DNA from: Gemmatimonadota bacterium
GTDB taxonomy: Bacteria; Latescibacterota; UBA2968; UBA8231
NCBI GenBank assembly: GCA_018673255.1
Contig: JABHDC010000083.1
Coordinates: forward strand, 1-32,967
Length of the DNA stretch: 32,967 nt
Direction: 5' to 3'
Within the stretch, counting starts at the first letter, position 1, and every line of letters starts with the position of its first letter. The position numbers and the translations under genes are program-made. Positions 1 through 32,967 of the stretch are shown here, piece after piece. Below the pieces are notes generated by a model. That model was not told where the DNA came from. It saw nothing but the letters and a program-made list of their open reading frames with translations, and did not search any database.

Positions 1-69
1 CGTGGCGAGAGCTACCGCCTGCGCCATCGTCGTCAGGCCGGACTCAGCAGCGGAGAGGAGAAAGACTGA
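1..69 (+). CDS. istB: IstB-like transposition helper ATPase, C-terminal end only
   Basis: The window opens inside a reading frame of 22 codons that stops at 67-69. It begins RGESYRLRHRRQAG, which resembles the basic tail of IS21-family IstB helper ATPases (RGESYRLR-type endings). IstB is the AAA+ regulator that works with the IstA transposase. All catalytic motifs lie outside the window, so the call rests on this short tail plus the IS21-type terminal repeats that follow within 25 bases. Functional state cannot be judged. Confidence 0.6.
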   Translation, partial: RGESYRLRHRRQAGLSSGEEKD

Positions 70-89
70 CCCCGCCCAAACCGGCGAAA

Positions 90-134
90 GTGTCCAATTC
101 GAAACCGATGAATGTGTCCACTTTTAAACCGATG
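90..134 (+). repeat. Two direct terminal repeats of the IS21-type end
   Basis: Copies lie at 90-110 and 114-134. They share GTGTCCA, then a variable T-rich core, then AAACCGATG, differing at 3-4 positions and separated by three bases. Multiple transposase-binding repeats at each end are typical of IS21. Confidence 0.6.
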
Positions 135-141
135 TTGACAC

Positions 142-693
142 GTGGCGGGCGACTACCCGCGCGTCATCAAATACAAGTTGGAGACCTTCTACCGTGAGAG
201 TGGACCCGCCGGTGTCGCTGTCGACGAGACGGCGATCCCTATCGACGGCCTCCTCTCCCGCCTCGCGACAACCGCCCTCCCCCAGATGACGATCGAGAAG
301 CTGGCCGAGTTCTTCGTCGACATGGGCCGCGTCGCTGGCACCGGTAGGGGGAACCCCAACGACCTGCGTGCGCTGAGACCATTGAACCCAGCACTGAGTG
401 GCGCAACGGACCTGAACTCGGAGCTGCTGCACCGCGGCCTCGATCTCCTGCTCGATGAGTCAGCTGTCATCTGTCTCCCCGGGACAATCCATCTCGAGGA
501 AGGAGCCGATTCACAGCGACAGGCCGCCAGCCGCATGATAGCCGGGGTGGCACAGACCCTCGAGACCCAACTCTCCGTACGCATGGCCGGCCTGGAAAGG
601 GCCCATCGGATGGTCATCACGGGCGTGGTGGAACTGGTCAAGGGTGCCGACCCGAAGCAGGTGGGTCGCTTGGTGCGGGAGGTAGCGGCCTAG
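142..693 (+). pseudogene. 3' part of an unknown gene, probably truncated by the IS element
   Basis: An open frame of 183 codons begins two bases after the inferred IS end and has an in-frame stop just upstream, inside the IS terminus. The only nearby start is the GTG at 142, with no Shine-Dalgarno sequence, so this is more likely the 3' remainder of a longer host gene than a complete gene. The product is soluble and mixed helical, with no membrane segment. Visible segments are YKLETFYRESGP near the start, LAEFFVDMGRVAGTGRG around residues 52-68 and a helical, charged end. I do not recognise the family. Its TAG overlaps the stop of the convergent DUF481 gene in the shared bases CTAG. Confidence 0.45.
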
Positions 694-1457
694 CCGCCAA
701 ACTTCACGCCGAAACTGACCGAAAGTTTGACGTCCGAATCTTTCACGCCCTGCGGGGGCTTCCGGTCAATTCGATAGTCGAGAACCGTCGTCTGGCGCAA
801 GGGACCGAAAAGAGGCGTGTTCAACTCTACGGTACCGAGTAGCCGGGCATCTGCCAGATCTGTGACACTCGGCTGGTAGTAGGCCGTCGACGACAGCGAG
901 ACCCCTCGTTCCGAGGATGCTGAGAGATTGAAGTAAGCGCTCACTCGTGCTTCGGATGTCTCGCTCTGGTGTGGGTCACCGAGCATCAGATCGAGACGCT
1001 CTTTTTCCCACATGATGGCGCTGCCGACAGCCAGTGTCAGGCGCTCGGCACGCACCAGATTCCAACGACTGCCGAAACCAATCAGAGAGCGCGCATCCAG
1101 GCGTCGAGAACGAGCGTAATCTCCCTGGACGAAGGCTTCCGGATGAACCAGCGACGACATCTTCAGGGTATACCGGAGATGGAGCACACCACTGTTGGCG
1201 TAACGTTTGCCGCCAAGGAATCCGGTGGCACCACGTACAACGATCAGCAGCGTCCCCCGCTCGCGTTCGAGTGTCAGATTACCTGCACCATCGGATCGCC
1301 GAACATCGACATTCCCGAAGTCACTGCTGACCGCGAAGCGGGCGCTACCTGAGAGCCCCTGCTTGCCGCGATAGGTCTCGATATTGACCTGCGCAGCACT
1401 CGAAGCTGCCCCGATGGCGAGCGTTGTTGCCACAGTCCAGAGGAGTCGTCGGTACAA
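690..1457 (-). CDS. DUF481 outer-membrane protein
   Basis: About 255 residues. The N-terminus (LYRRLLWTVATTLAIGAASSAAQ) is a typical Sec signal peptide with arginines and a hydrophobic core. The mature part is rich in alternating beta strands, with repeats of the sort FAVSSDFGNVDVRR, SLIGFGSRWNLVR and VDYRID-like segments, and ends VKLSVSFGVKFGG. This matches DUF481 (salt-induced outer-membrane protein, YdiY-like), predicted to be a beta-barrel of unknown function. The start chosen is TTG at 1455-1457, one base after the upstream kinase stop. The longer frame into the kinase gene has no credible site. The gene is probably cotranscribed and translationally coupled with the kinase. Confidence 0.72.
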   Translation of the reverse strand: MYRRLLWTVATTLAIGAASSAAQVNIETYRGKQGLSGSARFAVSSDFGNVDVRRSDGAGNLTLERERGTLLIVVRGATGFLGGKRYANSGVLHLRYTLKMSSLVHPEAFVQGDYARSRRLDARSLIGFGSRWNLVRAERLTLAVGSAIMWEKERLDLMLGDPHQSETSEARVSAYFNLSASSERGVSLSSTAYYQPSVTDLADARLLGTVELNTPLFGPLRQTTVLDYRIDRKPPQGVKDSDVKLSVSFGVKFGG

Positions 1458-1458
1458 G

Positions 1459-2379
1459 TCAGTGCTCGATCTCGATACGGACGCGCGTGCCCACGTCCAC
1501 CTGCGAAGCGATCCACATCCGACCACCAAACTGGCGTGTGACGAAATACGCCTTGGTCAGGCCGAAGCCGTCACCCATCGTCGGTTTATTGAGCGCATTC
1601 TGGGCGCGGTGACCGTAGTCGACGACCTGCTCAATCTCCTCTTCGGGAATCCCCAGTCCCTTGTCTTCGACGACGATCCGCAACTTGTGCCCATCGTCGA
1701 AGAGCCCCGCTGTGATCTCACCACCGGGATCGGTGTATTTGCGCGCATTGGCCAGAAGATCACGCAGCACGTCTTGAAGAACGCCAGGCATGGTGATCGT
1801 GTCGCCATCGACACTCTCAATATCGAGATGCACCACATAGTCAGTGGGCTCGGCGGCTGCAATGTTGTTGACGATGCGATAACGACCACGGGCATTCTGC
1901 TCAACTGCAGCCAGGAAGTCTCTGAAGTTCTGGTCAAGCTGGGCGATCGAATGCGCCAGCCATTCATCGGGCTGCTGTTGCCGGGCAAGCAATTCACGAA
2001 CACGAACATGAATGACCTCGAATACGGTGCGTGCCACCTCCACCAGTTCACGTACCTCATCTGCTTGGGCAGCGTCGCCATTCACTTCAAGGGTGGCCTC
2101 AATCGCCCCCATCACGGTCGCTTCCAGGGCATCGACCTCGCGAGCATGATCCAGAGCACGTTCGGCGTTCTCAAGATCATCGATGACAGTGGTAATGGCG
2201 ATGGCTGCCGGCTCCAGGCCGGCATCATCTGTGAGTCTATCACCCAACAGGAAGACAGTGCCATCAAGCACGGCGAGCACATTCAGGAAACTGTGCATAT
2301 GCAGCAGACTGGTCTGCTCCGTCGACAGAGTCAGATCATGGGTAATTTCAGTCTCGATCACTGAAGCTTCTCCATTCAT
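1459..2379 (-). CDS. Soluble histidine-kinase-like ATPase (HATPase_c)
   Basis: 306 residues without membrane segments. The C-terminal half has all Bergerat-fold boxes: N-box LLANARKYTDPGG, G1 VEDKGLGIPEEE and G2 GDGFGLTKAYFV, followed by GTRVRIEIE. The N-terminal part has LLHMHSFLNVLAVL (His29), an HxxxNxL pattern that may be the phospho-accepting box of a HisKA_2-like dimerisation helix. Between them is a long helical region. No sensor domain or receiver is seen, so input is probably cytoplasmic or by partner protein. The ATG at 2377-2379 is chosen because the region upstream lacks conserved character. No response regulator lies in the window. The gene directly downstream encodes the DUF481 barrel, a possible target or output. 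Confidence 0.8.
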   Translation of the reverse strand: MNGEASVIETEITHDLTLSTEQTSLLHMHSFLNVLAVLDGTVFLLGDRLTDDAGLEPAAIAITTVIDDLENAERALDHAREVDALEATVMGAIEATLEVNGDAAQADEVRELVEVARTVFEVIHVRVRELLARQQQPDEWLAHSIAQLDQNFRDFLAAVEQNARGRYRIVNNIAAAEPTDYVVHLDIESVDGDTITMPGVLQDVLRDLLANARKYTDPGGEITAGLFDDGHKLRIVVEDKGLGIPEEEIEQVVDYGHRAQNALNKPTMGDGFGLTKAYFVTRQFGGRMWIASQVDVGTRVRIEIEH

Positions 2380-2526
2380 TGGGTAACGAACGACCAAGGG
2401 TAGTAAAGCAAGATCACCGCTGTCTGGGAAAGACCGCGTCGGCCGGCACACATTCCATCTGCCTTGCCATCGTACCGCCTCGGGACTCACCTTGGCGACC
2501 TCAACCAGACTCACGAGAGGCCATCT

Positions 2527-3285
2527 GTGATTGATTTCCACTCCCTCGCTGACCGATTCCGGTCACCGGAGACTCGTGCGACCGCCCTCATGGGAAGTTG
2601 GGCCAGAGGGGACGCCGATGACTACAGCGATATCGACCTTGCTCTGTTTGAGTCGAATCAGGCAGAGAACTGCGACGGGCAGACGCATGTAGTCGACGGT
2701 AAGCTGGTGGTCGTCAGTTTTCTTTCACCAGAGCGAATCGAAGCCATCTTCCTGGCGCCCGAACTCGCATCCGAATCGATGCGAGGATTGCAGACATTCA
2801 GACCCCTCTGGGATCCCGAGGGTTATCTCGACGAACTGCAGTCACGGGCCCGGGATTTCGTCTGGGATACCACCATGCAGAGCAAGGCAGACAAGTGGGC
2901 GAGCAACGCACTGGTCGGCTGGGCGGAAGAAGCACACAAAGGACTCGGTGGCCTGGTTTCCAGCCACACGGGAAAGTTGATCAACGCACGCCACGGACTC
3001 TCCTGGGGGCTGATGAATGTCATGTGCATCCAGCGTGGCATTCTGATCTCAAGCGACAACAGCCAGTATCGAGACGTCGTGGAATCGCTCGGGAAGGATT
3101 CAGAGTGGGCACGGCTCAGTGAGGACGTCTTCGGGCTGACCGGTCTGGATCTGCCCAGCCAGGTCCGGGCGGGTCTGCGTCTCTATTCTCTGACAGTGGC
3201 CATGCTGCAGGGCAGCATCGATCCGAAGTGCGCCGATGTCATCAACGACACTGTCACCCTGATCAGAGCCGCGTTGCCTGAGTAG
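2527..3285 (+). CDS. Nucleotidyltransferase-domain protein (aminoglycoside-adenylyltransferase-like)
   Basis: 252 residues. The N-terminus has the polymerase-beta-type nucleotidyltransferase signature GSWARGDADDYSDIDLALF: the GS turn and the two metal-binding aspartates of DxD. The rest is a helical domain like that of stand-alone antibiotic nucleotidyltransferases. The GTG at 2527 is preferred over earlier starts because GAGAGG lies about seven bases upstream. Divergent from the kinase gene. The substrate is unknown. The neighbourhood of GNAT and APH genes suggests modification of small aminated molecules, but family membership alone does not prove aminoglycoside resistance. Confidence 0.8.
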   Translation: MIDFHSLADRFRSPETRATALMGSWARGDADDYSDIDLALFESNQAENCDGQTHVVDGKLVVVSFLSPERIEAIFLAPELASESMRGLQTFRPLWDPEGYLDELQSRARDFVWDTTMQSKADKWASNALVGWAEEAHKGLGGLVSSHTGKLINARHGLSWGLMNVMCIQRGILISSDNSQYRDVVESLGKDSEWARLSEDVFGLTGLDLPSQVRAGLRLYSLTVAMLQGSIDPKCADVINDTVTLIRAALPE

Positions 3286-3381
3286 CGTCATCAGGCCACC
3301 AATCGTTGCAGGAAGCCAGTTGGGAGGATACATGTCACAGAAGCCATTCCGGAAGTCGGCTGATGCCGACCGAAGAGTCCG

Positions 3382-4203
3382 ATGCTTGTTCGCCAGGTAA
3401 CACTGCGTGATGTGCCGGCGATCTGCGACGTCCACAGGGACTCCGATGGTCCCTGGGTAGACCCGGTGGAGTGCGCCATCTACGTCAATCATCGCCTGCT
3501 CAGGCCCTTCCACTGCCGGATTGCAGAACGTGATGGTCAGGTCGTCGGCCACGCAGAGTGGATCGTCAACCATGAACCAGACCGAGACACACCGTGTCTC
3601 TACCTGGGCATGCTCCAGGTTCGTGTCGACAGTCAGGGCACGGGCGTGGGCCGGCGCCTCATCGACGATGGACGTGCCCTGGCGCAGAGACAGGCCTGCA
3701 CGACGCTGCGCACCGTTCCCGACGGCGGTGCCATCGGCTTCTACGAGAAATGCGGCTTCTCTTACACCCCTGTGGCCCATAGCTTCCGGTTGCCGGTTCA
3801 ACACCATCCGATCTCAGGTTGGGATCGGGCAAGATCAGTACCGGCACGAGCCAGCCTCGAGCTACCCATGCGACTCGGCTGGGTCCAGGCCTGCTCCTCC
3901 CACATGTGGGAGATCTGCAACCATCATGCCGTGCTCGCCGATGAGGCGTGGCACCATCCGTGCCTGACGTCTCGGACATCTCCGGCATATGTCCAACTCA
4001 GGTATCGCGATACGTCGACGGCAATGCCTGTTGCGTGGGCGGCCCCCGAGACCCCCCTGGAGGCACTGATCGCGGCGGCACAAGCTCTGGCATCGGCGCA
4101 GCAGATTCGGGAACTGCTCCTGGCCATCGGCCCAGGGGAAGCCGCATCGATCCCTGGTGTCGTGTCGGCGGAGGATATCCCTATCATGGAGAGTGACGTT
4201 TGA
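3382..4203 (+). CDS. GNAT acetyltransferase with C-terminal extension
   Basis: 273 residues. Residues 1-140 are a GNAT domain: acetyl-CoA pyrophosphate loop QGTGVG (85-90) after the beta4 strand LYLGMLQV, and the motif-B end FYEKCGF (120-126). Residues 150-273 are not recognised. They contain MRLGWVQACSSHMWEICNHHAV and an alanine-rich helix near 225-250, and could be a second, degenerate substrate domain. The ATG at 3382 begins just at the conserved N-terminal strand (LVRQVTLRDVPAI). Acceptor unknown. It sits between nucleotidyltransferase and phosphotransferase genes of the same strand. Confidence 0.8.
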   Translation: MLVRQVTLRDVPAICDVHRDSDGPWVDPVECAIYVNHRLLRPFHCRIAERDGQVVGHAEWIVNHEPDRDTPCLYLGMLQVRVDSQGTGVGRRLIDDGRALAQRQACTTLRTVPDGGAIGFYEKCGFSYTPVAHSFRLPVQHHPISGWDRARSVPARASLELPMRLGWVQACSSHMWEICNHHAVLADEAWHHPCLTSRTSPAYVQLRYRDTSTAMPVAWAAPETPLEALIAAAQALASAQQIRELLLAIGPGEAASIPGVVSAEDIPIMESDV

Positions 4204-4358
4204 CCATCCGGAACCGGCTGGTGACACGAGGGGTCTCTTCGTTCCCGCGCCCAGAGTGGCGAACCATCCAACACCGTGGCTGTGGCCCGTCTGGATTGGC
4301 AATCTCAGGAAAGTGGTTCGGGTGACCGGTTCACATCCCTGGCAGGAACGCCAGCCGC

Positions 4359-5498
4359 TTGTCAGGTAGGTCTGCCATCTCTCAATACCTGACTGATCTC
4401 ACGGAGACCGAAGTCACCCGACTCGTCCGGAGATCTCTCGACAGCTCAACCGTGCACATCACCACGTGGGAGACGGAGCCTATCGCTTCAGGCCGAAGTG
4501 GCGCCTCCGTCTATCGTCTGAGTGGGATGTGCAAGGACGGGGAGACGGCATTCCCCTGGTCACTCATTCTCAAATTCTGCACCAATGTCAGACGCTTCCA
4601 CGTCGAACACGATGCGGATGATCTCAGCTGGCAACGCGAATACCTGCTGGGACAGAGCGGGCTTCTCAGCGACCAGACACCGGGGCTGACGCCCGCCCAA
4701 TACATCGACGGCATCGTGCTGAGTCCAACCGAGATCGCGATCTGGTTCGAGGACGTTGGCAGTGCCTGGGCCCGGGACTGGTCACTCGAACGCTACGGAC
4801 TGGCAGCCTTTCACCTGGGGCAGTTCAGCGCTCGATTTGCAGGCCGTCCCCCACAACTGCCCTGGCTGGGACGCAACCAGTGGCCGGAATACGTCGAAGC
4901 ATTCTGTCCTGGTGCTGTCGAGTCACTGCGGAAGCATCAGGACCATCCCGGTGTCCTGGCCGTGTATCCGGCTGCCCTTCAGACAAGACTGTATGCGCTG
5001 AACGAAGCATGTGACGACCTGATCTCCCGTGCCCAGGCGCAATCCTCGATGACCCTGTCCCATGGAGATGCGGGCGGACGCAATCTCTTCGATCGCGGCG
5101 GCGAAACGGTGGCCATCGATTGGGACGAAGTGGGCATCTCTCCGGTGGGCGAAGATGTTGCACGTATGGTCGGCAGCAGCTTGCACTGGTTCTTCATCGG
5201 GAAGATGGATCAGGCGCCGGCCCTGGCGGATCTGGTGTTGACCCGGTATCTGGAGGGACTGCACGATGGCGGCTTCAGGCAGGATCCGTCCACCGTTGCC
5301 TGTGTGTTCAAGGCCGTCCTTGGCACCATCTATGCCCTGAGCTATACGGGGATCGCCAACGGCATCGTAGAAGACCGAATCGAGCAGCGCGCTCGTGACG
5401 CCTACCAGACGACTGGTCCCCAATTGCTTGAGCACATGGGAGCCATCGCACAATTCTGCGCTGGTCAGGCCGACGAAGCTCGAGCCTTGCTGAAGTGA
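4359..5498 (+). CDS. APH-type phosphotransferase
   Basis: 379 residues with the aminoglycoside/choline-kinase fold. Visible elements are Lys72 in LILKF (ATP-binding strand), WQREYLLGQSG with the alpha-C glutamate (Glu94), the catalytic loop HGDAGGRN (His235-Asp237-Asn242) and the metal-binding IDWDEVG (around 253-259). The family phosphorylates hydroxyls of aminoglycosides, choline, homoserine, fructosamine and others, so the substrate is open. The start is probably TTG at 4359, since an in-frame TGA at 4323 excludes longer forms. AGGA at 4344 is somewhat far for a Shine-Dalgarno sequence. The 155 bases before it hold only an unsupported small frame. Confidence 0.84.
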   Translation: MSGRSAISQYLTDLTETEVTRLVRRSLDSSTVHITTWETEPIASGRSGASVYRLSGMCKDGETAFPWSLILKFCTNVRRFHVEHDADDLSWQREYLLGQSGLLSDQTPGLTPAQYIDGIVLSPTEIAIWFEDVGSAWARDWSLERYGLAAFHLGQFSARFAGRPPQLPWLGRNQWPEYVEAFCPGAVESLRKHQDHPGVLAVYPAALQTRLYALNEACDDLISRAQAQSSMTLSHGDAGGRNLFDRGGETVAIDWDEVGISPVGEDVARMVGSSLHWFFIGKMDQAPALADLVLTRYLEGLHDGGFRQDPSTVACVFKAVLGTIYALSYTGIANGIVEDRIEQRARDAYQTTGPQLLEHMGAIAQFCAGQADEARALLK

Positions 5499-5508
5499 GG
5501 TCGTCCAC

Positions 5509-6350
5509 ATGCACCCAGAATCGGTGACCCCGATGCACACTGAGCTTCCAGTTGAGTACCAACCCTGGGTCGACCAGGCGATCTCCTTTGCCAGGGGCGT
5601 GGGCCACCCCGGGCTCGTACTACTGGTGGGCTCGCGTGGCGCGGGTTATGCAGACAGCTGGTCCGACCTGGATCTGTGTATACTGGGAGACAAGGGTCGT
5701 CTCACACCCGAAGATCGACTCGAATACTCAGAAGACGGACAGGTGTTCAGGGATCGGGGTGACACTGAAGCCCACTGGACGTTCTACGACTGGAGCGATA
5801 CCGTTGCTCGCCTGAAGACCTGCGAGCCAGTCTTCACCTGGATCACGACCCGAAGTGTCTGTCTCAACGGACCACAGGACGCACACGACTGGCTGCTGGA
5901 ATCCTACTCCAGTCTGCCCCTTCCGTATGCGGAACTCTTCTCAGAAGGGCGATCGGTTCCTACATGCTGGACAGTGGAGGAGGCATCGCCATGGCGGCAC
6001 GGGGTGATGCCCCGGCAGGCGTCGCAGCCGCGGGGAGAGCGATCGACGCGGCCGCCAGGATCTGCTTGCTCGCCGACCGGCAGCCCTATCCCTATGGGAA
6101 GTGGCTCCTGAGGGCAGCACGCGACTCGAGGCTTGGCCCCGCCGTCACGCCAGTTCTCGACGAGATTGCGGCGACCATCGGGGAGCTATCCGACCCGCCA
6201 GAGGGCGTCGACTTCAGAGTGTGGACCCCCATCGCCAGACTCCGTCAACTGCGTGCAATTCTATCGAGTAACCTGCCCGCGATCGGCTGGGCGGGACCAT
6301 GGGTAACAGACCTGGGCCTGAACCTCCCGCTGGTTTTCCGAGGTGCCTGA
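5509..6350 (+). pseudogene. Nucleotidyltransferase gene broken by a one-base frameshift
   Basis: The first frame starts at ATG 5509 (GAGG eight bases upstream). It gives a nucleotidyltransferase domain with GSRGAGYADSWSDLDLCIL and continues sensibly to LPYAELFSE near 5943. After that it becomes low-complexity and stops at 6111. The -1 frame takes over at about 5940 with RRAIGSYMLDSGG, then DAAARICLLADRQPYPYGKWL, the helical domain expected after such an NTase, ending at 6350. Joined, the product would be about 280 residues, normal for the family. No slippery heptamer is visible, so a lost base (real mutation or sequencing error) is more likely than programmed frameshifting. Confidence 0.68.
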
Positions 6351-6359
6351 GGATATGAG

Positions 6360-7343
6360 ATGATCGAGTTCCGTAACGACCAAGCCCCACTGAGTCGTCG
6401 AACCTTCCTCGCCGCCTCAGCCGCGGCATCGGCCGGCGCCCTGGTCTCCGGGGTGCTGACACCACGAACCGTGGAGGCAGAAGTGGCTCGCACGAATGAC
6501 ATCGACCAGAAGTGGCTCGTCGCCACACAGCAAGGACTGTATTCGGGTATTCCAGGCGCAGAATGGGAACTCCTGGGCGGCTACACGGTACGACTCACGA
6601 GCATCCTGCGTTCACCCGGCCGAGTGGTGGTCGGTGGCGGCGCCGGTGTATGGGAAGTGCCGGCCCACGGTTGGTGGGTCCAGTTGCACGATGAAACCCT
6701 GACGGAAGCTCTTGGCTTGGCCCCCCTCCCAGGAGATCCCGGTGTACTCGTCGCGTCAGCCTATGGGATTGCCACCGGTCGGCGAGATGAGATCGACGCC
6801 GTCCGTTGGTCCTTCCACTCGGACAGCCTGTCACCGGACGATCGCTTCACAAGTGCCGTTGCTGTCCTCGGCGGCCACTGGATCGCCGCGACCGAGCAGG
6901 GCGTCCTCAGCTCTGATGGTGACCATTCTCAGTGGCACCCGTCGAATCTGCGTGGCGTAGCAGTGAGAGCACTGACGCACCTGCAAGGGCAGCTGTGGGC
7001 AGGGAGTGACGGCCGCGGGGTCTGGCGCAGCGACGATGGTCAGCACTGGTCGGCTGCAGGAAGCGGTCTAGACGGGGTGATCGTCTACGATCTGGCAGCT
7101 GACAATGGCGTCCTCCTCGCCGCCACCGAACGCGGTGTGTATGTCGGAGACGGCTCCGGCCCCTGGCGCCACATGGGCCCCGATCTCCGCATCGATGCCA
7201 TCGGCGCCGCCGGTGGAACCTGGATTGCAGGTGCCGATCCGGGCGGTGCGTGGAAATCGGCCGACGCGGGCCAGAGCTGGCATCAGGTCTCAGGCTTTCC
7301 CGATCGCATCGCCGCCATCGCCGCCCCCGAGAGTGTGAGATGA
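6360..7343 (+). CDS. Tat-exported beta-propeller protein
   Basis: 327 residues. The N-terminus has a twin-arginine signal, LSRRTFLAASAAASAGALVSG, followed by an AEVA-like cleavage region near residue 40. The mature part is repeats of about 40-45 residues with the BNR/sialidase-like pattern: WLVATQQGLYSG, VVVGGGAGVWEV, WIAATEQGVLSSD, LWAGSDGRGVWRSDDGQHW, LLAATERGVYVGD, WIAGADPGGAWKSADAGQSW. This suggests a propeller of about six blades in the periplasm or outside the cell. No catalytic residues are assignable. GAGG precedes the ATG at 6360. Its TGA overlaps the ATG of the next gene (ATGA), indicating coupled translation and a joint role. Confidence 0.75.
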   Translation: MIEFRNDQAPLSRRTFLAASAAASAGALVSGVLTPRTVEAEVARTNDIDQKWLVATQQGLYSGIPGAEWELLGGYTVRLTSILRSPGRVVVGGGAGVWEVPAHGWWVQLHDETLTEALGLAPLPGDPGVLVASAYGIATGRRDEIDAVRWSFHSDSLSPDDRFTSAVAVLGGHWIAATEQGVLSSDGDHSQWHPSNLRGVAVRALTHLQGQLWAGSDGRGVWRSDDGQHWSAAGSGLDGVIVYDLAADNGVLLAATERGVYVGDGSGPWRHMGPDLRIDAIGAAGGTWIAGADPGGAWKSADAGQSWHQVSGFPDRIAAIAAPESVR

Positions 7344-9112
7344 CTGAAGCCGAATACAGAGCACAGGTCGACGACCGTATCACGCAGGTGGCCCAGGTCA
7401 TGGCACACGACGCCCGCTCCACCTGGGACGGCCATGCCCTTCTCATCAACGGATCCGACAGCAGTTTGCTGACCCCGATCATCGAACGCAGTCTTGGCCA
7501 TGAGACACCTGGGCCCTCGCCGCGGGTCTCTTCCGGCACATTCGAGATCATCTCCTCCATGACCATGCTGCTGCGGGCGCAGAATCCTGAGGCACAGGCC
7601 ACCGAACACGTCCGCCGCATCATCACGCAGGGCGTCCTGCACCGTGATAACACCGAGAATCACTGGCTCATGCACTACACGACGCTCCTGCTGGCAGCCG
7701 AACGTTGGCCAGAGGTAGAGCGCTGGGGCAATGGCCTGTCGACACCGGTCGTTCACGCCGAAGCGAGTCGTTGGATCTTCGGCATGATCGAGCGCACGGC
7801 ACGCTTCGGTCATCACGAATACGACTCGACCATCTATCACATTCTGCACATGGTCTGCATGATGGCTTTGGCTGACCACGCGCGTGACGAGGCCATGCGC
7901 CGGCAGGCCGAGAACGTACTGGCCCTGTTCGTCGCCGACCTCGCACTCGAGAACTTCCATGGCACGTGGGCCGGGGGGCACAGTCGCGAAGGAGACCGTC
8001 AGAATACGTGGACCTATCCGGGATCGATCGCGGGCCTGCATTACATCTACTTCGGTGGCGAATTCGACCCGGCCATACACTGCGACTCACGACTCGGACC
8101 TGCCATCAGTTCACGCTATCGGCCACCGAGCATTCTTGCCCAGCTGGCCAATGATCGAGATCAAGCACATGTGGTCCGCAAGACGCGGGCGCCGCGCACG
8201 ATCTTCCGCCACGCCAAGCGCGATGCAGATCCTGTGCGGAAGTACACCTACATGAGCCCGTCCTTCGCCCTCGGATCGACACAAGTTGGTCTTCCCGGTC
8301 CCCCGGCGGGTCCGATTGATCTGGTGTCCTGGGATCTGACCTGGCTCGGGCCTCGGCACGAAGCCAAGATCGTCAGCAACCACCCGTATCGTGAATCGGG
8401 TCGCATGAGCGCCTTCCTCTCAGAGACGCCACAGACCATCGGCCCCCTGGTGGGGCGCAGCAAACCACATCTGCTGACGGACGACCGCTTCTGCGGCGCA
8501 TCACCCTACGAACAGATGCTCCAGCACGAAGGCGCGATCATCATCCTCTACCGGATCCCCGCGACGGACGACTGCCCCTTCGTCAATCTCTACCTGCCCC
8601 GGTCGATCGACTGGACGCAGCAAGATGGCTGGATCTTCGGATCCCAAGGTGACTTCCACGTGGGCATCATGCCACTGGGACCCTCTTCGTGGATCAGACT
8701 CCGAGATCGTCAGGTCGATGGCTGGATGGTTCGCCTTGCCGGGCCTGACACGGGCCTCGTCCTGGAAACAGTCGAGGCGTCACAGCAAACCTTCAGTGCC
8801 TTCTGTGAAGCGCGAGTCCATGCCAACGTCGATGTAACCGGGTGGCCACACGAAAATCGCGTCGCTGTCGATACGACACAGGGCGTCTCATTGGAGATGG
8901 AATACGGCAATGGCGCTGACGGGCGACCGGGGAAGCATGTCGTCAACGGGCAGCGCGTCGACTACGAAGCCTGTCCACTCTACGATGCCCCTGGGGTCGA
9001 GGCGCCTCTCAACACCGGGAAGGTGTCATTCACCCATGGCGACGCATCGCTTGTGCTGGACTTCGGGATCGATCCTGCATCGGAACCGATCCCGATGCGT
9101 GTGGTCGGCTAG
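7340..9112 (+). CDS. Heparinase-like (alpha/alpha) toroid protein, putative polysaccharide-active
   Basis: 590 residues from the ATG overlapping the previous stop. The first 260 residues are helical, with NTENHWLMHYTTLLLAAERWP and EYDSTIYHILHMVCMMALAD, patterns reminiscent of heparinase II/III-type and other polysaccharide-lyase (alpha/alpha) barrels in which Asn, His and Tyr line the cleft. The remainder is strand-rich, as in lyases with a C-terminal beta-sandwich. No signal peptide is visible on this protein, which is odd if it acts on extracellular polymer. It may be cytoplasmic or exported with the Tat partner. The lyase role is inferred from fold-like features only. Confidence 0.62.
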   Translation: MTEAEYRAQVDDRITQVAQVMAHDARSTWDGHALLINGSDSSLLTPIIERSLGHETPGPSPRVSSGTFEIISSMTMLLRAQNPEAQATEHVRRIITQGVLHRDNTENHWLMHYTTLLLAAERWPEVERWGNGLSTPVVHAEASRWIFGMIERTARFGHHEYDSTIYHILHMVCMMALADHARDEAMRRQAENVLALFVADLALENFHGTWAGGHSREGDRQNTWTYPGSIAGLHYIYFGGEFDPAIHCDSRLGPAISSRYRPPSILAQLANDRDQAHVVRKTRAPRTIFRHAKRDADPVRKYTYMSPSFALGSTQVGLPGPPAGPIDLVSWDLTWLGPRHEAKIVSNHPYRESGRMSAFLSETPQTIGPLVGRSKPHLLTDDRFCGASPYEQMLQHEGAIIILYRIPATDDCPFVNLYLPRSIDWTQQDGWIFGSQGDFHVGIMPLGPSSWIRLRDRQVDGWMVRLAGPDTGLVLETVEASQQTFSAFCEARVHANVDVTGWPHENRVAVDTTQGVSLEMEYGNGADGRPGKHVVNGQRVDYEACPLYDAPGVEAPLNTGKVSFTHGDASLVLDFGIDPASEPIPMRVVG

Positions 9113-9634
9113 TCATTGCCAGACGGCAACCTGGCGCGAGCCACCCCAACTCGTCGTGCCAGCAGGACGCGCGGAACCTGCCCCACTGCAGTCCCCTGAG
9201 AGTGGATCATCCACCCATCGCACGATCCGCCAGAGACCATCCTCTCCCTGCCGAAGCTTGAAGTTCATCGTTTGGCTGACGGCGACCCCATCGTTATTAG
9301 GTCGAAGCAGCAAGATCTCAACACGCCCGCGGAAGACCTCCCAGTCTTCGTCGGGGTGGCCATCGGGATCACCCTCGAATGCATCGGGATAGTCACGCCC
9401 CAGTTCGGTGATGTGCGCCACAGGCTGGAAGCTCCAGTTGATGGTGCGATAGATACTGAATATTCCCTTACTGGACCCGTCCCGTGACCCCATGATCAGC
9501 AGTTCCTCCTCCCGATCATTGGCGAGCACGAGCTCTCCCAGGCAGTCCGTCTCGGTGAACCAGAAGTCACCGTCGAGGAGCGACTCATAGACCTCCCTCT
9601 CGCGATGACTGAAAGCGCGTTCGAGATTCGTCAT
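9113..9634 (-). CDS. NTF2/SnoaL-like protein
   Basis: 173 residues from the ATG at 9634, which has AGGAG five bases upstream. The start LERAFSHREREVYESLLDGDFWFTE is the typical first helix and strand of NTF2-like proteins (yield-of-one-pocket folds), and the end WRIVRWVDDP is the typical last strand. Function unknown. The frame stays open upstream to 9778, and the peptide there (SNPFGPPRTRPPDGG, then PLEPATSPGAV) looks like the proline-rich linker that lies between signal peptide and domain in secreted relatives, but no signal peptide is found. Either the start is 9634 or a signal has been lost. It lies downstream of the AspRS gene and abuts the plus-strand gene end with no spacer. Confidence 0.65.
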   Translation of the reverse strand: MTNLERAFSHREREVYESLLDGDFWFTETDCLGELVLANDREEELLIMGSRDGSSKGIFSIYRTINWSFQPVAHITELGRDYPDAFEGDPDGHPDEDWEVFRGRVEILLLRPNNDGVAVSQTMNFKLRQGEDGLWRIVRWVDDPLSGDCSGAGSARPAGTTSWGGSRQVAVWQ

Positions 9635-9875
9635 CACAGCTCCTGGAGACGTAGCAGGCTCAAGCGGTTGTCCGCCGTCGGGCGGCCTGGTCCTTGGTGG
9701 ACCGAATGGATTGCTAGTATCACTCTGTTCATCGACGCCTCTTGGGGCTGAGAGGAACCTCTGCCTGATGGACGGCACCGTGTCGTCCCGGTTCCCAGCG
9801 CCCTGGCGCCTACCTGGCCCTTGCTTATATCCACCCCTGCAGTCTACCGTACCTGTCGGATCCGGCGTTTACTTC

Positions 9876-11171
9876 TCATGGGACCAGGCGGTTCGGTGTC
9901 CTTGGCAGCAGCGTCGTCTCCCTCACACTGGGTTGGTCGAGCAGCACCATCAGCATGCGCGCGAGCCCAAAGCCGAATCCCCCGTGGGGGGGACAGCCGA
10001 ATCGGAAGAACCCCAGGTAAGACGCCAGGCCGTCGAGCCCCAGCCTCTTCTCTGTCGCCTGAGCTTCCAGGATTTCAATGCGGTGCTCCCGCTGCGCCCC
10101 CGTGGTGATCTCGATCCCCTTCCACAATAGGTCAAAGCTGCGCGTGAGCTCCGGCGCTGACGGATGTCGCATGTGGTAGAAGGGACGGACCGAGACCGGG
10201 TAGTCCGTGACAAACACAAACTCGTGTCCCAATTCCTCGGCCGCATGGCGTGCCACGAGTCGCTCACCGGCTGGATCGAGGTCGCCGCTGGCCGATGGCT
10301 CCCATCCAGGTTGCCGTGTCCGCGCAATCTCGACCGCCGCCGCGTGAGAGATGCGAGGAAAGGGAAGCGTCGGGACATTGACCTCGGTTCCTCCTGCGCA
10401 ACCTGACACTTCCTCCAACACCGCGTGCATCCAGCGTTCCTCGAAAACCATCACATCCTCATGGGAGTCGACCCATGAGATTTCGACATCGACGCTGGTG
10501 AACTCTGTCGTGTGGCGCGTCGTGAACGAGGGCTCAGCGCGGAACACGGGGCCAATCTCGAAGACACCCTCGAAACCCGCGGCGATGGCCATCTGCTTGT
10601 AGAATTGCGGCGATTGGGCCAGGTAGGCCGTGGTGTCGAAGTAGTCGAGGCCAAACAGCTCTGCTCCTGACTCACTTGCTGTGCCCATCAGTTTCGGTGT
10701 GTGGATCTCGATCAGCCCTTCCGCTTCCCAGAAGCGCCGCATCGCTCGCTCCACAAGCGTCTGTATCTCGAACACCCGCCGCATTTCCGGTCGCCGCAGA
10801 TCGAGATGGCGCCAGTCCAGGCGATGCTCGACCCCTGGTCGACTGCGGCCCGTGGTCTCCAGGGGCAGGGGCGCGGCTGCAGCACCAACGACCTGAAGCG
10901 TCTCCAGCACGATCTCCAGTCCTCCCAATCGCACCTGAGGATTGTCGATCACCAGACCCGTGACGACCACGGCGGACTCTCGAGTCAGATCCATCACGAT
11001 CGCCTCGGTGGGTGAACCTTCCCGCTCCGAGAGCACCTGCACTGACCCGGTGCGGTCACGAATCACAATGAACAGGCGTTCCTTGTGCTCGCGGATGGCT
11101 TCCACGAAGCCCTTCACGCAGACCTGCTGTCCTATTCTGGTGCGGAGTTCAGATACAGTAGTGCGTTCCAT
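9876..11171 (-). CDS. aspS: Aspartyl-tRNA synthetase, archaeal type (probably non-discriminating)
   Basis: 431 residues, the length of archaeal-type AspRS; it lacks the large insertion of the bacterial type. The N-terminal OB-fold anticodon domain spans residues 1-100 (VSELRTRIGQQVCVKGFVEAIREHKERLFIVIRD). Class II motifs follow: YLAQSPQFYKQM, then motif 2 FEIGPVFRAEPSFTTRHTTEFTSVDVE, then motif 3 GFGFGLARMLMVLLD, ending TLLPRTPNRLVP. It charges tRNA-Asp. Archaeal-type enzymes in bacteria are often non-discriminating and also make Asp-tRNA-Asn for GatCAB. From memory, the tryptophan linked to tRNA-Asp specificity in discriminating enzymes is not present in the GFVEAI segment. AAAGGA precedes the ATG at 11171. 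Expression is probably governed by the leader described at 11298-11450. Confidence 0.92.
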   Translation of the reverse strand: MERTTVSELRTRIGQQVCVKGFVEAIREHKERLFIVIRDRTGSVQVLSEREGSPTEAIVMDLTRESAVVVTGLVIDNPQVRLGGLEIVLETLQVVGAAAAPLPLETTGRSRPGVEHRLDWRHLDLRRPEMRRVFEIQTLVERAMRRFWEAEGLIEIHTPKLMGTASESGAELFGLDYFDTTAYLAQSPQFYKQMAIAAGFEGVFEIGPVFRAEPSFTTRHTTEFTSVDVEISWVDSHEDVMVFEERWMHAVLEEVSGCAGGTEVNVPTLPFPRISHAAAVEIARTRQPGWEPSASGDLDPAGERLVARHAAEELGHEFVFVTDYPVSVRPFYHMRHPSAPELTRSFDLLWKGIEITTGAQREHRIEILEAQATEKRLGLDGLASYLGFFRFGCPPHGGFGFGLARMLMVLLDQPSVRETTLLPRTPNRLVP

Positions 11172-11180
11172 CGTATGCGT

Positions 11181-11197
11181 CCTTTCGGCGAGAAAGG
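11181..11197 (-). promoter_or_regulatory. Hairpin covering the aspS ribosome-binding site
   Basis: On the minus strand CCTTTC, loop TCGCC, GAAAGG form a perfect six-base-pair stem whose 3' arm includes most of the aspS Shine-Dalgarno sequence AAAGGA. It could limit initiation. Function is inferred from position only. Confidence 0.4.
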
Positions 11198-11241
11198 CCC
11201 TCAGCCTGTAACGACCGCGAGCCCCCGAAGCGCATACAAAG

Positions 11242-11272
11242 AGGCCCACCGTCGATGTCCGACGGCGGGCCT
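11242..11272 (-). terminator. Attenuator terminator in the aspS leader
   Basis: On the minus strand AGGCCCGCCGTCG, loop GACAT, CGACGGTGGGCCT form a 13-pair stem with a single G-U pair, followed by CTTTGT. It lies 25 bases after the leader-peptide stop and 70 bases before the aspS start, so it ends transcription before the gene unless disrupted. The CGGCGG run in the last leader codons can pair with CCGCCG of the 5' arm, giving an antiterminator. Confidence 0.78.
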
Positions 11273-11297
11273 GAGTGTGTTTCGAGATGATCTTCTG

Positions 11298-11450
11298 CTA
11301 CACGCCAGTCCGCCGCCGACTTGTATTGTCGTCATTGCGATTGGAATTGGCATTAGCATCGAGAGAGACCGCCCTATTTGCTCGAATTGTGCTCGGGCTG
11401 GTCAGCGCCTCTACAGCGGGGATCACTTTGCTGTTCATCTGAAGTCTCAT
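11298..11450 (-). CDS. Asp/Asn-rich leader peptide of aspS
   Basis: A 50-codon frame from ATG 11448-11450 (second ATG at 11438) to TAG at 11298. Residues 31-42 read DANANSNRNDDN: three Asp and five Asn codons within twelve, located at 11360-11325, just before CGG-CGG-CGG and the stop. This is the layout of amino-acid-responsive attenuation leaders. A ribosome stalled on Asp or Asn codons would leave the CGGCGG segment free to pair with the 5' arm of the terminator and allow aspS transcription. Five Asn codons suggest that Asn-tRNA charging is sensed as well as Asp. That fits an AspRS serving tRNA-dependent Asn formation. The peptide itself is not expected to have a function. Confidence 0.72.
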   Translation of the reverse strand: MRLQMNSKVIPAVEALTSPSTIRANRAVSLDANANSNRNDDNTSRRRTGV

Positions 11451-11473
11451 CTCGATCGTTCCTTGGTAACCAA

Positions 11474-11502
11474 GATCTACCACGCTCGTTGACAGTGTCA
11501 AC
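11474..11502 (-). promoter_or_regulatory. aspS promoter with perfect 15-base palindrome
   Basis: On the minus strand TTGACA (11501-11496), 16 bases, then TAGATC (11479-11474) gives a plausible promoter, -35 perfect and -10 weak. The -35 sits inside GTTGACAGTGTCAAC (plus strand, 11488-11502), a perfect palindrome that also places a TTGACA on the plus strand facing the gene at 11646. It may be an operator or a shared divergent promoter core. Confidence 0.5.
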
Positions 11503-11645
11503 CGCGAACCGATTCAGTACTTCTATCGGTCGTCAGCCGGGAATCTTGAGCTTGCCATTACACCGACATGGCAGGAACGTTCAAGCATCGATACACCTGT
11601 TCGTAAAGCCAGTCCCTCACCTATGGTCCATGAAGGATCCACAGC

Positions 11646-12848
11646 ATGTCAGGGATAAAACGCAGACTCAGGATAGCCGCTGTGGTTACCGAGTACCGCC
11701 AGTTCGCCCATGGTCAGCACATCGTTGACCGCTTTCTGGAGGGGTACGGTTGGAATGGCCGTCACCATCACCCGGAAATGGATGTGGTCTCGTTATACGT
11801 AGGCCAGCGCCCGGAAGGCGATCTGACTGCGGATCGTCTCGCGCGCTTTCCGCAGATGAGACTTGTGCCAACAATCGCTGACGCACTGACGATGGGTGGT
11901 TCGGATCTGGCCGTAGATGGCATCCTGCTCATTGCCGAACACGGCACTTACCATCGCAACGAGAAGGGGCAGCATCAGTATCCGCGCTACGAGTTCTTCC
12001 AGCAGATGATCTCCGTCTTCCGCGCCACCGGCAAGGTGGCGCCTATCTTCTGCGACAAACATCTGTCATGGAAGTGGGACTGGGCACGGCGGATGTACGA
12101 CCAGTCGGTGGAACTCGGTATCCCCTTCATGGCGGGCTCTTCTCTGCCAGTCACCTGGCGCACGCCACAGATCGAGATGCCTCTTGGGACACAAGTCCAG
12201 GAGGCGATTTGCGTCTGTGCCGGTGGCATCGACGGTGGCGACATCCATGCGCTGGAGGCTCTGCAGTGCATGGTCGAACGCCGCGCCGGAGGCGAGACGG
12301 GCGTCCTCTGGCTGGAGACCTATCGCGACGAGCGGTTCTGGGAGGCGCATGACAAGGGTGTCTGGTCGCGGGATCTGTTCGAGGCGGCGCTGTGTCGAAG
12401 TCACACCCTCGGGTCGGCTCGCCCTGGCTTCAACCATGTGTTTCCGACCATCGATGAGATGAAGAGCCTCTGTGATCCCATAGCCTATGTCTTCGAGCAT
12501 GCGGATGGACTCAAATCATCGATCATGCTGATGAATGGACTGGTAGAGGACTTCAACTTTGCCGCTCGCATCGCCGGCCAGGACCGACCCCTGTCGACAC
12601 AGATGTATCTACCCATGCCGCCGGCGCACACGACGCTGGCGAATTTCTTCAGTCCCCAGGTCCACAATGTGGAGCAGATGTTTCTCACCGGGAAGCCCTC
12701 CTATCCGGTGGAGCGCACACTGTTGACCACGGGGCTCACGGCGGCAGGTGTGGACAGCCTGTACGAAGACGGCAAGCGCCTGGAGACACCTCACCTGGCA
12801 CGGATCACCTACCAACCCAATCCCGAATCCACCTTCTGGCGCACGTAG
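11646..12848 (+). CDS. Conserved protein of unknown function, oxidoreductase-like N-terminus
   Basis: 400 residues. The N-terminus, RLRIAAVVTEYRQFAHGQHIVDRFLEGYGW, resembles the first strand-helix of a Rossmann-like fold but lacks a clean GxGxxG. Distinct stretches are DGILLIAEHGTYHRNEKGQHQYPRYEFFQQM (about 95-125) and PIFCDKHLSWKWDWARRMYD (about 137-156). I recall similar hypothetical proteins in Planctomycetes-like genomes, sometimes placed near Gfo/Idh/MocA families, but no activity is known to me. There is no signal peptide or membrane segment. GAAGGA lies about eight bases before the ATG. The next gene starts 35 bases downstream on the same strand, so they are probably cotranscribed. Confidence 0.72.
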   Translation: MSGIKRRLRIAAVVTEYRQFAHGQHIVDRFLEGYGWNGRHHHPEMDVVSLYVGQRPEGDLTADRLARFPQMRLVPTIADALTMGGSDLAVDGILLIAEHGTYHRNEKGQHQYPRYEFFQQMISVFRATGKVAPIFCDKHLSWKWDWARRMYDQSVELGIPFMAGSSLPVTWRTPQIEMPLGTQVQEAICVCAGGIDGGDIHALEALQCMVERRAGGETGVLWLETYRDERFWEAHDKGVWSRDLFEAALCRSHTLGSARPGFNHVFPTIDEMKSLCDPIAYVFEHADGLKSSIMLMNGLVEDFNFAARIAGQDRPLSTQMYLPMPPAHTTLANFFSPQVHNVEQMFLTGKPSYPVERTLLTTGLTAAGVDSLYEDGKRLETPHLARITYQPNPESTFWRT

Positions 12849-12883
12849 CATGCCAGGAGGCCATCCGACAGGGAGACTGAACC

Positions 12884-13771
12884 ATGAATACAACCAGAGA
12901 TATGGCGGCCGAAGTGACCACATGGGCTGCTGGCAATGAGAATGTGCAAGTGGTCCTGCTCACCAGCAGCCGCGCCAATCCGCGAGCCCCCGTCGATATA
13001 CTGTCCGACTATGACATCGAGCTCTACGTCGAGGACTTGCAGCCATTCCTGGATGACGGATGGCTGAATGCCTTGGGCGAGATCATCATCCGCGAGCCCG
13101 CCTTCCCGCAGACCAGCGAGGATGGCAACGCGGGGTGTATGGTGATCTTCGCAGATGCCCCCAGAATCGACTTCGGTGTTGAGTTGACGAGTGAACTGAA
13201 GAGGGTGCAGCAGGAGGGTGGCTACGAGCGAGACATCGGCTACCGCGTGCTACTCGACAAAGACAGACTCATGGAAGGGTCCGTGCCCCCAACGAACTCG
13301 GAGTTTGATACCAGTCAACCGACACAGGCCGAGTTCAGTGAGACTGTGAACACCTTCTGGTGGGACATCACCTACGTAGCCAAGTGTCTCGTTCGCGATG
13401 AGTTCTATTTCGCCAAGCACATGCTCGATGTCAGCCTCCACCATGATCTCCTGGGCAAGGTGATCTCATGGCACATCGGTATGGACAGCAACTGGAAGTC
13501 GAATCCTGGCGTCAATGGACGATGGTTCAAGAGGCAAATAGATCCAGGCGTGTGGGCCGACATCGAGACGACCTTCGCCGGCGCCGACCCACAGGACAAT
13601 TGGCGGGCCATGTACCAGACAGCGAAGGTGTTCTCGCGTCTCGCAACTGAGATCGCCTCGCGTCTTGGTTATCCCTACCCTGAAAAGCTCGAGTGCGACG
13701 TGACCCGGTATCTGAAAGACATCCAGGAACTGGGAGAGTCGGGTGCCCTGAACGCGGCTCCCGCCGTGTGA
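12884..13771 (+). CDS. ANT(6)-like aminoglycoside 6-adenylyltransferase family protein
   Basis: 295 residues, the normal length for AadE/AadK streptomycin adenylyltransferases. The NTase core is VVLLTSSRANPRAPVDILSDYDIELYVED (around 24-52), with the DxE metal site in SDYDIELYV. Later come DFGVEL (third acidic residue) and FWWDITYVAKCLVRDEFYFAKHMLD, and the family-typical end DNWRAMYQTAKVFSRLATEIASRLGYPYP. It would transfer AMP to a streptomycin-like acceptor or an unknown relative. GGGAG precedes the ATG. Its stop is one base from the convergent sigma-fusion gene, leaving no room for a terminator. Confidence 0.85.
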   Translation: MNTTRDMAAEVTTWAAGNENVQVVLLTSSRANPRAPVDILSDYDIELYVEDLQPFLDDGWLNALGEIIIREPAFPQTSEDGNAGCMVIFADAPRIDFGVELTSELKRVQQEGGYERDIGYRVLLDKDRLMEGSVPPTNSEFDTSQPTQAEFSETVNTFWWDITYVAKCLVRDEFYFAKHMLDVSLHHDLLGKVISWHIGMDSNWKSNPGVNGRWFKRQIDPGVWADIETTFAGADPQDNWRAMYQTAKVFSRLATEIASRLGYPYPEKLECDVTRYLKDIQELGESGALNAAPAV

Positions 13772-13772
13772 T

Positions 13773-15992
13773 CTATAGCCGTTTGGCCTTCTCAACCGCC
13801 TGTTCGATTGAGCCAACCATACGGAAGGCTTCCTCAGGCAGATCATCGAATTCACCAGACAGAATACGACGGCATCCGTCAATGGCTGCGGACAGCGGGA
13901 CGACCTCGCCGGGCTCACCGGTAAACATCTCCGTGCCGTGGAATGGCTGCGTGAGAAATAGATCCAGACGACGGCCACGGATCATGAGCCGCCAGGTCTC
14001 TTCCTCGTCTTCGGTTGCAGCATCGGTGTGCCAGAGCGAACCCGACCTGGGGACGGGACCCTCAATGACTTTCTGTGGTTCCTGAGCGTGTTCGTAGTAT
14101 CGTCGGAGGAGCTCCCTGGCATCCGCAATCTCTCGCCGATGCCCCTCTTCGATGAGATCGCCCAGCAGCAACTGCGATGTGGACTGCACGGGGTTGATGG
14201 CCGGATACAGACCATCACGCGAACGATTCCCATCCATTCTGATGACCGTGTCAAAGGCGCCCGAGGCGTCGCCATAGGGGACGCTGGCCAGACAGAGCGT
14301 TGTGACGGCCGACTCCGGTGTTGTCGACACGTTGGAGCGCAGGAAGCGCCCGACACCCGGTGCCGCAGCAACCCGACTGTCGACCAACAGCAGCACTTCA
14401 TGCCCCGCACTGCGGAAGGCGTCAGCCGCCGCGAACCCGGTCTCTGCCGCCTCCCTGTATGAGTCCTGATCCCCCAGCTTGGCAAGCACGTAGGCTGTGT
14501 GTTCACCCAGCAATCTGCCGTCGGTGAGCATCGTCTTCCATTCCCGGAACAACAGCTCGGGGTCCAGCGTTTGGGCTGCGACAAACACAATCCGGGCATC
14601 GAACTCGGCTGCAAGATTCCTGGCGATCTGCGGTACCACGACGGCAGTACCGACTCCCGTGCCTGCACTGATCGCATTGACACCGCCGCGTCTCACAGGG
14701 CAGAACAGATCGACCACCTTGAGCCCCGTCTCCAGGATCGGCGGCACCGGACGATCGACGGATGCGGGAATCAGCCGGGAGTCGCCTGAGGAGTCTCCTT
14801 TCTGCGGCCTGCCTTCCGCATCCAGTACATGCCCGAGGATGCCGTCACCGACCGGGACCTTCCGATCCGAACCCGAGAGTGGCCGCAGCCGAGGGGTTCG
14901 GACCGGGAATTCCGGCTTGCGTGCGCCCTTGGCGATCAGGTGATCGAGCAGTGCTTGCCGCCCCTTCAGCGCCGCCCAATCGGCTGCATTGCGACCCCGG
15001 TGGTCCACATCATCGATCTTTGCTCCTGCGGCCAACAACAGATCAACCGCCACCCTGTCATCACGCATGACAGCCCGGTGGAGCGGCGTCTGGTTGCCTG
15101 CAGGTCTGCCCACGTCGGCACCCCGATCGATCAGAAGTCGGATCGCCTGATGTGCGCCGGAGACGATGGCGTGGTGCAACAGACTCTCGCCCTCTGGCGG
15201 ATCCACGGGGGCGCCCCGGTCGATGAGGAGTTCCAGCAACTCGACATGGCCCGTCGTCGCCGCCCAGGTGGCAGCATCCATCCTCCGCGGAATGGCCTCA
15301 TCACCGGAGAACTCGTAGCTCTTCCTCAAACTCAGCAGTGACGGCTCGGCATCCAGAAGCCGAGTGATCGCCGCCACGTCTCCCTCTCTGAGGGCAATGA
15401 AGTAATCGACCCTTCGTGCGAAGCCATCGTCCTTTGACGGTCTTGCGCTCTCAATGTGCTGTTTGGCCATGCGGGACATCCTTCTCTCAAGTACTTTGCG
15501 AGCATCGAAGATCCGCTTCTTCACGGTGGACACGGGTAGATCCAGGAACGCAGCCACCTCATCCTGTGGTACTCCGTCCAGATGGAACAGCGTGAGGGGT
15601 AGCCTCTGGTGGTCGGGCAACTGCACCACAACGGCTTGCACAGCCCGCCGCAGCTCCTCCTTCTCCACGACCTCGAGAGCATCCGGCTGGGCAGCTGCAA
15701 CACCCCAGTCATTCAGCTCCACCATGGGCCGCTGCCGTCGCTTGTGACGGTCAGCGTGTTTACGAACGATCCGTCGAAACCATCCAGGGAATGCTGCAGG
15801 CTCCCGGAGCTGTCCCAGCGACTCCCAGGCATCGACAAAAGCGTCCTGCGCCACGTCGCGCGCATCCTCTGCTTCACCGAGCCAGGAGATCGCGCCGGCA
15901 TAGGCCACATCCTGAAACCGCAGGACGATCACCCCGAAGGCGTCCCGGTCTCCTGCCTGTGCGGATCGTACGAGTTCAACCAGTTCCATCAT
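13773..15992 (-). CDS. ECF sigma factor - ankyrin repeats - ATP synthase F1 beta-like fusion
   Basis: 739 residues in one uninterrupted frame. Residues 1-175 are an ECF sigma factor: region 2 with DARDVAQDAFVDAWESL and FPGWFRRIVRKHADRHKRR, region 4 with LPDHQRLPLTLFHLDGVPQDEVAAFLDLPVSTVKKRIFDARKVL. Residues 195-357 are about four or five ankyrin repeats (HVELLELLIDRGAPV, AIRLLIDRGADV, TPLHRAVMRDD, AVDLLLAAGAKI). Residues 378-739 align along F1-ATPase beta: VPVGDGILGHVLDAEGRP, ILETGLKVVDLFCPVRRGG, DGLYPAINPVQSTSQ, FLTQPFHGTEMFTGEPG and MVGSIEQAVEKAKRL. The beta-barrel N-domain is missing. Walker A is AGTGVGTA (443-450), so the catalytic Lys and Thr are Thr and Ala. The GER catalytic glutamate is not found. 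Walker B Asp538 (LLLVDS) remains. The ATPase part is therefore probably inactive and may bind nucleotide or partners to control the sigma part. No anti-sigma gene lies nearby. Confidence 0.9.
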   Translation of the reverse strand: MMELVELVRSAQAGDRDAFGVIVLRFQDVAYAGAISWLGEAEDARDVAQDAFVDAWESLGQLREPAAFPGWFRRIVRKHADRHKRRQRPMVELNDWGVAAAQPDALEVVEKEELRRAVQAVVVQLPDHQRLPLTLFHLDGVPQDEVAAFLDLPVSTVKKRIFDARKVLERRMSRMAKQHIESARPSKDDGFARRVDYFIALREGDVAAITRLLDAEPSLLSLRKSYEFSGDEAIPRRMDAATWAATTGHVELLELLIDRGAPVDPPEGESLLHHAIVSGAHQAIRLLIDRGADVGRPAGNQTPLHRAVMRDDRVAVDLLLAAGAKIDDVDHRGRNAADWAALKGRQALLDHLIAKGARKPEFPVRTPRLRPLSGSDRKVPVGDGILGHVLDAEGRPQKGDSSGDSRLIPASVDRPVPPILETGLKVVDLFCPVRRGGVNAISAGTGVGTAVVVPQIARNLAAEFDARIVFVAAQTLDPELLFREWKTMLTDGRLLGEHTAYVLAKLGDQDSYREAAETGFAAADAFRSAGHEVLLLVDSRVAAAPGVGRFLRSNVSTTPESAVTTLCLASVPYGDASGAFDTVIRMDGNRSRDGLYPAINPVQSTSQLLLGDLIEEGHRREIADARELLRRYYEHAQEPQKVIEGPVPRSGSLWHTDAATEDEEETWRLMIRGRRLDLFLTQPFHGTEMFTGEPGEVVPLSAAIDGCRRILSGEFDDLPEEAFRMVGSIEQAVEKAKRL

Positions 15993-16045
15993 TCACCGTT
16001 GAGCGGGTTCGCTACAAGGGCCCAAACTCCGGTCGTGAGGTTACG

Positions 16046-16077
16046 AAAAAAAGGCGAGGCCCTCGCGGACCTCGCCT
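16046..16077 (-). terminator. Leader hairpin with seven T residues before the sigma-fusion gene
   Basis: On the minus strand AGGCGAGG, ten-base loop, CCTCGCCT, then TTTTTTT. It is a strong intrinsic terminator by sequence, yet it lies 54 bases upstream of the sigma-fusion start and downstream of a promoter-like pair. It should cut transcription before the gene, so it may be an attenuator. The flanking plus-strand gene points away, so it is not an end-of-gene terminator for a neighbour. Confidence 0.6.
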
Positions 16078-16185
16078 CGTCACCCACCTGCGGTAAGTCA
16101 CCAGAGTGACCCCGCACAGCGGTATTCTCCGCATACTCAGCGAGTCATAAACGGTATGCTCCGAGTAATGACCCCCTGGGCACAG

Positions 16186-16215
16186 GGCTTATGACGAAAG
16201 ACCCCGTCAGTTCAA
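16186..16215 (-). promoter_or_regulatory. Promoter-like pair for the sigma-fusion leader
   Basis: On the minus strand TTGAAC (16215-16210), 18 bases, TAAGCC (16191-16186). Predicted transcription start is near 16179, giving about 134 nt to the hairpin end and about 190 nt to the gene. The leader contains two copies of CGGAG-A/C-ATACCG (about 16167 and 16131). The rest of 15993-16336 has no supported gene. Confidence 0.4.
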
Positions 16216-16336
16216 CGGAGGTGACATCTACTTCTTGCTGATATTCACCTTGCCAACCAATGTTTGCCAATACGGGCATCCTGACGCCAGTCGTGCCCGA
16301 ACTTGCTCCACGCCCCCGTCTTGAGATCGAGTCTGC

Positions 16337-17836
16337 ATGACCGAGAACGTGAGCATTCGACCACTGCAACTGGACGATGTCGAGGCCATCCACCGCTTCG
16401 CATCCGACGAACTCGTGGCTCGCACCACCACGACGCCCCACCCGTATCCCGAGGATGGAGCGAGCACCTACGTCAGACAGTGTATCGATGACTGGGAGAA
16501 TGGCGTCGGCTACTCCTTTGCCATCCTCGCCGGAGATGAAGTCATCGGTTCCCTCGGACTTGGGGCCATTGACCGGGATCAAGGGACTGGCCAGTGCGAC
16601 TACGCCATCGGTTCCGCTCACTGGAATCGCGGCATCATGACGCAGGCAGTGGCTGCGGCCGTCCGCTACGCCTTCGTGGAGCTGGGTCTGCAGACGGTGC
16701 GCTCAGCATGTCTGCAACGCAATCCAGCCTCGGGGCGAGTCCTCGAGAAGAACCGCTTCACCGAGACCCACCAGTTCATCTACACCCACGCGAAGTTTGA
16801 GGGCGAGCCGGCCCGCCAGTTCGAGATCCACAGGCATGATTGGCTTACCGCCACCAGCGATGCTGAACCTCTGGGTGTGATGGGTGGAACCGTCGTCCTC
16901 GCTGGGCACAATCCGAACTGGTCGCGAATCTTTGAGAGCGAGAGAGATACGATCCTGCAGCATGCCGGTGATCTTGTGCAAGCCGTCGAGCATATCGGCA
17001 GCACGGCAGTTCCCGGACTGGTCGCCAAGCCGATCCTGGACGTCGCTGTCGTCTTGCTTGCCGGGGATGGCTACAAGTCAGCCGTAGAGCGACTCACTCC
17101 TGCGGGTTACCTCGATCGAGGCGACAAGGGCGACGACGGTGGCTACTTGCTCGTGCGAGAGACTGCACCTCGTGTCAGAGCGGCTCACCTGCATCTCGTT
17201 GAGGCATCCGATCCACAACTCTCACAGTGGCTGGCCTTCAGGGATATCCTGCGGTCGAATCCCGAGGCGAGGCAAAGATATGCAGATCTCAAGCGTACCC
17301 TGGCCCGCGACCACGAGCTGGATCGTCAGGGCTATACGGCTGGCAAGGAAACGCTCGTGCATGAGCTGACCGCGGCGGCCTTGAATTCGGAGCACCGACC
17401 GCTTGTTCGCAAGGCAGACACACAGGATCTGGATCTGCTGGCTGAGATGAACCATCGGCTTGTCGTCGACCAGGGGAGCCAGCCACCGTCGATCAACATA
17501 TTGCGTGACAGATTTGCACATTGGCTTGAGACGGATGAATGGTCGATCCACCTGTTTCTGCTCGGTGACAACGTCGTTGGATATGCCGCCCACCAGACGC
17601 AGGCCGACCACTACAATCCTGATCAGGAAGTGGTATTCGTCCGTCACTTCTACATCGACAGAGACCACAGGCGAAAGGGGATCGGCACCACAGCCTTCGC
17701 TGCACTGCGGGACCACCTCGCCACGGATCTGCCCATCTCACTCGAGGTTGTCGCATCCAATCCCGATGGCCTACGATTCTGGGAGAGTCTTGGATTCTCG
17801 CCGTATTTCACCTCGCTCAAGCTGACGGCTGACTGA
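16337..17836 (+). CDS. GNAT - GrpB - GNAT triple-domain fusion
   Basis: 499 residues. Residues 5-170 are a RimJ/RimL-type GNAT (VSIRPLQLDDVEAIHRF, DYAIGSAHWNRGIMTQAVAAAVRYAF, NPASGRVLEKNRF). Residues 185-350 are a GrpB/UPF0157 domain with the family landmarks HNPNWSRIFESERD, EHIGSTAVPGLVAKPILDVAV, HLHLVE and YADLKR...GYTAGKE. GrpB has a nucleotidyltransferase-like fold and unknown substrate, and is elsewhere found fused to CoaE. Residues 355-499 are a second GNAT (HFYIDRDHRRKGIGTTAFAALRDHL, NPDGLRFWESLGF). All are usually separate proteins. The ATG at 16337 gives the canonical first strand. Its stop is six bases before the next gene, making it the first gene of a four-gene operon. Confidence 0.9.
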   Translation: MTENVSIRPLQLDDVEAIHRFASDELVARTTTTPHPYPEDGASTYVRQCIDDWENGVGYSFAILAGDEVIGSLGLGAIDRDQGTGQCDYAIGSAHWNRGIMTQAVAAAVRYAFVELGLQTVRSACLQRNPASGRVLEKNRFTETHQFIYTHAKFEGEPARQFEIHRHDWLTATSDAEPLGVMGGTVVLAGHNPNWSRIFESERDTILQHAGDLVQAVEHIGSTAVPGLVAKPILDVAVVLLAGDGYKSAVERLTPAGYLDRGDKGDDGGYLLVRETAPRVRAAHLHLVEASDPQLSQWLAFRDILRSNPEARQRYADLKRTLARDHELDRQGYTAGKETLVHELTAAALNSEHRPLVRKADTQDLDLLAEMNHRLVVDQGSQPPSINILRDRFAHWLETDEWSIHLFLLGDNVVGYAAHQTQADHYNPDQEVVFVRHFYIDRDHRRKGIGTTAFAALRDHLATDLPISLEVVASNPDGLRFWESLGFSPYFTSLKLTAD

Positions 17837-17842
17837 TAGCAG

Positions 17843-18289
17843 ATGACCTTGAACCGGAGCCCCGCACAACCAGAACCCACGACTGAGCCCCCCTATGGCG
17901 CAGCCGTCATCGTCTACAGACGAGTCGCCCCCGCCTGTGAGTACCTCGTGCTTCACCGGGCACACAGTGGCCCAGAAGAAGAAGGAGACTGGGCCTGGAC
18001 TCCCCCATCTGGCGGCCGCCACGCCGGAGAGCCTGTCCATCTGTGCGCGGCTCGGGAGTTGGAGGAGGAGACGGGGCTGAAGCTGGATCTTCAGCGCACA
18101 AAGCTGGGGAATGTGGAGTGGTCCGTATTTCGTGCTGAGGCAGATGTAGATGCTGCGGTGGTCCTGGACCCAGAACATGATCGCCATCTCTGGCTACCTG
18201 CGACGAAGGCGGCAGCTCGGTGCCAACCAGAGTTGGTCGGACAGCGATTCATTCAGGCTGACGATTGCTTGCGTGAGACACAGCCATGA
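17843..18289 (+). CDS. Nudix hydrolase
   Basis: 148 residues. The Nudix box is complete: G57...E63...REL-EEETG (71-78), within GGRHAGEPVHLCAARELEEETGL. It follows the strand AAVIVYRR and the LVLHRAHSG segment seen in (di)nucleotide-polyphosphate hydrolases of the MutT/Ap4A group. It would cleave nucleoside diphosphates linked to another moiety with Mg. The residues after the box are helical and WLPATKAAARC resembles the usual W-Lx-A-K end. The precise substrate is unknown. Its stop overlaps the start of the phosphoesterase gene as ATGA at 18286-18289. Confidence 0.9.
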   Translation: MTLNRSPAQPEPTTEPPYGAAVIVYRRVAPACEYLVLHRAHSGPEEEGDWAWTPPSGGRHAGEPVHLCAARELEEETGLKLDLQRTKLGNVEWSVFRAEADVDAAVVLDPEHDRHLWLPATKAAARCQPELVGQRFIQADDCLRETQP

Positions 18290-18801
18290 CACTGCCAAGA
18301 CGTGCAATACACATCTTCCCAGTTGGCGACCTCGGCCAGATCGAGGCTTGCCGGAAGCGCTTCGACACGCTCTCGGACTTGCTCCCGCCTCACATCACGC
18401 TGGTCTTCCCATTCCGCGACGCCCTATTGCCGATTGAGTTGTCCCATCATATGCAGAGAGCCTGCGCCGGAATCGATCAGTTCAGGTTGACCTTCACAGG
18501 TCCTGCCCTCCACGAAGAAACCTTTCTCGTCTTGGATGTAGATGAAGGACAGGACACTCTGTCCATGCTTCATGAGCGACTGTACGAGGACATACTCGCG
18601 GAACACAGGCCTGATCGGGATGTAAGGTTCCCACACCTCACGGTGGGGCGTCTTCCATCGCCGGCTGAAGCGCAGCATGCCTTACGTGAAGCGAGCACAT
18701 TGTTCACCGGGGTCGAATACTTCGATGCACAAGCCGTCGTGTGCGAGATCATCGGAGACGACGAGAGTTCGTCTGTCGAGATCGAGATTCCTCTGGGATG
18801 A
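18286..18801 (+). CDS. 2H phosphoesterase, 2'-5' RNA ligase family
   Basis: 171 residues, typical length for LigT/ThpR-like proteins. Both catalytic HxT motifs are present: PPHITLVFPF (His36, Thr38) and FPHLTVGRL (His117, Thr119). Members hydrolyse 2',3'-cyclic phosphates of RNA or nucleotides or seal 2'-5' bonds. The start overlaps the Nudix stop, and its own TGA overlaps the ATG of the kinase gene, so the three are translated together. The acidic, short form resembles cyclic-phosphodiesterases more than the tRNA ligase, but sequence alone does not settle the substrate. Confidence 0.86.
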   Translation: MTLPRRAIHIFPVGDLGQIEACRKRFDTLSDLLPPHITLVFPFRDALLPIELSHHMQRACAGIDQFRLTFTGPALHEETFLVLDVDEGQDTLSMLHERLYEDILAEHRPDRDVRFPHLTVGRLPSPAEAQHALREASTLFTGVEYFDAQAVVCEIIGDDESSSVEIEIPLG

Positions 18802-19346
18802 TATACCTACTCGGCGGCGCACCACGTGCTGGAAAGACCACCGCCGCGCACCGGTTTGTGGATCGAACGGGCGTCTCCTGCTCCAGCATCGATTTTCTGA
18901 AGATGGGCCTCGTCCGGGGCATGCCCGACTATGGGATCGATCTGTATGATGATCCCGCCACGGCGGTGAAATTGTGGCCCATCCTGCGGGGCATGATCCA
19001 CACCTACGCCGAAGAAGAAGAGAGCATCCTCATCGAAGGGTATTACCTGCTGCCTGCCTATGCGGCTGAACTGCATCGTGACCTGGCTGACCGTATCCGG
19101 TCATGCTTCATCGGGTTCTGCGAAATGGACACGATGCGGAAGGTGCGCGAGCTACGTGAACACGCACCAGGCGATTGGTCGAGTGGCGATGACGAGGATG
19201 CTGTTGAGATGGCTGAGCATCTGAAGTCGGTGAGCCGCGAGATCAGGGCAGACTGTACCAGGCTCGGGCTGAGATATTTTGACAACGTCGAGAGCCACGA
19301 TCGCACGCTCGATGAGGTCGTCGCCTACCTGGCCGGGAGTGAGTAA
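18798..19346 (+). CDS. P-loop kinase (AAA_33 / zeta-toxin-like)
   Basis: 182 residues starting at the ATG that overlaps the previous stop (ATGA). Walker A GGAPRAGKTT is at residues 6-15, next to SSIDFLKMGLVRG and then ILIEGYYLLPAYAAEL, the acceptor-side strand of small P-loop kinases such as polynucleotide-kinase-like, adenylylsulfate-kinase-like and zeta-like enzymes. A lid-like charged segment (RKVRELREHAPGDW) follows. It likely phosphorylates a hydroxyl of a small molecule or RNA 5' end. Together with Nudix and 2H phosphoesterase partners a role in nucleotide or RNA-end metabolism is possible, but this is inference. The 108 bases after it hold nothing recognised. Confidence 0.85.
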   Translation: MIYLLGGAPRAGKTTAAHRFVDRTGVSCSSIDFLKMGLVRGMPDYGIDLYDDPATAVKLWPILRGMIHTYAEEEESILIEGYYLLPAYAAELHRDLADRIRSCFIGFCEMDTMRKVRELREHAPGDWSSGDDEDAVEMAEHLKSVSREIRADCTRLGLRYFDNVESHDRTLDEVVAYLAGSE

Positions 19347-19454
19347 CGTCGGTTACGCAGACCATCCACAGATCCGATGGGGTCACGATCCGCTCCTACT
19401 GCGAAGCCGACCGGGCACCTCACACATCAACTCCGCCAGAAGCGCGGCTCGCGA

Positions 19455-20030
19455 TCAGGTCAAGCCACCCGTGTGATCGTGTGCCATCTGCAGGATCGGT
19501 TTGTCAGTCAGCGCCACCAGGTAGTCGAACTGCCCGTCGCCTGACTGCCAGGTATGCAGCGTCTGACAGTGACGGCAACCGGTGACCTTCGGCTTCGCAT
19601 CGCACAGAAAACAATCACGCGGCATTCGCTGACACCGGAGACACTCGATCTCCTCGACATGTTCAGGATTCGCGTCCGCGAACACCGGGATCCCTCCCGG
19701 AGGGACACCGATATACCGCACGTGCGACTGCCCGCAGACTTTGCAGATCGATGTGCTGTCACCCACCATCGAACGCGCCACACCTGAGAAATCGTCGTGG
19801 ATGACCTTACACCGCTGGCAGGCGAATATGGCACCCGTATCCGGCGTTCGTTTCTCGTGTTGCCTGTAGTGTGACAGGATCTCGTCCTGATCCGATGGTA
19901 TCAGATCGTCGAAGCGGTCCATTCGACGACCGCAATTACACGGCGCCCCGAGCCCACGGATGAGACGCCGCAGGAGCAGCGCGCCGGCGAGCACGGCCAG
20001 TACTGCAGTGATGATCGATTCAGTAGACAT
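19455..20030 (-). CDS. Membrane-anchored multi-zinc-ribbon protein
   Basis: 191 residues from ATG 20030 (MSTESIITAVLAVLAGALLLRRLIRG). There is one N-terminal transmembrane helix and the rest probably faces the cytoplasm because of the following arginines. The body has paired cysteine knuckles CNCG, CQRCK, CKVCGQSH, CLRCQ, CFLCD, CRHC: enough for three zinc sites. The family is not recognised and no catalytic motif is seen. The frame is open to 20099, but the extra 23 residues (HHIQFGSWQPVGSG) lack a signal, so the shorter start is preferred. The leader upstream carries a promoter-like pair and a hairpin (20146-20310). Confidence 0.7.
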   Translation of the reverse strand: MSTESIITAVLAVLAGALLLRRLIRGLGAPCNCGRRMDRFDDLIPSDQDEILSHYRQHEKRTPDTGAIFACQRCKVIHDDFSGVARSMVGDSTSICKVCGQSHVRYIGVPPGGIPVFADANPEHVEEIECLRCQRMPRDCFLCDAKPKVTGCRHCQTLHTWQSGDGQFDYLVALTDKPILQMAHDHTGGLT

Positions 20031-20145
20031 GCCAGACCCCACCGGTTGCCACGATCCGAACTGGATATGGTGAAACTTACCGGGCTTCGACTCTACCAAT
20101 CAACTCACTCGGCCGGTCGGGGCGGGCGAGTCGGCAGAATGCGAA

Positions 20146-20171
20146 GAGGCGAGAACCGAAGTCCTCGCCTC
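20146..20171 (-). terminator. GAGGCGAG/CTCGCCTC hairpin in the zinc-ribbon gene leader
   Basis: Perfect eight-pair stem with a ten-base loop; on the minus strand it is followed by TTCGCATTCTG, weaker than a true T-run. It lies between the promoter-like pair at 20281-20310 and the gene start at 20030. Same stem as the hairpins at 16052 and 26311. The rest of 20031-20547 holds promoters and a small hairpin but no gene. Confidence 0.42.
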
Positions 20172-20280
20172 GCGAGAGTCAGCTCGTCGTTACCGAGCTC
20201 GTATGCTCGCGACCTCCGCCTCTTGGCTCGCGTTGGTCTCGCCAGCTGCGCTGTCACGGAGATCATGGACTCTGCATCGC

Positions 20281-20310
20281 ACGGTAGTGAGCAGGGTGGC
20301 ATGGTGTCAA
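20281..20310 (-). promoter_or_regulatory. Promoter-like pair upstream of the zinc-ribbon gene
   Basis: On the minus strand TTGACA (20310-20305), 18 bases, TACCGT (20286-20281). Start predicted near 20274, about 134 nt before the end of the hairpin region. An ATG follows 14 bases after the -10, preceded by GAGTCC, as at the 26436 site. Confidence 0.4.
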
Positions 20311-20377
20311 AGACTCGTTTCTGTCATCTATGTGAGATGCATCTCCATCACGCAGACAACCCGGATCCCGAACAACG

Positions 20378-20407
20378 TTGACACTGTTGTCGGCACCCGA
20401 CTATCCT
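20378..20407 (+). promoter_or_regulatory. Promoter for the ankyrin gene at 20548
   Basis: TTGACA (20378-20383), 18 bases, TATCCT (20402-20407): the best plus-strand promoter seen here. The predicted 5' leader is about 134 nt. Confidence 0.5.
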
Positions 20408-20481
20408 CAGGGCAACGTGCTCAGGGGCGCGTCCATGTCCGCGGAAAGGGTTGAACCCACCCAGCAATCTTAGGTACCATC

Positions 20482-20503
20482 GCTGAAACGTCCTTCTTTC
20501 AGC
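20482..20503 (+). promoter_or_regulatory. Small hairpin in the leader of the ankyrin gene
   Basis: GCTGAAA, eight-base loop, TTTCAGC: a perfect seven-pair stem 45 bases before the start. No T-run follows, so it is not a terminator. Role unknown. Confidence 0.35.
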
Positions 20504-20547
20504 CTGCTCGTGCGGACATCAGGCAGATACAATGAAAGGAGGTCGTC

Positions 20548-21762
20548 ATGTCGACCCCCACTCGTCGTCTCCCCGACTCACCCAATCTTGAACATCTGCG
20601 CAAGCAGGCCAAGGATCTGCAGCGCGACCATCAGACGGGTCGTGCCGAGGCCCTGCGCCGTGTGCGCGAATCTCTCCCGAAGCTCGTCGGCGCAGCCATC
20701 GCTGACATCGCCGTTGCAGTCATTTCGCGAACGGACGCCCAACTCGTCATCGCTCGAGAGTATGGCTTTGGGAGCTGGCCACTGCTGGTGCAGGCCATTC
20801 ATGCCCCCCAGTCTCCGGCAGGCAGTATGAGGTCTGCCATCGACCAGGGCAACGTCACTGCCATCACCGAAATGCTGCAGCAGATCCCCGACCTGCGTGA
20901 TCAGAAGTTTGACTGGACGGATCAGAAGGGCAGGCAACGCCGCATCACGCCGCTCCGTTATTCTCACGCGTGTGATCAGCAGGGCTGCTTCCGTGCCCTG
21001 GCGGCTGCCGGGGCGGACATGCAGCAGTTCCTCCTGGCTCTCTGGAACAATGCCTACAATCTGAATCTGTCCCAGGTGAAGCGACTTGTAGCACTGGGTG
21101 TTGATCCGAATAAGGGTATGGTTGTAGCGCAGACCCGCATGGGACCACGTCGCTACGACGTCGTTAATGCCCTGATCGAAGCGGGTGCCAGTTACGAAGA
21201 TGGGCCACGAATGGACATCCATCGAGGCGATCTCGACGTGCTGGAGAAACGGCTGCAGAACGATCCATCTCTGGTTCGTCAGCTCTTCTTCGAAGACTGC
21301 CTCGCAGGACAGGAGCCGATGTACCATCTCTCGGGCGAAATAGGCCCACTGAGAGGCGCACTTCTCCACATTGCCGCAGCGCATAACGATCTGGCCTTTG
21401 TGGAGCTCCTGTTCCGGCACGGGGCGAACATCGATGCACCTGCCCCAGACCAGAAAGACGGCTCAGGAGGCCAGACACCGATCTACTTCACGATTGGGCG
21501 TACGATGGCGTGGAGTCCAGGAGCTCCCGCGAATACACCGGCGTACGAAACGTGTTGGGATTCCTTCGAGTTCTTGATAGAGAAGCGGGCCGACCTGTCC
21601 TTGCAGGCCAGGTGTCTGGTCAATGGGACCATCCGCACAGTGACCCCACTGGGGTACGCGTTGGCGCATCGTGAATCCATTCGTCCACGCGCGCCTCGTC
21701 CTCAGATTCGTGAGACGGATCGTGAGATCGACAGACTGCGTGAGCTCGGTGCGCCTGAGTGA
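20548..21762 (+). CDS. Ankyrin-repeat protein with LRKQAK-type N-terminus
   Basis: 404 residues. Residues 8-90 are the conserved N-terminal module often placed before ankyrins in environmental bacteria: LPDSPNLEHLRKQAKDLQRDHQTG, then TDAQLVIAREYGFGSWPLLVQAI. Ankyrin repeats follow (ALLHIAAAHNDLAFVELLFRHGANI, VVNALIEAGASYEDG, RALAAAGADMQQFLLALWNNA), some degenerate. It is soluble and likely a protein-interaction scaffold. The ribosome-binding site AAAGGAGGT, seven bases before the ATG, is the strongest in the window, implying high translation. Related in repeat type to the sigma-fusion ankyrins and to the gene at the right edge. Partner unknown. Confidence 0.85.
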   Translation: MSTPTRRLPDSPNLEHLRKQAKDLQRDHQTGRAEALRRVRESLPKLVGAAIADIAVAVISRTDAQLVIAREYGFGSWPLLVQAIHAPQSPAGSMRSAIDQGNVTAITEMLQQIPDLRDQKFDWTDQKGRQRRITPLRYSHACDQQGCFRALAAAGADMQQFLLALWNNAYNLNLSQVKRLVALGVDPNKGMVVAQTRMGPRRYDVVNALIEAGASYEDGPRMDIHRGDLDVLEKRLQNDPSLVRQLFFEDCLAGQEPMYHLSGEIGPLRGALLHIAAAHNDLAFVELLFRHGANIDAPAPDQKDGSGGQTPIYFTIGRTMAWSPGAPANTPAYETCWDSFEFLIEKRADLSLQARCLVNGTIRTVTPLGYALAHRESIRPRAPRPQIRETDREIDRLRELGAPE

Positions 21763-21906
21763 GGCTCCTGCCACGCAGGGAGGGGCAGCGACCTGGTCGA
21801 ACGGTTCCTGCATCCAGCGACCTACTCACTTGGACCACGACGGCAAGGGATCTCATTCCTTGCGACTGATCAGCCCGGAATCCATCATGGTTCCATGGAG
21901 GATGGG

Positions 21907-22644
21907 ATGACAATTCAGAACAGCTCGATCACGGATGGCTGGACTCGCTCGCCGGGATACGCCAGAACCCTGCAGTCCGAAGATCAGATCAACGAAGTCC
22001 TCAGACTCCTGGATCTGTCTGCAGCACGGAGTCTTGCTGACGTAGGTTGTGGCAATGGCGCCTTCGCGGTTCGGGCTGCCACAGAGTACCCGCAGTGCAA
22101 GGTATTCGCCTGCGACAGTCTCGATGCAGCCATCACCGAGTGTCGCAACCGTGCACACGAAGCCAGTGCAGGCAACCTCACCGCCGAGGTCGCATCGGCT
22201 GACCGCCTCCCACTCGGCGATGATGTCGTAGACCGGGTGTTGTCGCGGAATGTGCTCCATCATCTGAGTGATGCGCACGAGGCCTACACTGAGACAGCCC
22301 GAATTCTGGCACCCGGTGGCGTGTTCATTCTTGAGGCCCCTTACAATTCTGGATCCGGGCGTGTTGGAGAAGCGCTCACCCGGATCTTCCAACTGGCTGA
22401 CGATTCGCACGTGCGTTACTACCACTCGTTAGAAGCGATCGAGGCCGACTTGAGCACCTATGGATTTCGCGTCGAGGAGCATTCGGCGTGGACGTTCGAG
22501 AACAGGACGCCTTCAGGAGGAGTCGAGGTGGCCGAAGAGACGGGAGCAAGCCAGCACTTGCGAGTCCAGACGAATGAGGATGGCGTGATCACCTATCAGC
22601 TTCCGGTGATGCGACTCAGACTGCGACTCGTGTCACAGCCATGA
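21907..22644 (+). CDS. Class I SAM-dependent methyltransferase
   Basis: 245 residues. Motif I LADVGCGNGAFAVRAA, motif II VFACDSLDAAI, motif III region ASADRLPLGDDVVDRVLSRNVLHHLSDAHEAY and APGGVFILEAPYN match the Methyltransf_11 (UbiE/COQ5-like) core. GGAGG six bases before ATG 21907 decides the start over an ATG four codons earlier. The C-terminal part (ending RLRLVSQP) would bind the acceptor, which cannot be predicted. Confidence 0.9.
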   Translation: MTIQNSSITDGWTRSPGYARTLQSEDQINEVLRLLDLSAARSLADVGCGNGAFAVRAATEYPQCKVFACDSLDAAITECRNRAHEASAGNLTAEVASADRLPLGDDVVDRVLSRNVLHHLSDAHEAYTETARILAPGGVFILEAPYNSGSGRVGEALTRIFQLADDSHVRYYHSLEAIEADLSTYGFRVEEHSAWTFENRTPSGGVEVAEETGASQHLRVQTNEDGVITYQLPVMRLRLRLVSQP

Positions 22645-22657
22645 GGGGATCCGACTG

Positions 22658-22783
22658 ATGTCGATCTCTGGTCAGATCGCGCTATGGGCCGACAAGCTGC
22701 GAGACCTCTCCGCCATCACGCACTGGACGGTGATCTTGTCGCCCACTTCGACGCGACGTCTCCCAACGCCTGATACACAATAG
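22658..22783 (+). other. Short frame resembling a Nudix N-terminal helix, possible remnant
   Basis: 41 codons. The start, MSISGQIALWADKLRDLSAI, looks like the N-terminal helix that precedes the catalytic domain in one Nudix group (ALWADxLRAI type), then the similarity ends. It may be the relic of a deleted gene. The remainder of 22645-22870 shows nothing. Confidence 0.2.
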
Positions 22784-22870
22784 CCCGACGCACATGGGTC
22801 GACCCACAGATTCGACGACAAACCCCTCACGTAGCGCCACAGACAAGCCGCCAAACATGAATCCCAGAAC

Positions 22871-23665
22871 ATGAATAACAGACACGAAGGCAATCGCAGG
22901 AACTGGAACGCCAACGCCGCAAGCTGGAAGGCTGAACGAGATCGAGATGGTCTCTGGCGACGCTGCCCTGCCGAACCTGACCTGGCCTTCGAGGGCGAGG
23001 CCCTCGCCCTGATCAGAGATCGCATTCAGGACCTGGAGGGGAAGCAGGCTTGTGTCATTGGGAGCGGCGACAACTATGCGGCCTTCGCCCTCGCCGGCCT
23101 GGGCATGCAGGTCACGTCCGTCGACATCTCCGAGAATCAGCTGGCCACCGCACGGGAGAGGGCCGAAGAGCTGGGACTCGAAATGGAATTCGTGCGCTCA
23201 GATGCCGCACAGATGTCGACTATCGCCGACGCTTCCTTCGATCTGGTCTGTTCGTCGAATGGCTTCTTCGTCTGGATCGATGATCTGCCAGGTGTGTTTG
23301 GACACGTGCACCGAATTCTGCGCTGCGGCGGACACTACGTCTTCTATGATATCCACCCATTTCAGCGCCCCTGGAAGCGTCAGGTGACGCCCCTCGAAAT
23401 GGAGCAGGATTACTGGACCACCGGGCCCTTCGAGGACGAGGCCGACGGAACCACCGAGTTCCATTGGATGCTCAGCGACCTCGTGAATACGCTGTTGGGT
23501 GCAGGTCTGCAGCTGGCACAGATCGCTGAATCACCACCGACGAACAGCCGGCATTGGGAAGGCTACTCGTATCAGCCAGGGGCTGACCCGACACTTCAGG
23601 ATTGGCGCAACAACCCGAGAGCCGGCCTGCCAACGTGGTTGACTGTCGCTGTGACAAAGCCATGA
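22871..23665 (+). CDS. Class I SAM-dependent methyltransferase
   Basis: 264 residues. It starts NNRHEGNRRNWNANAASWKAERD, the typical N-terminal helix of methyltransferases that begins with NRxxWNxxA. Motif I is CVIGSGDNYAAFALAG (GSGDN variant), then VTSVDISENQLATARERAEELG and DLVCSSNGFFVWIDDLPGVFGHVHRIL. The domain keeps the fold through YVFYDIHPF. The acceptor is unknown. The stop overlaps the next start (ATGA), so it is translated together with the Nudix protein. The Shine-Dalgarno sequence for this start is weak. Confidence 0.87.
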   Translation: MNNRHEGNRRNWNANAASWKAERDRDGLWRRCPAEPDLAFEGEALALIRDRIQDLEGKQACVIGSGDNYAAFALAGLGMQVTSVDISENQLATARERAEELGLEMEFVRSDAAQMSTIADASFDLVCSSNGFFVWIDDLPGVFGHVHRILRCGGHYVFYDIHPFQRPWKRQVTPLEMEQDYWTTGPFEDEADGTTEFHWMLSDLVNTLLGAGLQLAQIAESPPTNSRHWEGYSYQPGADPTLQDWRNNPRAGLPTWLTVAVTKP

Positions 23666-24204
23666 CCAGCGACTTCTTTGATGGCCTGTCACCGGTCGCC
23701 GTAGAGAGAGCCTTGTGGGCAGCCGGGACCATGCCCCTGGATGTTCGAGCCTTCATCACCGAGGCGATGCCTCCCGTACAGCTCGTGTCCTCTGTCCGGT
23801 GTGTGCTGCTGAAAGGCGCGCAGGTCATGGTGATCGAAGACTACAAGGGAGAGCATCATATCCTGCCAGGCGGCCGTGTCGAAGCGAACGAGAGTTTCGA
23901 GGAATCCCTGCAGAGAGAGCTTCTTGAGGAAACCGGCTGGACGGCCCGGGCGCCGAGGCTGTTGGGTGTCACGCACTTCCACCACCTCAAGGAGGCGCCA
24001 CCCGACTATCCCTACCCTTATCCGGATTTCCTGCAGCTCATCTACGTTTCGGAAGCAGGTGAACACTTCCCGGAGAGACAGGAGACCGCGAGCGAGTGGG
24101 AGGCCGACGCAGCATTCAGAGAAGTCGGAGGGACACTGGCTCTTCAACTGGACCCGATCAATCGGGCCTTTCTCCAGCAAGCAACGAGACCCCGAGCACG
24201 CTAA
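23662..24204 (+). CDS. Nudix hydrolase
   Basis: 180 residues from the ATG overlapping the methyltransferase stop. The Nudix box GGRVEANESFEESLQRELLEETGW is complete, with the RELLEETG core. A strand RCVLLKGAQVMVIEDYKGEHHILPGG precedes it. There is an N-terminal extension of about 45 residues (SPVAVERALWAAGTMPLDVRAF) that may bind the substrate. It differs from the Nudix protein at 17843, so the two are not recent duplicates. Confidence 0.9.
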   Translation: MTSDFFDGLSPVAVERALWAAGTMPLDVRAFITEAMPPVQLVSSVRCVLLKGAQVMVIEDYKGEHHILPGGRVEANESFEESLQRELLEETGWTARAPRLLGVTHFHHLKEAPPDYPYPYPDFLQLIYVSEAGEHFPERQETASEWEADAAFREVGGTLALQLDPINRAFLQQATRPRAR

Positions 24205-24334
24205 CCGGACTCTTCACTGTCTGATCGACCGGTCCACGAATTGTCGCAGCTGACGCCTGCCATCCTCATGAGTCGGAGCCTCAAGCGGGCCAGGCGAGTC
24301 CCCTGAGGCGAGGTCAGCAAGGCAGCTGGCCTGG

Positions 24335-24724
24335 CTAAACTAGCTGCAGCCCCAGCTTGCCTTTCGCCTGCATCAACTCGAAGTGGGCATCGCAGGCGTA
24401 GATTGGCACGCCGTATTCCAAGGCGATCGTGGCGACGAAGACATCATCACGGGGCACGGTGACGCCGACGCCGCGCAGGTCTCTCTCAGCCTTCGCGGCC
24501 CGTCGCCAACAGGCCGCCGTGAACTCGAGTTGCTCGCAGAAGGATATCGCCGTGCGGACATCTTCCACCTCGGCGGGTCGAGCGCCTGTCAGCAGCTCAA
24601 ATTCGATCGACCCACACACAGCGGCGGTGCCGGTTTCCAGATAGGTTGCGACACGCCGCGTCACGTCTGGATCGCCGACTCGCCGTAGAAATTCGATCCA
24701 TGCGGACGTATCAATCAGCATCAT
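24335..24724 (-). CDS. vapC: VapC-family PIN-domain toxin
   Basis: 129 residues. PIN-domain acidic residues are visible: Asp5 in LIDTSAWIEFLR, Glu41 in SIEFELLTGARP, Asp93-Asp94 in PRDDVFVATIALEYGVPIYACD, and Asp112. The set coordinates Mg for RNA cleavage, usually of tRNA or rRNA in VapC toxins. Its start overlaps the end of vapB by 14 bases, the usual arrangement. The 130 bases between it and the convergent Nudix gene hold nothing recognised. Confidence 0.9.
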   Translation of the reverse strand: MMLIDTSAWIEFLRRVGDPDVTRRVATYLETGTAAVCGSIEFELLTGARPAEVEDVRTAISFCEQLEFTAACWRRAAKAERDLRGVGVTVPRDDVFVATIALEYGVPIYACDAHFELMQAKGKLGLQLV

Positions 24725-24926
24725 ACGTGCCCCTGGATTCCAGTTCCTCGTTCGTCAGCCCGTAGTCAACTCCACCTTCCATCACCCTGCTCAGGAAACG
24801 CCGCCGCTGGCGCTCCGCAACATACTCCGTCAGGGCCTGTCGGATCGCAGGTGCTTTCTTCTTCACACCCGTTGCCTGCTGGATCGCCACGAGCTGCGAT
24901 TCATCAATGTCCACAGTAATTCGCAT
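24711..24926 (-). CDS. vapB: VapB-family antitoxin
   Basis: 71 residues. The N-terminus MRITVDIDESQLVAIQQATGVKKKAPAIRQALTEYVAERQRRR is a ribbon-helix-helix-like DNA-binding region of the VapB_2 type. The acidic tail GGVDYGLTNEELESRGTYDAD would block the VapC active site. The start at 24926 is chosen because GGAGGAAAAG lies directly before it. The frame also allows four extra codons. It should repress its own operon through the palindrome at 24942. Confidence 0.86.
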   Translation of the reverse strand: MRITVDIDESQLVAIQQATGVKKKAPAIRQALTEYVAERQRRRFLSRVMEGGVDYGLTNEELESRGTYDAD

Positions 24927-24941
24927 CTTTTCCTCCATTAT

Positions 24942-24979
24942 TTTGATGCAAACATATCAAACGTAAAGCACATTCTCAA
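24942..24979 (-). promoter_or_regulatory. vapBC promoter with operator palindrome
   Basis: On the minus strand TTGAGA (24979-24974), 17 bases, TATGTT (24956-24951). The -10 lies inside TTTGAT-N8-ATCAAA (24942-24961), an inverted repeat suited to VapB dimers, which would explain autorepression. Confidence 0.6.
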
Positions 24980-25080
24980 CCTGATTCTCCAATTCCATTG
25001 ATCTTGTGTCGATACAGCCGGACACCGTATTCTGACGGCAGATCGCACTGTCATGACTGCCCTCACACAGGAGCACGGCA

Positions 25081-25437
25081 ATGCACAGACATCCCGTGGT
25101 GACACTCACCATCCTGACCCTCGTCCTTTGTATCGGGAGCTGCGCTTCCATGAGGGGAGGTTCACCAGCATAACATGCGGCCCGACAGAATGCTGAGTCA
25201 TGGCTCGGCGACTACGCTGGTGTTGCGATCTCGATCCGAGCGAATTGGGCAGATCTGGCGATCAGCGAGTCCTTTCTCAGAGGCAAGAGTGGCGACATCA
25301 CCTGGCTTCTCGAGCGCAACGGCGAACAGGTCGAGGGCATGGTCTATCGCGTCGAACAGCCTGCCCGGCCAGAAGACGTTGTCACCCGGCCGGTCCACAC
25401 GCGTCTGATCCTGCGTGGTCTCACGCGCACTGAGTAA
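25081..25437 (+). pseudogene. Small lipoprotein gene interrupted by one in-frame TAA
   Basis: ATG 25081 (GGAG eight bases upstream) starts HRHPVVTLTILTLVLCIGSC, a lipoprotein signal with lipobox IGSC at residues 18-21. The frame runs to codon 30, where TAA lies at 25171-25173. It then continues open for 87 more codons to 25437 with protein-like sequence: ESWLGDYAGVAISIRANWAD, SGDITWLLERNGEQVEGMVYRVE, TRLILRGLTR, as in a small beta-rich secreted domain. Without the TAA it would be 118 codons, a normal small lipoprotein. So this is either a nonsense mutation, a sequencing error or a site of readthrough. It is easily missed because neither half is a long frame from a start. Confidence 0.55.
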
Positions 25438-25469
25438 ACAGCAACTCGCAACCGCATCATGGGGAATCA

Positions 25470-26267
25470 ATGATCCACTACAGCTTCATGCTCATCGATT
25501 CGGTGCCAATCCTCGATGCCGGACCGGACCACTTCTTCGGCTTGCTGCAGGAGCATGGCTATGAGGGAGTTGAGCTCAACCTGACACCCGAGCTCATCGA
25601 GCGCCTCGATCTGGTCGGACGTGCTGCCCAGGACAGCGGTCTGAGGGTTCCTTCCTTCCTCACCGGCGCCGCCTATGGACCGGATTGCTGTCTGAGTTCA
25701 CCCGTCGCCAGTGCCCGGGAACACGCCGTCGAGCGTCTCATCAGCTACCTGGACATCGCCGAGCGCTTTGAGGCCATCCTCGTCGTGGGTCTCCTACAGG
25801 GATTGTGCACTGACGAGCCGGATGAAGCACAGGCGAATTGCCGCATCGCCGCCGCCCTGCGGCAAGTGGGTGACATCGCCGAGGACCGGGGCGTGGACAT
25901 CGTGATCGAACCCGTGAATCACCTGCAGGTGGGCTTCAACCACTCCGTTGCCGAAGTACGCAGTCTGGTTGAAGCCATCGGTTCGCCAGCATTCCTTCCC
26001 ATGGTGGACACCATCCACATGAACGTCGAGGAAACCTCACTGACGCAGCCCATCCTGGATTGCGGCCCCGAGTTGCGACACGTCCATCTGTGTGAGAGTA
26101 ACGGCGGCATCCTCGGGAGTGGTCACCTCGATTTCGACGCGATCCTCTCTACACTGGACCGGATCGAATACGAAGGATTCGCGTCGGTGAAGGTCTACCG
26201 GAAGGCGACGATGGAGGAAGCGGCGCCGGCGAGCATGGCGCACTTGAAGAGCCTGCCCACTGGCTGA
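25470..26267 (+). CDS. Sugar phosphate isomerase/epimerase (xylose-isomerase-like TIM barrel)
   Basis: 265 residues. The AP_endonuc_2/TIM-barrel family pattern is present: HYSFMLIDSVPIL, the GYEGVELNL strand, VDIVIEPVNH (metal-binding Glu), FLPMVDTIHMNVEE (metal-binding Asp and His) and RHVHLCESNGGILGSGHLDFDAIL (His and Glu). It would isomerise or epimerise keto sugars or inosose-type compounds with a divalent metal. GGGG lies six bases before the start. No neighbour names the pathway. The next gene is 269 bases downstream, with the 26311 hairpin unit between. Confidence 0.85.
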   Translation: MIHYSFMLIDSVPILDAGPDHFFGLLQEHGYEGVELNLTPELIERLDLVGRAAQDSGLRVPSFLTGAAYGPDCCLSSPVASAREHAVERLISYLDIAERFEAILVVGLLQGLCTDEPDEAQANCRIAAALRQVGDIAEDRGVDIVIEPVNHLQVGFNHSVAEVRSLVEAIGSPAFLPMVDTIHMNVEETSLTQPILDCGPELRHVHLCESNGGILGSGHLDFDAILSTLDRIEYEGFASVKVYRKATMEEAAPASMAHLKSLPTG

Positions 26268-26310
26268 GCAGAAGACCGGGAGTGTGACTCTTCGTCGCCA
26301 GAACACAAGA

Positions 26311-26465
26311 GAGGCGAGAGCCATAGACCCTCGCCTCCTGTTGAGTCCGCGTATTCTCGCGCGAGGAGTCGAACCACGCATGCCACGATGACGGCGTATG
26401 ACCGCATGGCCATGTGACATGGACTCGCCGCCGGTACGCTACCTGGTCAAGTCGAACGATGTCAA
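26311..26465 (-). promoter_or_regulatory. Minus-strand promoter plus hairpin unit, possible small RNA
   Basis: On the minus strand TTGACA (26465-26460), 18 bases, TAGCGT (26441-26436). About 100 nt later a perfect stem GAGGCGAG/CTCGCCTC (26311-26318 with 26330-26337) is followed by CTCTTGTGTT. The transcript would be about 127 nt. No minus-strand gene follows, since the plus gene 25470-26267 lies there, so it could be a free small RNA or an orphan leader. A frame inside (ATG at 26420) exists but reads through the hairpin with no family. Confidence 0.4.
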
Positions 26466-26536
26466 CGTGTGAGTTTTGGTAAAAACGGCCCTCGGGATCC
26501 GACGCACTGACTCGCACCTCACACCAAGGATCAATC

Positions 26537-27397
26537 GTGCCAGTAGCCCAGGTAAATGGTGCTGACATCTCCTACGAGATCATTGGCAGGGGTCCACTGC
26601 TGGTGTGGACTGAGGGCGGCAGATTCGGTCGCAACAAGCTCAGCTATCTCTTTGCCGGTCACTTCCAGCGGCACTACTCGGTCCTCCTCTGGGACCGCCG
26701 CAATGCCGCCGGCGCCTCTGAGATTGCCCTGTCAGCCGACCCCTGGTATGTGATGACGGACGCAGAAGACCTCGCTGCCCTGCTGAAGCACCTGGATCTG
26801 GGTCCAGCTCACCTGGCCGGCACTTCGGCGGGTACCTCCGCATCACTGCTGGTCGCCAGGGCGTATCCCCAGATCGTACAGTCCCTCGTATTGCTCCATC
26901 CCCCCACCGATCGCCACGCTCTGGCAGCCCCCTTCGCTGAATCCTGGCTCCAGCTGGCCGAGACCGCTGAGAGCGGAGGAATGCAGGCCGTCATCGACAC
27001 CTCGCAAGACACCTGGGACCGCGAGCGCCACGGCGAAACCCTCACGTTCCACACGTGGCCTGCCGAGTCGATCCACCTCAATCCAAAGAATCGCGAGCGA
27101 CTCCTGGCGATGGATGTCGATGAATTTGCAGAGACCATGCGCCGATGGAGTGATCACATCCGGGCGATGATCTGGCCACCGGGGATGACGGAGGAGGACC
27201 TGTGCCAACTCGAGTGTCCGACAATGATTGTGCCCGGGAGAGACACGATTCACCCCCGCAAAGTGGCACTGCGGCTGGCTGCGCTGATCTCACAAGCACG
27301 AATCGCCGACTACCCGGCTGAGTCAGGCGCGTTTTCGCCCGAGTCCAGAGTCTGCAAGGTATTTCCTGAGATCGAGACCTTCCTCTCCGGCCTGTAG
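26537..27397 (+). CDS. Alpha/beta hydrolase
   Basis: 286 residues from GTG 26537 (AAGGA upstream). The nucleophile elbow is GTSAG (Ser97), in LAGTSAGTSASLLVARAYP. The acid is likely Asp236 in VPGRDTIHP. At the place where the catalytic His normally follows strand beta8 the sequence reads YPAESGAFSPES, with no histidine; His239 right after the Asp is the only candidate nearby. So it is either a variant or an inactive hydrolase. Substrate unknown. The oxyanion region (LVWTEGGRFGRNK) is also unusual. It is convergent with the TonB receptor gene and separated by 63 bases without an obvious terminator. Confidence 0.85.
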   Translation: MPVAQVNGADISYEIIGRGPLLVWTEGGRFGRNKLSYLFAGHFQRHYSVLLWDRRNAAGASEIALSADPWYVMTDAEDLAALLKHLDLGPAHLAGTSAGTSASLLVARAYPQIVQSLVLLHPPTDRHALAAPFAESWLQLAETAESGGMQAVIDTSQDTWDRERHGETLTFHTWPAESIHLNPKNRERLLAMDVDEFAETMRRWSDHIRAMIWPPGMTEEDLCQLECPTMIVPGRDTIHPRKVALRLAALISQARIADYPAESGAFSPESRVCKVFPEIETFLSGL

Positions 27398-27460
27398 ATC
27401 ACCGGGATCTGCCTGCCTGGGCCGCAGAATCAGCATCAGTGCTCGATCCATTGGTCCTGC

Positions 27461-29806
27461 CTAAAACTCCCAGCTGGCGCCGATCGATGGCAGCAGCGGG
27501 AACCACTCTTCATTCGTCGTCGACGTCGCCACAAGTTCTTTATCGATGACCTGGCGTCGATCGCCGGGCAGAATATCTCGCACATTCTCGCGACCGTAGA
27601 GATTGATGATCTCCAGGAAGACAGAGAGCCGACCCTTGCCCAGCTCGAAATAGCGATTCACACGGACGTCGAGACGATGATACGCTGGCAGGAGTGTGGC
27701 ATTGCGAGGCCCGAAGCCATCGCGATAGGGCCACTCCCCTTCTGGCACATCGATCCGCACGAATCGTCGCTCCGTGTAGGGCCACCCTGAGCGATACTGC
27801 CAGGCCATCGCCAGATGCCAGACGCGTGATGGTTGCCAGCTGCAGTCCACATAGATCGTGTGCCGCTGATCCTGATTCTTCGGCACATTCTCCCCCTGAA
27901 GTTTCTCTTCCGCTCTGGCCAGGGCATAACTGCCCCACCAACTGAATCTCCCACCCGCGTCGCGCTTGACGAAGATCTCGACACCTCGGGCCGTTCCCGA
28001 TTCCGGCTCCAGAAAGACGGAGACCTCTTCTAGCTCAGGTGCGAAGAGGACGTCCTTGGACAGATTCTCGTGTCGAGGGCGAATCGATGTCAGGTTCTTC
28101 TGATAGGCTTCCACGCGGAGATCGATCGCGTGATCGAAGGCATGCTCCAGCCCGACGACCCAATGCTCGGCGCGTTGAGCCGGGTAGTACACCGTCTCAC
28201 CAAAGGGCACGTCCAGATCGTTGATGTCCTGCCCTTGATGGAACCATCCCCAGGCCGCCCGCAGGAAGGTGCGTCTGCCCAGGCTGTAGACCGCACTCAG
28301 ACGGGGCCCGAGTACGTCATCGCCTGTATAGGACAGGTGATCGTATCGCAGACCCGCATCCACGACCAACGGCTCGAAGGCCCGCCAGCGTACACTGCCA
28401 ACGAGGGCCGCCGTCGTACCTGTGGGTGTCGTGTCGACGGCGGTCGTGTCATACACGATACCCGCATTGATCGGCAGACCGGAGATCACGCGTTCCCGAC
28501 TCGTGTAGTGCGCCTGTGAGTCCAGGCGTTTCACATCGACCCCCAGAAACCCCATCAGTCGATCTGTGGCTTCCCAGGTCCAGTCCTGCCGCAGGCCAAG
28601 CAGATCGAAATCGCGCGTCTCCTTCAGATCGAAGCGCTTGCGCCACCCTGGCGAATACTGGCCTGCAGCATCCCAGACCCGCTCGAAATCTTCTGCGCGG
28701 CGACTCTGCGACACGGCGCCAGCCGACAGGACTGTTTCACTCGCCAGCTGATCGCTGAAAGTGGAACGAAGGCGCAGCCAGGCGTAGCGATTTCCATAGG
28801 ATGAGGAGATATGATCACCACTCTCATCGTCGGCGGCACTCAGATCATCGATCGCGTTCAGGACATGGACGGACAGTAGATGGTTGTCATTCAGTCGGTA
28901 TTCGGCCTTCCCCAGGACATCGTAATACACCGGCGAAACGTCGCTTGCGCCCGCTATGGCCATCACGATATCGAGATAACCCCGACGGGCCGACACAAGC
29001 CAGTTGCCGCGCCCATCGGCAAAATGCCCTTCCGTGAAGAGCCGGGCATTCATGAAACTGATGCCCACGGATGTCCGCGGCTGCGAACTCGGGGTCAGTG
29101 TCGTCACGTCGAAGACACCGCTCATGTGACCGCCATACCGCGCCGGGAACCCACCCGCCATCATGTCGATGCCGCCGATGGCCATGACGTCGATAATACT
29201 CAGCAGACCACCCGAGAAGTCTTTGAGATGGAAAGGCTCGTAGAGTTCAAGGCCGTCGAGTCGCACGAGCACTTCTTCATGCTCGCCGCCACGAACGGTG
29301 AACCGTGCGGAGATATCGTCGCCACCGACACCCGGCAGACGTTTCACCGCACGATAGACGTCGTCACCAAATTGCGGAATCGTGCGGATGTCCTCTTCAC
29401 CGAGCGTCTGCCGCACCACGGGGTCCTGCTTCATGATGGCGAAACGTCCCGGCGTCACAACGATCTCTCTCAGCCGCAGCGGGGCTGGGGAGATCTCGAA
29501 TTTCAGATAGGACAGTGGACCGCCGTCGGCACAAACGCAGGTGAGGCTCCTGCTGCGGTAGCCGATCAGAGAGACCTCGACCGGTTGAGGGCCTGGGGGG
29601 ACGCCGCCCATGGTGAAATGGCCCTGCTCATCGGTTGTGGTCCCGACAGGCGCACCGATGATCCGGACCACAGCGCCTGCCAGGGGCCCCTTCTGATCCG
29701 CATCGACCACCACACCGGAGAACTGGCAGTCCTCCCCTGCGACCCCACCCCTCGGCAGGATCACTGCGAGCAACGTCAGAATCCAGAACCGTACGTACCG
29801 CTCCAT
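27461..29806 (-). CDS. TonB-dependent outer-membrane receptor
   Basis: 781 residues from ATG 29806, with GGAGGT five bases upstream. The signal peptide is RYVRFWILTLLAVILPRGGVAG. A carboxypeptidase-regulatory-like domain (FSGVVVDADQKGPLAGAVVRIIG) spans about 25-105. The plug includes FTVRGGEHEEVLVRLDGLELYEPFHL and GGFPARYGGHMSGVFDV. The barrel runs to LLPSIGASWEF, ending in Phe as outer-membrane barrels do. The TonB box is not certain. Ligand unknown. It is the last gene of a minus-strand run after a GntR regulator and an ABC-2 transporter, so it may be coregulated with them, but a 115-base gap separates it from the permease. Confidence 0.93.
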   Translation of the reverse strand: MERYVRFWILTLLAVILPRGGVAGEDCQFSGVVVDADQKGPLAGAVVRIIGAPVGTTTDEQGHFTMGGVPPGPQPVEVSLIGYRSRSLTCVCADGGPLSYLKFEISPAPLRLREIVVTPGRFAIMKQDPVVRQTLGEEDIRTIPQFGDDVYRAVKRLPGVGGDDISARFTVRGGEHEEVLVRLDGLELYEPFHLKDFSGGLLSIIDVMAIGGIDMMAGGFPARYGGHMSGVFDVTTLTPSSQPRTSVGISFMNARLFTEGHFADGRGNWLVSARRGYLDIVMAIAGASDVSPVYYDVLGKAEYRLNDNHLLSVHVLNAIDDLSAADDESGDHISSSYGNRYAWLRLRSTFSDQLASETVLSAGAVSQSRRAEDFERVWDAAGQYSPGWRKRFDLKETRDFDLLGLRQDWTWEATDRLMGFLGVDVKRLDSQAHYTSRERVISGLPINAGIVYDTTAVDTTPTGTTAALVGSVRWRAFEPLVVDAGLRYDHLSYTGDDVLGPRLSAVYSLGRRTFLRAAWGWFHQGQDINDLDVPFGETVYYPAQRAEHWVVGLEHAFDHAIDLRVEAYQKNLTSIRPRHENLSKDVLFAPELEEVSVFLEPESGTARGVEIFVKRDAGGRFSWWGSYALARAEEKLQGENVPKNQDQRHTIYVDCSWQPSRVWHLAMAWQYRSGWPYTERRFVRIDVPEGEWPYRDGFGPRNATLLPAYHRLDVRVNRYFELGKGRLSVFLEIINLYGRENVRDILPGDRRQVIDKELVATSTTNEEWFPLLPSIGASWEF

Positions 29807-29921
29807 GGCCACCTCCGCTGGCCCGCCTTGTGGATACGGGCCTCAACCGTCAGTGTACCCGAACAATGCCACTCATCGCCACGATGTGTCTCGGGGTAGC
29901 GCCGTGAGCACAGGCCTGCAC

Positions 29922-30593
29922 TTACACGCGCGGAACACATCTCCTGTGACGGTGCGTCAATACACTCAATCCGACCAGCACCAGCGACAGCAGAAGGAGG
30001 ATGTGCGGTCCTACGTTGGATCGCACAAATTCGAACGGTGATCGGAAAAACGCTGTTCGGAAGAACGCCGCCAGCAGGGGGTGCGGTTCACTCCTGGTGA
30101 TGTAGACGTAGGCACCCAGAATCATGATGCCGAGGAAGACGGTGCCAGCGGCGATCTTGCCATGCACGTCGTACCCACGTCGAGAAACTGCCGGCGACAG
30201 ATCCAGTGCCATCCACTGGATGCCAGAGAGAGACAGCATCACTCCGGTGCCCAACTGGAACACAGAACCGGAGTGAGATCCGGGGTGAAACCATTCCAGC
30301 ATTGAGGTGTAGACCCCCCATGCCACGACGAAAGGCACAAACACCGTCGCGATACGTGCGACGGCGAGTTCATGATCTGCCACTGGCAGCATGGCCAGCT
30401 GCATATCGCGACGCTCGTCGTATCGAGTCTCGACGATCCCGCTGGTGACGCCCCAAGCCACAAAGAAAGCGACCCACCTCCACATGGGGTCCAGAAATCC
30501 CGTCAACCCGGCCACCAGTGGCATGGCCACAACCGTACCGATCACCAGCACTTGCCAGCGATACCCCAGTTCAGCCCTGATCAGTCGCCACAT
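29922..30593 (-). CDS. ABC-2-type transporter permease
   Basis: 223 residues with about six hydrophobic segments: LVIGTVVAMPLVAGLTGFL, WVAFFVAWGVTSGIV, IATVFVPFVVAWGVY, LGTGVMLSLSGIQWMAL, TVFLGIMILGAYVYI and ILLLLSLVLVGLSVL. It starts MWRLIRAELGYRWQ, typical of ABC-2 membrane subunits in YtrB-type operons. It overlaps the ATPase gene by 13 bases, so subunits are translated together. Substrate not known; these systems respond to cell-wall stress or export small molecules. Confidence 0.8.
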   Translation of the reverse strand: MWRLIRAELGYRWQVLVIGTVVAMPLVAGLTGFLDPMWRWVAFFVAWGVTSGIVETRYDERRDMQLAMLPVADHELAVARIATVFVPFVVAWGVYTSMLEWFHPGSHSGSVFQLGTGVMLSLSGIQWMALDLSPAVSRRGYDVHGKIAAGTVFLGIMILGAYVYITRSEPHPLLAAFFRTAFFRSPFEFVRSNVGPHILLLLSLVLVGLSVLTHRHRRCVPRV

Positions 30594-31534
30594 GATACCC
30601 CCCTTTTCAGGATCTGCAGTGCGATCTCCTCGCCACTCATCGTCGTGGGACGGATGTGCTGCGCCCCCAGCTCGGCCAACTGAGCGATCGTCGCCTCGCC
30701 GTCACAGGAGATGATCCGATTGTCGGCGCCACTCCTCTCGTGTACTACGACGCCTGTCAGATGAGACAGGACCCCAGACGGATGGCCAGGGAGATCACCC
30801 GAGCCTGCGCCCGTCAGTTCGTCTGATGAACTACCGGGGGCATCATCCGGCAGGCGACATGTGATCGAACGCCACGCCTCCACCAGATCGGCAATCGTTG
30901 CCCTCACGACGATCTGTCCATCCACGAGGAATGCAAGATCATCTGCCAGACGGGCAATGTCGGAGAGGATGTGTGTGGAATAGCAGATGGCGCAGTCGCC
31001 CTGTTCCAGCAGATCGAAGAGCACACCGAGCACATCATCACGAACGACTGGATCCAGACCTGCCGTGGGTTCGTCCAGCAGCAGGAGACGTGGACCAGCA
31101 GCCACGGCAGCGACGATTCCCAGTTTCACCCGATTCCCCCGGGACAGGTCACGGACACGCTTGTCGAGGGGCAATTGAAGACGACGTGCCAGTTCGTCGG
31201 CCATGGTCGCTGACCAGCGTGGGTAGAACTGAGACAGGAAGGCGAGATTGCGGGCCCCCGACCACTTCTCGAAGTAGGCCTGTCGGACCTTCACATAGGC
31301 CACGTCCGCCTTCCAACCTGGATCACCTGCCGACACCGGCGTTCCACAGATCTCCCGTTCGCCGTGCTCGGGGCGCACGAGCCCGGTAAGGCAGTGCATG
31401 GCCGTCGTCTTTCCGGCACCATTGGGACCCACCAACCCCAGACTCACACCCGTCTCAAGTTCCAGATCGATGGGACCCAGCTGGAAGCCCGGGTACCTCT
31501 TCATCATCCCTGTGCAGCGCAATGCAATCGACAT
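30581..31534 (-). CDS. ABC transporter ATP-binding protein
   Basis: 317 residues. Walker A is GPNGAGKTT (36-44). The signature reads LSRGNRVKLG, a variant of LSGGQ in which the second Gly is kept. Walker B is LLLLDEPTAGLDP, and the switch His is in YSTHILSDI. A C-terminal extension of about 90 residues (from about 228) is acidic and poorly conserved, longer than usual for the family. This fits the YtrB-type ATPases that pair with small permeases and are controlled by GntR/YtrA. It lies 16 bases downstream of the regulator gene. Confidence 0.93.
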   Translation of the reverse strand: MSIALRCTGMMKRYPGFQLGPIDLELETGVSLGLVGPNGAGKTTAMHCLTGLVRPEHGEREICGTPVSAGDPGWKADVAYVKVRQAYFEKWSGARNLAFLSQFYPRWSATMADELARRLQLPLDKRVRDLSRGNRVKLGIVAAVAAGPRLLLLDEPTAGLDPVVRDDVLGVLFDLLEQGDCAICYSTHILSDIARLADDLAFLVDGQIVVRATIADLVEAWRSITCRLPDDAPGSSSDELTGAGSGDLPGHPSGVLSHLTGVVVHERSGADNRIISCDGEATIAQLAELGAQHIRPTTMSGEEIALQILKRGVSCGD

Positions 31535-31550
31535 GGTATCTCTCCTGTCG

Positions 31551-31934
31551 TTACCGGCGGCGCTGTCTCTTCAGGACAGCTTCCACAAGGCCGCGGATAT
31601 CCTCTTCATCCAGACCCTCAGCGAGGGCCGCGCGGACGAGTTGGTCGAGCTCGATCGTGAGTCGCTCCCGTGCCATCGCATCACGCTGCTTGGAGGTGAC
31701 GGCGGATACGTAATACCCCTTGCCGCGCCTGGCATGGATGAGGCCCTGCTGTGCCAGACGTTCGTAGGCCCGCCCCACGGTGATGACGCTGACGCGCAGC
31801 TGTCGGGCCATTGCACGGATCGACGGCAATTCTTCGTCGGCAGACAGTTCGCCCGTCAGGATACGGGCCCTGATCTGGCGCACGATCTGTTCCTGCAGGG
31901 TTTCCGATGATTGATCGCTGAGATCCAGCAACAC
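31551..31934 (-). CDS. GntR-family (YtrA subfamily) transcription regulator
   Basis: 127 residues, short like YtrA. The winged-helix part ETLQEQIVRQIRARILTGELSADEELPSIRAMARQLRVSVITVGRAYERLAQQGLIHARRGKGYYV is unmistakable, and the effector part is only a short helical tail (QLVRAALAEGLDEEDIRGLVEAVLKRQRRR). It should repress its own ABC operon. Start GTG at 31934. The operator is probably the inverted repeat at 31978-32002. Confidence 0.9.
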   Translation of the reverse strand: MLLDLSDQSSETLQEQIVRQIRARILTGELSADEELPSIRAMARQLRVSVITVGRAYERLAQQGLIHARRGKGYYVSAVTSKQRDAMARERLTIELDQLVRAALAEGLDEEDIRGLVEAVLKRQRRR

Positions 31935-31977
31935 GGTGGCACATCCCGGTAGAGCGTGTGATGATCACAAGTGACTT

Positions 31978-32002
31978 ACTGTATATATCCATGATGTACA
32001 GT
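31978..32002 (-). promoter_or_regulatory. Operator for the GntR/YtrA operon
   Basis: ACTGTA and TACAGT are a perfect inverted pair separated by 13 bases, 44 bases before the regulator start. The TATATA between them can act as -10 for a minus-strand promoter with TTGTGG 18 bases upstream, so binding would block RNA polymerase. Autoregulation is typical of the family. Confidence 0.6.
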
Positions 32003-32008
32003 TAGCCA

Positions 32009-32044
32009 CAACAAGTCAAGGCCACTCGGCGCCTCGGCTTGTTG
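32009..32044 (-). terminator. Interrupted hairpin after the ankyrin gene
   Basis: CAACAAG/CTTGTTG and inner AGGC/GCCT form an imperfect stem. It lies downstream of the ankyrin gene and upstream of the GntR promoter. No T-run follows, so termination is only suggested. The rest of 31935-32150 shows no gene. Confidence 0.33.
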
Positions 32045-32150
32045 GTCATTCCTGCGAATCGTGGATCAGGTGACATGGACCGACGCCGGAGCGCCGCATC
32101 GTGATATCCATTCCCATGCACAGGACATTCGGGCAGCTGACGTTGCCTGA

Positions 32151-32967
32151 TCAGGCAGTGGCGCCGGCCTCTTGCAGCAAGGCGGCCACCTTGTCGTGGC
32201 CGTAACGCTGAGCCCAGGCCAGTGGACGGGCCCAGTCGGCATCGCCCCCATTTGAGTCGGCGCCCCGGGTCAGCAGGAACCGGCACAATTCAAGCTGCCC
32301 GTAACGGGCGGCCCATCCCAGGGGCGTGCTGTGAAGTTGAGATTCGAGGGCGTCTACTTCGGCGCCCCCATCGACGAGGATGCGAGCAAACTCGACCACT
32401 TCCTCCACCGTGTGACCGTAGTCGCCCGGATTGCAGGATCGGGCGGCCAGGTGATGGAGAATCGTGAAGTCGGCACGACTCGTTCGGCTGTTACGCATCG
32501 TCAGTTCGAAACCTGCGTCGACGAGGCGTTGCAGATTACGCAGATAACTGCGCCGGTCCCAACCCTGGGTGCCGATCTTCAGATTGCCGATGCGCCAGCC
32601 ACGGATCGCCTGCTCCAGCAGGTTGAAGTGACGCTCGACCGGGATGGCTGTGCCATAGGCGAGTTCGTGTTGCACGACGGCCTCGTTCCCGGCAAGGATG
32701 GCGCTCCACATCAGCTTCTCCCGCGCCTCCGGATGAGCCTGCAGCTTTTCTGCCAGTGCTGCCAGATCATTGGTCACGCAATACGTCAGTGGGTCGCCCA
32801 CGGCGCCATGCAGGAACAGCAGGTCAGCCACCTCGACGTGACCGTGCAGCAGCGATTGCTCGATGGCGCTGCCGGATGCATAGATACTGGCCTGCGCCGT
32901 TGCCCCACCGGCCAACAACGCCTCAACGACCGCGCGATGCCCACGATTTGCGGCCAGCCACATGGGC
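32151..32967 (-). CDS. Ankyrin-repeat protein, 5' end outside the window
   Basis: At least 271 residues are visible; the frame continues beyond the right edge. Repeats seen: MWLAANRGHRAVVEALLAGGATA, SLLHGHVEVADLLFLHGAV, ILHHLAARSCNPGDYG, FARILVDGGAEVDALESQLHSTPLGWAARYGQLELCRFLLTRGADSN and PLAWAQRYGHDKVAALLQEAGATA. Spacer repeats are irregular. It is soluble and probably a scaffold, possibly with the same N-terminal module as the gene at 20548, which cannot be checked here. Confidence 0.85.
   Translation of the reverse strand, partial: PMWLAANRGHRAVVEALLAGGATAQASIYASGSAIEQSLLHGHVEVADLLFLHGAVGDPLTYCVTNDLAALAEKLQAHPEAREKLMWSAILAGNEAVVQHELAYGTAIPVERHFNLLEQAIRGWRIGNLKIGTQGWDRRSYLRNLQRLVDAGFELTMRNSRTSRADFTILHHLAARSCNPGDYGHTVEEVVEFARILVDGGAEVDALESQLHSTPLGWAARYGQLELCRFLLTRGADSNGGDADWARPLAWAQRYGHDKVAALLQEAGATA

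What the first reader, a model, noticed from the sequence alone, without database searches (positions are those of the whole stretch)
13773..15992. ECF sigma factor fused to ankyrins and a catalytically dead F1-ATPase beta subunit
Seen: one 739-codon frame whose first 175 residues are an ECF sigma factor, the middle ankyrin repeats, and the last 360 residues follow F1 beta nearly to its final VGSIEQAVEKAKRL. The P-loop reads AGTGVGTA in place of GGAGVGKT, the GER catalytic glutamate is not found, the Walker B Asp stays and the N-terminal beta-barrel is missing. Known: F1 beta works in an alpha3-beta3 ring, and ECF factors are usually held by anti-sigma proteins. Inference: a transcription factor that carries its own nucleotide- or F1-sensing module, perhaps tying gene expression to ATP-synthase state. 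I know of no described system of this design.
Basis: partly seen in the sequence, partly recalled or inferred. Interest (0 to 1): 0.93.

Follow-up and report, generated by a model that had tools for sequence, protein, structure and literature searches.

The report
Sigma factor with retired ATP-synthase subunit
A bacterial protein of the kind that starts gene transcription (a sigma factor) is fused to ankyrin repeats and to a copy of the ATP synthase catalytic subunit that has lost its key catalytic residues but kept the residues of its adenine pocket, and it likely uses this retired enzyme part to sense an adenine-containing molecule and so switch genes on or off.

The parts
13773..15992 (-). 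whole ORF, 739 aa: ECF sigma - ankyrin - F1 beta fusion (P0001)
15468..15992 (-). ECF sigma part, residues 1-175 (sigma2 24-88, sigma4 116-166)
   Evidence: Pfam PF04542, PF08281 over cut-off; TIGR02937 65.2 bits against cut-off 42.9
15420..15467 (-). linker behind sigma4 with the motif RPSKDDGF (residues about 176-191); a PS-x-F motif also follows sigma4 in many sigma factors that bear other C-terminal modules
   Evidence: 77 of 91 parsed F1 proteins (11 not parsed); 15 of 23 loci with other modules; only 6 of 17 parsed listed records without the F1 motif
14919..15419 (-). ankyrin repeats, residues about 192-358, standing where the beta-barrel crown of F1 beta would be
   Evidence: Pfam Ank_2 E 3.3e-17; model helices
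13776..14873 (-). F1-ATPase beta-like module, residues 374-739: nucleotide-binding domain and C-terminal lever domain, no barrel
14643..14669 (-). degenerate P-loop SAGTGVGTA (442-450); T449 and A450 stand for Lys and Thr
14205..14207 (-). Y596, counterpart of adenine-pocket Tyr-332
13941..13943 (-). F684, counterpart of E. coli F405 (pocket assignment recalled)
13923..13925 (-). F690, counterpart of adenine-pocket Phe-411

Best explanation
This is an ECF sigma factor whose C-terminal extension, ankyrin repeats plus a barrel-less F1-ATPase beta module that has lost the catalytic residues and kept the adenine-pocket aromatics, likely serves as an on-board input domain that would bind an adenine-containing ligand and set the sigma part free for, or hold it back from, RNA polymerase. 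Shown: domain order, AtpD descent of the module, loss of P-loop Lys/Thr, Glu and Arg, retention of the pocket aromatics, purifying selection, co-inheritance of the three parts, and related sigma factors with other C-terminal modules. Inferred: that the module does not hydrolyse ATP; that it binds a ligand; that ligand binding moves the lever domain as in F1 beta; that this movement passes through the ankyrins and the linker to sigma2/sigma4; that no separate anti-sigma factor is needed.
Against: No ligand, promoter, target or switching was tested. Pocket aromatics may be kept for packing: AtpD F400, not assigned to the pocket, is as well kept (aromatic 97%), and F405 is non-aromatic or missing in 12 of 103. 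In 34 of 103 modules the P-loop reads TPL[SAY]G, so the phosphate side has been rebuilt and a nucleotide may no longer fit. In F1 the lever closes by holding both adenine and phosphates, which this module could not do in the same way. Sigma parts with the F1 module are not one clade in the sigma tree (7 changes, though starred branches force only 1). The linker motif is far from general: 6 of 17 parsed records without the F1 motif have it. Domain contacts in the model could not be read, as no coordinates are given.
Confidence: 0.45

Rival explanations
1. Protein-docking model: the ankyrins and the F1-beta shell are a binding surface for another protein, as proposed for the TPR extension of ECF42; partner binding, not a small ligand, sets sigma free. 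The pocket residues are kept for the fold.
For: Ankyrins, LRR, HEAT and TPR modules on the same sigma type are typical protein-binding repeats; ECF42 TPR and ECF57 WD40 precedents; phosphate site rebuilt in many members.
Against: Does not explain why an enzyme core is kept under near-sigma selection with the adenine side but not the phosphate side of its site; four listed members (P0083, P0087, P0094, P0120) have the F1 module without ankyrins.
Confidence: 0.27
2. Decoy-subunit model: the pseudo-beta binds alpha, gamma or another F1 subunit or assembly intermediate and reports ATP-synthase state.
For: The module keeps the beta fold to the last residue, and 8 of 8 carrier genomes tested hold canonical atpD, 7 of 8 an atpA over the cut-off.
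Against: Crown barrel absent; the DELSEED loop that meets gamma is unconserved and low-confidence (638-659); AtpD Y355, recalled as the noncatalytic-site tyrosine at the alpha interface, is kept in 1%; no atp gene among the 20 window ORFs scanned. Holding an ATP synthase is general among bacteria, so the co-occurrence says little.
Confidence: 0.12
3. Active or partly active NTPase timer: members that keep the P-loop Lys still hydrolyse nucleotide slowly.
For: K156 kept in 21 of 103; P0006 keeps Lys and Ser; P0124 keeps Lys and has Asp at the Glu place.
Against: Lys, Thr/Ser, Glu and Arg never occur together (0 of 103), and the stretch with R247 is deleted in 103 of 103; the window's own protein has Thr and Ala in place of Lys and Thr.
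Confidence: 0.06
4. Leftover: the F1 part is a neutral passenger or the frame is an annotation or assembly fault.
For: One close relative (G284) has the frame broken between sigma and ankyrins.
Against: dN/dS 0.09-0.16 (the L122/L123 pair rests on 10 synonymous and 3 nonsynonymous changes in the F1 part, the other pair has dS above 1), full-length homologs in several phyla, some on contigs of megabase length, co-inheritance.
Confidence: 0.02

Closest known systems
[quoted passage not shown] ECF42 TPR; ECF238/CorE cysteine-rich; ECF57 WD40)
   Same: ECF sigma2-sigma4 followed in the same chain by a soluble domain; no anti-sigma family among the 20 window ORFs scanned
   Different: The extension is ankyrins plus an F1-ATPase beta module; neither 'ankyrin' nor 'nucleotide' occurs in the main text of the 2022 review
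F1-ATPase subunit beta (AtpD)
   Same: Nucleotide-binding domain and lever domain of the same fold, 30% identity to E. coli AtpD over 378-739; adenine-pocket aromatics
   Different: No crown barrel, no catalytic residue set, scores 147 bits against a cut-off of 463, fused behind a sigma factor, no atp gene among the window ORFs scanned
F1-like ATPase beta subunits of mycoplasmas (MMOB1670 gliding, MSC_0618)
   Same: Repurposed F1 beta-like proteins; weaker profile matches, and the gliding motor chain 9io5_J is in the fold list
   Different: By their names those are parts of motors or F1-like complexes; here a sigma factor is attached and no ring partner is apparent
MzaA, sigma-70 protein of the MZA anti-phage system
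   Same: Named as a sigma-70 family protein; its profile matches the ankyrins of some sigma-ankyrin relatives
   Different: P0001 has no PADLOC MzaA match at E 0.01; best stretches in the relatives lie in ankyrins and scores are far below the NCBIfam cut-off. P0001's own NCBIfam list was cut at 25 of 108, so an ankyrin match there is not excluded

Membership tests
ECF sigma factor | sigma region 2 and region 4 in one short unit | tested here: met
   PF04542 36.4 bits, PF08281 40.6 bits, over cut-off; TIGR02937 65.2 over 42.9
ECF sigma factor | binds core RNA polymerase and directs promoter-specific transcription | not testable with these tools
   needs in vitro transcription
ECF sigma factor with regulatory C-terminal extension | conserved soluble extension behind sigma4, no adjacent anti-sigma gene | tested here: met
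   the flanking genes are an ANT(6)-like gene and a GNAT-GrpB-GNAT gene. Membrane segments were not predicted
ECF sigma factor with regulatory C-terminal extension | extension controls sigma activity | not testable with these tools
   needs truncation and reporter assay
ECF41 / ECF42 (named groups) | SnoaL-like or TPR extension | tested here: not met
   neither family among the 11 Pfam matches of P0001 up to E 1
F1-ATPase beta (AtpD) | beta nucleotide-binding domain and lever fold | tested here: met
F1-ATPase beta (AtpD) | N-terminal beta-barrel crown | tested here: not met
   no PF02874; alignment to AtpD starts at its residue 77. The relative P0120 has it, E 3.3e-14
F1-ATPase beta (AtpD) | catalytic P-loop Lys and Thr, catalytic Glu, Arg | tested here: not met
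   T449, A450, no Glu in P0001; full set in 0 of 103
F1-ATPase beta (AtpD) | NCBIfam equivalog cut-off (462.85 bits) | tested here: not met
   147.1 bits
F1-ATPase beta (AtpD) | adenine-pocket aromatics Tyr-332 and Phe-411 | tested here: met
   Y596 and F690 in P0001; 100 of 103 each in the family; pocket as in PMC6597759
MzaA (MZA anti-phage system) | match to the MzaA profile | tested here: not met
   no PADLOC MzaA match for P0001 at E 0.01

The most novel reading that the evidence does not exclude
A transcription initiation factor that reads the adenine-nucleotide pool directly through a domesticated ATP-synthase beta subunit, without anti-sigma factor or second messenger; and beyond it a class of ECF sigma factors in which the input domain is a retired core enzyme (F1 beta here; a phenylalanyl-tRNA synthetase core, a nucleotidyltransferase, perhaps a UvrA and a FliM-like domain in sister proteins), each using the old substrate pocket to report on the pathway the enzyme came from.
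Probability: 0.25. Interest if true: 0.93.

Novelty: new variant of a known kind. Interest (0 to 1): 0.8.

Why it matters
If right, a motor subunit of the ATP synthase was turned into a sensor domain of the transcription machinery: one origin in the tree, barrel lost, ankyrins in its place, catalytic side lost, adenine side kept. It would give a directly testable one-protein link between energy metabolism and promoter choice in little-studied phyla (Gemmatimonadetes, Chloroflexi, Latescibacteria). It also points to a larger group of ECF sigma factors, for which my searches found no description, with swappable C-terminal modules, several of them enzyme cores.

Tried and rejected
Single-protein scans of viral and genome contigs found no relative, and an alignment scan of viral contigs found none. 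In plasmid records 363 have a match, 0 cover 80% of the query, and the 5 listed are annotated as F1 beta. No sign of a phage or plasmid gene there; the phage collection was not searched.

Gene neighbourhood: ten neighbours at six loci were tested; only PhyH recurs between loci (L110, L122), and L112 has two MFS genes. No operon partner found. A terminator-like hairpin in front of the gene suggested a leader RNA, but Rfam gave nothing for it.

'Two-gene version as Rosetta stone': in G002 (Herpetosiphonaceae) sigma-ankyrin and the F1 part are two ORFs 14 bases apart with a Shine-Dalgarno-like GAGGTGGTG. I first took it as real. But atpA of the same assembly is also split into two frames and its atpD match lacks the first hundred positions, so an assembly indel is as likely; I do not use it as evidence. 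In G284 the frame is broken by a deletion between two direct 7-base repeats; an intact copy exists in the close relative G291.

Second structure job: the separate F1 ORF folded as a single sequence gave pLDDT 36, meaningless, not used. Fold lists cover only 406-739, so the sigma and ankyrin folds rest on Pfam.

Genome tallies (1 of 249, 4 of 64, 4 of 400, 1 of 194, 3 of 46) are lower bounds: in most of these searches only some of each genome's candidates were scored (see the tables), and the threshold was set at 1e-85 to keep out AtpD. G281, G421, G617 and G618 matched over the sigma-ankyrin part only at that threshold; for G281 Pfam confirms ankyrins without F1.

Linker motif as a general signature: rejected as general, since 6 of 17 parsed records without the F1 motif have it.

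MzaA considered and rejected. The main ECF classification paper (NAR gkaa1229) is not held, so I could not test whether this sigma type has a group number. PMC8195603 was looked at in passages and is unrelated.

Full report
Observation. The ORF at 13773-15992 is on the minus strand and encodes 739 residues. Pfam finds sigma-70 region 2 (24-88) and region 4 (116-166), ankyrins (best stretches within 199-330), and ATP-synt_ab (423-540). NCBIfam gives atpD, E 6.8e-43, 147.1 bits, two stretches, the better one to the model's last position; the best FliI model has 59.2 bits. BLASTP against E. coli AtpD aligns 378-739 with AtpD 77-460 at 30% identity.

Family. Of 279 proteins found, 120 are listed; with P0001 that makes 121 records, of which 103 have the F1 module by motif. 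Not all are three-part: P0083, P0087, P0094 and P0120 have no ankyrin in the Pfam column and P0008 has no sigma. P0002 is identical to the window's protein and named Gemmatimonadetes bacterium. Source names among the hits include Latescibacteria, Caldilineaceae, Caldilinea sp. CFX5 and Pseudomonadales; a partial Myxococcota protein (P0115) has sigma, ankyrin and ATP-synt_ab by the Pfam column though my motif missed it. Named contigs with the full-length protein: Gemmatimonadetes SI074_bin69 (L003), Gammaproteobacteria (L004, L009), Chloroflexi MAG-171 (L006), and Herpetosiphonaceae KatS3mg057 in two ORFs (L005). In sampled genomes a match over the threshold was found in 1 of 249, 4 of 64, 4 of 400, 1 of 194 and 3 of 46; these are lower bounds, and G281, G421, G617 and G618 among them matched over sigma-ankyrin only.

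Origin. In a tree of 46 rows (34 fusion modules, the separate ORF P0124, 10 AtpD-like, AtpA as outgroup) the 35 form one clade (SH-aLRT 96; quick method; long end branches flagged for AtpA, P0105, P0093). P0120, which still has the barrel and no ankyrins (PF02874 E 3.3e-14), branches first; then P0083/P0087 (no ankyrins) and P0124; then a clade of 31 three-part proteins (98). The simplest reading is: AtpD joined to sigma, barrel lost, ankyrins put in its place. The sigma tree (80 rows) is weaker: F1-bearing sigmas need 7 changes, with only 1 forced by starred branches, so exchange of modules is possible but not shown.

What was lost and kept. On an alignment of 103 modules with 10 AtpD (E. coli numbering with Met1), 187 positions are invariant (90% or more) in AtpD and their median retention is 0.28. 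K156 is kept in 20%, T157 in 3%, E182 in 10%, R183 in 11%, D243 in 50%, and the stretch with R247 is deleted in all 103; the functions of these residues are recalled from the F1 literature. The set K156 + T/S157 + E182 + R183 is complete in 0 of 103. The adenine pocket is different: Tyr-332 and Phe-411 form it in the F. nucleatum enzyme (PMC6597759, passages; same numbers as E. coli counted here), and a review states that the adenine ring stacks on lever-domain aromatics while the P-loop holds the phosphates (PMC9447477, passages). Position 332 is aromatic (F, Y, W) in 100 of 103, position 411 in 100 of 103, position 405 (pocket role recalled) is F or Y in 91 of 103; all three aromatic in 88 of 103. 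E. coli AtpA has R, M and S there. Against over-reading: AtpD F400 is as well kept, and position 405 varies in true AtpD too (F 7, M 2, N 1). In 34 of 103 the P-loop reads TPL[SAY]G, a rebuilt rather than a merely decayed loop. AtpD Y355, recalled as the tyrosine at the noncatalytic site shared with alpha, is kept in 1%.

Selection and co-inheritance. Nei-Gojobori dN/dS for two gammaproteobacterial copies: sigma 0.106, ankyrin 0.111, F1 0.160 (dS above 1, so rough); for two copies in the phylum of G001: sigma 0.104 and F1 0.093, from few changes; their ankyrin part had 0 synonymous and 4 nonsynonymous changes, so no ratio. One of these last two copies is frameshifted. Distance matrices of sigma and F1 in 75 rows correlate at 0.873, ankyrin and F1 at 0.920, 0 of 2000 permutations as high; shared ancestry alone would give such agreement, so this shows inheritance as a unit, not contact. 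All 8 carrier genomes tested also hold an atpD over the family cut-off, 7 of 8 an atpA over the cut-off (in G002 atpA is in two pieces).

A wider design. The same sigma type carries quite different C-terminal modules: PheRS alpha core in L018 and L028 (E 4.5e-26 and 7.7e-27), nucleotidyltransferase in L021, nucleotidyltransferase plus UvrA in L016, FliM-like in L014 (27.2 bits against a cut-off of 27, marginal), GNAT with DUF3471 in L012, GNAT-like in L020 (below the cut-off), DUF1835 in L030, LRR in L107, HEAT in L023, TPR in L019, ankyrin runs in L007, L011, L029, L039 and L125; L010 and L025 have no Pfam match behind sigma. The PheRS-like cores of L018 and L027 keep the Arg of the GLER motif, while L028 has Asn there (motif role recalled). 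A PS-x-F linker stands 19-20 residues behind the sigma4 helix in 15 of 23 loci with other modules; such a motif follows sigma4 in 77 of 91 F1-bearing proteins that the script could parse (11 not parsed), but in only 6 of 17 parsed listed records without the F1 motif, mostly sigma-ankyrin. The C-terminal parts thus look exchangeable; that the linker transmits the signal is a guess.

Mechanism. I take the F1 module as the input domain of a one-protein switch. ECF41, ECF42 and ECF238 show that a soluble C-terminal extension can take the place of an anti-sigma factor (PMC8999054, section 3.5 part 1 read). F1 beta offers a ready-made movement, the lever domain closing when a nucleotide binds. With the adenine side kept and the phosphate side gone, an adenine compound, perhaps with few or no phosphates, is the best guess for the ligand. 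Every step from ligand binding onward is inference. Insertion into the F1 ring is less likely because barrel and DELSEED loop are missing.

Novelty. Searches for ECF with ankyrin, ATP synthase, PheRS or fused domains gave no paper whose listing describes it; beyond listings I saw section 3.5 part 1 and term passages of PMC8999054 (no 'ankyrin' in its main text) and passages of PMC8195603. The 2021 ECF classification is not held, so a group number may exist. As a kind, 'ECF sigma with regulatory extension' is known; the F1-beta-derived module makes it a new variant.

Noticed in passing
window 32151-32963 (-): Ankyrin ORF at the window's right edge, 78% identical over 269 residues to the C-terminal part of a 761-aa sigma-ankyrin protein of Gemmatimonadetes genome G001 (L103): probably a second, cut-off member of the same sigma type in this genome.
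   Followed up: partly
L018 9995-11260, L027 77-1345, L028 10001-11266: ECF sigma factors of the same type fused to a phenylalanyl-tRNA synthetase alpha-like core (Armatimonadetes, Planctomycetes; L027 judged by alignment with the other two); possible amino-acid-sensing sisters.
   Followed up: partly
L016 2077-6267: Rubrobacter sp. contig with one 1396-aa frame: sigma, nucleotidyltransferase and most of a UvrA. Could be real or a chimeric contig.
   Followed up: no
L014 9161-10339; L012, L020, L021, L023, L030, L107: Further C-terminal modules on the same sigma type: FliM-like, GNAT, nucleotidyltransferase, HEAT, DUF1835, LRR.
   Followed up: partly
window 12884-13771 (+): ANT(6)/AadS-like aminoglycoside 6-adenylyltransferase homolog, convergent with the fusion gene, stop codons one base apart; below the NCBIfam equivalog cut-off.
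   Followed up: no
window 16337-17836 (+): Single ORF with GNAT, GrpB and GNAT domains, divergent from the fusion gene, followed by NUDIX and 2'-5' RNA ligase-like genes.
   Followed up: no
window 16051-16078 (-): Terminator-like hairpin (12 pairs, then T run) 58 bases before the fusion gene's start, on its own sense strand; possible attenuator, no Rfam match.
   Followed up: partly
window 9876-11249 (-): Non-discriminating aspartate--tRNA(Asn) ligase, over the cut-off of two equivalog models.
   Followed up: no
L111 (G002) 6766-8975: Sigma-ankyrin and F1-like part as two ORFs 14 bases apart; atpA of the same assembly is also in two frames, so real split or assembly indel is open.
   Followed up: partly
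G001 genome (L103-L110): Ten places with an ECF sigma of this kind in one Gemmatimonadetes genome, open frames of 393 to 865 aa, four of them in one 43-kb stretch of contig C61: a local expansion of the type.
   Followed up: partly
window 20548-21762 (+): 404-aa protein with ankyrin matches and no sigma match in Pfam.
   Followed up: no
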